In this document: one piece after another, positions 1 through 64,000 of the stretch | How the letters are laid out: the number at the start of each line of letters is the position of its first letter | Numbering within the stretch: position 1 is the first letter of the stretch | Source of the DNA: an uncultured Bacteroidia bacterium | GTDB taxonomy: Bacteria; Bacteroidota; Bacteroidia; Bacteroidales; UBA932 | Assembly: GCA_902779765.1 (NCBI GenBank) | Contig: CACZCQ010000001.1 | Coordinates: 232,250 to 296,249 of the forward strand | Direction: 5' to 3' | DNA: 64,000 bases | The notes under the pieces: generated by a model | The model's database searches: none | What the model was told of the DNA's origin: nothing | What the model saw: only the letters and a program-made list of their open reading frames with translations | Program-made: the position numbers and the translations under genes

Positions 1-549
1 GAGACCTGGCAGGGTGGATACAAGGAGTCCTACATGCTCACCAACGACATGAACAATGACGGTTATGCCTATGATGCTATCTATATCCCTACTGATGAGG
101 AGGTTTCTTCCAACAAGTTCCGTTTCATCAATGCTGACAGCCGTGACCGCTTCATGGATTATGTCCATAACAGCAAGTACCTGAGCAAGCACCAGGGCCA
201 GTATGCCGAGGGTTACAGCGTTTACTCACCTTGGGTCCACAGGATCGATTTCAGCTACAAGCACGACTTTACCGTGAAGGTGGGCAACACCAAGAACACC
301 CTTCAGGTCGGCTTCGACCTCAAGAACGCACTCAACCTGTTCAATTCCAATTGGGGCGTCAGCAAGTACCTGAACCCTGCAATCGGTTCAGAGGCACGTA
401 TCCTCAAGTATGAGGGAGTCGATGCAGAAGGTTTCGCCACCTTCTCCACTCCTTCCTCCATCAAGGGCGACACCCAGACCTTCGTACCGTTCCACTCGAT
501 CGGTCAGTGCTGGTTCGCTTCCATCGGCCTCAAATATCTGTTCAACTAA
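1..549 (+). CDS. TonB-dependent receptor, C-terminal part (5' end lies outside the window)
   Basis: The reading frame is open from the first base, so only the last 182 codons are visible. They look like the end of an outer-membrane beta-barrel: alternating aromatic and polar residues, the stretch VHRIDFSYKHDF, the segment NALNLFNSNWGVSKY, and a last strand ending in KYLFN. This style is familiar from Oar-like TonB-dependent receptors of Bacteroidetes, which import substrates across the outer membrane using TonB energy. The next gene starts 16 bases downstream and encodes a lipoprotein, a likely surface partner in one operon. No SusD-type gene follows, so this does not look like a classical SusC/SusD pair. 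The substrate cannot be told, and the plug and signal peptide are not visible. Confidence 0.8.
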   Translation, partial: ETWQGGYKESYMLTNDMNNDGYAYDAIYIPTDEEVSSNKFRFINADSRDRFMDYVHNSKYLSKHQGQYAEGYSVYSPWVHRIDFSYKHDFTVKVGNTKNTLQVGFDLKNALNLFNSNWGVSKYLNPAIGSEARILKYEGVDAEGFATFSTPSSIKGDTQTFVPFHSIGQCWFASIGLKYLFN

Positions 550-565
550 TTAATAGGGAAATCTT

Positions 566-2797
566 ATGAAAGCTAAATATATCTTTACTTCCCTGATTGC
601 CGCTCTCGGTCTCCTTATGACCGCTTGCGTGGAGGAGGCCGACCACTTCCTTGATGAGGTCCAGGTTTCATCCTCATACGTTACATTCTCCGCCGGCGGC
701 GGCTCCGTTCCCGTGGAATTGACGGCAACAGGCTCATGGACGGTTTCCAACCTCCCCTCCTGGGTTACCGTCAGTCCTTCTACCGGTGGTGCCGGAAAGA
801 CCACCGTTACTTTCACAGCCCCCGCTGCCGATGATACACGTGAGGCTACCGCTACGATCGAGTGCGGAGGCAAGACACAGAATATCAATCTCCTTCAGGT
901 AACCCAGAAATCCGAGCCCGTCACGATGACGGTCAAGCAGGCCCTTGAGGTTATCGCTCCGCTCGCTGACCAGGAAGTGGCCGGCGGAACCTACCGTGTG
1001 AAGGGTATAGTCTGCAAGATAGATGATCTGAGCAAGCAGTATGGCAACGCTACTTACTACCTGTCAGATGACGGTTCGTTCACCGCTGGTTCCTGGCTTG
1101 AGGTCTATCGTGGCCTTTGGCTCAACGGTGCGGCTATCACGACCGGTGACGAGTTCTCGGTAGGTGATGAACTCACTATCGAAGGTTCCCTCATGAACTA
1201 CAAGGGAACTCCCGAGACCAAGGAGAAGACCGCTATCGTCGTTGCTTTCAAAAAGTCCCTTATCAGCGTCGATGCTTTGGATTTCGATAAGCTTCCTTGC
1301 ATTGACACGACTTTCAACCTTGTGGTTACCGCAAAGGAAAGCCCGCTTCTTGTGACCTGCGATGCCGATTGGCTCCAGATTACCGACGTGAACAAGGACG
1401 GGAGCTATAAACTCCATGCGGATGAGAACACCCGCACAGCCGAGCGTAAGGCTGCGATCACCATCAAGGGCCCCACAGCTCTCAAGACTATCGAGATTAC
1501 CCAGGCCGGTACTCCTGCGACCGGTATGTCCGTGACCGAGATCATAGCTGCTGCAGACAAGGATAAGGTCCAGACCCTGCCTTCAACCGTGGTAGTGGCC
1601 CTTACGACCAGGGGAGCAGTCCTTTCCGATGGAGAGAACTGCATCTACGCCTACGGCGACAAGGCTGCCGCCCTGAAGGTTGGTGACGGAGTCAAGTTGT
1701 CCGCTACCAAGACTACCTACTACGGAGTTCCCGAACTTACATTCTCAGACACCGATGAGGTATTCGTCGACAGCGAAGGCAATGCCGTTGTCCATCCTGA
1801 AGCTACCGACATTACTGCGAAGGCTGCAGAGTATTCCTCGGCCGTTGCTGAATATGTCAAGCTGTCCGGAGTCCTTAAAGTTTCCGGTAACTACTATAAC
1901 ATGGAGATCGACGGAATCGATCCCGAGGTTCTCCAGGGTAGCATCAATTACCCTGTGGATGCGCTCGACGCAAAGAGCTTCGACGGAAAGAAGATCACCG
2001 TGACCGGCTACTTCAACGGAACCAACGTCAACAAGAATACTGGTGTCAAGTATGTCAATGTGATCGCCACCAAGATTGCCGAGTTCGTCGATAACCCCAA
2101 GGGAACCCTCAAGAACCCGTACGAGGCCACTGAACTTGCTGAACTCCTCAAGTCCGGCACAGTCCCCGAGGGTAATGTCTATGCCCGTGGTATCATCAAC
2201 AAGATCGACAATGTCAGCACCCAGTATGGTAATGCCCAGTATTGGCTCTCTACTGACGGTTCCGCTGCCGATCTTGAGGTTTACCGTGGCTTCTATTATG
2301 GTGGAGAAAAGTTTACTGAAGAGACTGCCGAGGCCATCAAGGTCGGTGACGAAGTCGTGGTTTACGGTAAGGTTAAGGTTTATGGTGAAACCCCTGAGTT
2401 TGATGCCAACAATTATCTGGTGACTATCAATGGCAAGGCTGCTCCTTCCGGAAGCGGTACTGCCGAGGATCCTTACAACATCACCAAGCTTGCAGACTTG
2501 CTCCTCTCCGGCGAGACCGTCGAGGGTGAAGTCTATGCCAAGGGTATCATCTCCCAGATTGACAATGTCAGCATCCAGTACGGAAATGCCCAGTACTGGC
2601 TTTCCGATGACGGAAGCAAGAAGTATCAGCTTGAGGTTTACCGCGGCTTATGGTTCGGTGGTGCCAAGTTCACCTCCGAGGACCAGATAGCACTTGGTGA
2701 CGAGGTCGTCGTCTGTGGAAAGGTGAAAGTTTACAACGGAACACCGGAGTTCGACGCCAACAACAAGATCATCTCCCTGAACGGAAAGACCGAATAG
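566..2797 (+). CDS. BACON-domain surface lipoprotein with repeated OB-fold-like modules
   Basis: A 743-residue exported protein. The signal peptide ends in the lipobox LLMTAC (Cys21), so it should be lipid-anchored, probably on the cell surface. Residues about 31-115 form a BACON-type domain (ATGSWTVSNLPSWVTVSP), and a second one lies at about 232-315. Between and after them are modules with the pattern VKGIVCKID...QYGNATYYLSDDG...LEVYRGLW...VGDELTIEG, which look OB-fold-like (inference). The last two copies, about 512-625 and 626-743, are nearly identical in layout, suggesting a recent duplication. BACON domains are common in Bacteroidetes surface proteins that bind glycans or mucin. The gene follows the receptor by 16 bases and is closed by a strong terminator. 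The ligand is unknown. Confidence 0.75.
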   Translation: MKAKYIFTSLIAALGLLMTACVEEADHFLDEVQVSSSYVTFSAGGGSVPVELTATGSWTVSNLPSWVTVSPSTGGAGKTTVTFTAPAADDTREATATIECGGKTQNINLLQVTQKSEPVTMTVKQALEVIAPLADQEVAGGTYRVKGIVCKIDDLSKQYGNATYYLSDDGSFTAGSWLEVYRGLWLNGAAITTGDEFSVGDELTIEGSLMNYKGTPETKEKTAIVVAFKKSLISVDALDFDKLPCIDTTFNLVVTAKESPLLVTCDADWLQITDVNKDGSYKLHADENTRTAERKAAITIKGPTALKTIEITQAGTPATGMSVTEIIAAADKDKVQTLPSTVVVALTTRGAVLSDGENCIYAYGDKAAALKVGDGVKLSATKTTYYGVPELTFSDTDEVFVDSEGNAVVHPEATDITAKAAEYSSAVAEYVKLSGVLKVSGNYYNMEIDGIDPEVLQGSINYPVDALDAKSFDGKKITVTGYFNGTNVNKNTGVKYVNVIATKIAEFVDNPKGTLKNPYEATELAELLKSGTVPEGNVYARGIINKIDNVSTQYGNAQYWLSTDGSAADLEVYRGFYYGGEKFTEETAEAIKVGDEVVVYGKVKVYGETPEFDANNYLVTINGKAAPSGSGTAEDPYNITKLADLLLSGETVEGEVYAKGIISQIDNVSIQYGNAQYWLSDDGSKKYQLEVYRGLWFGGAKFTSEDQIALGDEVVVCGKVKVYNGTPEFDANNKIISLNGKTE

Positions 2798-2824
2798 GTC
2801 GGACTTTGACCAGATATCATCCGG

Positions 2825-2858
2825 GGCCGGTTCAATTGAACCGGCCTCGCTTTTTTTT
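2825..2858 (+). terminator. Intrinsic terminator after the lipoprotein gene
   Basis: A perfect palindrome with 11-base arms (GGCCGGTTCAA and its complement, 2825-2846) is followed by TCGC and a run of eight T (2851-2858). It sits 28 bases after the stop codon and separates this operon from the downstream GH92 gene. Confidence 0.9.
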
Positions 2859-2885
2859 GTTATCTTTACGGAAGAGTCATCCGGA

Positions 2886-5840
2886 ATGATCATGAGACAC
2901 TATTCTTTCATCGTCGCGACAATAGCCTTGTTGCTTATGTTTGCCGGCTGCGGCAAGGATTTGGAACCTGTCGATTATGTCAACCCCTATGCCGGGAACA
3001 TCAGCCATCTGCTGGTACCTACCTATCCTACGGTCCAGCTCCCGAATTCTATGCTGAGGGTTTACCCCGAGCGTTCGGACTACACTTCAGAGTATCTGCG
3101 GGGACTGCCCGTGATCGTAACCAACCACAGGGAGCGTTCGGCGTTCAAACTGTCGGTGGTCCGACAGGCCGACCAGACTGCCGTAGGGCCGGTCGTCTCA
3201 ATGCCTTACGACAATGAGCATCTGACTCCGTATTCCTATGACGTTACCCTTTGGGACGGGGCAATTCAGGCAAAGTACGCCCTTTCGCATCAGAGTGCGG
3301 TTTATTTATTGGAGTCCGGAGAACCATTCAAGGTGATTCTGTCCGGCAGGGGAGGAGAAATCACCTGGAACGGTGAGGCTTTGGAAGGATGGCAGACCGT
3401 TGAAGGCGAGACCAGGGTATATGTATTCATGGAGCCGGAAATGATGCCGTCCAAGGTGGATACGGTCAGCAGGGGGAACAACAGCTGGGTGACCCTCAGT
3501 TTCAGGGAACCGGTGGTAAGGCTCCGTTACGGTGTCTCGTTCATCGACGTCGCGCAGGCCAGGGCGAATCTCCGGAGGGAGATTTCCGGCTATGACGTGG
3601 ATGCTCTGGCAGCCGAAGGACGAAGGATCTGGAACGAAAACCTCGGGAGGATCCGGGTAAAGGGAGACGAAAAACGCAAGATAGTTTTTTACACATCCTA
3701 CTACAGGACTTTCGAGAGGCCCGTATGCCTCAGCGAGGACGGACGTTACTGGAGCGCCTATGACAATAAGGTCCATGAGGACGGAGGCACTCCGTTCTAT
3801 ACCGATGACTGGATCTGGGATACCTACAGGGCGGCCCATCCGCTCAGGACCCTTATGGACCAGTCTCTGGAAGAGAATATACTCGCTTCTTTCCTGAGGA
3901 TGGCGGACCAGATGGGAACCGGATGGATGCCGACGTTCCCGGAAGTGACCGGGGATTCAAGAAGGATGAACAGCAACCACGGTATCCCTGCTTTCGCCGA
4001 CGCCATGGCAAAGGGGCTCAAGGTCGATGCGAAGGCGGCTTTCGAGGCAGGGAAGAAGGCATTGACGGAGAAGACGCTGGTTCCATGGTCCGGGAATCCG
4101 GCCGGAGAGATTGACGGTTTCTATTGGGAACACGGATATATCCCCGCCCTCCGTGACGGGGAAGTAGAGACGGATCCCAATGTCGGTTGGGAGAACCGCC
4201 AGCCGGTGGCGGTCAGCCTTGGTACGGCATACGATAGCTGGGCTCTGTCCAAACTTGCGGAAGCGGCTGGAAATAAGGAAGATGCGGAATATTTCCGGGA
4301 ATGGTCGAAGAATTATGCCCTCCTTTTCAATCCGGAGACACTGTTCTTCCATCCCAAGGACAAGGAAGGAAACTTCATACCTGACCTCGACTACAATTTC
4401 CCGGGAGGGATGGGTGCCCGCGAGTATTATGACGAGAACAACGCCTGGGTGTACCGCTGGGACGTCCAGCACGACATCCCCGGACTTGTAGTCCTGATGG
4501 GAGGTCCCGAGCGCTTCTGCATGGAGCTCGACAGGATGTTCGCCACGCCTCTGGGGAGGAGCAAATATTCATTCTACGCCAAGCTTCCGGACCATACCGG
4601 CAATGTCGGCCAGTTCTCGATGGCCAACGAACCGTCGTTGCATATACCTTATCTCTATAATTACGCCGGAGCCCCCTGGAAGACCCAGAAGCGGGTGCGC
4701 CAGATGCTTGACACCTGGTTCCGCGACGACCTGATGGGCGTTCCCGGCGACGAGGACGGGGGCGGAATGACCTCGTTCGTGGTCTTCTCATCCCTCGGTC
4801 TCTATCCTGTTACCCCCGGAGAACCGGTATACACCATAGGCAGCCCGGTTTTCTCGGATGCCAGCCTGAAGGTTTCAAGCGGAAAGGTTTTCCGTATCGT
4901 TGCCAAGGACGTGTCCGATGACAACAAGTACATCCAGAACGCCACCCTGAACGGGAAGCCTCTGGAGGGCCCCTGGATCAGCCATGATGAGATTATGGCC
5001 GGAGGGACCCTGACTCTCGTGATGGGACCTCTTCCGAACAGGGAATGGGGTGCGGTCAGCCCCTCCGACAAGAAGGAATGGGATGCGGCAGGATGGGAAT
5101 GGAAACCTGTCGGGGATAATGCCGAATGGACCTATGCCCAGTTCCCGTTCAGGGGGACTACCCAGAGTATCAGCATCGTGAGATATCCTGCATCCAAGCG
5201 GGCGACTGCCTTGGTCCATGCTCCTGGAGAGATGGCCAACACCACGGATTCCATAGCACGCAGGGAGGGCGCCCGTATCGCCTTGAACGGCAGTTTCTTC
5301 AACATGAGGAGACTTATCCCCCACACCTTCTTCTGCATCGACGGCGAGGTCTTGGGACAGACTCCGGCCTCCGGAGAGTCACGCTCCGACGGAGTCCTGG
5401 CCATCAAGGACCGTGAAGGCCATCAGCTGGAGCTCCTCCAGTACGACAGTACCAAGGTCGAATCATACAGGACAGGGTATCATTCAGCCCTGGCCTCGGG
5501 CCCTGTCCTGAGGCTTGACGGCAAGGCTCCTGCATTCGATAATGGGGCTTCCTTCAATTACATGCGCCATCCCAGGACCGTCATAGGCTGGGATGATAAA
5601 GGAGAGGTCTATATGATTGTCGTTGACGGCCGGTTCCCGGGGCAGGCCGACGGAATGAGCATCACGGAACTCGCCGCCGTAGCCAGGATGCTGGGACTCA
5701 AGGATGCCTTGAACCTCGACGGAGGCGGCTCATCGACCCTGTGGACCGATGCCACCGGTATAATCAATTTCCCTTACGACAACAGGAAGTTCGACCACGA
5801 GGGCGCCCGGAAGGTCCCGAATATCGTGATCGTCAAGTGA
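2886..5840 (+). CDS. Lipoprotein with GH92 domain fused to a C-terminal phosphodiester glycosidase (NAGPA-like) domain
   Basis: A 984-residue protein with a lipobox-type signal (LLMFAGCG). Residues about 30-720 are GH92-like, a family of calcium-dependent exo-alpha-mannosidases. The acid-loop region reads SMANEPSLH (about 581) and the base-loop region reads GDEDGGGMTSFVVFSSLGLYPV (about 620; shown here only as a landmark). Both key acidic positions appear present, but the usual HGNEPSHH is altered. Residues about 747-984 match the NAGPA/DUF2233 phosphodiester glycosidase fold, with its hallmark NLDGGGSSTLW near 942. That family removes GlcNAc from GlcNAc-1-phospho-6-mannose. The fusion suggests action on phosphomannosyl glycans (inference). 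An in-frame Met at 2892 is an alternative start. The gene is convergent with cysS, with five bases between the stop codons. Confidence 0.82.
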   Translation: MIMRHYSFIVATIALLLMFAGCGKDLEPVDYVNPYAGNISHLLVPTYPTVQLPNSMLRVYPERSDYTSEYLRGLPVIVTNHRERSAFKLSVVRQADQTAVGPVVSMPYDNEHLTPYSYDVTLWDGAIQAKYALSHQSAVYLLESGEPFKVILSGRGGEITWNGEALEGWQTVEGETRVYVFMEPEMMPSKVDTVSRGNNSWVTLSFREPVVRLRYGVSFIDVAQARANLRREISGYDVDALAAEGRRIWNENLGRIRVKGDEKRKIVFYTSYYRTFERPVCLSEDGRYWSAYDNKVHEDGGTPFYTDDWIWDTYRAAHPLRTLMDQSLEENILASFLRMADQMGTGWMPTFPEVTGDSRRMNSNHGIPAFADAMAKGLKVDAKAAFEAGKKALTEKTLVPWSGNPAGEIDGFYWEHGYIPALRDGEVETDPNVGWENRQPVAVSLGTAYDSWALSKLAEAAGNKEDAEYFREWSKNYALLFNPETLFFHPKDKEGNFIPDLDYNFPGGMGAREYYDENNAWVYRWDVQHDIPGLVVLMGGPERFCMELDRMFATPLGRSKYSFYAKLPDHTGNVGQFSMANEPSLHIPYLYNYAGAPWKTQKRVRQMLDTWFRDDLMGVPGDEDGGGMTSFVVFSSLGLYPVTPGEPVYTIGSPVFSDASLKVSSGKVFRIVAKDVSDDNKYIQNATLNGKPLEGPWISHDEIMAGGTLTLVMGPLPNREWGAVSPSDKKEWDAAGWEWKPVGDNAEWTYAQFPFRGTTQSISIVRYPASKRATALVHAPGEMANTTDSIARREGARIALNGSFFNMRRLIPHTFFCIDGEVLGQTPASGESRSDGVLAIKDREGHQLELLQYDSTKVESYRTGYHSALASGPVLRLDGKAPAFDNGASFNYMRHPRTVIGWDDKGEVYMIVVDGRFPGQADGMSITELAAVARMLGLKDALNLDGGGSSTLWTDATGIINFPYDNRKFDHEGARKVPNIVIVK

Positions 5841-5845
5841 CATGA

Positions 5846-7366
5846 TTATTCGATCGTCCACTCGGCACCGTCCTTGGTATCCTTCACGGTGATGCCGAGG
5901 GCTTTCAGGTGGTCACGGATCGCATCGCTCAACGCCCAGTCCTTGGCGGCCTTGGCCTTGGCCCTTTCTTCGAGGACCATGTCCATGAGTCCGGAGATGA
6001 CTTCCTGACCCTTGCCGCTTTCCCCTGCAGCTTCATCCCTGAGTCCAAGGACACCGAATACGATGTCGTCAAAGATCTGTGCCAGGGCTACCCGGTCGTT
6101 TGCTGTCAGCTTGACCGAACCTGACTTGGCGGAATTGATGATCCTTACGGCCTCGAATATGTGCGACAGTGCGACAGGAGTGTTGAGGTCATCGCAGAGG
6201 GCATCGTAGACGCCGTCGAAGATTGCCTTGATTTCAGGGGAATCTGCAACGCAGTTGTCAGGTGCTGTCGCGTTGGACAGTTCACCGTACGGCAGTGGTT
6301 CGGCAGGTTCACCAACCAGGTCCTTGTAGGCCTGGAGTACCCTCTTGAGAGCCTTCTCCGAAGCCTGGAGGGCTTCGTTGCTGAAGTCAAGGGTGCCGCG
6401 GTAGTGCGCCTGGAGAATGAAGAACCGTACGGTCATCGGGGAATAAGCCTGCTCGAGCTTCGGGTGGTTTCCGGAGAACAGCTCCGGAAGGGTGATGAAG
6501 TTCCCGAGAGACTTGCCCATCTTCTGGCCGTTGATCGTGATCATGTTGTTATGGACCCAGTAACGTACGCCCTGAGTGCCTCTCCACGCCACGTTCTGGG
6601 CAATCTCGCATTCGTGATGCGGGAACATCAGGTCCATTCCGCCTCCGTGGATGTCGAATTCCTCTCCAAGATACTTCTCACCCATCACCGAGCACTCCAG
6701 ATGCCAGCCCGGGAAACCCTCGCTCCAGGGACTCGGCCAATGCATTATGTGCTCAGGCTCCGCCTTTTTCCAAAGCGCGAAATCATAAGGAGCCCTTTTG
6801 TCACTCTGTCCGTCCAGCGAACGGGTGCCTTCAAGGGTGTCGTCGAGATTGCGTCCTGAAAGGATGCCGTAGTGATGCTTCTCGTTGTATTTCTGGACGT
6901 CGAAGTAGACGGAACCATTTGAGATATAGGCATATCCGGCCTCAAGGATTTTCTTGATGGTCTCTATCTGCTCGATGATGTGCCCGGAGGCCCTGGGCTC
7001 GATCGAAGGGGGAGCGACGTTCAGAAGCCTCATGGCCTCGTGGTATCTGAAAGTATAGCTCTGGACCACTTCCATGGGTTCGAGCTGCTCCAGGCGCGCC
7101 TTCTTGCTTATCTTGTCCTCACCTTCATCCGCATCGTGCTCGAGATGGCCCACGTCAGTGATGTTGCGGACATAACGAACCTTGTAACCCAGATGCCTCA
7201 GGAGTTTGAACAGTACATCGTAGGTCACTCCCGGCCTGGCGTGGCCCAGATGGGCGTCGCCGTATACGGTCGGGCCGCAGACATACATGCCCACATGGCC
7301 TTCATGGACCGGTTTGAAAAGTTCCTTGTTCTTGGTAAGGGTGTTCGTCAGATAAAGATTCCTCAT
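5846..7366 (-). CDS. cysS: Cysteine--tRNA ligase
   Basis: A 506-residue class I aminoacyl-tRNA synthetase that charges tRNA-Cys in the cytoplasm. The N-terminus carries the zinc-site cysteine and HIGH-type motif in [18 protein letters not shown]. The KMSKS-type loop reads [11 protein letters not shown]. Zinc-ligand regions HLECSVMG and [10 protein letters not shown] are also visible, and the C-terminal DALR-type anticodon-binding region is complete. The length is somewhat above the roughly 460 residues of E. coli CysS, as is common in Bacteroidetes. The start [17 protein letters not shown] places the HIGH motif near residue 35, as expected. It is the last gene of the leftward run but has its own -7 box upstream. 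Confidence 0.97.
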
Positions 7367-7391
7367 CTCAAATGATTCTGTTTACAAAATC

Positions 7392-7399
7392 CAAATGTA
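7392..7399 (-). promoter_or_regulatory. -7 promoter box for cysS
   Basis: On the minus strand the sequence reads TACATTTG, an exact match to the Bacteroidetes -7 consensus TAnnTTTG. It lies 25 bases before the cysS start codon. No convincing -33 TTG at the usual 19-21 base spacing was seen. Confidence 0.6.
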
Positions 7400-7431
7400 C
7401 GCCTTTTTGGCGGAAAATGGAAATCAAGGCT

Positions 7432-7593
7432 TTATTCCGCCGGGGAGAAATCCTCTTTTCCGACTCCGCAAAGAGGGCATACCCAATCCTCGGGGAGGTC
7501 TTCGAAGGCTGTTCCGGGAGCGATTCCGTTTTCCGGATCGCCGGCTGCGGGATCATATTCGTATCCGCAGACATCGCAAGTGTACTTTTTCAT
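7432..7593 (-). CDS. Rubredoxin
   Basis: A 53-residue protein beginning [15 protein letters not shown] and ending with the second knuckle [15 protein letters not shown]. The two CxxCG-type pairs are the four iron ligands of rubredoxin, a small cytoplasmic one-electron carrier of anaerobes. It often feeds superoxide reductase, rubrerythrin or other oxygen-defence enzymes. A longer reading frame extends upstream to 7692, but it runs through the transporter gene's end and has no rubredoxin features, so the internal Met at 7593 was chosen. It lies 23 bases after the transporter gene and may be co-transcribed with the corrinoid cassette, where an electron donor could be useful (inference). Confidence 0.95.
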
Positions 7594-7616
7594 AATAGTG
7601 TTGATTGATAATGTTG

Positions 7617-9074
7617 TCAGGTCTTTACAGGCCTGTATTTCGGTACAAGAGATATCATTACGGTCCAGGACAGTAGATAGGCCAGACCGCAATAACAGAA
7701 TATGATGAAATAACCGGCCGGCTTGCCTTCGAATCCGAGGAAGCGGAAGGAACTGCCCGCCTTTTCAGCGAATGTGAAAAGGTTGCCGGCGATTTTCTGC
7801 AGGGCCATGGTGGAGATGCCTCCTGCTAGGGAACTCAGGCCTGTCATCGTGGCTATGGTGCTCTTTGGAAAGAGATCACTGATTACGCTGTACTGGTTGG
7901 CGGCCCAGGCGGAATGACCGGCAGCTGCCAGTCCGATAAGGACCGCAGGCCACCAGGGGGTGTTGAACCAGGCCCCCATGGGTTGGGCAAGCAGGGAGAA
8001 CAACGGAAACAACGCGAATATGAACATTGACTTCATGCGGGCGTCGTACGGATGCATTCCTTTCTTTTCGACGAAATACTTGGGGACATATCCTCCGAAG
8101 ATGGACAGGACGGAACAGATGGCGTAGAGCGTGATGAGCAGCAGCTTGCCCGTCGTCGAACTGGCCTTTGACCCGAACTGTGTGTCGAAATATGACGGTG
8201 CCCAGAACAGGAAGAACCACCAGACGCAGTCAGAGATGAACTTGCCCAGGATTACGCACCAGGCCTGGCGGTATTTCAGGCACTCCCGGAGGGGAATGCT
8301 TTTTTCCTCCGCCGATGCGGCCCGCCGGATTTCTTCTTCGGCATCGTCCTGGTGGATATATTCAAGTTCCTTACCGTTCACGTGCCTGCTGTCTTCCGGC
8401 CTGTCGTACAGGAATATCCAGAAGAATACCCAGATGAAGCCGATCGCTCCTATGATGATGAAGGCCATCTCCCAGCCGTAATGCTTGGCGAGGGCGGGGA
8501 TGCATAGCGGGGCTGTAAGGGCCCCCACGGATGCTCCGGCGTTGAATATGGTGGTGGCGAAGGCGCGGTCCTTCTTCGGGAAATACTCTGCAGTTACCTT
8601 GATCGCGGAAGGGAAGTTGCCGGCCTCTCCCAAAGCCAGCACACCCCTGCAGAACATGAACAGGTAGACCGAAGTGGTCGATACGGCGAGCGCCACGTTG
8701 CTGCCTGCTTCCACAGCCTTGAGTGCGGAGGCTGAGCCGAGCCCTGTCAGTGATGCAGTCATCCATCCCGTGGCCGCATGAAGGCACGCTCCAGCCGACC
8801 AGATGAGGATGGAGACAAGATAGCCGCGCTTCACTCCTATCCAATCTATGAACTTGCCTGCAAAGAGGCAGCACACTGCATAGAAGATGCTGAAGAATCC
8901 GGTCACGGTACCATATTCAGCATCGGTCCAGTGGAATTCCGGTTTGATGAATTCTTCGTAGGTGAGCGACAGGACCTGACGGTCCAGGTAGTTGACGGTC
9001 GTGGCGAAGAAAAGGAGCGCGCACATCCACCAACGGAACGAGGTCATCGATGAAGCGTAGTCAATCCTTTTCAT
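7617..9074 (-). CDS. MFS transporter of the ACS/hexuronate (ExuT-like) family
   Basis: A 485-residue polytopic inner-membrane protein. The N-terminus [20 protein letters not shown] and the loop [19 protein letters not shown] are typical of the anion:cation symporter branch that includes ExuT (hexuronates), glucarate and related organic-acid carriers. About twelve hydrophobic segments can be counted, with a charged central loop (about 240-270). It likely imports an organic anion with protons. Its start overlaps the stop of the upstream zinc methyltransferase by 14 bases, which suggests translational coupling. The transported compound may therefore be the methylated substrate of the corrinoid cassette (inference). 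Exact substrate unknown. Confidence 0.85.
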
Positions 9075-10038
9075 TGTAGTCGGAAAGGGCTTGGTAGAAT
9101 GCCTGGATGTTCACGACAGGGGTGCGGGGCGGTACGTCGCATCCGGTCGATAGGATGAAATTGCCGAAACCTGCCGTCTTGCCAAGAAGCTCGGATACAG
9201 CGGCATATACCTGTTCGGGAGAAGCCTGCTGCATAACGGTCACGGGATCGATGTTTCCCATCACCGGAAGCTCCGGCGGGCAGGTTTTCAGGGCTTCCAC
9301 CATATCCGCACGGTTGCCGAAATGGAGTGCCGAGGCTCCGGAACGGATCATGGCGTCGGTACAGTGCCCGGTGTTGCCGCAGTTGTGCAGCACGATAGAG
9401 AAACCGTCATCCTGGACCGCATCGACGATTCTCCTGACATAGACCGATGAGTACAGGTAGCAGTCGTCGTTGGAAACGAGTCCGGAGGCCGGTTCGGCGA
9501 GTATCACTCCGTCGATTCCGGTCCCTTTCATCGCAAGCAGGTAGGAAGTGATGAAAGCCGTACACTTCTCAAGGAGCATCGTGACAGTCTCCGGTTCGAT
9601 GTACATCGCCATCATCAGCTCCGAGAGGTCGAAAAGCCTGCCGGCCAGGGAAAATGGACCTATGCAGCCGCCGAAAACCTTCTTGTCCTTGATACGTGAA
9701 GCTACGATCCGGTTGGCCTTGAGATACTCGGGTATCCTTCCCTTGTCCAGCGAGGGGACTTCAAGTCCGGCCACCGATCCTGCATCATGGACAAGCCTTC
9801 CGAGAATGCTCGGAATCTCATTCTCTGAGAACCTTATCTGTGCGCCGAAAGCCTCTGCTTCAACAGTCAGGTCCATGATAGCGGTAACTGCATCGGCCGG
9901 GAACCGGTCGTTGAGAGCGCATATGGCGTCTGCGTGTGCCTGCCCGTCTGTCACCGCCTTCAGGACCGTACTTCCGCAAAGCTCGATCCCCGGATGAGTC
10001 ATGATGGGGATGGCTAGGCGTTTCTTCTTTTGAAGCAT
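9061..10038 (-). CDS. MtaA/MtbA-like zinc methyltransferase, uroporphyrinogen decarboxylase superfamily
   Basis: A 325-residue soluble protein of the UROD/methyltransferase fold. It keeps the zinc-ligand pattern of corrinoid-protein methyltransferases: His-x-Cys in VLHNCGNTGHC, and a distal Cys in FILSTGCDVPPRTP. In the methanogen relatives MtaA and MtbA such a site activates a thiol to accept a methyl group from methyl-corrinoid protein. Here the acceptor could be a thiol such as homocysteine, but that is inference. The chosen start is MLQKKKRLAIPIMTHPG; upstream in-frame codons lie inside the preceding gene and look unlike the family. It overlaps that gene by 25 bases and the downstream transporter by 14. 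Confidence 0.82.
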   Translation of the reverse strand: MLQKKKRLAIPIMTHPGIELCGSTVLKAVTDGQAHADAICALNDRFPADAVTAIMDLTVEAEAFGAQIRFSENEIPSILGRLVHDAGSVAGLEVPSLDKGRIPEYLKANRIVASRIKDKKVFGGCIGPFSLAGRLFDLSELMMAMYIEPETVTMLLEKCTAFITSYLLAMKGTGIDGVILAEPASGLVSNDDCYLYSSVYVRRIVDAVQDDGFSIVLHNCGNTGHCTDAMIRSGASALHFGNRADMVEALKTCPPELPVMGNIDPVTVMQQASPEQVYAAVSELLGKTAGFGNFILSTGCDVPPRTPVVNIQAFYQALSDYNEKD

Positions 10039-10676
10039 TTCGTGTTCTTGCAGATTTGACAATGATATGGCTGCCGCTGCAGGGTTTCCCCAAGTGCGAA
10101 GAAGCCGCTGACGGATTTTTCCGGTGTCATAAGGGAAGACTCCGAAAGGATGATGCCGCAAGGGCGCTCCGGGAACAGGGAAAAGAGGATGTGCTGTTCA
10201 CGTATGTCCCAGTTGCAGTAGCCAGGGCTGTAAGGCATGGAGATGGTCTCTTTCCCTACGTAGTCCTGTTCAATCCTGGCCACGGTCATTTCGGCCAGGA
10301 CCGAACCTATGGAGTCGGCGATGAAATCGGCCACGATGTCGTCTTTGGCTTTGAGGGCTTCTTTCGCCCTGTCGAACTCCCATCCGGCCGATCCGATGAA
10401 TAGAAGCGCGTGGGTCATCCCTTGAAGGTATGAACAGATGATTCCTTCAGGGGTGAAGGTCTTGCCGGCCATGCGCACCTGCCTGGGCGAAAGCTTTTCT
10501 GCCTCGACCACCTGGTAGATGTACCGCAGGGTAGCCTTTGGCACGAGTTCGCAGATAAGTTCACGGACCATCCCCCGTATCCGTTCTTCCGGTACGGAAT
10601 CCTTATAACCCATCGCGAACCACACTTCTTTTTCGGGCAGTTCCTCAGGGCTTATCTGGAAAGCCCTCTCGACCAT
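10014..10676 (-). CDS. Stand-alone MetH activation-domain-like protein
   Basis: A 220-residue protein resembling the C-terminal activation domain of B12-dependent methionine synthase. The recognisable core is SMPYSPGYCNWDIREQ, followed by a segment ending LMTPEKSVSGFFALG. In MetH this domain binds S-adenosylmethionine and helps to remethylate oxidised cobalamin. Here the RxxxGY-type Arg is replaced by Pro (PYSPGY), so AdoMet binding is uncertain. The C-terminus has a cysteine cluster, HCQICKNTKCFKRR, seen in stand-alone members of this group and possibly a metal site (inference). It lies between the corrinoid protein, which it overlaps by one base, and the zinc methyltransferase, consistent with reactivating the corrinoid. 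Confidence 0.8.
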   Translation of the reverse strand: MVERAFQISPEELPEKEVWFAMGYKDSVPEERIRGMVRELICELVPKATLRYIYQVVEAEKLSPRQVRMAGKTFTPEGIICSYLQGMTHALLFIGSAGWEFDRAKEALKAKDDIVADFIADSIGSVLAEMTVARIEQDYVGKETISMPYSPGYCNWDIREQHILFSLFPERPCGIILSESSLMTPEKSVSGFFALGETLQRQPYHCQICKNTKCFKRRNA

Positions 10677-11293
10677 CAGGAAAGAAGTTTTTTGGCGACC
10701 TGGACAGCTTCGTTTGCATTGGAACTGTAGCCGTCGGCCCCGATCGAGGCCGCGAATTCCGCATTCAGAGGGGCTCCGCCGACCATGACCTTGATATCCA
10801 GTCCGTCGGCCCGTACCGCTTCGACTACTTCCTTCATGTAGTCCATCGTGGTGGTCAGGAGGGCTGACAGGCAGATTATGTCGGCATTGTTCTCCTTGGC
10901 CGCCTCGATGAAGCGCTCCTTGGATACGTCGGTTCCCAAGTTGATCACCTTGAAACCACGGCCCTCGAGCATGGATGCGACCAGATTCTTGCCGATGTCA
11001 TGAAGGTCTCCCTTGACTGTTCCGATCACCACCGTACCCAAAGTCGTAGTCTGTCCCGCTATCATAAGCGGTTTCAGGATATCCAGGGCGGATTTCATGG
11101 CCCTCGCACTGAGCAGGAGGTTCGGTACGAACACCCTGCCTGCCTCGAATTCCTGTCCGATCGCCTCCATCGCAGGAATCATCGACTCGTCGATGATGTC
11201 CTGGGGAGTCTTGCCGTTGTCGAGTGATTCCTGGACAGCGGTTTTTGCCAAGGGTGCAAGTCCCTTGAAAATGGCTTGGTACAGATTATCCAT
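10676..11293 (-). CDS. Corrinoid (B12-binding) methyl-carrier protein, MtbC/MttC-like
   Basis: A 205-residue two-domain protein. Residues 1-80 form the helical cap domain typical of methyltransferase corrinoid proteins. Residues 85-205 form the Rossmann B12-binding domain, with the lower-ligand motif GDLHDIG (His98) and later SALLTTTMDYMKEV and VGGAPLNAEFAASIGADGYS. Such proteins shuttle a methyl group on cobalamin between a substrate-specific methyltransferase and an acceptor methyltransferase. It starts one base after the upstream UROD-family gene ends and overlaps the activation-domain gene by one base, so the four proteins are almost certainly made together. Confidence 0.93.
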   Translation of the reverse strand: MDNLYQAIFKGLAPLAKTAVQESLDNGKTPQDIIDESMIPAMEAIGQEFEAGRVFVPNLLLSARAMKSALDILKPLMIAGQTTTLGTVVIGTVKGDLHDIGKNLVASMLEGRGFKVINLGTDVSKERFIEAAKENNADIICLSALLTTTMDYMKEVVEAVRADGLDIKVMVGGAPLNAEFAASIGADGYSSNANEAVQVAKKLLS

Positions 11294-11294
11294 A

Positions 11295-12554
11295 TTATGA
11301 ACGAATTTCTTTCAATGTGTCCATCAGGGCGATTACGTTCTCCACGGGGACGTTCGCCTGGATGTTGTGGACGGTATTGTAGACGAATCCACCGTCTTTC
11401 CCGAATATGTCGCAGAGCCTGAGGACTTCCTCGCGGACTTGTGCGGGCGTTCCGAAGGGGAGTGTCTTCTGGGTGTCCACACCGCCGCCCCAGAATGTGA
11501 CCCGGTCCCCGAATTCATCCTTGAGCCTTTGCGGGTCCATGTCCTTAGCCGCGATTTGGACAGGGTTGATGATGTCGAACCCGGCGTCGATCAGGCTGTC
11601 AAGCAAGGGATATATGGCACCGCAGCAGTGCTTGAAAGTCTTCCACTGGGTGTGCTGGTGGATCCAGTCGTTCATCCTCTTGTAGTATGGGACATACAGT
11701 TCGTTGAGGGTTTCCACCGACATGAACTGGCTTGTCTGGGTGCCGAAATCTGCACCGCACACATAGACGACATCCACATTCTCCCCGACGACCGAATGGA
11801 TTTTCTCAAGATTCCTGACAGCCAGAGCCGAGATCCGGTCGAACAGCTCCTTGATGTAGTCGGGACGGCAGACTGTCGACATATACCATTCAGCGACGCT
11901 GCGGATGCCGCGCGGCTCGCGGATGGCCGGCGAGATGATGCGGGCGACATCGCCCAGGGCCATCCCTCCGAATCCAGCCACCACGGCACGCCCTGTACTG
12001 GCTGCCCGGTCGGTAACCGTCTTCCAATAGGCGAGGGTTTCGTCGTCGATGTCTCCATATTCCTGGAGATTGTCCTCCACGTTGAGGTTGTCGTCGTCTA
12101 TCTCGCCCTGCTGGCGTTCGATCGAATCGAAGAAATAGCAACGCTCCGGCATATGCCCGGACGGCGGCAGTGAACGGTCTCCTTCCGGATAGGTGTAGAG
12201 TCCGCCGTCTTTCTCCGTGAAAGAATCGACCATCTTGGCGGGCAGCATCACCACCTGACCCCAAGGCATCCTGTATTCCTTCCAGTCCTTGTTCCAGACT
12301 CCGATTGAATTCTTGGGCGCAAAGCATCCGGCGGTATCCGTCCCGAGCGCTTCGGCTAGATCGTCTTCTATGTAACCGAGCATCTGACCGGGTTCGTGGA
12401 CATAGACGGGATGGTCATCCAGGCCGTAGTGCCTGCGAAGAGCCTCCACGACCTTGCAATGGATTCCGGTGACCGGCGTGGTGCCGAAGTCCACCGCCAG
12501 CCTGTCCGCGTTCCTGTGCTCCAGTACGGTCCTGATCCTCTCTTTCCCGGTCAT
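11295..12554 (-). CDS. UROD-superfamily methyltransferase, probable substrate-side component of the corrinoid cassette
   Basis: A 419-residue protein with a uroporphyrinogen-decarboxylase-like TIM barrel, beginning MTGKERIRTVLEHRNADRLAVDFG. A possible metal site is the HCCG in FKHCCGAIYPLLDS. The distal Cys of the MtaA type is replaced by a segment reading VYNTVHNIQANVP, in which a His might serve instead (inference). Because the 325-residue paralogue keeps the complete zinc motif, this longer protein is the better candidate for demethylating the substrate. It overlaps the purL stop by four bases (ATGA) and leads directly into the corrinoid protein gene. The substrate is unknown; heme synthesis is unlikely given the neighbours. 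Confidence 0.78.
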   Translation of the reverse strand: MTGKERIRTVLEHRNADRLAVDFGTTPVTGIHCKVVEALRRHYGLDDHPVYVHEPGQMLGYIEDDLAEALGTDTAGCFAPKNSIGVWNKDWKEYRMPWGQVVMLPAKMVDSFTEKDGGLYTYPEGDRSLPPSGHMPERCYFFDSIERQQGEIDDDNLNVEDNLQEYGDIDDETLAYWKTVTDRAASTGRAVVAGFGGMALGDVARIISPAIREPRGIRSVAEWYMSTVCRPDYIKELFDRISALAVRNLEKIHSVVGENVDVVYVCGADFGTQTSQFMSVETLNELYVPYYKRMNDWIHQHTQWKTFKHCCGAIYPLLDSLIDAGFDIINPVQIAAKDMDPQRLKDEFGDRVTFWGGGVDTQKTLPFGTPAQVREEVLRLCDIFGKDGGFVYNTVHNIQANVPVENVIALMDTLKEIRS

Positions 12555-15500
12555 GACTGTTTCTTGAAATACCTTACCGCATTATCGAAGAGCGGCTGCT
12601 CGAGATCTGCCTCTATGTTCTTGAACAGGCCATCCTCGAAGCGTTCGCTGTGCCCCATCTTGCCCAGGATCTGGCCGTCCTTGCTGATAATTCCCTCGAT
12701 GGCGTAATATGACCCGTTGGGATTGTAAGGAGACTCCATGGTAGGTTCGTCCGTGATAGGATCCACATACTGGAAAGCCACCTGGCCGTTGGCGAAGAGT
12801 TCACGGGCGAGTTCCTCGTTCACGACGAACTTGCCTTCACCGTGGCTCACGGCTATCGTGTGCTCGTCTCCGACGGACATTCCGCGCAGCCAGGGGGAAT
12901 TGGTGGTCGAAACCCTCGTGGTAACCATCTGGGAGATGTGCCTGTTGATGTCGTTGCGGAAGAGTGTGGGGGAATCCTTGGTGACCTTGCCCAATTCGCC
13001 ATAGGGCAGCAGACCCGACTTGACCAGGGCCTGGAAACCGTTGCAAATACCAAGGATCAGACCTCCCCTGGAGAGCAATCCCTCGATTGCTGAGGCTATC
13101 TTTCCGTTGTTCAGCACGTTGGCTATGAACTTGCCGCTTCCGTCAGGCTCGTCTCCGGCGGAGAACCCACCGGCGAGCATCAGTATCTGGCACTCGTCGA
13201 TATTCCCCTTCATCTCGTCGATGGAATCGAACACATCCTTGTCTGACAGATTGCGGAATACGCTCGTGCGTACCTCCGCCCCTGCCTTCCTGAAGGCCTT
13301 TGCGGAGTCATAGTCGCAGTTCGTGCCCGGGAATACGGGAATATACGCAATGACCTTGTCCACCGCCGGTCCCTTGTATTCGAGGTCGGCCTTCCTGGCC
13401 TTATATGGCTTGACCCCTTCAAGGCCGCGGGGCAGAAGTCTATTGTTGGCAGGTTCGCTGACGGCGGGATAGACCTTCTCGAAGAGGGAACCGTTGAAGT
13501 CCATCAGTTCGAATATCGAGACGGAGGTCCCGTTCACCCGGACGTTGCCGTCTTCTCCGGAGGTCACTTCGCCCAGGAGTACTGCGTTGTCGAAATCGAC
13601 CTCACCGTCGGTTTCTATGACTATCGAACCGTAGGAAAGATTGAAGAGGTCTTCCTCATCGATCCTGACATCGAACCCGAAGGCATTGCCGAAACTCATC
13701 TTGCAGAGGGCTTCAGCCACGCCGCCGAATCCGACTGCCCAAGCGGCCACGATGGTTCCGTCCTCGATTCTGGCATGGATGTTATTCCAGTTTTTCTTGA
13801 GCTGCTCTACATTCGGCATACGGTTCTCGAGCGGAGTGTGCCTGACCAGATACAGCCTGTCTCCTTCCCATTTGAATTCGGGTGAAATCACGTTGTCCAC
13901 CTTCACGGGGGTGATTCCGAAGGCGATAAGTGTCGGAGGAACGTGGATCGGACCATGTTCGGTTTCGAAAGATCCGCTCATCGAATCCTTTCCGCCGATG
14001 GACGGCAGGCCGAAGGCTTCCTGCATCTTGAGGGCGCCTAGAAGCGCTGCCGCGGGCTTGCCCCAGGTATGGAAGTCCGAAGTCATCCTCTCGAAGTACT
14101 CCTGGCAGGAGAAGCGCATCGTGCGCCAGTCTCCTCCGGCGGCGACAACCTTGCTGCAGGCCTCGACGAATGAATATGCGGCACCATGGTACGGACTCCA
14201 CTCGCACATGTCGGGATTGAAACCGAAAGCCATCATGCTGGCGGTGCCGGTGAATCCGTCGACAGGGAGTTTCTGGACGGAGACCTGTGTTTCGGTGGTC
14301 TGGAGTTCTCCTCCGAACGGCATGAGGACCGTCGAGCGGCCGATGGTCGAATCGAACATCTCGATCAGACCTTTCTGGCTGGTTACGTTGGGATCCTGGA
14401 GATTGGCGAACATCTTCTCCTTCAGGTCCTTCCCGGGGATATCCCTGTAGAAGGGATCGGTCCCGTCCACGGATCCGATGACCGCCTTCGAATAGTGCTT
14501 CGCTCCGGCGCTGTCGATGAAGTCGCGCCTGAGGTCGACTACCAGCTTCCCTCCGTTGTACATACGCATCCTTTCGGTGTCGGTGACGTCCGCGACGTGT
14601 GTGACCTCGATATTCTCGGAGTGGCAATATTCCTTGAAGAGTTCCTCGTCCTTGGCTTCGATGACCACGGACATCCTCTCCTGTGATTCGCTGATCGCCA
14701 GTTCGGTGGAATTCATTCCGCTGTACTTCACAGGCACCCTGTCAAGATAGATGTCCAGTCCTGCCGTGAGTTCGCCGATGGCGACGCTCACTCCGCCGGC
14801 TCCGAAGTCATTCGATTTCTTTATAAGTTTAGTGACCTCGGGCCTTCTGAACAGTCTTTCAAGCTTCCTTTCCTCCGGAGGATTACCCTTCTGGACTTCG
14901 CTTCCGCATGTTTCAAGGGATTCCTCCGTATGCTCCTTTGACGACCCTGTCGCACCGCCGATACCGTCGCGGCCGGTCCGTCCGCCGAGCATCAGCACCA
15001 CATCTCCGGGCTTCGGGCTCTCACGCCTTACGTGGTCCGCCTTGACCGCACCCACTACAGCTCCGACCTCCATCCTCTTGGCCGTATAGCCTTCGTGGAA
15101 TATCTCGCGGACATGGGTTGTCGCAAGACCTATCTGGTTGCCGTAACTTGAATAACCCTGTGCCGCCTTCCTGGTGATGACCTTCTGCGGGAGCTTCCCG
15201 GGAATGGTCTGGGAAACGGGTTTGTAGATGTCTCCTGCACCGGTAACGCGCATTGCCTGATAGACATAGGAACGTCCGGAAAGGGGATCCCTTATGGCTC
15301 CGCCCAGGCAGGTCGCCGCTCCTCCGAAAGGTTCGATCTCGGTAGGGTGGTTGTGGGTCTCGTTCTTGAACATCAGGAGCCAACGTTCCGTTGTCTCCTG
15401 ATGTTCATCCACCCCCCTGCACCCCCCGGGGGGATTGAGGGGCGTTCCCCTCAAACTCCCTGCGTCGCTTCGCTCCGAGTCGCCAGAAACGAAGGGAGTG

Positions 15501-16408
15501 ACATCGACGTCGATGAATATGCTGCAGGCGTTGTTCTCCTCGCTGACCTCCATGTCGTCCAGCTTTCCGGCCTTCCTGAGGTAGCGGGCACCTATCGTGG
15601 CCATGTCCATGAGGTTCAGCCCCTTGTTCTCACGGCCGAGTTCCCTGCGCATCTTGAGATAGAGGTTCATCGTTCCCTGGATGTCCTCCTTTATGAAGGA
15701 ATCCTCGATGGTGATGTCCTCAAGTTCGGTGGTGAAGGTGGTATGGCGGCAGTGGTCGCTCCAGTAGGTATCCAGGATCCTCAGTTCAGTCTCGTTGGGG
15801 TCCCTGCCTTCTTCGGTGAAATACCTGACGACTTCATTAAGGTCGTCCTCGTTCATGGCGAGGCCCATCCGTTTGCAGAAATCCTTCAGTTCTCCGCCTT
15901 TCATGTCCCTGAATCCCGTAAGCACCGGTACTGGCTTCACGGCAGCATTCTCGGTATCCGAAAGCTTGCCGAGATCCTTGACCCTGGATTCGACGGGGTT
16001 GATGACATAATGGCGGATCTTGTCCAGAACCTCTTCAGTCGCATTTTCGTCCACGATCAGGAGTTTGGAACTCTTGATGTTGATCTTCGCTTTCGGATCG
16101 ATCAGGTGGACACAGTCCACAGCCGATGCCGCCCTCTGGTCGAATTGCCCGGGAAGATATTCCACAGCGATGTATTTTGCGCCTTCAAGGTCGAGGCTGT
16201 CGGTCACGAGGTCGGTGACCACTTCACCGAATACGCTGTAGCGGCTCTTCTCCAGGAGCTCGGGGGTGAAGCCGAAAAGATCGTAAACGTTAAGCAGCCG
16301 GAGCGTACGGAGCTTCAGCTGCAGATTCTCGTTAAGTTCAGCGAGGAGGCTTTTGGCTTCCACCTGGAACTCGGGATATTTTTCAACGAAAATGCGGTAG
16401 TTGTTCAT
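12551..16408 (-). CDS. purL: Phosphoribosylformylglycinamidine synthase, single-chain type
   Basis: A 1285-residue cytoplasmic enzyme of purine synthesis that converts FGAR, ATP and glutamine to FGAM. Visible landmarks are the substrate region DTYWSDHCRHTTF, the metal/ATP region FKNETHNHPTEIEPFGG, PSIGGKDSMSGSF, and the C-terminal glutaminase with nucleophile in GICNGFQAL (about residue 1122). Length matches the large PurL of Bacteroidetes and enterics. An unusual insertion, residues about 305-336 (core SLRGTPLNPPGG), falls just before the FKNETHNHPTE motif. It corresponds to a palindromic DNA repeat described separately. The gene precedes the corrinoid cassette with a four-base overlap. Confidence 0.97.
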   Translation of the reverse strand: MNNYRIFVEKYPEFQVEAKSLLAELNENLQLKLRTLRLLNVYDLFGFTPELLEKSRYSVFGEVVTDLVTDSLDLEGAKYIAVEYLPGQFDQRAASAVDCVHLIDPKAKINIKSSKLLIVDENATEEVLDKIRHYVINPVESRVKDLGKLSDTENAAVKPVPVLTGFRDMKGGELKDFCKRMGLAMNEDDLNEVVRYFTEEGRDPNETELRILDTYWSDHCRHTTFTTELEDITIEDSFIKEDIQGTMNLYLKMRRELGRENKGLNLMDMATIGARYLRKAGKLDDMEVSEENNACSIFIDVDVTPFVSGDSERSDAGSLRGTPLNPPGGCRGVDEHQETTERWLLMFKNETHNHPTEIEPFGGAATCLGGAIRDPLSGRSYVYQAMRVTGAGDIYKPVSQTIPGKLPQKVITRKAAQGYSSYGNQIGLATTHVREIFHEGYTAKRMEVGAVVGAVKADHVRRESPKPGDVVLMLGGRTGRDGIGGATGSSKEHTEESLETCGSEVQKGNPPEERKLERLFRRPEVTKLIKKSNDFGAGGVSVAIGELTAGLDIYLDRVPVKYSGMNSTELAISESQERMSVVIEAKDEELFKEYCHSENIEVTHVADVTDTERMRMYNGGKLVVDLRRDFIDSAGAKHYSKAVIGSVDGTDPFYRDIPGKDLKEKMFANLQDPNVTSQKGLIEMFDSTIGRSTVLMPFGGELQTTETQVSVQKLPVDGFTGTASMMAFGFNPDMCEWSPYHGAAYSFVEACSKVVAAGGDWRTMRFSCQEYFERMTSDFHTWGKPAAALLGALKMQEAFGLPSIGGKDSMSGSFETEHGPIHVPPTLIAFGITPVKVDNVISPEFKWEGDRLYLVRHTPLENRMPNVEQLKKNWNNIHARIEDGTIVAAWAVGFGGVAEALCKMSFGNAFGFDVRIDEEDLFNLSYGSIVIETDGEVDFDNAVLLGEVTSGEDGNVRVNGTSVSIFELMDFNGSLFEKVYPAVSEPANNRLLPRGLEGVKPYKARKADLEYKGPAVDKVIAYIPVFPGTNCDYDSAKAFRKAGAEVRTSVFRNLSDKDVFDSIDEMKGNIDECQILMLAGGFSAGDEPDGSGKFIANVLNNGKIASAIEGLLSRGGLILGICNGFQALVKSGLLPYGELGKVTKDSPTLFRNDINRHISQMVTTRVSTTNSPWLRGMSVGDEHTIAVSHGEGKFVVNEELARELFANGQVAFQYVDPITDEPTMESPYNPNGSYYAIEGIISKDGQILGKMGHSERFEDGLFKNIEADLEQPLFDNAVRYFKKQS
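15395..15495. repeat. Palindromic repeat element inserted in frame within purL
   Basis: The plus strand shows C6G6 (15422-15433), then a hairpin GAGGGG-CGTT-CCCCTC (15437-15452) followed by AAACTCCC, then a further GC-rich stretch ending GAAGGGAG. The same ATTGAGGGG-N4-CCCCTC plus AAACTCCC core occurs after tRNA-Leu at 21515-21541. In purL it is translated on the opposite strand as SLRGTPLNPPGGCRG without breaking the frame. It resembles palindromic elements that insert into reading frames, but only two copies are visible here. Confidence 0.7.
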
Positions 16409-16430
16409 TTGTTTGTCAAGAATGGATGTC

Positions 16431-16958
16431 CTAGAAGTTTAATGACAGTCCCAGTCCGCCGGACCTTGTCGGGCCCAGGTTTATGGAATAATTACGCCTC
16501 ACTGTCGGGTCGGAGTTGTATGTATCCGCCAGATTGCCCAGCTTGAGCCATCCTCCGAAATCCATAGACCCGCCGATCAAAGTGCATACTCCTCCGATGA
16601 TGAACGAAGGATCCTTCAGGATATTCCTGTCATAGTTGTATACCAGGGAATATATCATGTCGCTGGCCATATAGGAAAGGCCGAGCGTCCAGATGTATCT
16701 TCCCCAGTCCTGAATCCTCTGGGCGTTGTAATACTTTTTCCAAAAGTCATTGGTAACATCATTCGCGGACAGGTAGCGGTTGTTTTCCGTGAACATCAGC
16801 TTGCCATGGAACCTTTCCAACCGGCCGTTGCCCTCTGCCGTGATGGTCGTGACTTTCGGGGAATACAGGTCCTGATAATCTACGGAACCCTTGTCTTGGG
16901 CAAGGGTTCCGGTTAATGAAGCGAACAGCAGCGTTGCAGCCAGCAGCAGTCTGTTCAT
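16431..16958 (-). CDS. Exported protein of unknown function
   Basis: A 175-residue protein. The start MNRLLLAATLLFASLTGTLAQ gives a clean signal peptide ending near residue 21; a longer frame exists to 17153 but runs back into the neighbouring gene and has no signal. The mature part has a hydrophobic central segment (LGLSYMASDMIYSLVY and FIIGGVCTLIGGSMDFGG) and ends in GGLGLSLNF, a C-terminal Phe that could suit an outer-membrane strand (inference). I do not recognise the family. It lies eight bases after another exported protein and 22 bases before purL. Confidence 0.65.
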   Translation of the reverse strand: MNRLLLAATLLFASLTGTLAQDKGSVDYQDLYSPKVTTITAEGNGRLERFHGKLMFTENNRYLSANDVTNDFWKKYYNAQRIQDWGRYIWTLGLSYMASDMIYSLVYNYDRNILKDPSFIIGGVCTLIGGSMDFGGWLKLGNLADTYNSDPTVRRNYSINLGPTRSGGLGLSLNF

Positions 16959-16966
16959 ATCAAAGA

Positions 16967-17548
16967 CTAGAACTTGGGGATATCGAACACCTGCGGCAGC
17001 ACCATGGCACCCTCGTCGAACTCGAGAGCCTTGGCGACTATCTTCATTCCGCTGACTTCGGTCTCCTGCTTCAGGCCGAGGCCTTTGTAAGCCCAAACCT
17101 TGATCGCGGCCTTCATTCCCTGGGCCTCGTTCTCCATCGTGTAGACGGTGCATTCCTTGCCCAGGTATTCGTCCTTCCCGACTTCCTTGATGTTGTACTT
17201 CTTTATGTCATCTTCGGAAAGCTCGGAGAAGTTGGGTTGGCTTACAGGATTCTCCTGAACGGTCTTCATGGCATAGTTGACAGCCCAGGACTTGCCTTCC
17301 TTGGTGATGACCGCGGTCTCCATCTCGCCCATTCCGGGGACGCTGACCTTGACCTTCTGGCATTCCTTCGCACCGAATTCATCGATGTAGGTGGTGGATT
17401 CGATACCCTGTCCCATCACCTCGGTGGTATACTTCACGATGGCGGATTTGAAACCATATCTCTTTGCAGGCTCCTTGCCTTCTTCCTGGGCGTAGAGGCC
17501 TAATGTTGCCAGCATGAGCAGGCTGGTGAACAAAAACTTGATTTTCAT
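16967..17548 (-). CDS. Exported protein of unknown function, DUF4412-like
   Basis: A 193-residue protein with a signal peptide (MKIKFLFTSLLMLATLGLYAQ). The mature part resembles periplasmic DUF4412-type proteins in style: a repeated strand pattern around IKYTTEVMGQGIESTTYIDEFGAKE, then GKSWAVNYAMKTVQENP, then KDEYLGKECTVYTMENEAQGM, in which a single Cys sits in a short loop. Such proteins are common in Bacteroidetes but have no established function. It sits 18 bases after nagB and may be part of the same transcript. Family assignment is by resemblance only. Confidence 0.65.
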   Translation of the reverse strand: MKIKFLFTSLLMLATLGLYAQEEGKEPAKRYGFKSAIVKYTTEVMGQGIESTTYIDEFGAKECQKVKVSVPGMGEMETAVITKEGKSWAVNYAMKTVQENPVSQPNFSELSEDDIKKYNIKEVGKDEYLGKECTVYTMENEAQGMKAAIKVWAYKGLGLKQETEVSGMKIVAKALEFDEGAMVLPQVFDIPKF

Positions 17549-17566
17549 GATGCTATTTGTTAAGGG

Positions 17567-18361
17567 TTATTTGTTTTCTGCTTCCTCGACCGCCTTGAAG
17601 TAGCGGTATGAATTGACTTTCAGTTCTCCTGCCGCAGGTTCGTCAAGTACGACGATTCCGTTCTCATGAAGCTGCAGGGCGGAAAGGGTTACATAGTGGC
17701 TGACAGGGCCTTCGACTGCCTGGGCGACTACCCTGGCCTTCTTGCTTCCGAAAGCGAGGATGAGCACCTCGTCTGCGCTGCACACGGTCTCTACCCCCAC
17801 TGACATCGCCTGCCTGGGAACCTGGCTGGTATCTCCGCCGAAGAAGCGTGAGTTGACCTCGATGGTGTCCTGGGTGAGGGTTACCACCCTGGTCCTGGAA
17901 TTCAGGGATGAGAAGGGTTCGTTGAATGCGAGATGGCCGTCTTCCCCGACGCCGCCCAGGAACAGGTCGATTCCGCCGGCATCGAGGATGGCGAGTTCGT
18001 AATCCTCGCATTCCTTGTCCAGGTCAGGAGCGTTGCCGTTGAGGATATGGATATTCCCTGCCGGGATGTCGATCTTGTCGAACAGGTTCTTGTACATGAA
18101 GCTGTGGTAGCTCTCCGGATGCTTTTCGGGAAGGCCTACGTATTCATCCATGTTGAAGGTTATGACATTCTTGAAAGATACTTCTCCGGCTGCGCACATC
18201 CTGGCCAGTTCGGCATAGGTGTCCAGCGGGGTGGAACCTGTGGGGAGGCCCAGTACGAAAGGCCTGTCCGTCTGTTCTGCCTTTGCCTTGATTGCATTTG
18301 CGATATGATGGGCTGCCCAGATGGAAGCCTCTTTCTTGCTGTCTCTGATTATTACTTTCAT
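17567..18361 (-). CDS. nagB: Glucosamine-6-phosphate deaminase
   Basis: A 264-residue cytoplasmic enzyme that converts glucosamine-6-phosphate to fructose-6-phosphate and ammonia, linking amino-sugar breakdown to glycolysis. The substrate and catalytic motifs are intact: GLPTGSTPLDTY (phosphate loop), FNMDEYVGLP (catalytic Asp) and GGVGEDGHLAFNEP (Asp, His and Glu of the relay). Length equals that of the E. coli enzyme. It follows the NagB/PIG-L fusion by ten bases. That neighbour has lost parts of the same relay, so this gene probably supplies the real deaminase activity. Confidence 0.96.
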   Translation of the reverse strand: MKVIIRDSKKEASIWAAHHIANAIKAKAEQTDRPFVLGLPTGSTPLDTYAELARMCAAGEVSFKNVITFNMDEYVGLPEKHPESYHSFMYKNLFDKIDIPAGNIHILNGNAPDLDKECEDYELAILDAGGIDLFLGGVGEDGHLAFNEPFSSLNSRTRVVTLTQDTIEVNSRFFGGDTSQVPRQAMSVGVETVCSADEVLILAFGSKKARVVAQAVEGPVSHYVTLSALQLHENGIVVLDEPAAGELKVNSYRYFKAVEEAENK

Positions 18362-18371
18362 GATATTCCCT

Positions 18372-20309
18372 TTATAGTTTTAGTCTTACAAATACTTCTA
18401 TGGCCTGATATTCCGCCATGCCGAGTTCGTCATAAAGCTTGGCGGTGTTCTGGGTGCGTTCCTCGGCCCTCTGCCAGAATTCCCTGGGGTCATCGCCCGG
18501 GAAGGGGACGATATCTTTCTGGGACAGATGGCGGAAGATGGCATGACGCTTCTCGATCAGCTCGTCGGGGCTGAGAGGAACGGCCATGTCGACTCTCCAG
18601 AGTTCCCATTCCATCCACGCGCCCCTGTAGAGCCATATCGTGGTGTCGTTCAGCCAGTCGTTTCCTTCCTCCTTGAGCTGCTCGATGGCTTCGAGCGCGG
18701 CCTCCGTACATACTCGGTGAGTCCCGTGGGGATCCGCCAGGTCACCGGCCATGTAGATCTGGTCCGGCTTGATCTGGCTAATCAGGACCTTGATGATATT
18801 CAGGTCCGCCTGGGTCCTCGGCAGCTTCGTGACGCCGCCTGACTCATAGAACGGAAGGTTGAGGAAGTGGACGTTGCTGTCGTCGTCCAGTCCGAAACTG
18901 CGGACGGCGCTGCGTGCTTCGCTCCGGCGGATTGCGGCCTTTATGGCAAGCAGATCCTTGGGCTCCGGCTCACCGGGCTTCTTGGTGTCGATTATGTATT
19001 TGACTTCGTCGAACCTGTCGCCGAAACCGAGCTGGCGAGCGGCATCCATGTGCTGGAGGACCACATCGTCGTGGACCGCAAGGTCTCCGGATGTCTCATA
19101 AGCGACATGGACATCATGTCCCTGATGTACCAGGCGGATGAAGGTTCCGCCCATAGAGATGACGTCGTCATCGGGGTGGGGGGAGAAGATCAGCACCTTC
19201 TTGGGGAACGGGGTGGACTTGACCGGCCTGGTGGTGTCGTCGGCGTTCGGTTTGCCGCCGGGCCATCCGGTTATCGTATGCTGGAACTCGTTGAATACGT
19301 CTATATTGATCTTGTCGTACGGTCCGAACAGTTCCAGGAGTTCTCCCAGGGAATTCTCAAGGTAATCTTTCTGGGTAAGCTTGAGGATGGGTTTGTGGAG
19401 ATTCTCGCACAGCCAGACGACTGCCTTGCGTATCAGTTCGGGTGTCCATTTGCAGGGGCCTACCGTCCAGGGGGCGATCACCCTCGTAAGCAGGGATGCG
19501 GACATTTCGTCCGTGTAGAAGCTGATATTCTCGTGCTTCTGTAGGAAGGATGCGGGGCAGGCAGGATCCACCTTGCCTTCCACGACACTCTTCACCACTT
19601 CGGCCTTCTTCTCGCCCCAGGCCATGAGGATGATCCTCCTGGCGCTCATCATGGTACCTATGCCGATGGTGATGGCGGAATTGGGAGTGACTGCTATGTC
19701 GCCGTTGAAATTGCGGGCTTGTCTCTTCCTTGACTTATATGAAAGAGGTACGGTCCTGGTCCTGGAGTTTTCGGTCGCTCCGGACTCGTTGAAACCTACC
19801 TGACCTCCGTCTCCTACGCCTATGACCAGCAGGTCGAGCCCTTGGGCTGCCTTGTCGAACTCGGCGCAGTATTCGGATACTTTCTCTTGGGGGACGGTAC
19901 CATCCGGGATATGGATGTTCTCCGGACGGACGTCGACCTTGTCCAGAAGTTCTTTGTAAAGGCGGTTGTTCCTCCTTTGGGCTACTTCCTGTCCGCAGGG
20001 GTAATATTCATCGATGGAATATATCTCCACGTCTGCAAAGGAGATGGCTCCGTCATCGTAGGACTTTACGAGCCACCTGTAAAGGGATACAGGGGAAAGT
20101 CCGGTTGAAAGACCGAGCTTGAAAGGACGTCCGGAACCGGATGCCTTGTGGTCGGCGACCGCCTTGATGATGATATCTGCGATCTGCTCGCTTCCGACGG
20201 TGGAATCCGCGTAAATCTCCGTGGTGATCTTCTCGTGGGAGTGCAGAAGGCTCTTGGGCAGTTTATCCTCGATCAGGCCGCCGTTCTTCGGTAAAGAAAA
20301 ATGTTTCAT
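18372..20309 (-). CDS. Fusion of a NagB-like domain and a PIG-L/LmbE-type deacetylase domain
   Basis: A 645-residue cytoplasmic protein. Residues about 1-290 are NagB-like: LGLSTGLSPVSLYRWL and YSIDEYYP are kept. The relay motif reads GVGDGGQVGFNES, where the usual GxDGH has Gly for Asp and Gln for His, so deaminase activity is doubtful. Residues about 370-600 are a PIG-L-type zinc deacetylase, with the metal motif SPHPDDDVISMGG and the later DPHGTHRVCTEAA. PIG-L relatives remove acetyl groups from GlcNAc-type substrates. The protein may bind a hexosamine phosphate with its first domain and deacetylate a GlcNAc derivative with the second (inference). It precedes intact nagB by ten bases. Confidence 0.88.
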   Translation of the reverse strand: MKHFSLPKNGGLIEDKLPKSLLHSHEKITTEIYADSTVGSEQIADIIIKAVADHKASGSGRPFKLGLSTGLSPVSLYRWLVKSYDDGAISFADVEIYSIDEYYPCGQEVAQRRNNRLYKELLDKVDVRPENIHIPDGTVPQEKVSEYCAEFDKAAQGLDLLVIGVGDGGQVGFNESGATENSRTRTVPLSYKSRKRQARNFNGDIAVTPNSAITIGIGTMMSARRIILMAWGEKKAEVVKSVVEGKVDPACPASFLQKHENISFYTDEMSASLLTRVIAPWTVGPCKWTPELIRKAVVWLCENLHKPILKLTQKDYLENSLGELLELFGPYDKINIDVFNEFQHTITGWPGGKPNADDTTRPVKSTPFPKKVLIFSPHPDDDVISMGGTFIRLVHQGHDVHVAYETSGDLAVHDDVVLQHMDAARQLGFGDRFDEVKYIIDTKKPGEPEPKDLLAIKAAIRRSEARSAVRSFGLDDDSNVHFLNLPFYESGGVTKLPRTQADLNIIKVLISQIKPDQIYMAGDLADPHGTHRVCTEAALEAIEQLKEEGNDWLNDTTIWLYRGAWMEWELWRVDMAVPLSPDELIEKRHAIFRHLSQKDIVPFPGDDPREFWQRAEERTQNTAKLYDELGMAEYQAIEVFVRLKL

Positions 20310-20311
20310 CT

Positions 20312-21166
20312 TTAAAGTTGGCTATAGTCGGGAGAGAAGGAGTCTCCGTGTTCAATATCTCCGTAGGTCATGCCTTTCTTAAGCCAGTTGTAGCGCTGCT
20401 GGGCGGTCCCGTGGGTGAAAGACTCCGATACCACATATCCCTGGGCTTTCTTCTGGAGATAGTCGTCACCGATCTTTGCGGCGCAGTTGAGTGCCTTTTC
20501 GATGTCCCCGGCCTCAAGAGACCTGTACCTGGCGTTGTCGTTGTTCGCCCATACTCCGGCGTAATAGTCGGCCTGGAGCTCGAGCCTGACGCTGTACTGG
20601 TTGGCCACGGTCTTGCTGGACCTGTTCATGATCTGGTGGGCCTTGCCGAGCGTACCGAGAAGGTTCTGTACGTGGTGGCCGACCTCATGGGCAATGACAT
20701 ATGCATAGGCAAGGTCACCGTCGGCTCCGATCTGCTGCTTCATGTTGGTGAAGAAACTCAGGTCGATGTAGACGGTGTTGTCTGCTGAGCAGTAGAAAGG
20801 TCCTACCTGGGAATTGGCCGTACCGCATCCCGAGGAAGTCACGCCGGTGTAAAGGACCATCTTGGGCGCCTGGTACTCATAGCCGTATTTTGCGAACTGG
20901 GCCGTCCAGACATCCTCGGTTCCGGCAAGTATCTTCTTGGCGAAGGATGCCAGTTCCTGCTCCTCCTGCGAGAAGGTGACTTCACTGTTCTGGGGAACTG
21001 TCTGTGTCCCGGCATTCTGGAGGACCGATGTAGGGTCACCTCCGAGAAGCATGACAATCAATGCGATAATGAGTGCGCCTCCACCGATTCCTCCGGCGAT
21101 TGCGCCGCCGCTCATACCTCTGCGGTCTTCGACGTTGGTACTTTCACGTCTTCCTTCTAGTCTCAT
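20312..21166 (-). CDS. YpfJ-type neutral zinc metallopeptidase
   Basis: A 284-residue protein of the YpfJ/KPN_02809 family. It starts MRLEGRRESTNVEDRRG, has one membrane segment at about 19-40 (AIAGGIGGGALIIALIVMLLG, shown as a landmark), and carries the zinc site HEVGHHVQNLLG. The downstream ELQADYYAGVWAN supplies the expected third ligand region. The family is membrane-anchored with the peptidase domain probably outside the cytoplasm; its substrates are not known. It is the first gene of the leftward run and ends two bases before the NagB/PIG-L gene starts. Confidence 0.9.
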   Translation of the reverse strand: MRLEGRRESTNVEDRRGMSGGAIAGGIGGGALIIALIVMLLGGDPTSVLQNAGTQTVPQNSEVTFSQEEQELASFAKKILAGTEDVWTAQFAKYGYEYQAPKMVLYTGVTSSGCGTANSQVGPFYCSADNTVYIDLSFFTNMKQQIGADGDLAYAYVIAHEVGHHVQNLLGTLGKAHQIMNRSSKTVANQYSVRLELQADYYAGVWANNDNARYRSLEAGDIEKALNCAAKIGDDYLQKKAQGYVVSESFTHGTAQQRYNWLKKGMTYGDIEHGDSFSPDYSQL

Positions 21167-21215
21167 GTTATTTGTTTTTTATGGATTAAGCTTTTTATGT
21201 ATGCCTTCTATCTTA

Positions 21216-21223
21216 CAAATATA
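21216..21223 (-). promoter_or_regulatory. Candidate -7 promoter box for the leftward gene run
   Basis: On the minus strand the sequence reads TATATTTG, an exact TAnnTTTG match, 49 bases before the zinc-peptidase start codon. No good -33 element was found at the usual distance. Confidence 0.5.
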
Positions 21224-21268
21224 AGCAGAATTTCTGTCAATAAGTATACCATTTATCACCTTATTCTT

Positions 21269-21299
21269 TTTGGATTTTCGATGAAAGTGAATATCTTTG
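21269..21299 (+). promoter_or_regulatory. Promoter of tRNA-Leu (-33 TTTG, -7 TATCTTTG)
   Basis: A TTTG at 21269-21272 and TATCTTTG at 21292-21299 are separated by 19 bases, the usual Bacteroidetes spacing. The tRNA begins 17 bases downstream. Confidence 0.75.
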
Positions 21300-21316
21300 C
21301 AATCCAACGTTTACAT

Positions 21317-21401
21317 GCCCGAATGGCGGAATTGGTAGACGCGTTGGACTCAAAATCCAATGTCCTTTAAAGACGTGCCGGTTCGAGCCCGGCTTTGGGC
21401 A
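21317..21401 (+). tRNA. tRNA-Leu (anticodon CAA)
   Basis: An 85-base tRNA with a long variable arm. The acceptor stem pairs GCCCGAA with TTTGGGC (one G-U), with discriminator A at 21401. The anticodon arm TTGGA-CTCAAAA-TCCAA places CAA at positions 34-36. The T arm is GCCGG-TTCGAGC-CCGGC. The encoded 3' end is not CCA (it continues CGA), so CCA must be added enzymatically. Confidence 0.96.
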
Positions 21402-21541
21402 CGAGAACGACAAGAATCGTCAGCATTTCAAGGCGCCGCCGCGATATGCTGGCGATTCTCCTTTGTACGACCGCCCTGCCCGTCGTTCTCGCGCCCCTTG
21501 GGCGCCTATTATTCATTGAGGGGAGAACCCCTCAAACTCCC
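21402..21541 (+). repeat. Nested palindromic element directly after tRNA-Leu
   Basis: The outer arms CGAGAACGAC (21402-21411) and GTCGTTCTCG (21482-21491) are perfect complements. Inside them AGAATCGTCAGCAT (21413-21426) pairs with ATGCTGGCGATTCT (21446-21459) with one G-U. Beyond them lie two smaller hairpins: GCGCCC/GGGCGC (21491-21505) and GAGGGG/CCCCTC (21518-21533), the latter followed by AAACTCCC. The last hairpin is shared with the element inside purL. No coding function is evident. Confidence 0.75.
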
Positions 21542-21616
21542 CCCGTCTGCCTGCGGCCTCCAATTATTTCAATCTTAAAAAAGGGAACAACTGTCCTTGA
21601 ATAATACTTCGAAGAT

Positions 21617-21720
21617 CTCAGGTGCCTCAAGGGAAAGGAAATCGCCTGAATACTTCCCTGTTGCCCACTTCAGGTTCTCCAAAAGAAAGAATAACGCCCA
21701 AATCCTTCCCTTTGGCCCGC
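21617..21720 (+). repeat. Degenerate REP-like sequences before the sialidase-like gene
   Basis: The half-element TCAGGTGCCTCAAGGGA (from 21618) and the stretch TTCCCTGTTGCCCACTTCAG (from 21654) resemble the REP-like palindromes that flank the RAYT-like gene at 42.0 and 43.3 kb. GGGAA and TTCCC within it could form an outer stem. Together with the palindromes after tRNA-Leu it fills most of the 367-base gap between the tRNA and the next gene. Confidence 0.5.
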
Positions 21721-21740
21721 TTAGTCTGCCCGGTTTTGAT

Positions 21741-21748
21741 TATCTTTG
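21741..21748 (+). promoter_or_regulatory. -7 promoter box for the sialidase-like gene
   Basis: TATCTTTG matches TAnnTTTG exactly and ends 20 bases before the chosen start codon at 21769. It supports that start over the longer frame beginning at 21622. Confidence 0.6.
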
Positions 21749-21768
21749 TGTATATTACACCGTATTTC

Positions 21769-22893
21769 ATGAAATCACCCAGACAACTTTTATTGTCCGT
21801 CTTGACGTTGATTGCGGCGCTTTCTGCCGCCGCACAGGATTACCGGCCGAATCTGCCCTGGGCAGATATTTCGGGCCAGCAGCACCGCCAGGTGGTAATT
21901 GCTGCAGGGACGCCCGATCTGTACAATGGTCATCCCACGACGGTTTTGCTCGACGATGGTAGGACCATGGTCTGTACCTGGTCCAAGGGCCATGGAGGGG
22001 CGGCGGCCTTCCTCGGTTTCAGTTATGACGGCGGTCTAACCTGGCATAACCAGGCTGCCCCTGATGAGTGGAAAGGTCTGGTCAACTGCCCCAGTATCTA
22101 CAAATTGACAGACAAGGATGGCCGGCAACGGCTCTTCGTATTCGCGCAGGTCGATACCGGAAAGACCTACAGGGATATGGCTTATTCTTACAGCGAAGAC
22201 GGAGGAAAGACGTGGAGCGGAATCAAGATTCTGGATAAGCCTTGCATAATGGCGTTCACGAGTATCATACGCCTTGGGAACGGGGATTATCTTGGGATGT
22301 ACCACCGTGGCAATTCCGATCAGGACAGGGCTCCTCTGAAGATCTGGCAGTCGGTATCCCACGACGGAGGGCTGAGTTGGGAAGAGTCTGTCCTGGTGGG
22401 AGAAGAGCCTGACAGGTCACCATGCGAGCCGTGCGTATTCCGTTCCCCCAAAGGCAGTCCGCTGGTCTGCCTGGCCCGGGAAAACCAGCGCAAGGGATGC
22501 TCCCTGATGATGTTCTCCCACGATGAGGGACAGACATGGACGCCATTGAAGGAGACCCCATGGGGCCTTACCGGAGACCGCCACATGGTCCGGTACCTTC
22601 CTGACGGCAGGATAATAGCAGTTTTCAGGGATATGGCTCCGAACAGTCCGACGAAGGGCCATTTCGTCGCATGGGTAGGTACTTACAATGACATTACCGG
22701 GGGACTTTCGGGCCAGTACAGGGTCAAGCTTCTGCACAATTACGCGGGAACCGATTGCGGATATCCCGGCCTTGAAATGCTTCCGGACGGGACGATCGTG
22801 GCTACAACATACATCAAATACCATCCCGGTACGGAAAAACACTCCGTTGTCTCGGTTCGTTTCAAGATCGAAGAACTGGATGGACTGTTCTGA
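21769..22893 (+). CDS. Sialidase-like (Asp-box/BNR) exported protein
   Basis: A 374-residue protein with a signal peptide (MKSPRQLLLSVLTLIAALSAAAQ). It has Asp-box repeats typical of six-bladed sialidase propellers: SYDGGLTW, SEDGGKTW, SHDGGLSW and SHDEGQTW. Conserved Arg and Glu-rich segments (RDMAYSYSEDG; RSPCEPCVFRSP) also fit the fold. True GH33 sialidases use an Arg triad, Tyr and Glu; I cannot confirm the whole set by eye, so the activity could be on another sugar. A longer frame upstream is rejected because it lacks a signal and covers the REP-like region and promoter. The stop codon abuts that of the convergent FAD oxidoreductase gene. Confidence 0.82.
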   Translation: MKSPRQLLLSVLTLIAALSAAAQDYRPNLPWADISGQQHRQVVIAAGTPDLYNGHPTTVLLDDGRTMVCTWSKGHGGAAAFLGFSYDGGLTWHNQAAPDEWKGLVNCPSIYKLTDKDGRQRLFVFAQVDTGKTYRDMAYSYSEDGGKTWSGIKILDKPCIMAFTSIIRLGNGDYLGMYHRGNSDQDRAPLKIWQSVSHDGGLSWEESVLVGEEPDRSPCEPCVFRSPKGSPLVCLARENQRKGCSLMMFSHDEGQTWTPLKETPWGLTGDRHMVRYLPDGRIIAVFRDMAPNSPTKGHFVAWVGTYNDITGGLSGQYRVKLLHNYAGTDCGYPGLEMLPDGTIVATTYIKYHPGTEKHSVVSVRFKIEELDGLF

Positions 22894-24180
22894 TCAAGGG
22901 ACGATATGCCCGATAGCAGCCAGTTTCTCTTTGGCAAGGTCGAGGGGGACTTCGCGAGGGTCGCAGTGACGGTCAGCCGCTATGGCCGCAACCACTCCGG
23001 CAGCCTGCCCCATGCCCATGCACGATGCCTGCACCCGCAGGGCCGAGTTGGCCCCATGGTCGCTTGAGACCGCCCTCCCGGCTACCAGCATGTTCCCTAC
23101 ACCCTTCGGAATCATGGCTCCGAGCGGCACGGAAGCGACCTTGCCTTCCTCCAGGAATACCAGCCTTGCCCCACCGGTACCGGCCTTGTGTTCATCGACC
23201 ATCCAGTAGGACCAGCTCAATGCGTCTTCGGCAGGGATGCCGTCCAGGTATTCCTGTTCCGTAACAGTCTTTTCGCCGACCACGCGGTAGGTTTCCCGGA
23301 CGCCCACCTCGCTTGCAGCCCTCACAACTTCCACATCCTCCAGCCCGGGTTGTTTGCGGATGAATGCCAGGACCCTGTCCATCGCCTCGATGCCCCGGCG
23401 GTTTGTCTCCGCGCGGGCCTCGGGTGTGGAGTTGTCCGCATCAGGAATATAGCATCCTGATCCTCCTCCCTTCTGGATGAACCAGACAATTCCCACATAT
23501 ACATCAGTAGGGAGGAGTTCACCTTTCCCGATAGCTTCCTTCTGGGCCCGGATCACCGCCTGGGCGTCAAACTCAAGTCCTTTCGAGGAAAGCCAGAAGA
23601 AGAAAGATCCCGGTTGGCGGACGTCGTCCGGTTCCCGCATCCTCCGGGCTCCGGCCAGGGCCGCCACGGTGGCGCTGCCGGTCGCATCCACTATCTGCCG
23701 TCCTATGACAGGCCCGACCTTCCAACCTCTGCCCTCCTTTTCCACAGACTCTATTTCGGTGCCGAAGATTATCTCGACCCCTGCATCCCGCAGTTTCCTC
23801 TCGGCTACCCTGGAATATACTTCCGGATCGACGTGGACACAGCTTTCCATCCATTTGTGCGGCTCTTGAAGGGAGAAATCAGGAAGGGTTCCACCGGCTT
23901 CGGCGACAGCCTCGGTGACAAGGTCCCAGACAGGCCCTGCTATGATCTGACGCTTCCAAGCGTAGAACAGTCCCATGTCCACTACCTCTGCCTGGACGGT
24001 CGTTCCCCCGATCCGGGTGTCCCTCTCCACGAGAGCCACCCTTGCACCAGTCCGGGCTGCCGCAAGCGCAGCCCCTATTCCTGCAGGGCCCCCGCCCACT
24101 ACTACGACATCGTATGATGCCGGAGAGGAGCAGGAACAGGATAAGACCAGAACTATCAGGGAAATGAGCTGCGTCCGCAT
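22894..24180 (-). CDS. Exported FAD-dependent oxidoreductase (FAD_oxidored/PF12831-like)
   Basis: A 428-residue protein with an N-terminal lipoprotein-type signal (MRTQLISLIVLVLSCSCSSP), followed at once by the FAD-binding motif VVVVGGGPAGIGAALAAARTGARV. Later landmarks are GTTVQAEVVDMGLFY, DATGSATVAALAGAR and a C-terminal AGRAVSSDHGANSALRVQ. This family is abundant in Bacteroidetes near carbohydrate-active genes, where it may oxidise sugars, but its substrates are mostly unknown. It follows the GH97 gene by nine bases on the same strand, suggesting joint expression and work on a related glycan (inference). FAD would have to be bound in an exported protein, which is unusual. Confidence 0.82.
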   Translation of the reverse strand: MRTQLISLIVLVLSCSCSSPASYDVVVVGGGPAGIGAALAAARTGARVALVERDTRIGGTTVQAEVVDMGLFYAWKRQIIAGPVWDLVTEAVAEAGGTLPDFSLQEPHKWMESCVHVDPEVYSRVAERKLRDAGVEIIFGTEIESVEKEGRGWKVGPVIGRQIVDATGSATVAALAGARRMREPDDVRQPGSFFFWLSSKGLEFDAQAVIRAQKEAIGKGELLPTDVYVGIVWFIQKGGGSGCYIPDADNSTPEARAETNRRGIEAMDRVLAFIRKQPGLEDVEVVRAASEVGVRETYRVVGEKTVTEQEYLDGIPAEDALSWSYWMVDEHKAGTGGARLVFLEEGKVASVPLGAMIPKGVGNMLVAGRAVSSDHGANSALRVQASCMGMGQAAGVVAAIAADRHCDPREVPLDLAKEKLAAIGHIVP

Positions 24181-24189
24181 AGCCTGGAA

Positions 24190-26346
<2,157 letters not shown>

Positions 26347-26426
26347 CTATTGTTTCTGATAAGTTTGGCGAATGGATTGTCTGCTAATATACGGAGATTT
26401 TTTCACCGTTTTCAGGTATTTCTCCC

Positions 26427-26434
26427 TATCTTTA
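26427..26434 (+). promoter_or_regulatory. Candidate -7 box for the metallophosphatase lipoprotein
   Basis: TATCTTTA differs from TAnnTTTG only in the last base and ends 20 bases before the start codon chosen at 26455. Confidence 0.4.
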
Positions 26435-26454
26435 AAAAATTATTTGCAATTCTG

Positions 26455-27924
26455 ATGTACAGGAAATTATTCATTGTGCTGGCAGCGTTGCTGACGCTTG
26501 CAGCTTGTTCATCCGAGAAGGAACCGGTAGTCAATTACAAGCTTTATCTTGACTGGCCGGAGCGCCATCTCCCTGATTTCTCCACACTTGGCGAACCCGA
26601 TGTCACTGGAGTCAAGAACAATTTCGACCTGGTGGATATCGATGAGACCCTGAACCATTATGCCCTGCTCCTCGAAACCACACTGAAAGTCAAGAAGGAG
26701 GAGGATTATACCTTCAAGGCTTCCACCGACGACGGCTCCAGATTCTATGTCGATGGTGAACTCCTTTACGACAACGACGGGGCACACGGTCCTATCACCA
26801 AGGTCGTAACCAAGAGGCTGTCAAAGGGAAAGCATGACCTTAAACTTGAGTATTTCGACTGCGACAAGGGGCAGTCGATCAATTTCCTCTACTGTACACC
26901 CACCATCGGTTGGAGGGAAATCAACGACAAACTGCTCGAAGCGGAAGACAAGGCTACGGATGACGCATCATTCGTGATACCCCAGATAGACGAGGCCTAT
27001 GCAAGGTTCGCCGAATGGAAGGGGGACGATGAGGTCCTATGCTTCCCCATAGTGACAGACGTCCACACTGCCGGCAGGTTCTCATACAAGCACATAGGCC
27101 ATGCCGTGACCGCTGCGGAAGCTTTCGGAGCCGACTTCATGGTCAATTTCGGAGATATCGGACTCAATGCATATCCGGCTACGGAGAATTCCGCCTATGC
27201 CCGGGAGATTGTGGACAACACGAGGGCCCAGATGGATAAATATGACGGAGTCTGGCTCTACACCCCTGGCAACCACGACTGGGACGCCGGCGAAGGGAAA
27301 TTCTTTACTGACGATGACCTGTCCGGCTTTTTCCAGAAACCCTGGCAGGATAGGGCAGGGGAGAACCTGCACATTACCCCGGGCAAGACCTACGGCTGGT
27401 ATGACGTTCCCGGGAAGGGGGTCAGGGTAATATTCCTGAACAGCCAGGGGACCGGCACGCAGAACGGTTCATACTATCTGTTTGACGATATCCAGATGGA
27501 ATGGCTCAAGGCATTGCTGGACAGCACTCCCGCCGATCTCCCCGTCATCGTGCTGGCCCATTACATGCCTCATCCTCTCGGACGCTGGACCAATTCCAAT
27601 CCTACTGAAGAGACACTCGCCAGCAATCAGCGCGTGATGGATATCCTGTCGGCCTTTGCCGGAAAAGGAACACTCGTGGGAATGTTCACCGGTGATGCCC
27701 ACGTCAATATGTACATAAGGGAAAACGGGGTGAATTATTTCATTTCCCAGGGATATGGCTGGGTCGTGCCCGACCTCATGCTTCCCGGAACGACTCACGC
27801 TTTCTACGACTACAAGACCAACCTGTGCATTGACGTGATGGCGGTCAAACCCGGTAAGAGGGAAGTCCATACCTTCCGCATCGGAGCCGGTGGAAAGGAC
27901 TTTGACTGCTCCTTCGGATATTGA
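26455..27924 (+). CDS. Lipoprotein with PA14-like and calcineurin-type metallophosphatase domains
   Basis: A 489-residue protein. The start MYRKLFIVLAALLTLAACSS gives a lipobox (LAAC), so it is lipid-anchored; a longer frame from 26350 runs through the promoter. Residues about 40-150 look like a PA14 domain (TFKASTDDGSRFYVDGELLYD), often used for glycan binding. The rest is a metallophosphatase with motifs TDVH, NFGDIG, PGNHDWD, LAHYMPH and GDAHVN, which together supply the usual two-metal ligands. It probably cleaves a phosphoester outside the cytoplasm after docking to a glycan (inference). It is divergent from the GH97 gene. Confidence 0.87.
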   Translation: MYRKLFIVLAALLTLAACSSEKEPVVNYKLYLDWPERHLPDFSTLGEPDVTGVKNNFDLVDIDETLNHYALLLETTLKVKKEEDYTFKASTDDGSRFYVDGELLYDNDGAHGPITKVVTKRLSKGKHDLKLEYFDCDKGQSINFLYCTPTIGWREINDKLLEAEDKATDDASFVIPQIDEAYARFAEWKGDDEVLCFPIVTDVHTAGRFSYKHIGHAVTAAEAFGADFMVNFGDIGLNAYPATENSAYAREIVDNTRAQMDKYDGVWLYTPGNHDWDAGEGKFFTDDDLSGFFQKPWQDRAGENLHITPGKTYGWYDVPGKGVRVIFLNSQGTGTQNGSYYLFDDIQMEWLKALLDSTPADLPVIVLAHYMPHPLGRWTNSNPTEETLASNQRVMDILSAFAGKGTLVGMFTGDAHVNMYIRENGVNYFISQGYGWVVPDLMLPGTTHAFYDYKTNLCIDVMAVKPGKREVHTFRIGAGGKDFDCSFGY

Positions 27925-27951
27925 TTTCTTCCACTTTAGAGATAAAATCAC

Positions 27952-27959
27952 TATTTTTG
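27952..27959 (+). promoter_or_regulatory. -7 promoter box for pyrH
   Basis: TATTTTTG is an exact TAnnTTTG match, ending 15 bases before the pyrH start codon at 27975. It also argues against the in-frame start at 27921. Confidence 0.6.
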
Positions 27960-27974
27960 ACAAAATTCGATCAA

Positions 27975-28679
27975 ATGTACAAGAGAGTTCTGCTGAAGTT
28001 GAGTGGTGAGATTCTCGGCGGCCCTGAAGGGAAGGGACTTGAGCCGGAGTATCTCAGGAAATATGCACGTGAGATAGCCCAGGCTGCCAAGGCCGGTCTC
28101 CAGATCGGTGTCGTGAATGGCGGAGGCAACATTTTCCGCGGCCTCCAGGGCCTCGACAAGGGTTTCGACCGCGTCGGAGGCGACCGGATGGGAATGCTTG
28201 CGACAGTGATCAACTCTTTGGCCCTCAGTCAGTTCATAGAGGACGAAGGAGTTCATGCCGAGGTATTCACCGCCACCCCTATGGAGCCGTTCGTCAGATA
28301 CTATAACCGCGACAACGCTGTCAAGGTGCTTGAGGAGGGAGGAGTGGCCCTTATTTCCGGTGGTACGGGCAACCCGTTCTTCACCACGGACTCGGGTGCG
28401 GCACTCAGGGCTTTGGAGATCAGGGCGGACGTCATGCTGAAAGGCACGAAAGTTGACGGGGTCTACACCGCTGACCCGAAGAAGGACCCGTCGGCCGTGA
28501 AATATGCCGAGATCACTTTTGCCGAGGCGATGTCAAAGCAGTTGAGAGTGCTGGACCAGACGGCCTATGCCCTGTGCAATGACGGAGACATGCCTATCAT
28601 AGTATTCGACATCGACGCGCCCGGAGCCTTGAAGAGGATTCTCGACGGAGAGAAGGTCGGCACATTGGTACATAAATAA
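27975..28679 (+). CDS. pyrH: Uridylate kinase (UMP kinase)
   Basis: A 234-residue cytoplasmic enzyme that phosphorylates UMP to UDP. It starts MYKRVLLKLSGEILGG, the standard beginning of the amino-acid-kinase fold. It continues with VNGGGNIFRG, the UMP-site region DRMGMLATVINSLAL, FTTDSGAALRALEI and DGVYTADPKKDPSAV. An upstream in-frame Met at 27921 overlaps the end of the previous gene and the promoter, so it was not used. The gene lies 15 bases before frr, a pairing common in bacteria. Confidence 0.97.
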   Translation: MYKRVLLKLSGEILGGPEGKGLEPEYLRKYAREIAQAAKAGLQIGVVNGGGNIFRGLQGLDKGFDRVGGDRMGMLATVINSLALSQFIEDEGVHAEVFTATPMEPFVRYYNRDNAVKVLEEGGVALISGGTGNPFFTTDSGAALRALEIRADVMLKGTKVDGVYTADPKKDPSAVKYAEITFAEAMSKQLRVLDQTAYALCNDGDMPIIVFDIDAPGALKRILDGEKVGTLVHK

Positions 28680-28694
28680 AATAATACTATAACG

Positions 28695-29264
28695 ATGTTA
28701 TCAGAAAAAGCTAAGGAAATTGTCAAGGGTGTCGAGTCCAAGATGGAAGACACCGTGGCTTTTCTTGAGGAAGACCTCAAGACCTACAGGGTTGGCAAGG
28801 CCAATCCTTCCATCCTGAACAACGTGACTGTCAGTTACTACGGTACTGATACCCCGGTCTCGCAGGTGGCTTCCGTCTCTGTTCCCGATGCAAGGACCAT
28901 CACCATCCAGCCTTGGGAGAGGAGTCTGATTCCCGCTATCGAGAAGGCTATAATGGCCGCTAACCTGGGCTTTACTCCGCAGAACAACGGAGAGATCATC
29001 CGTTGCCCCATACCTCCGCTTACCGAAGAGAGGCGCAAGGACCTGATCAAGAAGGCCAAGGCGGCCGGCGAGAGCGCCAAGGTCGCGGTACGCAACATCC
29101 GTCGTGAAGGTGTCGATGCCCTGAAGAAGGCCGAGAAGGCTGGGGACTTCTCCGAGGACGTACAGAAGGAAGGCGAGGGCGAAATCCAGAAGGTGACCGA
29201 CGTCAAGGTGAAGGCCATAGACGTCCTCGTCTCAGCCAAGGAAAAAGAAATATTGACCGTTTAG
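28695..29264 (+). CDS. frr: Ribosome recycling factor
   Basis: A 189-residue cytoplasmic protein that splits ribosomes after termination together with EF-G. The whole sequence fits the family, with typical stretches such as FLEEDLKTYRVGKANPSIL, TITIQPWERSLIPAIEKAI, CPIPPLTEERRKDLIKKAK and AVRNIRREGVDALKKAEK. Length is close to the usual 185. It follows pyrH by 15 bases. Confidence 0.98.
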   Translation: MLSEKAKEIVKGVESKMEDTVAFLEEDLKTYRVGKANPSILNNVTVSYYGTDTPVSQVASVSVPDARTITIQPWERSLIPAIEKAIMAANLGFTPQNNGEIIRCPIPPLTEERRKDLIKKAKAAGESAKVAVRNIRREGVDALKKAEKAGDFSEDVQKEGEGEIQKVTDVKVKAIDVLVSAKEKEILTV

Positions 29265-29293
29265 TTGATTTTTTTGATTTTTTCCTATCTTTG
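29265..29293 (+). promoter_or_regulatory. Promoter of the aromatic amino acid operon
   Basis: A -7 box TATCTTTG (29286-29293) has a TTG at 29265-29267, 18 bases upstream, close to the usual spacing. Transcription should begin around 29298-29302, just at the leader-peptide start codon. It lies directly after the frr stop codon. Confidence 0.65.
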
Positions 29294-29301
29294 TGAGGAG
29301 T

Positions 29302-29355
29302 ATGGGCACACGATTCTTTTCATACGGCTTTTATTTTTATTCCCCTTCGTGTTAG
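29302..29355 (+). CDS. Phe/Tyr-rich leader peptide of the aromatic amino acid operon
   Basis: A 17-residue open frame, MGTRFFSYGFYFYSPSC, ending in TAG. Seven of its 17 residues are Phe or Tyr, the products of the pathway encoded just downstream. AGGAG lies directly before the ATG, and the -7 promoter box ends eight bases upstream, so the message is nearly leaderless. It is followed 49 bases later by a terminator hairpin. The arrangement fits ribosome-mediated attenuation: slow translation at Phe/Tyr codons would favour read-through. Calling it a gene rests on composition and position, since it is too short for homology. Confidence 0.75.
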   Translation: MGTRFFSYGFYFYSPSC

Positions 29356-29404
29356 AAGACCGGGCTTAGTCGTGTGTACATAATCATCAAGAGAAATTGT
29401 AACG

Positions 29405-29434
29405 CTGTCCGGACCTGATCCGGACAGTTTTTTT
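29405..29434 (+). terminator. Attenuator terminator before pheA
   Basis: A perfect 9-base stem, CTGTCCGGA and TCCGGACAG (29405-29413 and 29419-29427), with a five-base loop is followed by seven T. It lies between promoter and structural genes. An alternative pairing of CCGGGC (29360-29365) with GTCCGG (29407-29412) could act as antiterminator. CACACGA (29307-29313) could pair with TCGTGTG (29370-29376) to enclose CCGGGC and prevent that. Confidence 0.85.
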
Positions 29435-29450
29435 GAGCGGACTGACAGAT

Positions 29451-30284
29451 ATGACCAGAATAGCGATACAGGGTTACCGTGGATGTTTCCACGAGCAGGC
29501 GGCAAGGGAGTTCTACTCCCGGAGGAACGAAAGTGTAGGCATTGTCGAATGCCCTACTTTCGAGAGCCTGTTCAAGGCCCTGTCAGAGGGACGTGCGGAT
29601 GCTGCCGTAATGGCCATCGAGAACACCATCTCCGGAGGATTGCTCCCGAATTTCGAGCTGCTCCGTGCCAATCCATACAGGATAAAGGGAGAAGTCTATA
29701 TTCCTATCCATCAGAACCTTATGGCTCTGCCAGGGCAGGAGCTGGAAGACATCAAGGAAGTCCGTACCCACTATATGGCGATCAACCAGACCCGCCGGTT
29801 CTTCGTGAAGAACTGCCCGTGGATAAAGATGGTAGAATCGGAAGATACGGCCAAAAGCGCAATCGACATCGCACAGGGAGGACTTAAGGGTATCGGTGCA
29901 GTCGCATCCGAACTGGCGGCGGAGGAAAACGGGCTTACCATCCTGGCGCGCGGGATCGAGACTTACAAGCAGAACTTCACCAGGTTCCTCATACTGGATG
30001 ATTCGATCACAGTCCCCAGGGGGAATACCAACAAGGCATCGCTCTGCTTCACCCTTCCGCACAAGCCCGGATCCCTGGCGCAGGTCCTGACGGTCATGTC
30101 CTTCTATGACATGAACCTCACAAGGATCCAGTCGCTTCCCATCCCGGGGCAGGAGTGGCAGTATTTCTTCTATGTCGACATCAGGTTCTCGACATACGAA
30201 CGCTATCGCCAGGCCCTCAAGGCAGTGCGGCCCTTGATGGCCGGTCTTTACATTTTAGGTGAATATAAATCAGCAATGCAATGA
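29451..30284 (+). CDS. pheA: Prephenate dehydratase
   Basis: A 277-residue enzyme that converts prephenate to phenylpyruvate in phenylalanine synthesis. It starts MTRIAIQGYRGCFHEQAAREF, then shows the catalytic-domain segments AVMAIENTISGGLLPNFELL and HYMAINQTRRFF. The C-terminal ACT domain reads SLCFTLPHKPGSLAQVL and normally binds Phe as feedback inhibitor. The start at 29451 rather than 29433 was chosen because it begins with the family's first strand. It stands alone without a fused chorismate mutase, which is found instead on the last gene of the operon. Its stop overlaps the next start (ATGA). Confidence 0.96.
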   Translation: MTRIAIQGYRGCFHEQAAREFYSRRNESVGIVECPTFESLFKALSEGRADAAVMAIENTISGGLLPNFELLRANPYRIKGEVYIPIHQNLMALPGQELEDIKEVRTHYMAINQTRRFFVKNCPWIKMVESEDTAKSAIDIAQGGLKGIGAVASELAAEENGLTILARGIETYKQNFTRFLILDDSITVPRGNTNKASLCFTLPHKPGSLAQVLTVMSFYDMNLTRIQSLPIPGQEWQYFFYVDIRFSTYERYRQALKAVRPLMAGLYILGEYKSAMQ

Positions 30285-31513
30285 TAATCAAACCTTCGGA
30301 CAGGACCAGAGGAGTCCAGGAGTACTATTTTTCCCGCAAGCAGAAAGATCTCGACGCGGTCTCTGCGGAAAGGGCGGCCCGTGGTGTGGGTCCCCTTATC
30401 AACCTTGGTATAGGAGCCCCTGACGGTATGCCTCCCCAGCCTGCCATCGACGCCCTGGTGAAAGCAGCGGTCATGCCCGGTAACCATAAGTATCAGAACT
30501 ACAAGGGTCTTCCGGAACTCCGTCAGGCCTTTGCCAACTGGTATGACCGTTATTATGGAGTAACCCTCGATCCAAACGGAGGGATCCAGCCCCTGGTCGG
30601 TTCCAAGGAGGGTATCCTGCTGATCTCACTGGCCTTCGTCAATCCCGGCGAGAAAGTCCTGGTACCCGATCCGGGTTATCCTACATATTCATCTACCGTC
30701 CAGCTGGTCGGGGGAGAGGCCGTGAAATATGACCTCAAGGAGGAGAACAACTGGTTTCCCGACTTTGATGCCCTCGAAAAGATGGACCTGGACGGAGTCA
30801 AGCTCATGTGGGTGAATTATCCGAATATGCCGACAGGAGCATCTGCCACTCCCGAGCTTTACGAAAGGATCGTGGATTTCGCGAGGAGGCACAGGATACT
30901 CGTCGTCAACGATAATCCGTATTCTTTCATCCTGACCGAAAAGCCAATATCAATACTGGCCGTGGACGGCGCGTGGGACTATTGCCTGGAGCTGAATTCA
31001 TTGAGCAAGGCGCACAACATGAGCGGATGGAGGATCGGCATGGTGGCCGGCGATCCTGCGATGGTCAATGAGATCCTCAAGGTCAAGAGCCAGATGGATT
31101 CTGGAATGTTCAAGGCCTTGCAACTGGCTGCCATAGAGGCACTTGCACAAGGCCCTGATTGGTTCGGGGACCTTAATGCCGAATACAGGAGGCGCCGTGT
31201 CGCCGCCGGACGCATATTCGACGCCCTTGGAGTAAAGTATAATCCCGACTCCACGGGTCTCTTCCTCTGGGGCCGTATCCCTTCCTCTCCGGTCCCTGAG
31301 CCTGTCGAAGGGCCTGTCGAGGGAACTCACACCATGACCCCCGGTGAGGCATTGTCCGAAAGGATCCTCCATGCGACAGGTGTCTTCATCACTCCCGGTT
31401 TCGTATTCGGAAAGAACGGTGAGAACTACGTGAGGATATCGCTCTGCGCACCTGTCCCGGTACTCGAAGAGGGCCTGTCCCGCATCAAGGCTTTTCTGGA
31501 GGAAGGAGCGTGA
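30281..31513 (+). CDS. Class I/II PLP aminotransferase of the aromatic operon
   Basis: A 410-residue PLP enzyme. The landmarks are GIGAPDGMPPQPAI, VGSKEGILLISLAFVNPGE, WVNYPNMPTGA, NDNPYSFI and the PLP-lysine motif ELNSLSKAHNMSGWRIG. It resembles LL-diaminopimelate/aspartate-type aminotransferases. Its position between pheA and tyrA suggests that it aminates phenylpyruvate and hydroxyphenylpyruvate, or prephenate (inference). Residues about 336-352 (SPVPEPVEGPVEGTHTM) look like an insertion just after the strand LFLWGRIP. That stretch is encoded by a short DNA repeat described separately. Start overlaps the pheA stop. Confidence 0.9.
   Translation: MIIKPSDRTRGVQEYYFSRKQKDLDAVSAERAARGVGPLINLGIGAPDGMPPQPAIDALVKAAVMPGNHKYQNYKGLPELRQAFANWYDRYYGVTLDPNGGIQPLVGSKEGILLISLAFVNPGEKVLVPDPGYPTYSSTVQLVGGEAVKYDLKEENNWFPDFDALEKMDLDGVKLMWVNYPNMPTGASATPELYERIVDFARRHRILVVNDNPYSFILTEKPISILAVDGAWDYCLELNSLSKAHNMSGWRIGMVAGDPAMVNEILKVKSQMDSGMFKALQLAAIEALAQGPDWFGDLNAEYRRRRVAAGRIFDALGVKYNPDSTGLFLWGRIPSSPVPEPVEGPVEGTHTMTPGEALSERILHATGVFITPGFVFGKNGENYVRISLCAPVPVLEEGLSRIKAFLEEGA
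31293..31323 (+). repeat. Short dispersed repeat (GAGCCTGTCGAAG) in frame within the aminotransferase gene
   Basis: The core GAGCCTGTCGAAG lies at 31298-31310, followed by a partial second copy GGCCTGTCGAGGG (31311-31323). It is read as PEPVEGPVEG. The same 13-base core occurs in the LuxR-type gene at 57353-57365 (also read PEPVEG) and in rpsB at 47458-47470. Sequences of this type occur as dispersed repeats in many bacterial genomes. Confidence 0.65.
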
Positions 31514-31538
31514 TTGTCAAAGAATCAGGAATAATCAG

Positions 31539-32393
31539 ATGATAGTAGGAGTTATAGGCCTCGGCCTCATCGGAGGCTCGATGGCGATTGATTTGAAGAG
31601 ACGCGGGTTCGCGGACAAGGTGCTCGGAGTCGAGAACGACCCGGTCGCCTCCACCGCCGCCTTGAAAATGGGACTTGCTGACGAGATAGTCACTTTCGAA
31701 GACTGTGTCCGCGGGAGCGATATCGTGGTCGTTGCAGTGCCGGTCGGTACTGCAGTCCGGATGCTTCCGAAGGTGCTGGACATATTCGGAGAAGAGGGGA
31801 ACGGGACCAAGATAGTCCTGGACACCTGCTCCACAAAGAGCCAGATTGTCCGTTCGGTGCATTACCATCCGCAGCGCGGCAGGTTCGTGGCCACACACCC
31901 CATGGCGGGTACCGAATACTCCGGCCCCTGGGCCGCGATGCCCAACCTGTTCGACGGAAGGGCATGCATTTTCGCCAATTCGGAAGATTCGGATCCCCAG
32001 GCACTCAAGACTGTCGAGGGACTGTATGACATCCTGAACATGCGTCCTATCTACATGAATGCCGACAATCACGACGTCCATACAGCCTATGTCTCCCATA
32101 TCTCCCATATCACCTCGTTCGCACTGGCCCTGACCGTGCTGGAAAAGGAGCAGGATGAGAAACACATCTTCGACCTTGCGTCCGGAGGTTTTTCATCGAC
32201 GGTGAGACTTGCCAAGAGTTCCTCCGACATGTGGGTCCCCATACTTACCCAGAACAGGGACAACGTCCTGCACGTCATCGACACCTATCTGGACAAGATG
32301 AAGGAATTCCGCGATGCGATCTCGTCCTTCGACGAGGCCAGGATAGAGAAACTCATACACGAAGCCAACAGGATCAAGAAGATACTCAGATAA
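31539..32393 (+). CDS. tyrA: Prephenate dehydrogenase
   Basis: A 284-residue NAD-dependent enzyme that makes 4-hydroxyphenylpyruvate from prephenate for tyrosine synthesis. The Rossmann motif is VGVIGLGLIGGSMAIDLKRRG. The catalytic region includes THPMAGTEYSGPWAAMPNLFDG (landmark) and a later DNHDVHTAYVSHISHITSFA with the expected histidines. The dehydrogenase is not fused to chorismate mutase. The gene lies 25 bases after the aminotransferase and four bases before the DAHP synthase gene. Confidence 0.96.
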   Translation: MIVGVIGLGLIGGSMAIDLKRRGFADKVLGVENDPVASTAALKMGLADEIVTFEDCVRGSDIVVVAVPVGTAVRMLPKVLDIFGEEGNGTKIVLDTCSTKSQIVRSVHYHPQRGRFVATHPMAGTEYSGPWAAMPNLFDGRACIFANSEDSDPQALKTVEGLYDILNMRPIYMNADNHDVHTAYVSHISHITSFALALTVLEKEQDEKHIFDLASGGFSSTVRLAKSSSDMWVPILTQNRDNVLHVIDTYLDKMKEFRDAISSFDEARIEKLIHEANRIKKILR

Positions 32394-32397
32394 GAAT

Positions 32398-33489
32398 ATG
32401 CAACGACAGCTAGACATAATCCCCGTTTCGGAGTGGGGATTCTTCGACGAAAGCATACCCCCTCTTGTGATAGCGGGTCCCTGCAGCGCCGAATCTGAAC
32501 TCCAGGTAATGATGACGGCGAAAGGCCTCCACGACTTCGGCATCCACGTTTTCCGTGCCGGAATATGGAAACCCCGTACGCATCCCGGATCCTTCGAGGG
32601 TGTCGGGGTTGAAGGCCTGAGATGGCTCCAGAAGGTGAAGAGGGAATATGGGATGAAGGTCTGCACCGAGGTGGCCGGAGAGAAACATGTATATGAATGC
32701 ATGAAATACGGAGTCGACATGGTCTGGATCGGTGCCAGGACCACGGCCAATCCTTTCATGGTTCAGGAAATAGCTGATGCACTGAGGGATACGGATATCC
32801 CGGTGCTGGTCAAGAATCCGGTCAATCCAGACCTGGACCTTTGGATAGGAGCCCTTGAAAGGCTCAACCGCGCCGGGATCAGGAAACTCGGAGTCGTCCA
32901 CCGCGGTTTTTCCACGACCCAGAAGATACCTTACAGGAACCTTCCTGGCTGGCAGATGGCTGTGGAACTCAGGACCTTGTTCCCCAACCTGCCTTTCTTT
33001 GCGGATCCAAGCCATATGGGAGGGTCCCGCCAGTATCTCAAGGAACTTTCCCAGAGGGCGATGGACCTGGGTCTGGACGGAATCATGATCGAGTCGCACT
33101 GCGACCCTTCCTGTGCCCTGAGCGATGCCAAGCAGCAGATCGTGCCGTCTGACTTGAAGGTCCTCCTCGAAAGCCTGACGGTACGCCAGAAATGTACGAA
33201 TGACAGGGAGTACAACGAGAACATCGAGCAGCTGAGGACAAGGATAGACGTCATAGACGAGAACCTGCTCATCTCACTCGGCTCCAGGATGGAGGTTTCC
33301 CGTAAGATCGGAGAGTTCAAGAAGGCACACAATATCGCGATCGTCCAGGCTCAGCGCTGGGACGAGATCCTTTCCGACATGATAGAGAAAGGGAAGCATT
33401 ACGGTCTTTCCGAGCATTTCATCACGACATTCTTCAATGCAATCCACGACGCTTCTGTAGCCGAGCAGAACAAGATCCTGGAAGGATAA
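32398..33489 (+). CDS. Bifunctional DAHP synthase / chorismate mutase
   Basis: A 363-residue protein with two domains. Residues about 1-260 are a DAHP synthase of the KdsA-like (type I beta) group, with VIAGPCSAESELQV, FRAGIWKPRTHPGSFEG and FADPSHMGGSRQYL. It makes the first intermediate of the shikimate pathway from PEP and erythrose-4-phosphate. Residues about 275-363 are an AroQ-type chorismate mutase (EQLRTRIDVIDENLLISLGSRMEVSRKIGEFK shown in part), which makes prephenate. This fusion is common in Bacteroidetes and lets the mutase domain mediate feedback control. It is the last gene of the operon, ending two bases before the convergent recombinase gene. Confidence 0.95.
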   Translation: MQRQLDIIPVSEWGFFDESIPPLVIAGPCSAESELQVMMTAKGLHDFGIHVFRAGIWKPRTHPGSFEGVGVEGLRWLQKVKREYGMKVCTEVAGEKHVYECMKYGVDMVWIGARTTANPFMVQEIADALRDTDIPVLVKNPVNPDLDLWIGALERLNRAGIRKLGVVHRGFSTTQKIPYRNLPGWQMAVELRTLFPNLPFFADPSHMGGSRQYLKELSQRAMDLGLDGIMIESHCDPSCALSDAKQQIVPSDLKVLLESLTVRQKCTNDREYNENIEQLRTRIDVIDENLLISLGSRMEVSRKIGEFKKAHNIAIVQAQRWDEILSDMIEKGKHYGLSEHFITTFFNAIHDASVAEQNKILEG

Positions 33490-33491
33490 GG

Positions 33492-34412
33492 TCAGAGCAG
33501 TTTCATCCTGTTCTCGACGCATTTGCGTTTTTGTTCCAGCCCCGGGTGGACATACAGGTTGAGGGTGGTGCTGATATTCGAATGTCCCAGTATCGAACTG
33601 AGGGTCTTGATGTCACAGCGGCTCTCCACGCACCTTGTTGCAAACGTGTGCCTCAGGCTGTGTACCTTATGCTTCTTGAGCCCGAGTTTTCCCAGGACCT
33701 TCTTGAAGTTGTTCCTGAAGGTCTGCGGGTCCGCGGGTTTAGATGTCCCGCTCACGATGAATGCCTTGCCATCCTGGTCCTTGTGCACTCCCTGCAAAAG
33801 CTTTATCAGGGAACCCGTAACCGGAACATACCTGCGCGAATCCGGAGTTTTCGGGTTTCCGATCACCAGTCTTGACTTGGAGTCCTTCCCACTGGAATCG
33901 TTCAATCTGAAAACCGTCCTTCGAATATAGATGACTTTGTTGTCAAAGTCAATGTCGCTCCATCTCAGGGCACAGATCTCTCCGTTGCGCAATCCGCAGC
34001 AGATGCAAATCAGAAGGCCCAGGTTGCGCGGGGTCGGGTTATCCGCCAGGTACCGGGCAAGTTTCCTTTCTTCCTTGGTGGAAAGGACATCGGCTTCATA
34101 TTTCTGCGTCCTTGCAGGATATATGGGTTTGAAAAAGTGATGTCCGGTCCATCCCCTTCTTTCACAGAAACGTGTAACCATCTCCAGGACTAGGACTATC
34201 CTCTTGACCATGGTGAGTCCAAGACCGTCCTTCAATTTACTGTCGACCATCTCCTGAATCGAATCGTCAGTAATATCATCGAGGGTTAAGAATCTGGGTT
34301 CCAGATGTTTCCGAATTACGAAGGAATATGCGGCCAGCGAAGAGGCCTTGACATATTTCAATTTTTCAGCTTCCCAAAGACGGCAGGCGTCCTTGAATCT
34401 GATAGCAGTCAT
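33492..34412 (-). CDS. Orphan tyrosine recombinase (phage-integrase family)
   Basis: A 306-residue site-specific recombinase. The N-terminal core-binding domain (about 1-110) is followed by the catalytic domain. All catalytic positions are visible: Arg in CGLRNGEICALRW, Lys in NPKTPDSRRYV, His-x-x-Arg in HSLRHTFATR, His in ILGHSNISTT, and the nucleophile Tyr in LNLYVHPG. No phage, plasmid or transposon genes lie beside it. It is divergent from a SusC/SusD operon across a 359-base AT-rich gap. In Bacteroidetes, similar orphan recombinases can invert promoters or shuffle outer-membrane genes. That role here is a hypothesis. A -7-like TATCTTTA lies at 34445-34452 on the minus strand. Confidence 0.92.
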   Translation of the reverse strand: MTAIRFKDACRLWEAEKLKYVKASSLAAYSFVIRKHLEPRFLTLDDITDDSIQEMVDSKLKDGLGLTMVKRIVLVLEMVTRFCERRGWTGHHFFKPIYPARTQKYEADVLSTKEERKLARYLADNPTPRNLGLLICICCGLRNGEICALRWSDIDFDNKVIYIRRTVFRLNDSSGKDSKSRLVIGNPKTPDSRRYVPVTGSLIKLLQGVHKDQDGKAFIVSGTSKPADPQTFRNNFKKVLGKLGLKKHKVHSLRHTFATRCVESRCDIKTLSSILGHSNISTTLNLYVHPGLEQKRKCVENRMKLL

Positions 34413-34771
34413 AAATAAAAATAGTGGTTATTAGTAGCTGAGTGTAAAGATACGAATTTCCTCTTATTAATAAAAAAAATTTAGATGTTACAATTTGTAA
34501 TAAACATTCGTTGAAAAATGAATGATTTTAAGTATAAAATCGATATCAAAAACCGGCCTAAAAGAATAAAACGATATAAAACAGGGATTTTAATTAAATT
34601 CGGCAATTAAAAATTGTTGCAGTATTCCATTTTTATTACTTTATTTGTATGTCGGTTTTTGCTGTTTATGTCCAGGGTAAGGGGTAAATTGTCCCTTTCC
34701 ATGCCTCCAGCCGATCCGATCAGAATATTCAGTTATTCATTAAATATTAAGTTTAATTAACGTTTAAGCTT
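34413..34771. other. AT-rich intergenic region between the recombinase and the SusC operon
   Basis: No gene is evident. A pair of 9-base inverted repeats, CAAAAACCG (34547-34555) and CGGTTTTTG (34653-34661), flanks about 97 bases that contain a near-consensus -7 sequence TTTATTTG around 34640. It could be an invertible control segment, but such short repeats may occur by chance in AT-rich DNA. Smaller palindromes (TTACA-ATT-TGTAA; CAATT-AAA-AATTG) are also present. Confidence 0.4.
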
Positions 34772-37700
34772 ATGAGTAAAAAATTATTTTCTTTCGCGCT
34801 GTGCCTGCTTGTCAGCATAGGCACAGCATTCGCGCAAGGTTCCGTCTCCGGTAGGGTGACCGACGAGAGCGGCCAGCCCCTGGCCGGCGCATCGGTCGTC
34901 GTTGAAGGAACGACTGTCGGAACCAACACGGATCTCGATGGAAAGTACACGCTCAACGTTCCCCAGAACGGAGTGCTCGTATTCTCATTCATCGGTTTTG
35001 TAGAGGAGAGAGTGATGCCCGGCTCACGCAAGGTCGTGAATGTCACCCTCATTGAAGACAAGAACCTTCTCGATGAGACCATCGTGGTCGCATTCGGAAC
35101 CACGACAAAGGAAGCCTTTACGGGTTCCGCATCCGTCGTGAAGTCCGAGGAACTCCAGAAGCGTTCGACCGCCAACGTGACCAACGCCCTCGTGGGTTCC
35201 GTCCCGGGACTGCAGCTGAAGGGTGCCTCCGGAGCTCCCGGTGCAGGAGCAGGTTCGATCAACATCCGTGGTCTTGCCTCCGTCCAGGCTTCAACCAGCC
35301 CTCTGGTGATCGTCGACGGCGCTCCTTATCCTGCCAGCCTTACCAACATCCCTCAGAGCGACATCGAGTCCGTCACCGTCCTTAAGGACGCCGCCTCCGC
35401 CGCCCTTTACGGAGCCCGTGGTGCTGCAGGTGTCATCCTCGTTACCACCAAGCGCAGCAAGAGCCGCGACGCCCTCGTCAATGTCGACATGCGTCTCGGT
35501 GTCAACAGCCGTGCCGTCCAGGATCACGATGTAATCACTGATCCTGCCGAATTCTACGAGGCCTACTACGCCCAGATGTACAACTACTATTATTATGGAC
35601 TGGGCAATACCCCTGAGGCCGCTAACAAGAGTGCAAACTCTCAGACTCTTTCGCACTTGGGATACAATGTTTATACTGTTCCCGAGGGTCAGCTCCTCAT
35701 AGGTCAGAACGGAAAGATCAACCCCAATGCAAAACTTGGCCGTTCCGGAAAGTTCAATGCCAACAATCCTAACGAGACCTACTACCTGACTCCCGACAAC
35801 TGGCGTGATATGGCTTATTCAAATGCCTTACGTCAGGAGTACAATGTGAGCGTGAGCGGCGGCAGCGACCGCGGAAGCTACTATTCCTCGATCGGCTACC
35901 TCAACGAGGACGGTATTATCGAATATTCCGATTACTCCCGTATCTCCGCACGTATCCGCGCAGACTATCAGGTCAAGAAGTGGATGAAGGTCGGTGCAAA
36001 CGTCGGTTTCACCCAGTCACACCAGACTTCCAACCCTAACATGGGCACCAGCTGGGGTTCTACCAACTTGATGTACTACACGACTTACATTGCTCCTATC
36101 TATCCTGTTTACGTGCGCGTCCTTGACGGAAGTGGCAACCCTGTCATCCGTACCGACGAGTTCGGTCGTGAGCAGTACGACTACGGTGTGGCTGCTACGA
36201 ACTACGGTATAGGCCGTGGATTCATGCAGACTGGTAACCCCTTCGGTTCCAACCGCTACAACAAGGTGTTCAATGACGGCCGCAACCTTACCGGTACCTT
36301 CAATGCCGATTTCGACATCACCCAGCACCTGAAGGCTGTCGTCCAGAGCACCGTCAACTGGGGTAACACCCTCAGCACGAGCTACGACAACCCGTTCTAC
36401 GGTCCGAAGGTCGGTGTCAACGGAGAACTCTACAAGGGCATGTCCAACAACCTCCGTTTCAACCAGCTCCAGACCCTCACCTACTACAACAGCTTCGGCA
36501 ACCACAACGTCAACGTGATGCTCGGACATGAGTATTACAGGACCGCCGGCAACAGCATGGGTATCACCGCCCAGGGTGGATTCTCTCCGGACATACTTGA
36601 GGTCAATGCTTTCGCGAACGTTCTCTATTCCGGCACCTCATCCAGCTCCAGTGCTTACAATGTCGAGGGTTACTTCATCAGCGCCCAGTACGACTACGAC
36701 AAGAAGTACTATCTCTCCGCATCCTATCGTCGTGACGCCTCCTCCACATTCGCGGTGGCTCACCGTTGGGGAGACTTCTGGTCCGTGGGTGGTGCCTGGA
36801 TCATATCCAAGGAGCCTTTCATGGCCGGTTCTTCCTGGATCGACCAGTTGAAGCTGAAGGCTTCCATCGGTCAGCAGGGTAATGATGGTATCGGTTCATA
36901 TTCCTATACCGACCTCTACAGCCTTACCAAGTCTTCGGACACAAACATGGCCCCTTCATTCTCACAGCTTGGTAACGAGAAGATCACCTGGGAGACCACG
37001 ACCAACGCCAACATCGGAGCTGAATTCAGCTTCTGGAAGGGGAGGGTTTCCGGTGTCCTCGATGCATACTACAAAAAGACCAGCGACCTGCTCTTCTGGA
37101 TTTCAATTCCTGAGTCTGCGGGTACCCGTGGATACTACGGTAACATCGGTGACATCGCCAACCGCGGTCTCGAGCTCACGCTCAACTTCACTCCTGTACG
37201 TACAAGGGACGTCGAATGGAACATCGGCGGCAACATCGCCACCAACAAGGCTTGGATACTTTCCCTGCCTAAGGCCAAGATGGGCGAAAATGGTGGTTAC
37301 TACGAGAGTGGTTACTGGTGGACCCCCGGAGGTGTCATGCGTAACTACATGAACTACGAATATGCAGGTGTATCAGATGACGGACAGGCCCTTTACTGGT
37401 ATGACGAGGATATGAGCCCCGCCGGTCCTAACAAGGGCATCAGCAACGTCACTAATCTCCCTGGAAAGAAGCATTCAGGTACCACCACCCTTATCGGTGA
37501 GGCTACCAGATATGCTCAGGGCACCCTGCTTCCTAAGGCCTTCGGTGGTTTCAACACTTCTCTCCGCCTCTGGAACTTCGATCTGAGCGCTTCATTCGAT
37601 TACCAGATCGGCGGTAGGATTTCAGACTCTGTATACCAGAAGTTGATGACTCCTTCAACCAGTGCATCTGACGGAGGTTACAACTACCATAAAGATATCT

Positions 37701-38029
37701 TCAAGGCGTGGTCTCCTACCAACACCGAGAGTAATATACCTCGTTGGCAGTATGGTGACACCTATGCTGCATCAGGGTCTTCCCGTTGGCTCGTTAACGC
37801 CAGCTATATCAACTTCCAGTCGTTCTCAATCGGTTACAACGTGCCTGTTGCAAGGCTCGGTATCGGCGAGCTGATCAACCGCATCCGCATCTATGCCGTC
37901 GGTGAGAACATCGGCTACATCTCCGCCCGCAAGGGATTTGACCCTCGTGCATCCCTTTCCGGCACTTCTTCTACCAATGTATATTCACCCGTGCGTAGTA
38001 TCTCGGGCGGAATCCAGGTTACATTCTAA
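34772..38029 (+). CDS. SusC-like TonB-dependent outer-membrane receptor
   Basis: A 1085-residue outer-membrane protein. A signal peptide (MSKKLFSFALCLLVSIGTAFAQ) is followed by a carboxypeptidase-like domain (VSGRVTDESGQPLAGASVVVEG), a TonB-box/plug region (ETIVVAFGTTTKEAFTGSAS) and a plug with NIRGLASVQASTSPLVIVDG. A long barrel follows and ends in VRSISGGIQVTF. This is the full SusC layout; the partner SusD is 12 bases downstream. Together they import glycan fragments through the outer membrane. No glycosidase lies in the same operon, so the substrate cannot be inferred. Confidence 0.95.
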   Translation: MSKKLFSFALCLLVSIGTAFAQGSVSGRVTDESGQPLAGASVVVEGTTVGTNTDLDGKYTLNVPQNGVLVFSFIGFVEERVMPGSRKVVNVTLIEDKNLLDETIVVAFGTTTKEAFTGSASVVKSEELQKRSTANVTNALVGSVPGLQLKGASGAPGAGAGSINIRGLASVQASTSPLVIVDGAPYPASLTNIPQSDIESVTVLKDAASAALYGARGAAGVILVTTKRSKSRDALVNVDMRLGVNSRAVQDHDVITDPAEFYEAYYAQMYNYYYYGLGNTPEAANKSANSQTLSHLGYNVYTVPEGQLLIGQNGKINPNAKLGRSGKFNANNPNETYYLTPDNWRDMAYSNALRQEYNVSVSGGSDRGSYYSSIGYLNEDGIIEYSDYSRISARIRADYQVKKWMKVGANVGFTQSHQTSNPNMGTSWGSTNLMYYTTYIAPIYPVYVRVLDGSGNPVIRTDEFGREQYDYGVAATNYGIGRGFMQTGNPFGSNRYNKVFNDGRNLTGTFNADFDITQHLKAVVQSTVNWGNTLSTSYDNPFYGPKVGVNGELYKGMSNNLRFNQLQTLTYYNSFGNHNVNVMLGHEYYRTAGNSMGITAQGGFSPDILEVNAFANVLYSGTSSSSSAYNVEGYFISAQYDYDKKYYLSASYRRDASSTFAVAHRWGDFWSVGGAWIISKEPFMAGSSWIDQLKLKASIGQQGNDGIGSYSYTDLYSLTKSSDTNMAPSFSQLGNEKITWETTTNANIGAEFSFWKGRVSGVLDAYYKKTSDLLFWISIPESAGTRGYYGNIGDIANRGLELTLNFTPVRTRDVEWNIGGNIATNKAWILSLPKAKMGENGGYYESGYWWTPGGVMRNYMNYEYAGVSDDGQALYWYDEDMSPAGPNKGISNVTNLPGKKHSGTTTLIGEATRYAQGTLLPKAFGGFNTSLRLWNFDLSASFDYQIGGRISDSVYQKLMTPSTSASDGGYNYHKDIFKAWSPTNTESNIPRWQYGDTYAASGSSRWLVNASYINFQSFSIGYNVPVARLGIGELINRIRIYAVGENIGYISARKGFDPRASLSGTSSTNVYSPVRSISGGIQVTF

Positions 38030-38041
38030 TTTGAGGAGGAT

Positions 38042-39715
38042 ATGAATATGAAAAATATAGTAAAATTCTCTCTGGTCGCTATCTGCTCCCTCGTGCTTGC
38101 CGCTGGCTGCATCAAGGAGACATTCCCGCAAAGTGGTACAGCCACTGCTTCCCAGGTAGCTGCCGCTCCGGGTGCTTTCGACGGATTCGTTGATGCGATT
38201 ACCTCAAGGCTTGCCGGTTATCCTACCTATGGCGGAGGAACTGATGCCAACGACTTCGGTATCACCAGGTTCTTTATCGCATGGGATTCGATGGGACAGG
38301 ATATTGTCCAGCCTGCCCTTACCAACGGTTGGTTCAATAGCTGGTATTGCATTGACCACCTCGGACCCACTTGGGCTAACAGCCAGTATGCTTGGACCCT
38401 TTACTACAAGCATATCAAATCCTGCAATGACGTTATCAGTCTTGCCGGAGAAGAGCCTGGCTCAGACAAGATCGTCGGTGCCGGTATAGCCAGGTTCTAT
38501 CGCGCATACTGGTATCTTGACCTTGCCCAGATGTTCGCCACCAAGCCTTGCTATCTTGACCCTTCCGCCGAGACCGTTCCGCTTGTCTTGGAGACCTCCG
38601 TGGTAGATTCTCTTGCCAACAATCCCAGGGCTACCAATGAAAAGATCTACGCCCAGATTATTTCCGACCTTGATAAGGCAGAGACGTATCTTGCTGGATA
38701 TACCAGGGCTGACAAGTATCTGCCCGACGTAAGTTGCGTTTATGGTCTCAAGGCCCGTGCCTATCTCCTTATGGGTGACTGGCAGAAAGCTCGCGACTAT
38801 GCTAAGAAGGCACAGGCTGGCTATTCCATAATGAATGAGGATCAGTACACGAGCTGGGAGACCGGATTCAATACTCCGAACGCATCCTGGATGCTTGCTC
38901 TCAATTTCAAAGCAGACGATCCTTGCATCCAGAATAATGACGCAGACTCCAGTTGGGCATCTTGGATGTGCATGGAGATTAACCCGAATACTTCCGGTTG
39001 CGGTTATGCCGCCAACTACGGACGTCCGATCCACATCGACCGTCACCTCTATGAGACAGTTCCTGCAACAGACTTCCGTAAGAAGTGCTTCGTTGATTTC
39101 GCCATTGACGATATGGACGAGGAAGCCGCTCTTGAAGCATTGTCCGCTTATACCAATCATCCGGACTGGATTTATTCAACCAATGTCAACAACAATAACC
39201 CCCAGGGTGGAACCAACATGAAGTTCCGTCCTGCCGGTGGGGAAGCGGGCCGTGACAACCAGTATATCGGTTTCGCGGTTTCCATCCCTATGATGAGGGT
39301 TGAGGAAATGGTCCTGATCGAGGCTGAGGCTGCTGGTAGGATGAATGAGGCTGAGGGTATCGCCCTCCTTACCAACTTCGCTAAGTCCCGCGATGCTTCT
39401 TATGAGTACGGTACCCATACCGATGCCTATTACAATACTTCTTCCGGTACTTTCATCAACGAGGTTTGGTGGCAGCGCAGGATAGAGTTCTGGGGCGAGG
39501 GTCTTGCTACAAAGGACATCAAGCGTCTCCAGAAGGGAATCATCCGCAGCTATCCCGGCACCAACCATGTCGAGACTTACCGTTACAACGTGGACCACAC
39601 TCCTGATTGGATGAACCTCTGTATCGTGCAGACCGAGACAAACTACAACTTCTCCTGCACTAACAATCCCGAGCCAGTGGCCCCTTCTGCAGACTCTCCG
39701 GAATATACCTGGTAA
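38042..39715 (+). CDS. SusD/RagB-like surface lipoprotein
   Basis: A 557-residue lipoprotein with lipobox LVLAAGC. It matches SusD-type proteins: helical N-terminal half with TPR-like repeats (RFYRAYWYLDLAQMFA, VYGLKARAYLLMGDWQKARDYAKKA shown in part) and a C-terminal region with RVEEMVLIEAEAAGRM and WWQRRIEFWGEGLATKDIKRL. It forms the lid of the SusC transporter and captures the oligosaccharide. An in-frame Met two codons later is an alternative start. It is followed nine bases later by another lipoprotein. Confidence 0.94.
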   Translation: MNMKNIVKFSLVAICSLVLAAGCIKETFPQSGTATASQVAAAPGAFDGFVDAITSRLAGYPTYGGGTDANDFGITRFFIAWDSMGQDIVQPALTNGWFNSWYCIDHLGPTWANSQYAWTLYYKHIKSCNDVISLAGEEPGSDKIVGAGIARFYRAYWYLDLAQMFATKPCYLDPSAETVPLVLETSVVDSLANNPRATNEKIYAQIISDLDKAETYLAGYTRADKYLPDVSCVYGLKARAYLLMGDWQKARDYAKKAQAGYSIMNEDQYTSWETGFNTPNASWMLALNFKADDPCIQNNDADSSWASWMCMEINPNTSGCGYAANYGRPIHIDRHLYETVPATDFRKKCFVDFAIDDMDEEAALEALSAYTNHPDWIYSTNVNNNNPQGGTNMKFRPAGGEAGRDNQYIGFAVSIPMMRVEEMVLIEAEAAGRMNEAEGIALLTNFAKSRDASYEYGTHTDAYYNTSSGTFINEVWWQRRIEFWGEGLATKDIKRLQKGIIRSYPGTNHVETYRYNVDHTPDWMNLCIVQTETNYNFSCTNNPEPVAPSADSPEYTW

Positions 39716-39724
39716 TTAATCATT

Positions 39725-40588
39725 ATGAATCTCAATATGAAAAGATATAGTTACATTTTAGCCGCGCTTCTCGTTGGGTTCTCTTTCACCTCATGCGTGG
39801 AGGAACTCGGCACAGAGCCCGGAAACGATAAACTGCCTGCAGTTATTGTTTACAGCTATTCTCCTTCAAGCGAGTATGACTCCGATACTGACCAGCGTGT
39901 TCGTTTCGTAAGTAACGGAAAGGTTTCAAAGGCAGCATATCTCGTTGAGAAACAGGCTGATAAGAAGGCATTCATCGATGCTCAGGGAGAAGCCGCATAT
40001 GCAGAGAAAGTTCTTTCTCAAGGCACAGCCATCTCATTCGCATCCGATGGCGTTGCCGAGACAACCGTTACCGGTATGACTGGTGACTATGAGATCACAG
40101 CTGCTGCTTCTGATGGATCACAAAGTACGATGAGGAGTGTCAAGTTCAGTGGTATCCCTTGGGACCCTAACTATGTAATACCTGGGACCTATGTGCTTGG
40201 CCGTGCCAGCATCCAGAATGTTCTCGGAGCCACTTCATTCCCGGCCACCCTCCAGCGCCACGAGACTGACGAAACCCTGTTCCGTATCAAGGGAGCTTTC
40301 GGAACTGGTTCAAAGGTTACTATCAGATTGATACAGCAGAAGGGTGAGGATGATGATGGTGTATACACGTTCTTCCGTATACCTGAGCAGGCTACGACAT
40401 TCTCATATGGTAGCTATGGTACCGTGAGCGTACGTGACGTGGGATACTGGCAGGGCGATGATGCCTATGTAACAGACAATGGCTATGAGAGTGGTATGTA
40501 TGCCGACGGAACCTGCTTCCTCTGCATCCAGTACTATGTCTCGGCCGGTAGCCTTGGTTACACCTACGACTACTTCATTCCGGATTAA
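39725..40588 (+). CDS. Lipoprotein at the SusE position, possible surface glycan-binding protein
   Basis: A 287-residue protein with a lipobox (VGFSFTSC). The mature part has a short Ig-like region (about 35-140) and a beta-rich C-terminal region (about 150-287) ending in YDYFIPD. Its place directly after susD is where SusE-type and other glycan-binding lipoproteins are encoded. I do not recognise a specific family, so the binding role is inferred from position. An alternative start (MKRYSYILAALLVGF) lies four codons downstream. The operon ends with a terminator 26 bases later. Confidence 0.75.
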   Translation: MNLNMKRYSYILAALLVGFSFTSCVEELGTEPGNDKLPAVIVYSYSPSSEYDSDTDQRVRFVSNGKVSKAAYLVEKQADKKAFIDAQGEAAYAEKVLSQGTAISFASDGVAETTVTGMTGDYEITAAASDGSQSTMRSVKFSGIPWDPNYVIPGTYVLGRASIQNVLGATSFPATLQRHETDETLFRIKGAFGTGSKVTIRLIQQKGEDDDGVYTFFRIPEQATTFSYGSYGTVSVRDVGYWQGDDAYVTDNGYESGMYADGTCFLCIQYYVSAGSLGYTYDYFIPD

Positions 40589-40614
40589 TCCTTGGTCTGA
40601 CAGATTATTTGTGA

Positions 40615-40637
40615 GGCTGGTCCTATTCGGGCCAGCC
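40615..40637 (+). terminator. Terminator of the SusC/SusD operon
   Basis: GGCTGGTCC (40615-40623) pairs with GGGCCAGCC (40629-40637) with one G-U. It is followed by TTTGTTATT, giving a modest T-rich tail. Confidence 0.75.
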
Positions 40638-40662
40638 TTTGTTATTCATATATTTAAGGATA

Positions 40663-41811
40663 TCAATAATCCTTCCTGAAATTCCTCAGGGCGGTCATCA
40701 GGCTGTCCTCGAAGACTTCCTTTTCACGCTCGGAAAGGAAACCGACCTCGATCGGTACCTGGAAGAGCCGGACCTTGAGATCCTGTGGTATACCCTTGAA
40801 ATCCAGTATCCTCTGGCAGTCCTTTTCAGTTGTAGCCACGACGGCCGTAGGATGCTCGCGTATTGCCCTCATGATCTTGCGGATATCCATCTTCGTATAG
40901 GTGTGATGGTCCTCGAAGCAGAAACGTTTGACAATCTTGTGCTCATCGCTCAGGTACATCCGCAGGGGAGTATCCTTGGCAATCCCGGAGAAAAGGATCA
41001 GTTTCTGGGAATATGCGTACCTCGGGTCGGCTTCTTCGAAGATGGGCTGCAGGGAACTGTACCAGATTGTGGTGAACAGCAGGAGTTTATCCCTTCCCTT
41101 CTTATCCTTGCATCTGCAGGTGAGCGGATCATATTCCTTGAGTCCCAGATCCTGTGCCCAGAGGGCTTTCTTCTCGTCATCCAGATAGGCCGGGCACTTG
41201 GAAACTATGATCACGTCAGCGGCCGACAGCCTCTCGGGAAGGTCGCGCAGTCTTCCGAACGGAAGCAGCATATCCTTGCTGAGGGGACGGTTGAAATCTA
41301 CCAGTACGATGTTGTAGAACGCCCTGAGGGAGCGATACTGGAAGGCATCGTCAAGGACGATCAGGTCTGCGGGAGCCAGTTCGGCGTCAGCGCATTTGCG
41401 GGCCCTTTTCTCGGTCTTGAGCTTTTCAGGGTTGCAGAGGATGTCGCATCCCTTGACCCTGTGCCTGTCGACAGCTACGGTTACTCCGGGGAACTTCTTC
41501 TTGATCTGCAGGGGTTCGTCTCCATATTCCTTGACGGAGCCGTCCCTTGTCACTATCTGGAAGCCTCCGCTTGCGCGCCGGTGGCCCCTGGACAGGACCG
41601 CGATATCTTCATATGCCCAGTCGTCGCTCTTGAGCAAGGTCCTGAGAATCATCTCGGTATGGGGAGTCTTGCCCGTACCGCCCGCGGTGATGTTGCCGAC
41701 ACAGATGGTCGGGACACTGCTGGTGCTGACCTTGCGTATTCCGTGGTCGAAAAGGATGTGCCTCAGTTTCAGAGTGAGATAGTATGGAGCAAGAATTACC
41801 CTGTCAAGCAT
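40663..41811 (-). CDS. lpxK: Tetraacyldisaccharide 4'-kinase
   Basis: A 382-residue inner-membrane-associated kinase of lipid A synthesis that phosphorylates the 4' position of the disaccharide. It has the N-terminal membrane-near helix (MLDRVILAPYYLTLKLRHILFD) and the P-loop VGNITAGGTGKTPHTEM. It also has SRGHRRASGGF, GDEPLQIKKKFPGV, the metal-binding segment VLDDAFQYRSL and a Walker-B-like NIVLVDFNRP. The length is usual for Bacteroidetes. A frame of similar length exists on the opposite strand but has no recognisable features. The start codon lies six bases after the -7 promoter box. Confidence 0.96.
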   Translation of the reverse strand: MLDRVILAPYYLTLKLRHILFDHGIRKVSTSSVPTICVGNITAGGTGKTPHTEMILRTLLKSDDWAYEDIAVLSRGHRRASGGFQIVTRDGSVKEYGDEPLQIKKKFPGVTVAVDRHRVKGCDILCNPEKLKTEKRARKCADAELAPADLIVLDDAFQYRSLRAFYNIVLVDFNRPLSKDMLLPFGRLRDLPERLSAADVIIVSKCPAYLDDEKKALWAQDLGLKEYDPLTCRCKDKKGRDKLLLFTTIWYSSLQPIFEEADPRYAYSQKLILFSGIAKDTPLRMYLSDEHKIVKRFCFEDHHTYTKMDIRKIMRAIREHPTAVVATTEKDCQRILDFKGIPQDLKVRLFQVPIEVGFLSEREKEVFEDSLMTALRNFRKDY

Positions 41812-41817
41812 AGGTTA

Positions 41818-41825
41818 CAAAGATA
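41818..41825 (-). promoter_or_regulatory. -7 promoter box for lpxK, next to the start codon
   Basis: The minus strand reads TATCTTTG, an exact TAnnTTTG match, ending only six bases before the ATG. The transcript should start at or within a few bases of the start codon, so the message is probably leaderless. Confidence 0.65.
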
Positions 41826-41900
41826 CAAAAAACGAGTCATTTCTTGATTATCCATACTCTTTTTCTTAAAACACCCGCCAGGAACTATCAATCCTGCATA

Positions 41901-42140
41901 CTATCCACCCAAGGTGCTATCAACTTATGTTACTACCTTCATTAATTACTATTAACTTAATGTATTGTCTCCCCGAAGAACTATCTGCCTGCCTCTACAC
42001 ATTCCTTTTTCTTGAAAGTGCTCTGTTGGCGAGGATTTCGCGTGGATCCTTCCCTGATGCCCACCTCAGGTGCTCATGAAGGGAGCAAAAGACCGATTTC
42101 CTTGCTTTTTGACCACCTGGTGCTCATCAAATGGTAGCCG
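41901..42140 (+). repeat. REP-like palindromes upstream of the RAYT-like gene
   Basis: Three related hairpins share the core CACC-(1-3 bases)-GGTG followed by GCT. They are CACC-CAA-GGTG at 41906-41916, CACC-TCA-GGTG at 42062-42072 and CACC-T-GGTG near 42113-42121. The middle copy has outer arms TTCCCT (42050-42055) and AGGGAG (42080-42085), and the third has TTTGA and TCAAA. Copies two and three both continue GGTGCTCAT. The rest of the 431-base gap between lpxK and the RAYT-like gene is AT-rich and shows no gene. Confidence 0.7.
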
Positions 42141-42242
42141 GCAAAGAGATAAAAAACGTAAAAAAGGTGTCCATCTTTCTTATATTTATAATATAGGTCG
42201 ATTCTTTTCCCTAAAATTGCCTTTGCCAATCATTAAACCGAT

Positions 42243-43193
42243 ATGACTAAACTTGAGAAACTTCGAAAAGAATACAAGTCCTGGGGGAGGTGGTACTATC
42301 ACCTGGTCCTGGACAGTCTTGGAGACAGGAACCTGTTCAATGACAGGGATGAATATGTCAACGGGATGAATGTCGTGGCCATCGGCCAGTTCATCAACAG
42401 GATAGGAGTGATCCAATTCGACTGGATGAGGAATCACGGACATTTCGTATTGCTTGCAACCGGACTGGAATGCTGCCGTTTTTTCGACTATATCCGTTAT
42501 CGACTTAACGCCCGTCTGGTCAAGGACGGCTTTCCTCCCTTGCCGGACAAATGGTTTTTCAAACTGATCCGTCTCGAATCAATGAGCGAGCTGGTCAATG
42601 CGGTGTCATATTCCGCGCGAAACTCCTATGATGCCAGGAAAGACATATTGCCAGGAGGCTATCTTTGGAGCAGCAACTATCTTATGTTCAGCGAAATGAA
42701 TGAATTGGTGGAATATAGGACAGTCGGTGAGACAGGCACTTGCGGGATGATCCGCCTCCTGGGCTCGAAGATAAGGCTGCCGGAATCCTATAAGGTCTGC
42801 AAGCTAGGGTTTGTACTCCCGGAGAGTTATATCCTCAGGACTGATGACGGGACAATGACCAAGGCACGGAGCCTCTACAGTGATTCCAAAGATTATACCT
42901 ACCGTATCTTCCGTGATTATGAAACCTACAGGAGGACGGCATCCGGCCTGGGAGAGACATGGTCTCCTTCAGGAGGAGACGTAGATTCGTTGATCGGAAA
43001 TATCTTGAACGTAAATTACGGAGTTAAGGATGTCATGGCACTTGATGCGGGGAAACGGTGTGACCTGGCGGTGACTCTATGCCTTGATTACGGCTTGAAA
43101 GTCGAAGATGTCGCAACGAGACTCCGTCTTTCTTCTCCAATGGTTTCGAAGCTCATATACTCATATTCGAAAAAGCACAGGAAAGCCCAATAG
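42243..43193 (+). CDS. RAYT-like protein (divergent Y1/HUH transposase relative)
   Basis: A 316-residue protein that I read as a divergent REP-associated tyrosine transposase. The N-terminal order matches: a first strand region (GRWYYHLVLDSLGDRNLF), then a His-x-His motif in MRNHGHFVLLATG (His65, His67). Later comes VSYSARNSYDARKDILPGGYLWSSNY, which aligns by eye with YIxxNPVxAGLVxxPxxYxWSS of RAYTs. The expected nucleophile Tyr between about 95 and 115 is not obvious (WFFKLIR), so catalysis is uncertain. A C-terminal helix-turn-helix region (about 275-310, VEDVATRLRLSSPMVSKLIYS) is extra. REP-like palindromes lie on both sides of the gene, as expected for a RAYT and its targets. Confidence 0.7.
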   Translation: MTKLEKLRKEYKSWGRWYYHLVLDSLGDRNLFNDRDEYVNGMNVVAIGQFINRIGVIQFDWMRNHGHFVLLATGLECCRFFDYIRYRLNARLVKDGFPPLPDKWFFKLIRLESMSELVNAVSYSARNSYDARKDILPGGYLWSSNYLMFSEMNELVEYRTVGETGTCGMIRLLGSKIRLPESYKVCKLGFVLPESYILRTDDGTMTKARSLYSDSKDYTYRIFRDYETYRRTASGLGETWSPSGGDVDSLIGNILNVNYGVKDVMALDAGKRCDLAVTLCLDYGLKVEDVATRLRLSSPMVSKLIYSYSKKHRKAQ

Positions 43194-43247
43194 ATTGGCT
43201 TTCGTGTATGGTGAAGGTCGTCATGTGGCAAGGATATCCTCAAATAA

Positions 43248-43330
43248 CTTCCCTCAAGCCCACCCGAGGTGCCTGTAAAGGAAGGGAACACGCATTATCC
43301 TTACCTTTCAACCACCAAGGGCGAAGGATA
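43248..43330 (+). repeat. REP-like palindromes downstream of the RAYT-like gene
   Basis: The first has outer arms TTCCCT (43249-43254) and AGGGAA (43283-43288) around the core CACC-CGA-GGTG (43261-43271), matching the upstream copies. The second has arms TATCCTT (43296-43302) and AAGGATA (43324-43330) with CCACC inside. The 228-base gap before dusB holds nothing else that I can identify. Confidence 0.7.
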
Positions 43331-43421
43331 GGGGGAATCATCATGGCCAGGAGGGAAACAGGAGATTGGGAATGGGATATAATTAAAGGGAAGGCGGCAA
43401 GGATGACCGCCTAAGAGGGAA

Positions 43422-44456
43422 TCAGATGTCGTAGACGCCGGAGGCGGCGGGGAGGGGGGTGTCGCCCCATCTGTCGGCGATATGGTCGAGGATTGCCAGT
43501 ACTTCCTCCGGGTCGTTCTCCGTGACGAGCCTCATACGGGTTTCCTTGAAATCGGGAAGTCCTTTGAAGTAGCAGCTGAGGTGACGGCGCATTTCATAGA
43601 CGCCGACCGGCAGGCCCTTCAGTTCGACCGAAAGCCTGAAATGCCTCTTGGCGAGCTCCACCCTTTCCCTGACCCCGGGAGGAGGCAGTTCCTCTCCTGT
43701 CCGGAGCAGGTGCTTTATCTCCCTGAATATCCAGGGACGCCCGAAAGATGCCCTGGCTACCATGATACCGTCCACTCCGTACCTGTCGAAGGCATCCTTT
43801 GCCTTGGCGGCCGAATTGATGTCCCCGTTACCTATTATGGGAATATTCATCCTTGGATTGTTCCTGACCTCTCCGATAAGGGTCCAGTCGGCTTCGCCCT
43901 TGTACATCTGGCAACGGGTGCGTCCGTGTATGGTCAGCGCCTTGATTCCGCAGTCCTGAAGCCTCTCGGCCAGTTCCACGATGATCTTGCTCCTGTCATC
44001 CCAGCCAAGCCTGGTCTTTACGGTGACCGGTTTTCCGACGGCTTCCACGATCCGCTTGGTGATCATCACCATCTTGTCGGGTTCCTTCATCATTCCGGAG
44101 CCGGCTCCACGCGCGGCGATCTTGCTGACGGGACAGCCGAAGTTGATGTCTATCAGGTCGCATCCGTGACCGCCGACGATCTGTTCGGCGTGGTCGGCCA
44201 TCCTGGCGGCTTCCACCATGGCATCAGGGTCGCTTCCATAGATCTGTATACCTATCGGAGCCTCTTCCACTGAGGTCTTCAGCTTGGCATAGGCTTTCTT
44301 CGCGTCACGGATCAGGCCTTCGGCCGGTATGAACTCGGTATAGACCATATCGGCTCCCTGCTCCTTGCATATTCCCCTGAAGGAGGCGTCTGTGACATCC
44401 TCCATGGGGGCGAGCATCACGGGCTTGTCGCCAAGGTCTATTTGTCCTATGTTCAT
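43422..44456 (-). CDS. dusB: tRNA-dihydrouridine synthase
   Basis: A 344-residue FMN enzyme that reduces uridine to dihydrouridine in tRNA D-loops. Landmarks are the start VMLAPMEDVTDASFRGIC, the substrate loop INFGCPVSKIAARGAGSGMM with the catalytic Cys, KTRLGWDD, LTIHGRTRCQMYKGEADW, NGDINSAAKA and DGIMVARASFGRPWIF. These fit the DusB/Dus family of Bacteroidetes; the exact Dus subgroup is not certain. The gene is divergent from pfkA, with both -7 boxes in the 44-base gap. Confidence 0.94.
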   Translation of the reverse strand: MNIGQIDLGDKPVMLAPMEDVTDASFRGICKEQGADMVYTEFIPAEGLIRDAKKAYAKLKTSVEEAPIGIQIYGSDPDAMVEAARMADHAEQIVGGHGCDLIDINFGCPVSKIAARGAGSGMMKEPDKMVMITKRIVEAVGKPVTVKTRLGWDDRSKIIVELAERLQDCGIKALTIHGRTRCQMYKGEADWTLIGEVRNNPRMNIPIIGNGDINSAAKAKDAFDRYGVDGIMVARASFGRPWIFREIKHLLRTGEELPPPGVRERVELAKRHFRLSVELKGLPVGVYEMRRHLSCYFKGLPDFKETRMRLVTENDPEEVLAILDHIADRWGDTPLPAASGVYDI

Positions 44457-44463
44457 TGTCCTG

Positions 44464-44480
44464 CAAAATTACTATTTTTG
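44464..44480. promoter_or_regulatory. Divergent -7 boxes of dusB and pfkA
   Basis: On the minus strand TAATTTTG (44471-44464) ends seven bases before the dusB ATG, again suggesting a leaderless message. On the plus strand TATTTTTG (44473-44480) ends 20 bases before the pfkA ATG. Both match TAnnTTTG and lie side by side. Confidence 0.65.
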
Positions 44481-44500
44481 TATGATAAAACAGGTTATTC

Positions 44501-45481
44501 ATGAAAGAGATAAAGACAATCGGCGTCCTGACTTCAGGCGGGGATGCACCAGGAATGAATGCTGCAATCAGGGCTATCACCAGGTCTGCCATATATGTCG
44601 GCTGGAGAGTGTTCGGAATATACCGCGGCTATGAAGGCCTTATAGCGGGGGATTTCAAGGAACTGACCACGGAAAGTGTCAGCAATACGATCCAGAAGGG
44701 TGGAACCTTCCTTAAAACTGCCCGCAGCAAGGAATTCATGACTCCGGAAGGGAGGGCCAAGGCATTCGCCAGCCTCCAGAGATTCGGGGTGGACGCCTTG
44801 ATCGTGATAGGCGGGAACGGCTCGCTTGCAGGAGCTCAGGATTTCGCCCGGGAATATGACATCCCGGTCGTGGGTCTTCCCGGAACGATCGACAACGACC
44901 TTTACGGGACCGATTCCACCATCGGTTATGACACAGCCCTGAATACCATAGTCGATTGCGTGGACAAGATCCGTGACACCGCTACGTCGCACGACCGTAT
45001 ATTCTTTATAGAGGTAATGGGACGCGACGCCGGTTTCCTCGCGCAGAATTCGGCCATAGCGGCCGGTGCCGAGGCTGCCATCATCCCGGAGGACAGGAAG
45101 GATATCGACCAGCTCGAACAGTTCATCTCCCACGGCCGCCGCAAGAGCAAGAACAGTTCGATAGTCATCGTTTCCGAGAGCAAGAAGGACGGAGGTGCGA
45201 TGCACTATGCCGAAAGGGTGAAGAAGGAGTATCCTGAATATGACGTCAGGGTAACGATCCTCGGCCACCTCCAGCGTGGCGGCAGTCCTTCGGCCTACGA
45301 CAGGATCCTGGCCAGCCGCCTAGGATATGCCTCCATAGAGGCGCTCCAGGAGGGCCAGAGGAACATCATGATAGGCATCGATGACGACCATGTGGTCTAT
45401 GTCCCCATCGACAGGGCCATCAAGAAAGACAAGCCGATCGACAAGGAACTTATCGACGTTCTGGCGGTTCTTTCGATATAG
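44501..45481 (+). CDS. pfkA: ATP-dependent 6-phosphofructokinase
   Basis: A 326-residue glycolytic enzyme that phosphorylates fructose-6-phosphate. The nucleotide loop is [17 protein letters not shown], the GGNGS motif lies in [12 protein letters not shown], and the catalytic segment is [22 protein letters not shown] (landmark). Further along are [21 protein letters not shown] and [15 protein letters not shown]. The GGNGS in place of GGDGS is seen in many Bacteroidetes enzymes and may affect phosphate-donor choice. Length is normal. The rplM promoter begins about ten bases after its stop codon. Confidence 0.96.
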
Positions 45482-45491
45482 ATGGATTTCG

Positions 45492-45523
45492 TTTGATTTA
45501 ATCAAAAAAAATTCCTACCTTTG
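45492..45523 (+). promoter_or_regulatory. Promoter of the rplM-rpsI operon
   Basis: TTTG at 45492-45495 and TACCTTTG at 45516-45523 are separated by 20 bases, a full match to the Bacteroidetes promoter pattern. The leader that follows contains a small hairpin, CCCTA and TAGGG around 45527-45544, which might serve L13 autoregulation (inference). Confidence 0.8.
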
Positions 45524-45584
45524 CGACCCCTATATTGTGTAGGGATCGCAATTATTTTATGTTAAACCATTAAAGATCAAGACA

Positions 45585-46037
45585 GTGGACACACTTAGCT
45601 ACAAAACAGTCTCCCTTAACAAGGCTACTGTAAAGAAAGAGTGGGTCGTCATCGATGCCACGGATCTTCCGCTTGGCCGTCTTGCATCCAGGGTTGCTCT
45701 TGTCCTCCGCGGCAAGACCAAACCGGGCTACACCCCTCACGTGGATTGCGGTGACAACGTCATCGTCATCAACGCCGAGAAGGTTTCCCTAAAGGGTGAC
45801 AAGATGGACAACCGCGTTTACGTTCGTTACACCGGCTATCCGGGTGGACAGCGTTTCACGACTCCCAAGGAGATCCTCGCAAAGAGGCCCGCTGAACTGG
45901 TGCGCAGGTCCGTCAAAGGAATGCTCCCCAAAACCCGTCTTGGTGACAAGCTCATCGGCAATCTGCACGTTTATGCAGGTCCCGAGCATCCTCATCAGGC
46001 GCAGAATCCCAGAGAAATTAAGTTGAACGAAATCTAA
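45585..46037 (+). CDS. rplM: 50S ribosomal protein L13
   Basis: A 150-residue large-subunit protein. The start codon is GTG. The sequence has the family's signature stretches: [41 protein letters not shown], and a C-terminal [31 protein letters not shown] (landmark). It is followed eight bases later by rpsI, the usual pairing. Confidence 0.97.
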
Positions 46038-46045
46038 CAGAGCAA

Positions 46046-46435
46046 ATGGAACAGAAAAACGCCCTTGGAAGACGTAAATCAGCCGTCGCTCGTGTTTACC
46101 TTTCGGCCGGAGCTGGCAACATCACGATCAATGACCGTCCCCTCGAAGATTACTTCAAGAGCGGATCTCTCCAGTACATCGTGAACCAGCCTTTCGTCGT
46201 CACCAAGACTGAAGGTCAGTTCGACGTGAAGGTGAATGTTGTCGGAGGTGGTACCAAAGGCCAGGCCGAGGCTATCAGGCTCGGAATCTCCCGCGCCCTC
46301 AGCGACCTCGACAGAGAGGCTTACCGTCCCGCTCTCAAGGCTGAAGGCTTCCTGACACGCGATTCCCGCGAGGTCGAAAGGAAGAAGCCCGGACAGCCGA
46401 GCGCACGTGCACGCTTCCAGTTCAGCAAGCGTTAG
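46046..46435 (+). CDS. rpsI: 30S ribosomal protein S9
   Basis: A 129-residue small-subunit protein with typical features: the start [40 protein letters not shown] (landmark), and the basic C-terminal tail [17 protein letters not shown] that reaches the P-site tRNA. It is directly downstream of rplM. Confidence 0.98.
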
Positions 46436-46602
46436 TTTGCTGCAGCTGAGTTGCTTATTTACGTTTATGCACAGTCCGGTGCAACCAATCCGGCCCGATA
46501 TATGGCAGGATGCCGAGACTGCGGAAAATCCCAGAGACTGGCAGGACCATTACTGCTGGGATTGAAGAAAAGAGTTATCAAACAGAAAAAAAGAAAACAC
46601 AA
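46436..46602 (+). promoter_or_regulatory. Structured leader between rpsI and rpsB
   Basis: The 167-base gap contains a strong 8-base stem AATCCCAG (46527-46534) and CTGGGATT (46556-46563), with TGG-CAGGA-CCA inside, and an upstream CCGG repeat. A weak -7 candidate TACGTTTA lies at 46460-46467. It may be an autoregulatory leader for S2, as found for rpsB in other bacteria. That is inference. Confidence 0.45.
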
Positions 46603-47502
46603 ATGCCACGCACAAATTTCCAAGAACTTCTTGATGCAGGCGTACATTTCGGCCACCTGGCCAGGAAATGGAATCCCAAGATGGCCCCTTACATCTTCGA
46701 CCAGAAGAACGGGATCCACATCATCGACCTGCACAAGACCATCGTCAAGATAGACGAGGCTGCCGATGCAATGAAAGAACTTGCGCGCTCAGGCCGCAAG
46801 ATCCTCTTTGTCGCCACCAAGAAACAGGCGAAGGAGATCGTTGCTGAGAAGGCTACGGCAGTCAACATGCCATCCATTACCGAGCGTTGGGCTGGTGGTA
46901 TGCTTACCAACTTCCCGACAATCCGTAAGGCTGTCAAGAAGATGAACACCATCGACAAGATGAAGGAAGACGGTACATTTGACAAGCTCGCCAAGAGGGA
47001 GCGCCTTCAGATCAACCGTCAGAGGGAGAAGCTTGAGAAGAACCTCGGTTCCATCAGGGACATGAGCCGTCTTCCCTCCGCCCTCTTCGTCGTCGATATC
47101 CAGAAAGAGGCCAATGCCGTCAAGGAGGCCAACCGTCTTAACATACCGGTATTCGCAATGGTTGACACTTGTTGCGATCCCACCCCTATTGATTATGTGA
47201 TACCGGCCAATGATGACGCCACCAAGTCCATCGAGCTCGTCATGAACATCCTCTGCCAGGCCATCGAAGAAGGTCTCAGCGAGAGGAAGCTTGAGAAGGA
47301 CAAGGAAGTTGCCGAAGAGGCAGCTGAAGGTGAAGCCCTCGCCAATCCTACCGGCAAGAAGCTCCGCGCCCGCAAGAGCGCCAAGCCCGTTGACGTGACC
47401 GCTGAGTCCGCCCCAGTCGAGGAGGCCGCTCCGGTTGCCGAGCCTGCCCCGGTTGCTGAGCCTGTCGAAGCACCCGCTACTGAAGAACCCAAGGCTGAAT
47501 AA
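46603..47502 (+). CDS. rpsB: 30S ribosomal protein S2
   Basis: A 299-residue small-subunit protein. The start MPRTNFQELLDAGVHFGHLARKW is the family's standard beginning; a longer frame from 46510 runs through the structured leader and was rejected. Core landmarks are KKQAKEIVAEKA, RWAGGMLTNFPTIRKAVKK and VDTCCDPTPIDYVIPANDDA. A C-terminal extension of about 50 residues is rich in Ala, Pro and Glu (PVAEPAPVAEPVEAP). Such tails are common in Bacteroidetes S2. It is followed 18 bases later by tsf. Confidence 0.97.
   Translation: MPRTNFQELLDAGVHFGHLARKWNPKMAPYIFDQKNGIHIIDLHKTIVKIDEAADAMKELARSGRKILFVATKKQAKEIVAEKATAVNMPSITERWAGGMLTNFPTIRKAVKKMNTIDKMKEDGTFDKLAKRERLQINRQREKLEKNLGSIRDMSRLPSALFVVDIQKEANAVKEANRLNIPVFAMVDTCCDPTPIDYVIPANDDATKSIELVMNILCQAIEEGLSERKLEKDKEVAEEAAEGEALANPTGKKLRARKSAKPVDVTAESAPVEEAAPVAEPAPVAEPVEAPATEEPKAE
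47458..47470 (+). repeat. Copy of the GAGCCTGTCGAAG core within rpsB
   Basis: The 13-base core matches the copies in the aminotransferase and LuxR genes exactly. Here it is read AEPVEA within an Ala/Pro/Glu-rich tail that also repeats PVAEP, so it may be coincidental rather than an insertion. Confidence 0.35.
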
Positions 47503-47520
47503 TTTAAAGGAGAACGACTT

Positions 47521-48513
47521 ATGGCAATTACAGCACAAGACGTAATGAAATTACGCAAGATGACTTCCGCCGGCATGATGGATTGCAAGAATGCCCTTAA
47601 CGAGGCTAATGGCAATTTCGAAGAGGCGGTCAAGATCATCCGTGAGAAGGGTAAGCTCGTGGCTGCCAAGAGGGCTGACCGCGAAACCTCCGAGGGTGCA
47701 GTACTCGTACGCACCAATGGTGACAAGGCCATCATCGTCTGCCTTGGTTGCGAGACTGATTTCGTCTCCGCCACTCCTGACTTCAAGGCTCTCGCAGCCG
47801 AGATCGCCGATGCAGCTATCGCCGCTTTCCCGGCCGATGCAGAGGCTCTCAAGGCTTGCAAGTGCTCCAACGGCCACACTGTCGAGGAAGAGATTTCCGC
47901 CCAGACAGGAAAGACCGGTGAGAAGCATGTCCTTGCTTACTATGCCGCTCTCGAGGCTCCGTTCGTGGGACAGTATGTCCACTTCAACGGCAAGCTCGGT
48001 GCAATCGTTTCCTTCAACAAGGTGGTTCCCGAGGATCTCGGAAGGGCTATCGCCCAGCAGATCACGGCCATGAACCCCGTCGCAGTCTCCGAGGATGACT
48101 GCCCTAAGGAGGTCATCGACAACGAGCGCGCAGTCGCAATCCAGAAGACCAAGGACGAGCAGGTCCAGAAGGCAATCGACGCTGCCCTGAAGAAGGTCGG
48201 CATCAATCCTGCCCATGTGGACAGCGAGGATCACATCGAGTCCAACACCGCCAAGGGTTGGATCACTCCTGCTGAAGCCGCACAGGCCCGTGAGATCATT
48301 GCCAAGGTCGGTGCCGAGAAGGCCGCCAACCTGCCCGAGCAGATGATCCAGAACATCGCCAACGGCCGTGTCCAGAAGTTCCTCAAGGAGAACACCCTTG
48401 AGAATCAGGATTTCGTCCAGTCTGATGAGAAGGTTTCCGTGGCCGACTACATCAAGTCAGTCGACAAGGATGCAAAGGTGGTTGCTTTCCGCCGTTACTC
48501 TCTCAACGACTAA
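47521..48513 (+). CDS. tsf: Elongation factor Ts
   Basis: A 330-residue nucleotide-exchange factor for EF-Tu. It has the UBA-like start ITAQDVMKLRKMTSAGMMDCKNALNEANGNFEEAVKIIREKG (landmark), then the two core subdomains with VCLGCETDFVSATPDFKALA and a C-terminal RVQKFLKENTLENQDFV. It pairs with rpsB as usual and is closed by a terminator hairpin. Confidence 0.98.
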   Translation: MAITAQDVMKLRKMTSAGMMDCKNALNEANGNFEEAVKIIREKGKLVAAKRADRETSEGAVLVRTNGDKAIIVCLGCETDFVSATPDFKALAAEIADAAIAAFPADAEALKACKCSNGHTVEEEISAQTGKTGEKHVLAYYAALEAPFVGQYVHFNGKLGAIVSFNKVVPEDLGRAIAQQITAMNPVAVSEDDCPKEVIDNERAVAIQKTKDEQVQKAIDAALKKVGINPAHVDSEDHIESNTAKGWITPAEAAQAREIIAKVGAEKAANLPEQMIQNIANGRVQKFLKENTLENQDFVQSDEKVSVADYIKSVDKDAKVVAFRRYSLND

Positions 48514-48540
48514 GGGATTTACCCAAATATCAGAATTAAT

Positions 48541-48573
48541 GAACGGCCCGTGCAATCTCTGCAAGGGCCGTTC
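48541..48573. terminator. Terminator hairpin after tsf
   Basis: Perfect 9-base arms GAACGGCCC (48541-48549) and GGGCCGTTC (48565-48573) enclose TGCA-ATCTC-TGCA, which extends the stem. The T tail is weak. It may serve both the tsf operon and the convergent cyclophilin gene. Confidence 0.7.
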
Positions 48574-48649
48574 GCAATTCTAACCTAAAACTTAACCTAT
48601 GAAAAAACTATTCGTATTTTTTACCTGCAAAAACTACGCCATCGATTGG

Positions 48650-49477
48650 TTAATTCTGGTTTTCCGGTTTGATTTTGGTGACGATGTGTTTGCCCCTGCG
48701 TACTGATTCGCCGGGAACGGCATTCGGGGCGCTTGCAGGTCCTTTTGCCCCTTGCAGCTGAAGATCCGGGATGGGTGTGTTATCCCCTTCGAGACGGACC
48801 TTGCGGATCCTTACATCCATGACCGGTCTGTCCTTGGGATCGGTTGCCACTTGGGCGATCCTGTCTATGATATCAAGTCCCTTGATGGTCTCTCCGAAAA
48901 CCGTATAGGCTCCGTCGAGCTGGGCGCAGGCCTGTTCGTCCTGTACAAGATAGAACTGTGAGCCTGAAGACTCCTTCATCGGATTAGCCACGTCTCCGCG
49001 TCTGGCGGCGGCGAGAGCGCCTTTCTTGTGTTTGTATTCAGGAACGAATTCGGCCGGAATAGTGTATCCGGGGCCGCCCTGTCCGTATTTCGCGACCGCA
49101 GCGGCGGAGGTGTCACGGGTGTAGGGATCTCCGCCCTGGATCATGAATCCGTTGATGACCCTGTGGAAGAGGAGACCGTCGAAATAGCCTGTGAGGGCCA
49201 GTTTCTCGAAGTTATCCCTGTGCTTGGGAGTCTTGCTGTAGAGTTTGACCGTAATGGTTCCGAGGTTCGTGACGATCTCGAATACCGGTTCTTCAGGGAG
49301 ATTTGACATGATTTCCATTGCTGTCTTTTCTTTTGCGGCCTGTTCGGCGGCGGCTATCGAATCCAGCCTCGCCTGTTCCGCCTGGGCTTCAGCCTCGGCT
49401 TTCTTGGACTGGTTGCCGCAGCTGAATGCCATCGTGGCGGCTGCCGCCAATGCGATTCCAAATAGAATATTCTTCAT
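48650..49477 (-). CDS. Peptidyl-prolyl isomerase (cyclophilin) lipoprotein
   Basis: A 275-residue protein with lipobox ATMAFSC, followed by a charged helical linker (about 25-55, rich in Ala, Glu and Gln). The cyclophilin domain has FEKLALTGYFDGLLFHRVINGFMIQGGDP (landmark) with the catalytic Arg, then GSQFYLVQDEQACAQLDGAYTVFG. It probably helps proteins fold in the periplasm or at the outer membrane. It lies ten bases after the GH20 gene on the same strand. Confidence 0.94.
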   Translation of the reverse strand: MKNILFGIALAAAATMAFSCGNQSKKAEAEAQAEQARLDSIAAAEQAAKEKTAMEIMSNLPEEPVFEIVTNLGTITVKLYSKTPKHRDNFEKLALTGYFDGLLFHRVINGFMIQGGDPYTRDTSAAAVAKYGQGGPGYTIPAEFVPEYKHKKGALAAARRGDVANPMKESSGSQFYLVQDEQACAQLDGAYTVFGETIKGLDIIDRIAQVATDPKDRPVMDVRIRKVRLEGDNTPIPDLQLQGAKGPASAPNAVPGESVRRGKHIVTKIKPENQN

Positions 49478-49487
49478 ATCGTTGAAA

Positions 49488-51143
49488 CTAGAATTTACGG
49501 TAATTGTATCCGAGGGTATCGAATATCTTGAAAGATTCCGCCCTCATGGCTGCGGAGAAACGCTCGAAGTCCTTGCCTTCACGCTGGCACCACTGAACCT
49601 CGCTCAGTGCGCTCATCCTCGGGAGGAGCATATATTCGAGGTGCTCGGGAGTGGCGATATATTCAGTCCAGAGATTGGCCTGGACTCCAAGGATATGCTT
49701 CTGCTGCGATCCGTCGAGTCCGTCGAAAGGCTCGTAACCGTAGACCTGCTCGATAGGAAGATGTCCGCCTATGGCAAGGGGTTCCTTGTCCTGCTCCTTG
49801 CTCTGGTAGTAATCGAAGTAGCAGTAGGTGTTGGGGGTCATGATGACGTCGAAGCCCATCGCTGAGGCCTGTACACCGCCCTTGACGCCTCTCCAGGACA
49901 TTACGGTCGCTCCGGGAGCGAGCTCACCTTCGAGAATCTCATCCCAGCCGATGATCTTGCGTCCGTGGTCGTTGAGGAACTTCTGGATCCTGGCAGTCAC
50001 GTAGCTCTGGAGATACTGCTCGGCGGTATGCTTTGAGTCTCCCTTGATTCCGAGGGCCTTGATCCTTGCCTGGCAGTCGGGGCACTTCTCCCATTCGGTC
50101 TTGGGACACTCGTCTCCGCCGATATGGATATATTCGGAAGGGAATAGGTCCATGATCTCTGTAAGCACGTCCTCGAGGAATTTGAAAGTCTCTTCCTTGC
50201 CGGGGCAGAGCACCTTGTCGGAAACTCCCCAGATGGTCCAGACTTCGTAAGGTCCGCCGCTGCATCCCAGTTCAGGATAGCCTGCGAGTGCACCCATCAT
50301 ATGTCCGGGAAGGTCGATCTCGGGAACGATCGTGATTCCGAGGTTGGCGGCATAGTCCACGATGTCCTTGATCTGGTCCTGGGTATAATAGCCGCCGTAG
50401 CGTACTCCGTCGTTGGACCGGAAGTTCTTGCCAACCATCGTTCCGTTGCGGTATGCACCGACCTGGGTCAGCTTGGGATATTTCTTTATCTCGACCCTCC
50501 AGCCCTGGTCGTCGGTGATGTGCCAGTGCATGCGGTTGAGCTTGTAGACAGCCATGATGTCAAGATACTTCTTGACTTCCTCGACGGGGAAGAAATGCCT
50601 GGCGCAATCGAGGTGCATGCCCCTGTAACCGAAGCGGGGCTTGTCCTTGATGGATACGCAGGGGAAGAGGAATTTCTGTGAAGGATTGACCTGCTCACTG
50701 AATATCTCCACGTCCGTAAGCTGCTTCAGGGTCTGTATCGCGTAGAGGAAGCCGTTGTACGCGGCGGCACGGACGACGCAACTCTTCTTGTTGATGTCGA
50801 TGGAATACTCTTCCGGGCCCTTCGAAGCATCCTTCAGGAAGAAAAAGCCTTTCATCTTGCCGGTTGCGAGCACTTTCTGCAGCCCGACGGGGGTGGCGAA
50901 GGAATTGGTCCTCCCGCAGACGAATGTCATCCTGCTGGCGAATTCCCTGATCAGGTTCAGGCTCTTTGCATCTATCGCCTGGTCACAGTTGAAGTTGGCT
51001 CCGGCGGCCTTGAAGGTGCCCTTGCCTATTTCGACACTCTGGGGATAAGGAATGACGTTGATGACCGTTTCGGTCTTCTTTGCAGCCAGCGTGGCGGGTA
51101 CCAGCAGGCATGCGAGTACGATTAGTCTGAAGAACTGTCTCAT
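49488..51143 (-). CDS. GH20 beta-N-acetylhexosaminidase
   Basis: A 551-residue protein with a signal peptide (MRQFFRLIVLACLLVPATLA). The N-terminal GH20b-like domain is followed by the catalytic barrel: GYRGMHLDCARHFFPVEEVK, MHWHITDDQGWRVEIKKYP and the catalytic pair in YIHIGGDECPKTEWEKC (Asp and Glu near 342-343). The family releases terminal GlcNAc or GalNAc using the substrate's acetamido group. It fits with the intracellular NagB proteins for use of host N-glycan or mucin hexosamines. It is complete. Confidence 0.96.
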   Translation of the reverse strand: MRQFFRLIVLACLLVPATLAAKKTETVINVIPYPQSVEIGKGTFKAAGANFNCDQAIDAKSLNLIREFASRMTFVCGRTNSFATPVGLQKVLATGKMKGFFFLKDASKGPEEYSIDINKKSCVVRAAAYNGFLYAIQTLKQLTDVEIFSEQVNPSQKFLFPCVSIKDKPRFGYRGMHLDCARHFFPVEEVKKYLDIMAVYKLNRMHWHITDDQGWRVEIKKYPKLTQVGAYRNGTMVGKNFRSNDGVRYGGYYTQDQIKDIVDYAANLGITIVPEIDLPGHMMGALAGYPELGCSGGPYEVWTIWGVSDKVLCPGKEETFKFLEDVLTEIMDLFPSEYIHIGGDECPKTEWEKCPDCQARIKALGIKGDSKHTAEQYLQSYVTARIQKFLNDHGRKIIGWDEILEGELAPGATVMSWRGVKGGVQASAMGFDVIMTPNTYCYFDYYQSKEQDKEPLAIGGHLPIEQVYGYEPFDGLDGSQQKHILGVQANLWTEYIATPEHLEYMLLPRMSALSEVQWCQREGKDFERFSAAMRAESFKIFDTLGYNYRKF

Positions 51144-51194
51144 TTATCGTGAATATTTGAAATAATCGTATAACCTAGGCAATTTACAAAAAAC

Positions 51195-51797
51195 CTAATA
51201 GATGAGCAAGCCCAGTATGCCTCCGGCGATGATGACGGGTATCGGTCCCACCCTGAAGAACAGCGAGGCTATGACCGCCGCGGCGAACAGCAGCCAGCTG
51301 GTCCAGTCCTGGAAATTCTCCCTGACTATGGAGATACCTGCACGTGCTCCGTTCCAGTCCACCTTGAACATCAGGATCAGGGCCGCGGCTCCGATCAGTC
51401 CGACCACCGCAGGACGCAGCCAGCTCATCACACCTTCGAATATCTTGTTGTCCTTGAACCTGGTGTAGAACCTGACGATTGTCAGTACGATTATGAAAGA
51501 GGGCAGCATGACGGCGAATGTCGCGGTCATGGAACCCAGGATGCCAGCCAGATGGGTAGCCCCGGACTGCCGCAGGACTTCATATCCTACGTATGTCGCG
51601 CTGTTTATCCCGATCGGCCCCGGAGTCATCTGTGAGATGGCGACGATGTCCGTGAATGCGCTTTCAGTCAGCCACGAATGGGTTACTACGACCTGGGTCT
51701 GGATCAGGGACAGCATCGCATAACCGCCTCCGAAAGTAAAGAGGCCAATCACGAAGAACACCCAGAACAGCTGGAGATATATGCCCGGATCACCCAT
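51195..51797 (-). CDS. Chromate transporter family protein, half-size (second half)
   Basis: A 200-residue membrane protein of the CHR family with about six hydrophobic segments. The family motifs are visible: GLFTFGGGYAMLSLIQ, ISQMTPGPIGINSATYVGY and a C-terminal PVIIAGGILGLLIY. Short-chain CHR proteins work as pairs equivalent to one full-length ChrA. It overlaps its partner gene by eight bases. Chromate export is known for full-length relatives, but the real substrate of such pairs in anaerobes is uncertain. Confidence 0.9.
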   Translation of the reverse strand: MGDPGIYLQLFWVFFVIGLFTFGGGYAMLSLIQTQVVVTHSWLTESAFTDIVAISQMTPGPIGINSATYVGYEVLRQSGATHLAGILGSMTATFAVMLPSFIIVLTIVRFYTRFKDNKIFEGVMSWLRPAVVGLIGAAALILMFKVDWNGARAGISIVRENFQDWTSWLLFAAAVIASLFFRVGPIPVIIAGGILGLLIY

Positions 51798-52338
51798 TGC
51801 CGGACCTCCTTTCCTTGATCAGGGTGAAACAAAGGGCGAGTGCAAGAAGTACGAGAAGGATGTAGATGGGCGAGAAGTTCAGGAAAGCGACCAGGAACAG
51901 GGTCACTCCGCTGATCAGCCAGGCCCACCACGTCTTGTTGCCCTTGCGCGCCATGTTGATCATGGGTACGGCTATAAGGGATACCACTACGGGACGGATG
52001 CCCTTGAATATCCTGACAACCACCGGATTGTCCTTGTAGCCGGTGAAAAGCATCGCGATCAGCAGGATTATCAGGAAAGAGGGGAGTATGGAGCCCAGGG
52101 TGGCGGCTATGCTGCCCTTGACTCCGCGCATCTTGTAGCCGGCGAATATGGACATGTTGACGGCGAGTACTCCGGGAGCGGATTGTGCCAGGGCGACTAT
52201 ATCGGGTATCTCTTCCTCCGATATCCATCCCTTCTTCACGAGTTCGTCCCTGATAAGAGGGATCATGGCGTATCCACCTCCTATCGTAAAGGCTCCGATC
52301 TTGGCGAAGACTGCGAATATCTGCCAGAGAGATACCAT
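51790..52338 (-). CDS. Chromate transporter family protein, half-size (first half)
   Basis: A 182-residue membrane protein with the same motifs as its neighbour: KIGAFTIGGGYAMIPLIRDEL, ALAQSAPGVLAVNMSIFAGY and a hydrophobic C-terminus ending in a basic tail (KERRSGNG). The pair should form one antiparallel transporter. It begins one base after the stop of the chorismatase-like/CutC fusion gene, suggesting joint expression with a protein linked to metal handling. Confidence 0.9.
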   Translation of the reverse strand: MVSLWQIFAVFAKIGAFTIGGGYAMIPLIRDELVKKGWISEEEIPDIVALAQSAPGVLAVNMSIFAGYKMRGVKGSIAATLGSILPSFLIILLIAMLFTGYKDNPVVVRIFKGIRPVVVSLIAVPMINMARKGNKTWWAWLISGVTLFLVAFLNFSPIYILLVLLALALCFTLIKERRSGNG

Positions 52339-52339
52339 A

Positions 52340-54079
52340 TCAGCAACCGGTCATCAATGCGACGGTTCCGGCGGAAGTCCTGCCGTCCGCTCCGTGGGAA
52401 GATGAGTGGAATTCCGTAATGCCTGTGCTTTCTTCCAGGCTGTCTATGTTGGCGGGACGTACCCCGGACCCTGCAAGGATGATTATCCTTCCTGCCGCCT
52501 TCTCATTCAGCCGTTTCAACATTTCACGGCCTTCGTTCACATCGGAGGCATGTCCTGCGGTGAGAAGCCGGTCACAGCCCAGACGGATAATATCCTCAAG
52601 TGATCCGAACGGATCCGAACACTCGTCGAATGCACGGTGGAAAGTGACCTGCAGTCCCTCGGCGGCCTTCATCAGCCGGCTGACAGTCCCGATGTCCACG
52701 GAACCGTCTTCCTTGAGGGCACCGATCACGACCCCGTTGACTCCCAGTTCCCTGCACATGGCGATGGAGTCGAGCATGAGGCTGATTTCCTTCTCATCGT
52801 AGACGAAGTTTCCGCCGCGCGGCCTGATAAGGACATTGACGGGGATATCGACACTTTCCAGTACCCTTTCGATATTCTTCTTGGACGGTGTCACCCCTCC
52901 GCAAGGAAGGTCCTCGCAGAGTTCGATCCTCCCTGCGCCTCCTTCCTGGGCCTCGGCGGCCTCGCCTGCATCGGTGCAGCAGCACTCCAGGAAACGTCTT
53001 ACGCTGCCTGTGCCTTCAATCTCGAGCAGAAGCTCCGGCCGGCAGATGTCAGCGACGAGGAAATGCATGGGAACGCCTTTCCAGCGGTCCTTGACGGTGC
53101 TGATGATCGCACCGGCATCCTCCTCGTGCTTTATGTATATCCTCAAGGCTCCAAACCTGGACCTCCTGCATCCCGGGAAGATGTTCCCGGGCCGGACAAG
53201 ATGCTCCACGACATCGATCGCCGCCTCGGCCTGGAGACCGGGATCGGATGATATGTCGCTGTTCTCTCCCTTGATCGCGGCTGTACCTGAAATCAGTACA
53301 GTATCTTCAAGCAGCCTTGCCCGCTCGAATTTCGGAGTGGTCCTGACCGCGTCGCGGCCCTGTACCAGCACCCGGCCCGAATACCGGTGGGCAGGCACCT
53401 GGATGGGGTTGTCCACGGGCCGGCTTGCCTTGACGGAACCGGAGACGGCGTATATGGAAACTACCACGCCGCCTGCGGAACTGCCTATACCCGTGGCCGC
53501 CGGATAACCGTTGGTCCAGTCCGTGCCGGAATAGAATGCGGACCTTGCGTCATTGAACATCTGGTAGTTCTGCATGCCTCCGGTCATACCTGTTATGCTT
53601 TCGATGTAGTTCCACTGGCGGACTATGTCCCCGGTCCTGAATCCTTCACCGTCGAGGATTTCCCCGATCCTTGCGAATACCCTTGCGGCCTGTTCTCCGG
53701 TATCTCCGGAACCAGGGAACTGGATGCCTTTGGTGATGAGTTCGGAAGTGTCCCCGGAACGGATTACCAGGTAGTCATCGTTGAATTCGACCGTTCCGTT
53801 GCCGTGAAGATACAGGACTTCGGCTGATAAGGCAGATTCCAGTGGCTTCTGTGCCACGCAGGTCACCATGGGCATCCGCATTCCGAAGAAACGCCGGCAT
53901 TCTCCCGTGATGGCGCTCATTGCAGAGTCATAGGAGCCTGCGGCTTCGACATCGAAGAAGAATACCAGGCTCAGGACGATTCTGTCGGAATCCGTCCGGT
54001 CAAGTATACTTCTGCATTGCTCCGCAAGCGTGCCTTTGAAGGAAGTGGTGGAAATTATCAGTTTTTTCTCCGAAAGCAT
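52340..54079 (-). CDS. Fusion of a chorismatase/RidA-like domain and a CutC domain
   Basis: A 579-residue protein without a signal peptide. Residues about 1-365 resemble the chorismatase (FkbO/XanB2-type) and RidA fold: RQWNYIESITGMTGGMQNYQ, FNDARSAFY, GYPAATGIGSSAGG and LISGTAAIKGENS. Residues about 370-579 are a full CutC TIM barrel: RIELCEDLPCGGVTPS, VLIRPRGGNFVYDEKEI, VIGALKEDGSVD, VTFHRAFDE and ILAGSGVRPANI. CutC was first linked to copper tolerance, but its reaction is unknown. Chorismatases make hydroxybenzoates from chorismate. The fusion is unusual and might link an aromatic product to CutC chemistry (inference). A weak -7-like GACCTTTG lies upstream at 54088-54095 on the minus strand. 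Confidence 0.8.
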   Translation of the reverse strand: MLSEKKLIISTTSFKGTLAEQCRSILDRTDSDRIVLSLVFFFDVEAAGSYDSAMSAITGECRRFFGMRMPMVTCVAQKPLESALSAEVLYLHGNGTVEFNDDYLVIRSGDTSELITKGIQFPGSGDTGEQAARVFARIGEILDGEGFRTGDIVRQWNYIESITGMTGGMQNYQMFNDARSAFYSGTDWTNGYPAATGIGSSAGGVVVSIYAVSGSVKASRPVDNPIQVPAHRYSGRVLVQGRDAVRTTPKFERARLLEDTVLISGTAAIKGENSDISSDPGLQAEAAIDVVEHLVRPGNIFPGCRRSRFGALRIYIKHEEDAGAIISTVKDRWKGVPMHFLVADICRPELLLEIEGTGSVRRFLECCCTDAGEAAEAQEGGAGRIELCEDLPCGGVTPSKKNIERVLESVDIPVNVLIRPRGGNFVYDEKEISLMLDSIAMCRELGVNGVVIGALKEDGSVDIGTVSRLMKAAEGLQVTFHRAFDECSDPFGSLEDIIRLGCDRLLTAGHASDVNEGREMLKRLNEKAAGRIIILAGSGVRPANIDSLEESTGITEFHSSSHGADGRTSAGTVALMTGC

Positions 54080-54164
54080 ATCCTTGCAAAGGTCGGGATT
54101 TTTCCGCTATTCTGAAAATCCAACAAATAATTAGTGAGCGGGCCCCAATACCAATATCTTGTGA

Positions 54165-54195
54165 TTGCCTGTCTTTGAAATAATGCCTATTTTTG
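54165..54195 (+). promoter_or_regulatory. Promoter of feoAB (-33 TTG, -7 TATTTTTG)
   Basis: TTG at 54165-54167 and TATTTTTG at 54188-54195 have a 20-base spacer. The ATG at 54201 lies five bases after the -7 box, so transcription should begin at or next to the start codon and the message is likely leaderless. The in-frame Met codons at 54165 and 54183 lie inside the promoter. Confidence 0.7.
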
Positions 54196-54200
54196 CGACA

Positions 54201-56273
54201 ATGAAATTGTCGGATCTCAATACAGGCAGCTCAGGGATAATCGTAAAGGTAGGTGGACAGGGCAACTTCCGGAAAAGGCTCATCGAGATGGGCTTCATTC
54301 CCGGGAAGAAGGTCAACACCATCCTTAACGCCCCGCTCAAGGATCCCATCGAATATGAGATAATGGGCTACAAGGTCTCTCTCAGGCGTGACGAAGCCGC
54401 CCTTATCGACATCTGTTCCGAGGAGGATTACAATGCCGACAAATCCGGTACCATCAGGATCGCCCTTGTCGGTAATCCCAACTGTGGCAAGACATCGCTT
54501 TTCAACCTGGCGTCGGGCAGTCACGAACACGTGGGCAACTACAGCGGCGTGACGGTGGATGCCAAGGAAGGCCATTTCACTTACAAGGGACGCAAGCTGG
54601 TCTTCGTAGATCTGCCGGGTACATATTCATTATCCGCTTTTTCCCCAGAAGAACGTTACGTCAGGGAGAACCTGATGGAGAAGACCCCCGATGTGGTAAT
54701 CAATGTGGTGGACGCTTCAAACCTGGAGAGGAACCTATATCTTACCACGCAGGTCAGGGACATGAACCTCAAGGTGGTGATGGCCCTGAACATGTACGAC
54801 GAACTGAAGAAGAGGGGAGACCGTCTCGATACAAAATGGCTCGGCCATCTGCTAGGGATGCCTGTCTGTCCCACGGTGTGCAGGACCGGTGAGGGAATAC
54901 CCCAGCTTCTGGATACCGTGCTTGAAGTGGCGGACAATCCCGGACCCGAGGAACCTGTGTCCGTCGACAAGGTCATAGTGGGGGAGGAGTCCGAAGACAT
55001 CGAACGGAGGTACCGTTTCGTCCATGATGTGCTGTCCAAGACCTATGTCAGGCACATCGAGCCGGTCGGGGAGAAGTCCTGGACCGAGAAGATAGATTCC
55101 GTTGTCACGAACAAGTGGGCGGCTTTCCCGATATTCCTCCTTATGCTTTACGTCATCTTCCAGGCGACATTCTCGCTCGGAGAGTATCCGATGAACTGGA
55201 TCGACTGGCTGGTAGGCAAGTTCGGGGATTTCGTGGCCACGTTCATGAAGGACGGATGGCTCAAGGACGTACTCGTCGACGGAGTCATCGCCGGGGTCGG
55301 AAGCGTACTCGTGTTCCTGCCCAACATACTCATACTGTATTTCTTCCTGTCCATCATGGAGGATACCGGCTATATGGCCCGCGCTGCCTTCATCATGGAC
55401 AAGCTCATGCATAAGATAGGCCTTCACGGCAAGTCATTCATCCCGATGGTCATGGGATTCGGATGCAACGTGCCGGCGATCATGGCCACGAGGGCGATAG
55501 AAAGTCGAAAGAGCCGGCTGATCACAATAGCCATAATTCCTTTCATGTCGTGCGCAGGCCGGCTCCCGATTTTCGTCCTTCTTGCGGGTGCTTTCTTCCC
55601 GCATCATTCCGCCCTGGCCCTGTTGGGCATATATTTCACCGGAGTCCTGCTGGCCATCCTTTCTGCCATGGTGCTCAGCCGTTTCATCAAGGAAGACGAC
55701 CTTCCCTTTGTAATGGAACTGCCCCCGTACCGTATTCCTACTGGCAAGGCTATCTGGAGGCACACCTGGGAGAAAGGCAAGCAGTACCTTGAGAAGATGG
55801 CGACTACCATCCTGATCGGCTCCGTGGTGATCTGGTGCCTGGGATATTTCCCGCGCTCGGGGCGTGATACTGAATATCAGCAGGAGCATTCCTACATAGG
55901 GCAGATCGGCAAGGCAGTTTCCCCAGCCCTCGATCCTCTGGGTTTCGACTGGAAGATGGACATCAGCCTGCTGTCCGGTGTCGTGGCAAAGGAATTGGTC
56001 GTCAGTACCCTCGGGGTTATGTATGCTTCCGATTCCGACGTGGATGAGAACAGTACCCAACTGCAGTCGGCCCTCACATCATCGGTGACCCTGCCTGCGG
56101 CTGTAGCTTTCATGCTGTTCATACTGCTGTATTTCCCGTGCATTGCGACTTTCGTGGCCATAAAGAACGAAACCGGCAAGTGGAAATGGGCCATCGCTGT
56201 CTGTGCCTATACGATGGTGATAGCCTGGGTATGCGCCTTCATCGGATTCCATATCACCGCCTTGCTGATATAA
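54201..56273 (+). CDS. feoB: Ferrous iron transporter, FeoA-FeoB fusion
   Basis: A 690-residue inner-membrane protein for Fe(II) uptake. Residues about 1-75 are a FeoA (SH3-like) domain: MKLSDLNTGSSGIIVKVGG and GFIPGKKVNTI. Next comes the G domain with P-loop GNPNCGKTSLFN, a switch segment GNYSGVTVDAKEG, DLPGTYSL, and NMYDE at the NxxD position. The membrane part follows, with the Gate motifs (FIPMVMGFGCNVPAIMATRAI, landmark) that include the conserved Cys, and a second Gate repeat later. The fusion is common in Bacteroidetes. A hemerythrin-like gene and a LuxR regulator follow closely. Confidence 0.97.
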   Translation: MKLSDLNTGSSGIIVKVGGQGNFRKRLIEMGFIPGKKVNTILNAPLKDPIEYEIMGYKVSLRRDEAALIDICSEEDYNADKSGTIRIALVGNPNCGKTSLFNLASGSHEHVGNYSGVTVDAKEGHFTYKGRKLVFVDLPGTYSLSAFSPEERYVRENLMEKTPDVVINVVDASNLERNLYLTTQVRDMNLKVVMALNMYDELKKRGDRLDTKWLGHLLGMPVCPTVCRTGEGIPQLLDTVLEVADNPGPEEPVSVDKVIVGEESEDIERRYRFVHDVLSKTYVRHIEPVGEKSWTEKIDSVVTNKWAAFPIFLLMLYVIFQATFSLGEYPMNWIDWLVGKFGDFVATFMKDGWLKDVLVDGVIAGVGSVLVFLPNILILYFFLSIMEDTGYMARAAFIMDKLMHKIGLHGKSFIPMVMGFGCNVPAIMATRAIESRKSRLITIAIIPFMSCAGRLPIFVLLAGAFFPHHSALALLGIYFTGVLLAILSAMVLSRFIKEDDLPFVMELPPYRIPTGKAIWRHTWEKGKQYLEKMATTILIGSVVIWCLGYFPRSGRDTEYQQEHSYIGQIGKAVSPALDPLGFDWKMDISLLSGVVAKELVVSTLGVMYASDSDVDENSTQLQSALTSSVTLPAAVAFMLFILLYFPCIATFVAIKNETGKWKWAIAVCAYTMVIAWVCAFIGFHITALLI

Positions 56274-56289
56274 TTAGTATATTTACTTC

Positions 56290-56979
56290 ATGAAACAGAT
56301 ATTTACTCCCGACCTGAAACTGTCGGACATAATCGACATGGACTACAACCTGGTCCAGGTCATTTCCCGTATGGGTATAGACTTGAGGCATGCCGGTTTG
56401 CCGGCTTCCGAGGCCTGTGCCCTCGACGGCATCGATCCCGCGTCATTCCTGCTGATCTGCAATGTCTATTCGTTCCCTGATCACCGTCCGTCTGATTCCG
56501 ACATAGCAGCTGCGAGCCTCAAGGATATCCTGCGCTACCTGCGAGGCTCCCACCTCTACTACACAGGTATCGCTCTCAGGAATCTGGAGACCGCCTTCGA
56601 CCGTCTGGTCTCGCCTTGCGACGAAGGGCGCAAGAAAGCGGTCCTGAAGTTCTTTTTCGACTACAAGGCGGAGCTTGAGAAGCATTTTGCAAGGGAGGAG
56701 GATGAGGTGTTCCCGTATGTCGAAGCCCTGATGGAAGGTAAGAGGCCGGAAGGCTATACGATAGACCAGTTCGAGGAGCATCACGAAAGCGTGGACGAGA
56801 AACTGGAGGATATGAAGAACATCGTGATGAAGTATCTTCCGTCTGAATGCGACGAGGAACTAAAGATGTGGGTTCTCCTTTCCGTATACCGTCTCCGCGA
56901 CGATCTCAGGCGCCATACTTTCGTTGAGGACGGCATCCTTGTGCCCATGGTCAGAAATCTGGAGAACGATGGAAAGTAG
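56290..56979 (+). CDS. Hemerythrin-like protein (RIC/YtfE-like)
   Basis: A 229-residue cytoplasmic protein. The C-terminal part (about 75-229) is a four-helix bundle with the ligand pattern of diiron hemerythrins: LRGSHLYYTG, LEKHFAREEDEVFPYV, FEEHHESVDEKL and LRRHTFVEDGILVPMV. The N-terminal part (about 1-65) resembles the short domain that precedes hemerythrin in ScdA/RIC proteins but lacks its Cys pair. RIC proteins repair iron-sulphur clusters after nitric oxide or oxygen damage. Its place 16 bases after feoAB suggests a link to iron supply or stress. Confidence 0.9.
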   Translation: MKQIFTPDLKLSDIIDMDYNLVQVISRMGIDLRHAGLPASEACALDGIDPASFLLICNVYSFPDHRPSDSDIAAASLKDILRYLRGSHLYYTGIALRNLETAFDRLVSPCDEGRKKAVLKFFFDYKAELEKHFAREEDEVFPYVEALMEGKRPEGYTIDQFEEHHESVDEKLEDMKNIVMKYLPSECDEELKMWVLLSVYRLRDDLRRHTFVEDGILVPMVRNLENDGK

Positions 56980-57574
56980 GAAGACAGTAGCCCTGATAAT
57001 TCCCTCGGAGATCATTGCGAAGGGACTGGCAAGCATCCTTGAAGATTCCGGCAGCTTCTCTGTCCTTGAGGTCTTCCACGATTATTCCAAGACGTGCGAG
57101 ACCAGGCTCAGGGGCTTTGACCCGGATGTGGTCATCATCGATCCTGTGATCCTTGATTTCCGCAGCAGGAAGGAAGCTAGGAACATGCTGGCCGATGTCT
57201 GTGATTCCATAGTGATTGCACTTGACGGTCCGGCCGTCACCGAGGATGTGCTCAGGCAGTACGACGGTTCGGTCTCCCTGTATGACCGTCAGGATGAGCT
57301 GGTCCGGAAGCTTAGGAACGCAATCGACACCAAACTCCAGGACCCGGCTCCCGAGCCTGTCGAAGGGGAACTTTCCGCAAGGGAGAAGGAAATCCTGGTC
57401 TGCGTGGCGAAGGGAATGCTGAACAAGGAGATAGCCGACAAGCTGAACCTCTCGATATACACCGTCATCACCCATCGCAAGAACATAACCCGCAAGACCG
57501 GTATCAAGACGGTCGCGGGCCTGACGGTTTATGCGCTGTTGAACAATCTTATAGACATGTCATCGGTGCAGTAG
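56969..57574 (+). CDS. LuxR-type response regulator
   Basis: A 201-residue protein. The N-terminal receiver-like domain (about 1-125) has the phosphoacceptor region FDPDVVIIDPVI but is otherwise divergent. The C-terminal helix-turn-helix (about 137-195) reads LSAREKEILVCVAKGMLNKEIADKLNLSIYTVITHRKNI (landmark), a full GerE/LuxR motif. Residues about 129-135 (APEPVEG) lie in the linker and come from the GAGCCTGTCGAAG repeat. The start at 56969 overlaps the hemerythrin gene by 11 bases. It probably regulates this iron/stress operon, or is controlled by a kinase encoded elsewhere (inference). Confidence 0.9.
   Translation: MESRKTVALIIPSEIIAKGLASILEDSGSFSVLEVFHDYSKTCETRLRGFDPDVVIIDPVILDFRSRKEARNMLADVCDSIVIALDGPAVTEDVLRQYDGSVSLYDRQDELVRKLRNAIDTKLQDPAPEPVEGELSAREKEILVCVAKGMLNKEIADKLNLSIYTVITHRKNITRKTGIKTVAGLTVYALLNNLIDMSSVQ
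57348..57370 (+). repeat. GAGCCTGTCGAAG repeat in the linker of the LuxR-type gene
   Basis: The 13-base core (57353-57365) is identical to the aminotransferase copy and is read PEPVEG. It falls exactly between the receiver and DNA-binding domains, where an insertion is likely tolerated. Confidence 0.6.
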
Positions 57575-57592
57575 CCTGCGTCCTGCATCGTA

Positions 57593-58654
57593 TCAAAGGG
57601 AAATCTCTGCCACTACCGGATAATGGTCGGAATACTTCAGGCGCGGCGTGCGGTGGCTGACTGCCTTGAAATGCTTCGGATAAAGGACGTAGTCAATCCT
57701 GACAAGCGGCCACAGGCCTGAATAAGTTGCCCCGAAACCCTTGCCGGCTTCGACGAAGGTGTCCTTCCTGCCTTTTCTCAGGCGATAATATGTATAGGAC
57801 AAGGGATTGTCGTTGAAATCTCCGGCTACTATGGCTTCGACGGGACATTCTTCTATGTTAGACATGACCTGGTTGACCTGGACCGGCCTCATCGAGATCG
57901 ACCGTTTGATCTTCTCCTCGGTGTCCCTGACTATGGTGCTGTCCCTTCTCCAGGACTTTACCAGCCTGGCGAGGGAGATGTTGTAGCTCTCGAAGTGACA
58001 GTTGTACACCCTTATCGTGGAATTGTCCCCTATCTTCAGGTCCGTGTATATGGCCAGGTTCGAGCTCTTGTCAAACTGCAGCCGTCCCTTGCTGGTGATG
58101 GGGAAGCGGCTGAGGGTGACATTGCCGTAAGAACCCTCGTCGTTGACGAACATGAAGTAGCCAGCATTGTATTCCGGGAAATATTTCCTGAAGAAACCGT
58201 TGACATCGTATTCCCCGCTGAGGTCGACTTCCTGAAGGCATACGATATCGGCGTCCGTTTCCCTGATGAACGACTCCACCGAGTCCTTGCCTGCCAGGTA
58301 TTTGCCCATCTGGAACCGGCCTACATTGTAGGAAACGATCTTGACAGTCTGCCCGGCCGCCTCTTCTCCCCCGGAAGAGAATTGGAAATAGCGGCCAATG
58401 AATATGACGGCGGGGATAAGGGCAAGCAAGGGAATCAGGAACGCACCTGATTTCCTGCGGAGTGCCCATACCAGCAACAGCAGGTTCAGGAGTACCATCG
58501 GCACGAAAAGCAGACCGACGACAGTCATGTACCAGGCTTTCGCAGGATTGACTACCATCGAAGCATAGGTCAGGAAAAGCAGGAAGGCCGCAAAAAGCAT
58601 CATCGCCCTTGCGGTGATATCCATCAGTCCTTTGGTTCGATTCTTCCTGGCCAT
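57593..58654 (-). CDS. Membrane-anchored endonuclease/exonuclease/phosphatase-family protein
   Basis: A 353-residue protein. The first about 95 residues hold three hydrophobic segments (AMMLFAAFLLFLTYASMVV, MTVVGLLFVPMVLLNLLLLV, FLIPLLALIPAVIFIG). The rest is an EEP domain with the metal and catalytic motifs SYNVGRF, DIVCLQEVDL, NCHFES, AGDFNDNP, RIDYVL and YSDHYPVVAEI. The catalytic domain is probably periplasmic. The substrate may be nucleic acid, a phospholipid or another phosphodiester. It follows the rhomboid gene by ten bases. Confidence 0.92.
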   Translation of the reverse strand: MARKNRTKGLMDITARAMMLFAAFLLFLTYASMVVNPAKAWYMTVVGLLFVPMVLLNLLLLVWALRRKSGAFLIPLLALIPAVIFIGRYFQFSSGGEEAAGQTVKIVSYNVGRFQMGKYLAGKDSVESFIRETDADIVCLQEVDLSGEYDVNGFFRKYFPEYNAGYFMFVNDEGSYGNVTLSRFPITSKGRLQFDKSSNLAIYTDLKIGDNSTIRVYNCHFESYNISLARLVKSWRRDSTIVRDTEEKIKRSISMRPVQVNQVMSNIEECPVEAIVAGDFNDNPLSYTYYRLRKGRKDTFVEAGKGFGATYSGLWPLVRIDYVLYPKHFKAVSHRTPRLKYSDHYPVVAEISL

Positions 58655-58664
58655 TGCCTAGTCC

Positions 58665-59363
58665 TTAGTACTTCCAGAGAGTTCCTTTCTTCTTCCAGTA
58701 AAGGATCATGAGGAAACCGAAGAGGGCTCCGCCTAGATGGGCGAAGTGGGCGATTCCGTCCAGGGTCCCCGTCACTCCGGTGAAAAGTTCTATACCGATG
58801 AATATCAGTACGAACCATTTGGCTTTCAAGGTCACGGGAGGGAACAGCAGTGTCCACTTGTCATTGGGATAGAGCATCGCATAGCCGATCTGGATTCCGT
58901 AAAGGGCTCCTGAGGCTCCGAGGGTCGGGGTGCGGAGAATGTCGTAATAGGCTTGCTGGGAGGATGCTCCGGCTGCCATCAGGGACTGGACCTGGAGATA
59001 CTGGACTCCGAAGTGGATCAGCAGGGCTCCGAGGCCGGTCACGAAAAAGAACAGCAGATATTTCTTCGAACCGATGGCCCTTTCAAGTGCGGAACCGAAC
59101 ATCAGGAGTCCCCACATGTTCACGAAGATGTGCCAGAAATTCCCGTGCATGAACATGTAGGTGACCGGCTGCCACCAGCGGAAGAAAGGGGACTTGGGGT
59201 AGAACACGGCGAAGGTCCCTACCATGAAATTCTGGTTGATCAGGGTCGCGATGAACATCAGGGCATTCACGATGAAGAGGTTCCTGGTCACTTCAGGAAT
59301 GTTTCCGAAAAGCCTTCCCATCATTCCGCCCTGGTTGTTGTCGTATCCGTAGTATTGTGCCAT
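58665..59363 (-). CDS. Rhomboid-family intramembrane serine protease
   Basis: A 232-residue membrane protein with about six segments. The catalytic Ser lies in LGASGALYGIQIGY (GxSG motif) and the His in GIAHFAHLGGALFGF. The oxyanion/loop region HGNFWHIFVNMWGLLMFG is also typical. The family cuts membrane proteins; its targets here are unknown. The mutL gene ends eight bases before it starts, an order often seen in Bacteroidetes. Confidence 0.94.
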   Translation of the reverse strand: MAQYYGYDNNQGGMMGRLFGNIPEVTRNLFIVNALMFIATLINQNFMVGTFAVFYPKSPFFRWWQPVTYMFMHGNFWHIFVNMWGLLMFGSALERAIGSKKYLLFFFVTGLGALLIHFGVQYLQVQSLMAAGASSQQAYYDILRTPTLGASGALYGIQIGYAMLYPNDKWTLLFPPVTLKAKWFVLIFIGIELFTGVTGTLDGIAHFAHLGGALFGFLMILYWKKKGTLWKY

Positions 59364-59371
59364 GATTGTTG

Positions 59372-61126
59372 TCAGAATAAACGTTCAATTTGTTGCAGTG
59401 ACATCACTGTCATTATCTTCCTCCCGTTGCTGGTGAGTTCAGGATTCGCGCTGGCGAGCAAGGCGTCCATCAGGTTGCGCGCTTCCACTGGGGAAGACAG
59501 CGGCTCGGCCGATGTCGCTCCTAGCATGGCTATCTTTTCCGCCATGGCGGATTCCATCACTCCCGGCAGCGAGGCGCTGTCGTCGGAGAGTATGAGCAGA
59601 AGGTCCTGCACCATTGTCTGTACCTTGCCGGGCTCGCCTGAATAACCCTCAGGCACACCGCTCACCACCACGGTATCGGTACCGAACGGGGTTATATCGA
59701 AACCCAGTGAGGAGAGGAGGACCGACTTGGAATCGAACAAAGTCCTGTTGGCCGTCCCGACCACAACCTTGACCGGGAACATATTGGCCTGCGTAACGTG
59801 GCCGTTCTTCGTAAGGGCTGCAAGCGCCCTGTCATACAGCACCCTCTCACGGGCCCTTCTGACATTGACAACCATCAGGCCTCCTTTCGTGGGTGACAAT
59901 ATGAATTTCCCGTCAAGGATAAGTGTCTGGGTGACCGGAAGTACCTTGTCTTCAAACAGTTTGCCGTAATCCTCGCGCTTTTCCACATAGCGCCCTTCAT
60001 TGAATATGGGTTCGAAGGGATTGTAGTCAGGATCGACCTGGACCTTGGGGGCGGAATCGGGAGTATATTCGGAGAAATGCCTGCCCAGGACCGGCATGTC
60101 GTTGGCCTCCGGGTTGGAAAAGTCTATACCTCCTGCGAATGAATTCTTGCCGAGGGTCTCCTTGACGGCTGCGTAGATGACCTGGAACAGGAAGGAGTCG
60201 TCTTCGAACTTGACCTCCGTCTTGGTGGGACTGATGTTGACGTCGATGGACCTCGGATCGGTCTCGAGATATATGAAGTATGAAGGCGTCACCCCTTCGG
60301 GAACCAGCCCTTCATAAGCTTTCATTACAGCCTTGTGGAAATACGGGCTCCTGAAATACCTCCCGCCGACGAAGAAGAACTGGTTGCCGAGAGTCTTCTT
60401 CGCCGTGTCCGGACGTCCTACAAAGCCCCTGAGGCTGACGACGGAAGTATCGGCGGAAACGTCCACGAGATCCGAAGCGACAGACGGACCCATCAGGTCC
60501 ATAATCCTGTATTTGAGAGATTTGGCAGGCTTCAGCACGAATATGTCCTTACCGTTGTGGCTGAGGGAGAAACCGATTTCAGGCCTGGTCAATGCCACCC
60601 TGCTGAATTCTTCCACTATGTGCTTGAACTCCACATTGTCCGATTTCAGGAACTTCCTTCTTGCCGGAATATTGTAGAAAAGGTTCCTGACAGCCACGTT
60701 GGTTCCTTTCGGGGCGCTGACCTCCTTGGTGGAGAGATGGCTGGATGCGGCGAACTCCACCTGGCAGCCTGTCTCATTGTCCTCGGTACGGGTCTTCAGG
60801 GTGACCTCGGAGACGGCGGCTATCGAGGCCAGGGCCTCTCCGCGGAAACCGAAAGTCAATATCTGCTGCAGATCCTCGGCAGTGGCTATCTTGGAAGTGG
60901 CATGGCGCTCGAAGCAAAGCACGGCGTCATCCGGAGTCATTCCGCAACCGTTGTCTATCACCTGGATCAGGGTCCTTCCGGAATCCGCAATCACCACGGA
61001 CACCTGGTCGGCCCCGGCATCCACGGAATTCTCCATAAGTTCCTTGACCACGGAAGCAGGTCTCTGGACGACCTCTCCCGCGGCGATCATGTTGGCTATG
61101 TTCCCCGGCAGTATCCTCAGGTCCAT
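59372..61126 (-). CDS. mutL: DNA mismatch repair protein MutL
   Basis: A 584-residue ATPase that links MutS to downstream repair. The N-terminal GHKL motifs are visible: ANMIAAGEVVQRPASVVKELMENSVDAGA (landmark), QVIDNGCGM and KIATAEDLQQILTFGFRGEAL. The C-terminal dimerisation domain runs from about 400 to the end. I could not pick out a clear DQHAxxER endonuclease motif (a VVNVRRARERVLYDRAL segment occupies the region), so nicking activity is doubtful. Length is near normal. It follows the small membrane protein gene by one base. Confidence 0.96.
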   Translation of the reverse strand: MDLRILPGNIANMIAAGEVVQRPASVVKELMENSVDAGADQVSVVIADSGRTLIQVIDNGCGMTPDDAVLCFERHATSKIATAEDLQQILTFGFRGEALASIAAVSEVTLKTRTEDNETGCQVEFAASSHLSTKEVSAPKGTNVAVRNLFYNIPARRKFLKSDNVEFKHIVEEFSRVALTRPEIGFSLSHNGKDIFVLKPAKSLKYRIMDLMGPSVASDLVDVSADTSVVSLRGFVGRPDTAKKTLGNQFFFVGGRYFRSPYFHKAVMKAYEGLVPEGVTPSYFIYLETDPRSIDVNISPTKTEVKFEDDSFLFQVIYAAVKETLGKNSFAGGIDFSNPEANDMPVLGRHFSEYTPDSAPKVQVDPDYNPFEPIFNEGRYVEKREDYGKLFEDKVLPVTQTLILDGKFILSPTKGGLMVVNVRRARERVLYDRALAALTKNGHVTQANMFPVKVVVGTANRTLFDSKSVLLSSLGFDITPFGTDTVVVSGVPEGYSGEPGKVQTMVQDLLLILSDDSASLPGVMESAMAEKIAMLGATSAEPLSSPVEARNLMDALLASANPELTSNGRKIMTVMSLQQIERLF

Positions 61127-61127
61127 C

Positions 61128-61442
61128 CTAGAGCAACATGTAGAATTTGCACAGATAGATCAGGACCATTGCCAGGAGGATGAGCCCGACGATTCCGATT
61201 ATTTTCTGGGCGATCGTAGCCCCGCTGTCCCTCTTGGCGTAATTGCCGTCACGCCAGGAACCACGGATGTAGGCTCCGGCTTTGTATTCACCGGCTTCCT
61301 TTTCCTTTTCTTTCTCGGCATCGAGGGTACCGTCCACCTTTCCGAACACGCGGCGGCGCTCCTCCTCATCCTTGTCGTAATAGATAGGCCTGTAGTTGAA
61401 CTTCCTGTGTTCCTGCTGGCCTGGAAATGTAAAAAAGCCCAT
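61128..61442 (-). CDS. Small membrane protein of unknown function next to mutL
   Basis: A 104-residue protein starting MGFFTFPGQQEHRKFNYRPIYYDKDEEERRRVFG (landmark). The longer frame to 61469 overlaps the promoter box, so the second Met was chosen. It has a charged middle and one C-terminal hydrophobic segment (IIGIVGLILLAMVLIYL). Proteins of this style, with FNYRPIYYD near the start, are common beside mutL in Bacteroidetes, but I know of no proven function. It is the first gene of the mutL operon. Confidence 0.8.
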   Translation of the reverse strand: MGFFTFPGQQEHRKFNYRPIYYDKDEEERRRVFGKVDGTLDAEKEKEKEAGEYKAGAYIRGSWRDGNYAKRDSGATIAQKIIGIVGLILLAMVLIYLCKFYMLL

Positions 61443-61466
61443 GGCAAGTCTTGTTTTCGTAAAAGA

Positions 61467-61474
61467 CAAATATA
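61467..61474 (-). promoter_or_regulatory. -7 promoter box for the mutL operon
   Basis: The minus strand reads TATATTTG, an exact TAnnTTTG match, ending 24 bases before the start codon at 61442. Confidence 0.6.
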
Positions 61475-61513
61475 AATAAAAATGTTAAATTAGCGGCATC
61501 AAATCCATACCAG

Positions 61514-63733
61514 ATGAAACATATAGGAATAACCATCCTGGCGGCTGTCGCCGCCTTGGTCTCCGGCTGCAACGGCGGTTCTGCATCCGGGAACGACCTG
61601 ACGGAATTCGTCAACGTCAAGATCGGTTCGGGAGGGCATGGCCACGTGTTCGTTGGAGCCAGCGTGCCGTTCGGAGCCGTCCAGCTGGGCCCTACCAGCA
61701 TCCCCCAGTCCTGGGACTGGTGCTCAGGCTATCACGTGAGTGACTCGACCGTCATAGGCTTCTCCCATACCCACCTGAGCGGTACCGGAATAGGGGACCT
61801 TTTCGACGTGACGCTCATGCCTGTCACAGGTCCTGTCAAGTATTCCCGTGGAACCGAGAGGGATCCTCTGTCGGGTATGTGGTCCTATGCCGACCGTAGC
61901 AAGGAGATTGCAAGGCCGGGCTACTACAGCGTTCCTCTTCTGAGGTATGGGATTACGGCTGAGATGACCGCCACCAACCGTGTTGGACTTAGCCGTTACA
62001 CCTTCCCCGCATCCGACCAGGCCGCGATCGTCATAGACCTCGAGAACGGAGGTTGCTGGGATTCGGCGTATTCCACGGGATTCGAAAAGGTGGACAGCTG
62101 CACCCTCAAGGGTTACCGTTTCTCCTCCGGTTGGGCAAGGAACCAGAAGATATTCTTCTACGCGCAGTTCTCGAAGCCGTTCGATTTCTTCGAGGTCATT
62201 CCTGTAAGGGAGAGGGAGATCAATGGCAATACCCTTTCCGTCAATTATGGCCGCGCCGGTTTCCGTACGGCTGACGGGGATCAGATAATGGTCAAGGTGG
62301 CCGTTTCTCCCGTGAGCGAAGAGAACGCCAGGCTGAATATGGAAACGGAACTTCCCGGATGGGACTTCGAGGCTACTTCGGAAGCTGCGAGGACAGCCTG
62401 GAACGAAGAGCTCTCAAGGGTTAAGGTGAAGACTGCCGACGCCGACACAAGGACGATATTCTATACTGCCCTGTATCACACGATGATAGTCCCGTCTACT
62501 TTCTGCGACGTCAACGGAGAGTATCGCGGAGCCGACGGTGAGGTACATCTGGACGGAGGCTTCGTTAACTACACCACCTTCTCCCTCTGGGATACCTACC
62601 GCGCCCAGATGCCCCTCATGACGATCATCCATCCCGACAGGGAAGCCGACATGGTCAACACGATGATCCGCATTTGCGACGAGCAGGGACGTCTGCCCGT
62701 CTGGCATCTCATGGGCAACGAGACCGACTGCATGGTCGGTAATCCCGGAATCATCGCAGTCGCTGACGCCGTCGTGAAGGACATCCCCGGCATAAACAAG
62801 GAAAAGGCATGGAATGCCTTGAAAACCACCGCAATGGGAGATGACCGCGGCCAGGACCTGAGGAAGCGCTACGGTTACATCCCTTCCGACCTTTTCAACC
62901 AGTCCGTGGCCTATGACATGGAATATGCGATAGCTGACGGAGCCATGGCATCAGCTGCCGAAAGCCTCGGTAAGAAGGAAGATGCCGAGTATTTCCGTGA
63001 GCGCAGCCACTCCTACAGGAATTACATGGACAAGGAAACCCTCCAGGCACGTGGCCGTCTCTCCGACGGCAGCTGGAGGACTCCTTTCAGCCCCTATCAT
63101 TCAGCCCACGAAGTGACTGATTACTGCGAAGGCACCGCATGGCAGTACACCTGGCTTGCCCCGCAGGACTATGAGGGACTGGTGGAATTCTATGGGTCCA
63201 GGGAATTCTTCCTGGAAAGGCTTGATTCCCTTTTCCTTGCTGATTCCCATCTGGAAGGGGAGAATGTCTCAAGCGACATCACCGGTCTCATAGGACAGTA
63301 TGTACACGGCAATGAGCCGAGCCACCATATCATCTATTTCTACACCATGGCCGGCCAGCCTGCCAAGACAGCCGATCTGGTACGCAGGGTCTACGACGAT
63401 TTCTACTTTAACGATCCGGAGGGCCTGGCAGGCAATGAGGATGCCGGCCAGATGAGCGCGTGGTATGTCCTTTCCTCCCTCGGATTCTATGAGCCGGAAC
63501 CGGCTTCCACCCGTTTCTGGTTCGGTGCCCCCGTGTTTGAGGAGGCCGAACTGAAGGTCCCCGGAGGAACGCTGAAGATAACGGCCAAAGGCTTGAGCGC
63601 CGACAACAAGTACATCCAGGATGTGACCCTGAATGGGCAGAAACTGGACAGGGGGTATATCGAGTACTCCGAAATCATCTCCGGAGGAGAGCTTGTCCTG
63701 ACCATGGGCCCCGAACCGGCGGTCTGGTTCTGA
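61514..63733 (+). CDS. GH92 exo-alpha-mannosidase lipoprotein
   Basis: A 739-residue protein with lipobox AALVSGC. It is a complete GH92: FVNVKIGSGGHGHVFVGASVPFG and HLSGTGIGDL in the N-terminal part, then the catalytic half. The acid loop is YVHGNEPSHHIIY (about 598) and the base loop GNEDAGQMSAWYVLSSLGFYEP (landmark, about 640). Both are canonical, unlike those of the GH92 fusion protein at 2.9 kb. GH92 enzymes remove alpha-linked mannose from N-glycans or fungal mannan with calcium. It is divergent from the mutL operon and lies upstream of the rRNA promoter. Confidence 0.95.
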   Translation: MKHIGITILAAVAALVSGCNGGSASGNDLTEFVNVKIGSGGHGHVFVGASVPFGAVQLGPTSIPQSWDWCSGYHVSDSTVIGFSHTHLSGTGIGDLFDVTLMPVTGPVKYSRGTERDPLSGMWSYADRSKEIARPGYYSVPLLRYGITAEMTATNRVGLSRYTFPASDQAAIVIDLENGGCWDSAYSTGFEKVDSCTLKGYRFSSGWARNQKIFFYAQFSKPFDFFEVIPVREREINGNTLSVNYGRAGFRTADGDQIMVKVAVSPVSEENARLNMETELPGWDFEATSEAARTAWNEELSRVKVKTADADTRTIFYTALYHTMIVPSTFCDVNGEYRGADGEVHLDGGFVNYTTFSLWDTYRAQMPLMTIIHPDREADMVNTMIRICDEQGRLPVWHLMGNETDCMVGNPGIIAVADAVVKDIPGINKEKAWNALKTTAMGDDRGQDLRKRYGYIPSDLFNQSVAYDMEYAIADGAMASAAESLGKKEDAEYFRERSHSYRNYMDKETLQARGRLSDGSWRTPFSPYHSAHEVTDYCEGTAWQYTWLAPQDYEGLVEFYGSREFFLERLDSLFLADSHLEGENVSSDITGLIGQYVHGNEPSHHIIYFYTMAGQPAKTADLVRRVYDDFYFNDPEGLAGNEDAGQMSAWYVLSSLGFYEPEPASTRFWFGAPVFEEAELKVPGGTLKITAKGLSADNKYIQDVTLNGQKLDRGYIEYSEIISGGELVLTMGPEPAVWF

Positions 63734-63771
63734 CCCGGAAACAAAAAATAGTTAATTTTCCCCGAAAAAAA

Positions 63772-63802
63772 TTTGTGGGGAAAGAAAAAGTTGTTACCTT
63801 TG
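63772..63802 (+). promoter_or_regulatory. rRNA operon promoter
   Basis: TTTG at 63772-63775 and TACCTTTG at 63795-63802 are separated by 19 bases, a full match to the Bacteroidetes pattern. The 16S gene begins about 141 bases downstream, leaving a leader as usual for rRNA operons. Confidence 0.85.
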
Positions 63803-63943
63803 CAGCCCGCTTCTAAATGAAGCACCACGTTCATTGAAAATATTGAAAGATTAGTACAAGCAAGTACCGAGAACAAGAATAAAACGAGAGCGTTGATTTC
63901 TTTTAGAAACTGTCGGGGTCTAACTTAGATTTATAGTGTATAT

Positions 63944-64000
63944 ACAAAGAAGAGTTTGATCCTGGCTCAGGATGAACGCTAGCGGCAGGCTTAACACATG
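63944..64000 (+). rRNA. 16S ribosomal RNA, 5' end (continues beyond the window)
   Basis: The sequence AGAGTTTGATCCTGGCTCAG (from 63951) is the universal 16S start region, followed by GATGAACGCTAGCGGCAGGC as in Bacteroidales. Only the first about 57 bases are in the window. The 5' end was set by alignment with the E. coli start and may be off by a few bases. Confidence 0.97.

Follow-up and report, generated by a model that had tools for sequence, protein, structure and literature searches.

The window analyzed here, a stretch of 64,000 nucleotides from an uncultured Bacteroidales bacterium, carries at positions 29286 to 29451 an element that is very probably a ribosome-mediated transcription attenuator, predicted to sense Phe and Tyr jointly and to control the aromatic amino acid operon that follows it. 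The observations computed for this assignment are the anatomy of the element, its conservation, the joint change of its segment 2 and terminator among relatives, and the match between its codons and the content of the operon.

Anatomy of the element and its operon

The element consists of a -7 box, a leader ORF, a competing segment downstream of the stop codon of this ORF, and a terminator, all on the forward strand. The promoter -7 element TATCTTTG (29286 to 29293) fits, by reading of the sequence, the motif TAnnTTTG, which we take to be the -7 consensus of the Bacteroidota-type promoter. The leader ORF MGTRFFSYGFYFYSPSC* (29302 to 29355) is a conserved frame of 17 codons, four of them for Phe and three for Tyr. 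Segment 1 has an outer arm, CACACGA (29307 to 29313), whose partner is TCGTGTG (29370 to 29376), and an inner arm, CGGCTT (29325 to 29330), which lies within the control codons and takes part in a helix that reads CGGTTT:AGACCG in the clade and is a bulged pairing in the window. Segment 2, CCGGGC (29360 to 29365), follows right after the leader stop and is the candidate 5′ half of an antiterminator, pairing with GTCCGG (29407 to 29412). The latter doubles as the antiterminator 3′ half and belongs to segment 3, the 5′ arm of the terminator (29405 to 29413); segment 4 (29419 to 29434) combines the 3′ arm (29419 to 29427) with a T tract (29428 to 29434), such that the stem comprises nine perfect pairs followed by seven T. 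The -7 box, the Phe/Tyr frame, the stems, and the T run had all been described in the initial annotation of this DNA, and every item was found again in its place. The fold of the element, taken by itself, stands out only modestly from chance (z, −2.06; an equally good fold is reached by 6 of 200 shuffles). An RNA model of the element run against its own genome gives a single match at an E value of ≤0.1, namely, the window element itself.

The operon order that had been read from the translations was borne out by Pfam matches: pheA, encoding prephenate dehydratase (29451 to 30284, + strand; PF00800), a class I/II aminotransferase (30281 to 31513, +; PF00155), tyrA, encoding prephenate dehydrogenase (31539 to 32393, +; PF02153 and PF20463, with NF006307 above its cutoff), and a DAHP synthase-chorismate mutase fusion (32398 to 33489, +; PF00793 and PF01817). 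The start of pheA was taken as the ATG at 29451; the mechanical ORF list opens earlier, at the TTG at 29433. The upstream neighbor is frr (28695 to 29264, +; PF01765), and a Phage_integrase gene (33492 to 34412, −) abuts the operon end on the opposite strand. Within the aminotransferase, the peptide SSPVPEPVEGPVEG (31283 to 31348) is coded by a stretch that holds GAGCCTGTCGA; this word recurs at 47458 and 57353 of the window, and the coding stretch resembles an in-frame insertion of a short repeat element. The closest named pheA (L165) shares 87% identity and comes from a Bacteroidia bin. In the pheA tree, the window clade includes Bacteroidales bins, several of them from ruminant gut by title, and Candidatus Cryptobacteroides, and the window host probably belongs among these.

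Distribution, probable loss, and doubling of the leader

Conservation was assessed in the regions upstream of pheA relatives from genomes of the same genus, order, and phylum and from 80 named contigs; the 243 regions were reduced to 236 distinct ones by collapsing those with identical last 120 nt, and one locus with pheA at a contig end (L029) was left out. A lax leader rule (at least five Phe/Tyr codons and 20% of residues) gave 166 leaders but was dropped for a 12-codon rule because 420 of 3320 shuffles passed it. The strict rule, an ATG frame with at least seven Phe/Tyr codons in 12, is satisfied by 156 of the 236 distinct regions; among the controls, it is passed by 11 of 2360 dinucleotide shuffles and, for reverse complements, by 1 of 236. 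The conservation check in relatives that had been proposed with the initial annotation was thereby run, and the leader, the terminator, and the competing segments recur across many Bacteroidia genomes.

These counts bear on the alternative that the element is a plain terminator of the pyrH-frr transcript, followed by an independent pheA promoter, with Phe/Tyr codons arising by chance in T-rich DNA. The location of the element right after frr is what this alternative would predict, and both the commonness of TTT and TAT in AT-rich DNA and the ease with which shuffles pass the lax rule lend it some plausibility. However, chance codons do not explain the excess of strict-rule leaders over shuffles or the way in which the codons track operon content (see below), and a plain frr terminator is at odds with a -7 box that precedes the leader, a terminator that comes after it, and leaders that still stand before pheA where the flank has no frr match. 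We consider this explanation very unlikely. Along the same lines, the frr-pheA gap, initially taken as the home of the element, holds as such in the window, but outside the clade the leader precedes pheA without an frr match in the flank.

At a threshold of at least six Phe/Tyr codons in 12, leaders were found in 39 of 76 regions of the window clade, 80 of 92 from the rest of the order and named Bacteroidia, 41 of 44 from other orders of the class, 3 of 22 from outside the class, and 1 of 2 from Lentisphaerota bins; the 22 places outside the class are a selection among the matches listed, with G506, G514, and G366 (fairly near pheA) left out. The three leaders outside the class (L099, L123, and L145) are those with the best pheA matches of the 22 (E values from 4e-72 to 7e-64), a pattern suggestive of joint transfer of the operon and its leader. 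Two bins labeled Lentisphaerota (L222 and L224) contain a pheA that is 52 to 53% identical to the query, preceded by a Phe/Tyr-containing frame and a terminator-like hairpin; the frame of L222 meets the leader rule and that of L224 fails it. The presence of these genes in bins so labeled reflects either transfer or mis-binning.

The promoter motif accompanies the leader. All 39 clade leaders and 77 of the 118 others have TAnnTTTG within the 75 nt that precede their ATG, compared with 230 of 3140 shuffles, and the motif lies 8 nt ahead of the ATG in 21 of the 39 clade leaders as well as in the window. Among the residues of the 166 lax-rule leaders, Phe accounts for 24.4% and Tyr for 17.0%, and both are specified by synonymous mixes of codons (TTT, 608; TTC, 268; TAT, 376; TAC, 234). 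Sensing of Trp in addition to Phe and Tyr was considered and rejected: Trp makes up only 1.0% of the residues and is present in 33 of the 166 leaders.

A riboswitch or T-box that binds the amino acid or the tRNA directly would equally be at home before an amino acid operon with a terminator, and nothing further was found in its favor. The conserved feature is instead a reading frame with synonymous Phe/Tyr codon mixes, and the Rfam search of the window at gathering scores returned tRNA only, with no leader or switch family (Bacteroid-trp included); over the element region, even an E value of up to 10 produced chance-level matches only (E, 5.6 to 9.2). Direct binding of this kind thus seems scarcely credible.

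The leader is absent in 37 of the 76 regions of the window clade. No displaced leader was found in the flanks of these 37 members, where only two weak frames (6 of 12; L167 and L173) were detected, and pheA mostly follows frr directly: the median frr-pheA gap is −1 nt (range, −4 to 204; n = 29) in leaderless members versus 211 nt in those with a leader (n = 32). When presence of the leader is mapped onto a tree of pheA from the clade plus six outgroup rows, 13 changes are required, at least 4 of them on well-supported branches; because all six outgroup rows carry the leader, loss is the likelier direction. The supported pheA group of the window itself consists of nine rows, seven of them without a leader (7 of the 8 rows other than the window). 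Conversely, two Phe/Tyr leader and terminator units stand in series in 15 of the 236 regions, from several families (L024, L032, L045, L046, L052, L056, L061, L080, L083, L089, L091, L114, L218, L219, and L236), and tandem units also precede tyrA operons (L285, L288, L290, and L296).

Competing pairings and the proposed switch

A terminator-like hairpin (score of ≥22) follows 150 of 164 leaders, compared with 6 of 820 shuffled tails. Pairing tests were carried out on the 157 of 164 leaders with a terminator score of ≥18 and then on the 139 of these 157 with a helix score of ≥14; segment 2 was chosen as the best-pairing stretch, and because the rows are related, the p-values are rough. Segment 2 is far from uniform, with 102 distinct helix sequences among the 139 loci, and it tends to match the terminator of its own locus: the duplex energy of the segment 2 region is −12.7 kcal/mol with its own terminator arm versus −8.4 with foreign arms. 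Watson-Crick runs of at least 6 occur in 91 of 157 own pairs, versus 3734 of 24492 foreign pairs and 119 of 1570 shuffles, and in 12 of 157 cases for a control stretch taken before the leader. Not one of 2000 permutations reached the observed mean. This matching of own over foreign arms argues for a predicted antiterminator that competes with the terminator; the attenuator reading put forward initially gains support here, as segment 2 and the terminator change together in relatives. The leader ORF rich in codons for the pathway products and the intrinsic terminator between this ORF and the first gene are both present.

Pairing between the leader and the segment 2 region (1:2) is likewise stronger than in shuffles (−18.5 versus −12.7), at the 5% level or better in 93 of the 139 loci. 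In an alignment of the 39 clade sequences, the fraction of paired cells is 93.8% for 3:4, 93.9% for 2:3, 88.4% for the inner 1:2 helix, and 66.3% for the outer 1:2 helix, and sliding one arm lowers these percentages. Within the clade, the 2:3 helix fails to exceed column shuffles (134 of 500 as high) because it is nearly invariant there. The outer 1:2 helix is the least constant part, and a shift by 3 columns leaves it with as many double changes. A protector pairing is thus found across the 139 loci and in the inner helix, the outer helix being weak by itself. The last Phe/Tyr codon precedes segment 2 by a median of 15 nt (SD, 4.4), compared with an SD of 11.9 for the distance to the stop. 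A fixed spacing between these codons and segment 2 was nevertheless set aside as descriptive only: 82% of shuffled arms fall within 9 to 23 nt, versus 98% of real ones, because the GC-rich patch itself lies there.

The start site, the stalling, the switching, and the read-through in the cell are proposed as follows. Judged from the -7 box, RNA polymerase would start a few bases ahead of the leader ATG; an RNA that is almost leaderless would imply that the first ribosome is close behind the polymerase. With ample charged Phe- and Tyr-tRNA, the ribosome would reach the leader stop and cover segment 2, or segment 1 would pair with the segment 2 region; with segment 2 thus blocked, the terminator would form and transcription would stop ahead of pheA. 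When Phe or Tyr is scarce, the ribosome would stall in the control codons and cover segment 1, allowing segment 2 to pair with segment 3 before segment 4 exists, and the polymerase would continue.

This scheme was examined by folding the RNA around a ribosome footprint of 28 nt, with 29298 as the presumed start and 29418, the last position ahead of the 3′ terminator arm, as the end. In the window, the predicted probability of 2:3 pairing is 0.61 to 0.96 with the A site at codons 5 to 11, 0.67 at codon 12 (Phe), only 0.24 at codon 13 (the last Tyr), and 0.00 at the leader stop. Without a ribosome, the same RNA yields 0.001 for 2:3, and the outer 1:2 helix is likewise unpredicted (0.03). Once the 3′ arm is included, the terminator dominates the window folding in every case (0.97 or more); the choice must therefore be kinetic, made during transcription. 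Over 139 loci, the mean 2:3 probability is 0.89 with the ribosome stalled at Phe/Tyr codons, 0.16 at the stop, and 0.62 with no ribosome.

The same folding raises the alternative that attenuation operates chiefly by masking of segment 2 by the ribosome at the stop codon, with no real 1:2 hairpin, or that Rho or RNA-binding proteins assist. The complete suppression of 2:3 by a ribosome covering segment 2 at the stop in the window and the inconstancy of the outer 1:2 helix are compatible with masking. The alternative as a whole nonetheless appears improbable. Against masking as the chief mechanism, 1:2 pairing surpasses shuffles in most loci, and in 48 of the 139 the distance from segment 2 to the stop is too great for masking to suffice, a ribosome at the stop leaving the segment exposed (0.45). 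An attenuator with a 1:2 protector remains the preferred reading.

Control codons, operon content, and known systems

Operons in which pheA and tyrA stand apart offer a natural experiment on what the leader senses. For example, in a genome of the same genus without a pheA match (G020), the RNA model finds a leader (E, 6.7e-12), MKESTLNHYSGIFVYYLSR (L283), with three Tyr codons and one Phe codon, ahead of an aminotransferase-tyrA-DAHP synthase operon from which pheA is absent. In total, 20 places were collected where tyrA is present and the contig gives no pheA match within 10 kb (L283 to L301 and L304); L303 was left out because a distant pheA lies downstream (L307), and G014 and G031 (contig ends; L305 and L306), G199 (a fragment), and five genomes in which the pheA-tyrA pair is distant were left unclassed. 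A leader with a terminator is present at 13 of the 20 places. No leader was found at the other 7 (L284, L286, L289, L292, L300, L301, and L304), among which L286 and L292 have short flanks and L301 holds a pheA remnant. In the latter (G036), the remnant is short and lies between frr and the aminotransferase.

The median Tyr share of Phe plus Tyr codons is 0.67 in the 13 leaders before tyrA without pheA versus 0.44 for the 68 combined operons (Mann-Whitney p, 3e-4). One of the 13, L283, had been located through the leader search, and excluding it leaves 12 leaders with a median of 0.63 (p, 9e-4). Two of these loci, L294 and the two-unit L288, have a dense stretch without any Phe, and three of the 13 are exceptions that are not Tyr rich (L295, L297, and L299). 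Conversely, all four leaders before pheA only, i.e., with no match to aminotransferase, tyrA, or DAHP synthase in at least 1.2 kb downstream (L030, L053, L055, and L065), have little or no Tyr, with a share of 0 to 0.14; among 138 others, the median is 0.43 and just 2 are equally low. No other evidence speaks as strongly for the codons as the sensor as does this tracking of operon content by codon content, and the doubt expressed at the outset about a joint Phe and Tyr sensor is answered by the codon split.

A comparable arrangement exists elsewhere in the same genome, where a His-rich frame, MNASHKHHHSRAVQVW, precedes hisG (L245:1228-1278); a strong hairpin that resembles a terminator and has a T tract comes after the frame. 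At least four His codons in 12 were found in 22 of 27 hisG upstream regions, from this genome and its relatives, versus 1 of 540 shuffles. With both hisG and Phe/Tyr leaders present, leader-peptide attenuation looks like a habit of the group and like the ordinary control of these syntheses in a class rich in gut bacteria. No Thr/Ile leader stood out near the homoserine dehydrogenase gene of this genome. The genome, given as 97.75% complete, has no match to TrpE (PF04715) or IlvD (PF00920), and Trp and Ile/Val auxotrophy is possible.

We lean toward placing the element in an old family of attenuators that spans the class and can be retuned: working from nearly leaderless RNA, these leaders would have a ratio of Phe to Tyr codons that evolution has reset to the output of the operon (Phe, Tyr, or both). 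The unit can be doubled in series, and such doubling should sharpen the response. The coupling of transcription and translation in Bacteroidota is, to our knowledge, little studied, and because the device needs a ribosome close behind the polymerase, it makes this coupling testable with a simple reporter.

Related regulation has been proposed in Flavobacterium psychrophilum, a member of the same class as the window host, and the Bacteroid-trp motif is linked to trp genes. A putative attenuator before the Bacteroides thetaiotaomicron operon pheA > hisHb > aroAI-aroQ > tyrA was predicted in 2005 (PMC1173090, Table 7, from the Merino website); the operon kind and phylum are the same, and the passages concerned name no leader peptide, codons, or mechanism. 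For F. psychrophilum, hints that leader peptides attenuate amino acid operons have been noted (PMC9723704), with the same proposed mechanism; the operons are unnamed in the passage concerned, and overlap with the present element is possible. Long 5′ UTRs of B. thetaiotaomicron are described as containing short ORFs reminiscent of leader peptides (PMC7366714). The Bacteroid-trp motif (RF01692; a table row in PMC2864571) is likewise a Bacteroidetes cis-regulatory RNA before amino acid genes, and nothing in the window matches it at gathering scores. Further afield, a Phe-coding upstream ORF has been proposed before aroF in Acholeplasma (PMC8632094), and leader ORFs have been counted in many phyla (PMC4833913). 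The tandem attenuators of Salmonella mgtCBR comprise two short ORFs in one leader region with a proposed action on attenuation (PMC3641672); the two ORFs differ from each other there, whereas in the tandem loci found here the two Phe/Tyr units resemble each other and both have a terminator of their own.

In a search of open papers, no Phe/Tyr leader was found described for Bacteroidota. Within that scope, four aspects appear to be undescribed: the breadth of the element in the class, the joint Phe/Tyr sensor in Bacteroidota, the tandem form, and the way in which the codons are reset according to operon content.

The mechanism itself is of the classical trp/his/pheA type. The pheA, his, and trp attenuators of Proteobacteria combine a leader with control codons, a 1:2 protector, a 2:3 antiterminator, and a 3:4 intrinsic terminator, and the Bacteroidia element has the same parts in the same order. 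Unlike the Proteobacterial leaders, it matches no Rfam leader family, unites Phe and Tyr codons in one leader, places that single leader ahead of the Phe and Tyr branches together with DAHP synthase, and begins at a Bacteroidota-type promoter, with the leader ATG 8 nt past the -7 box.
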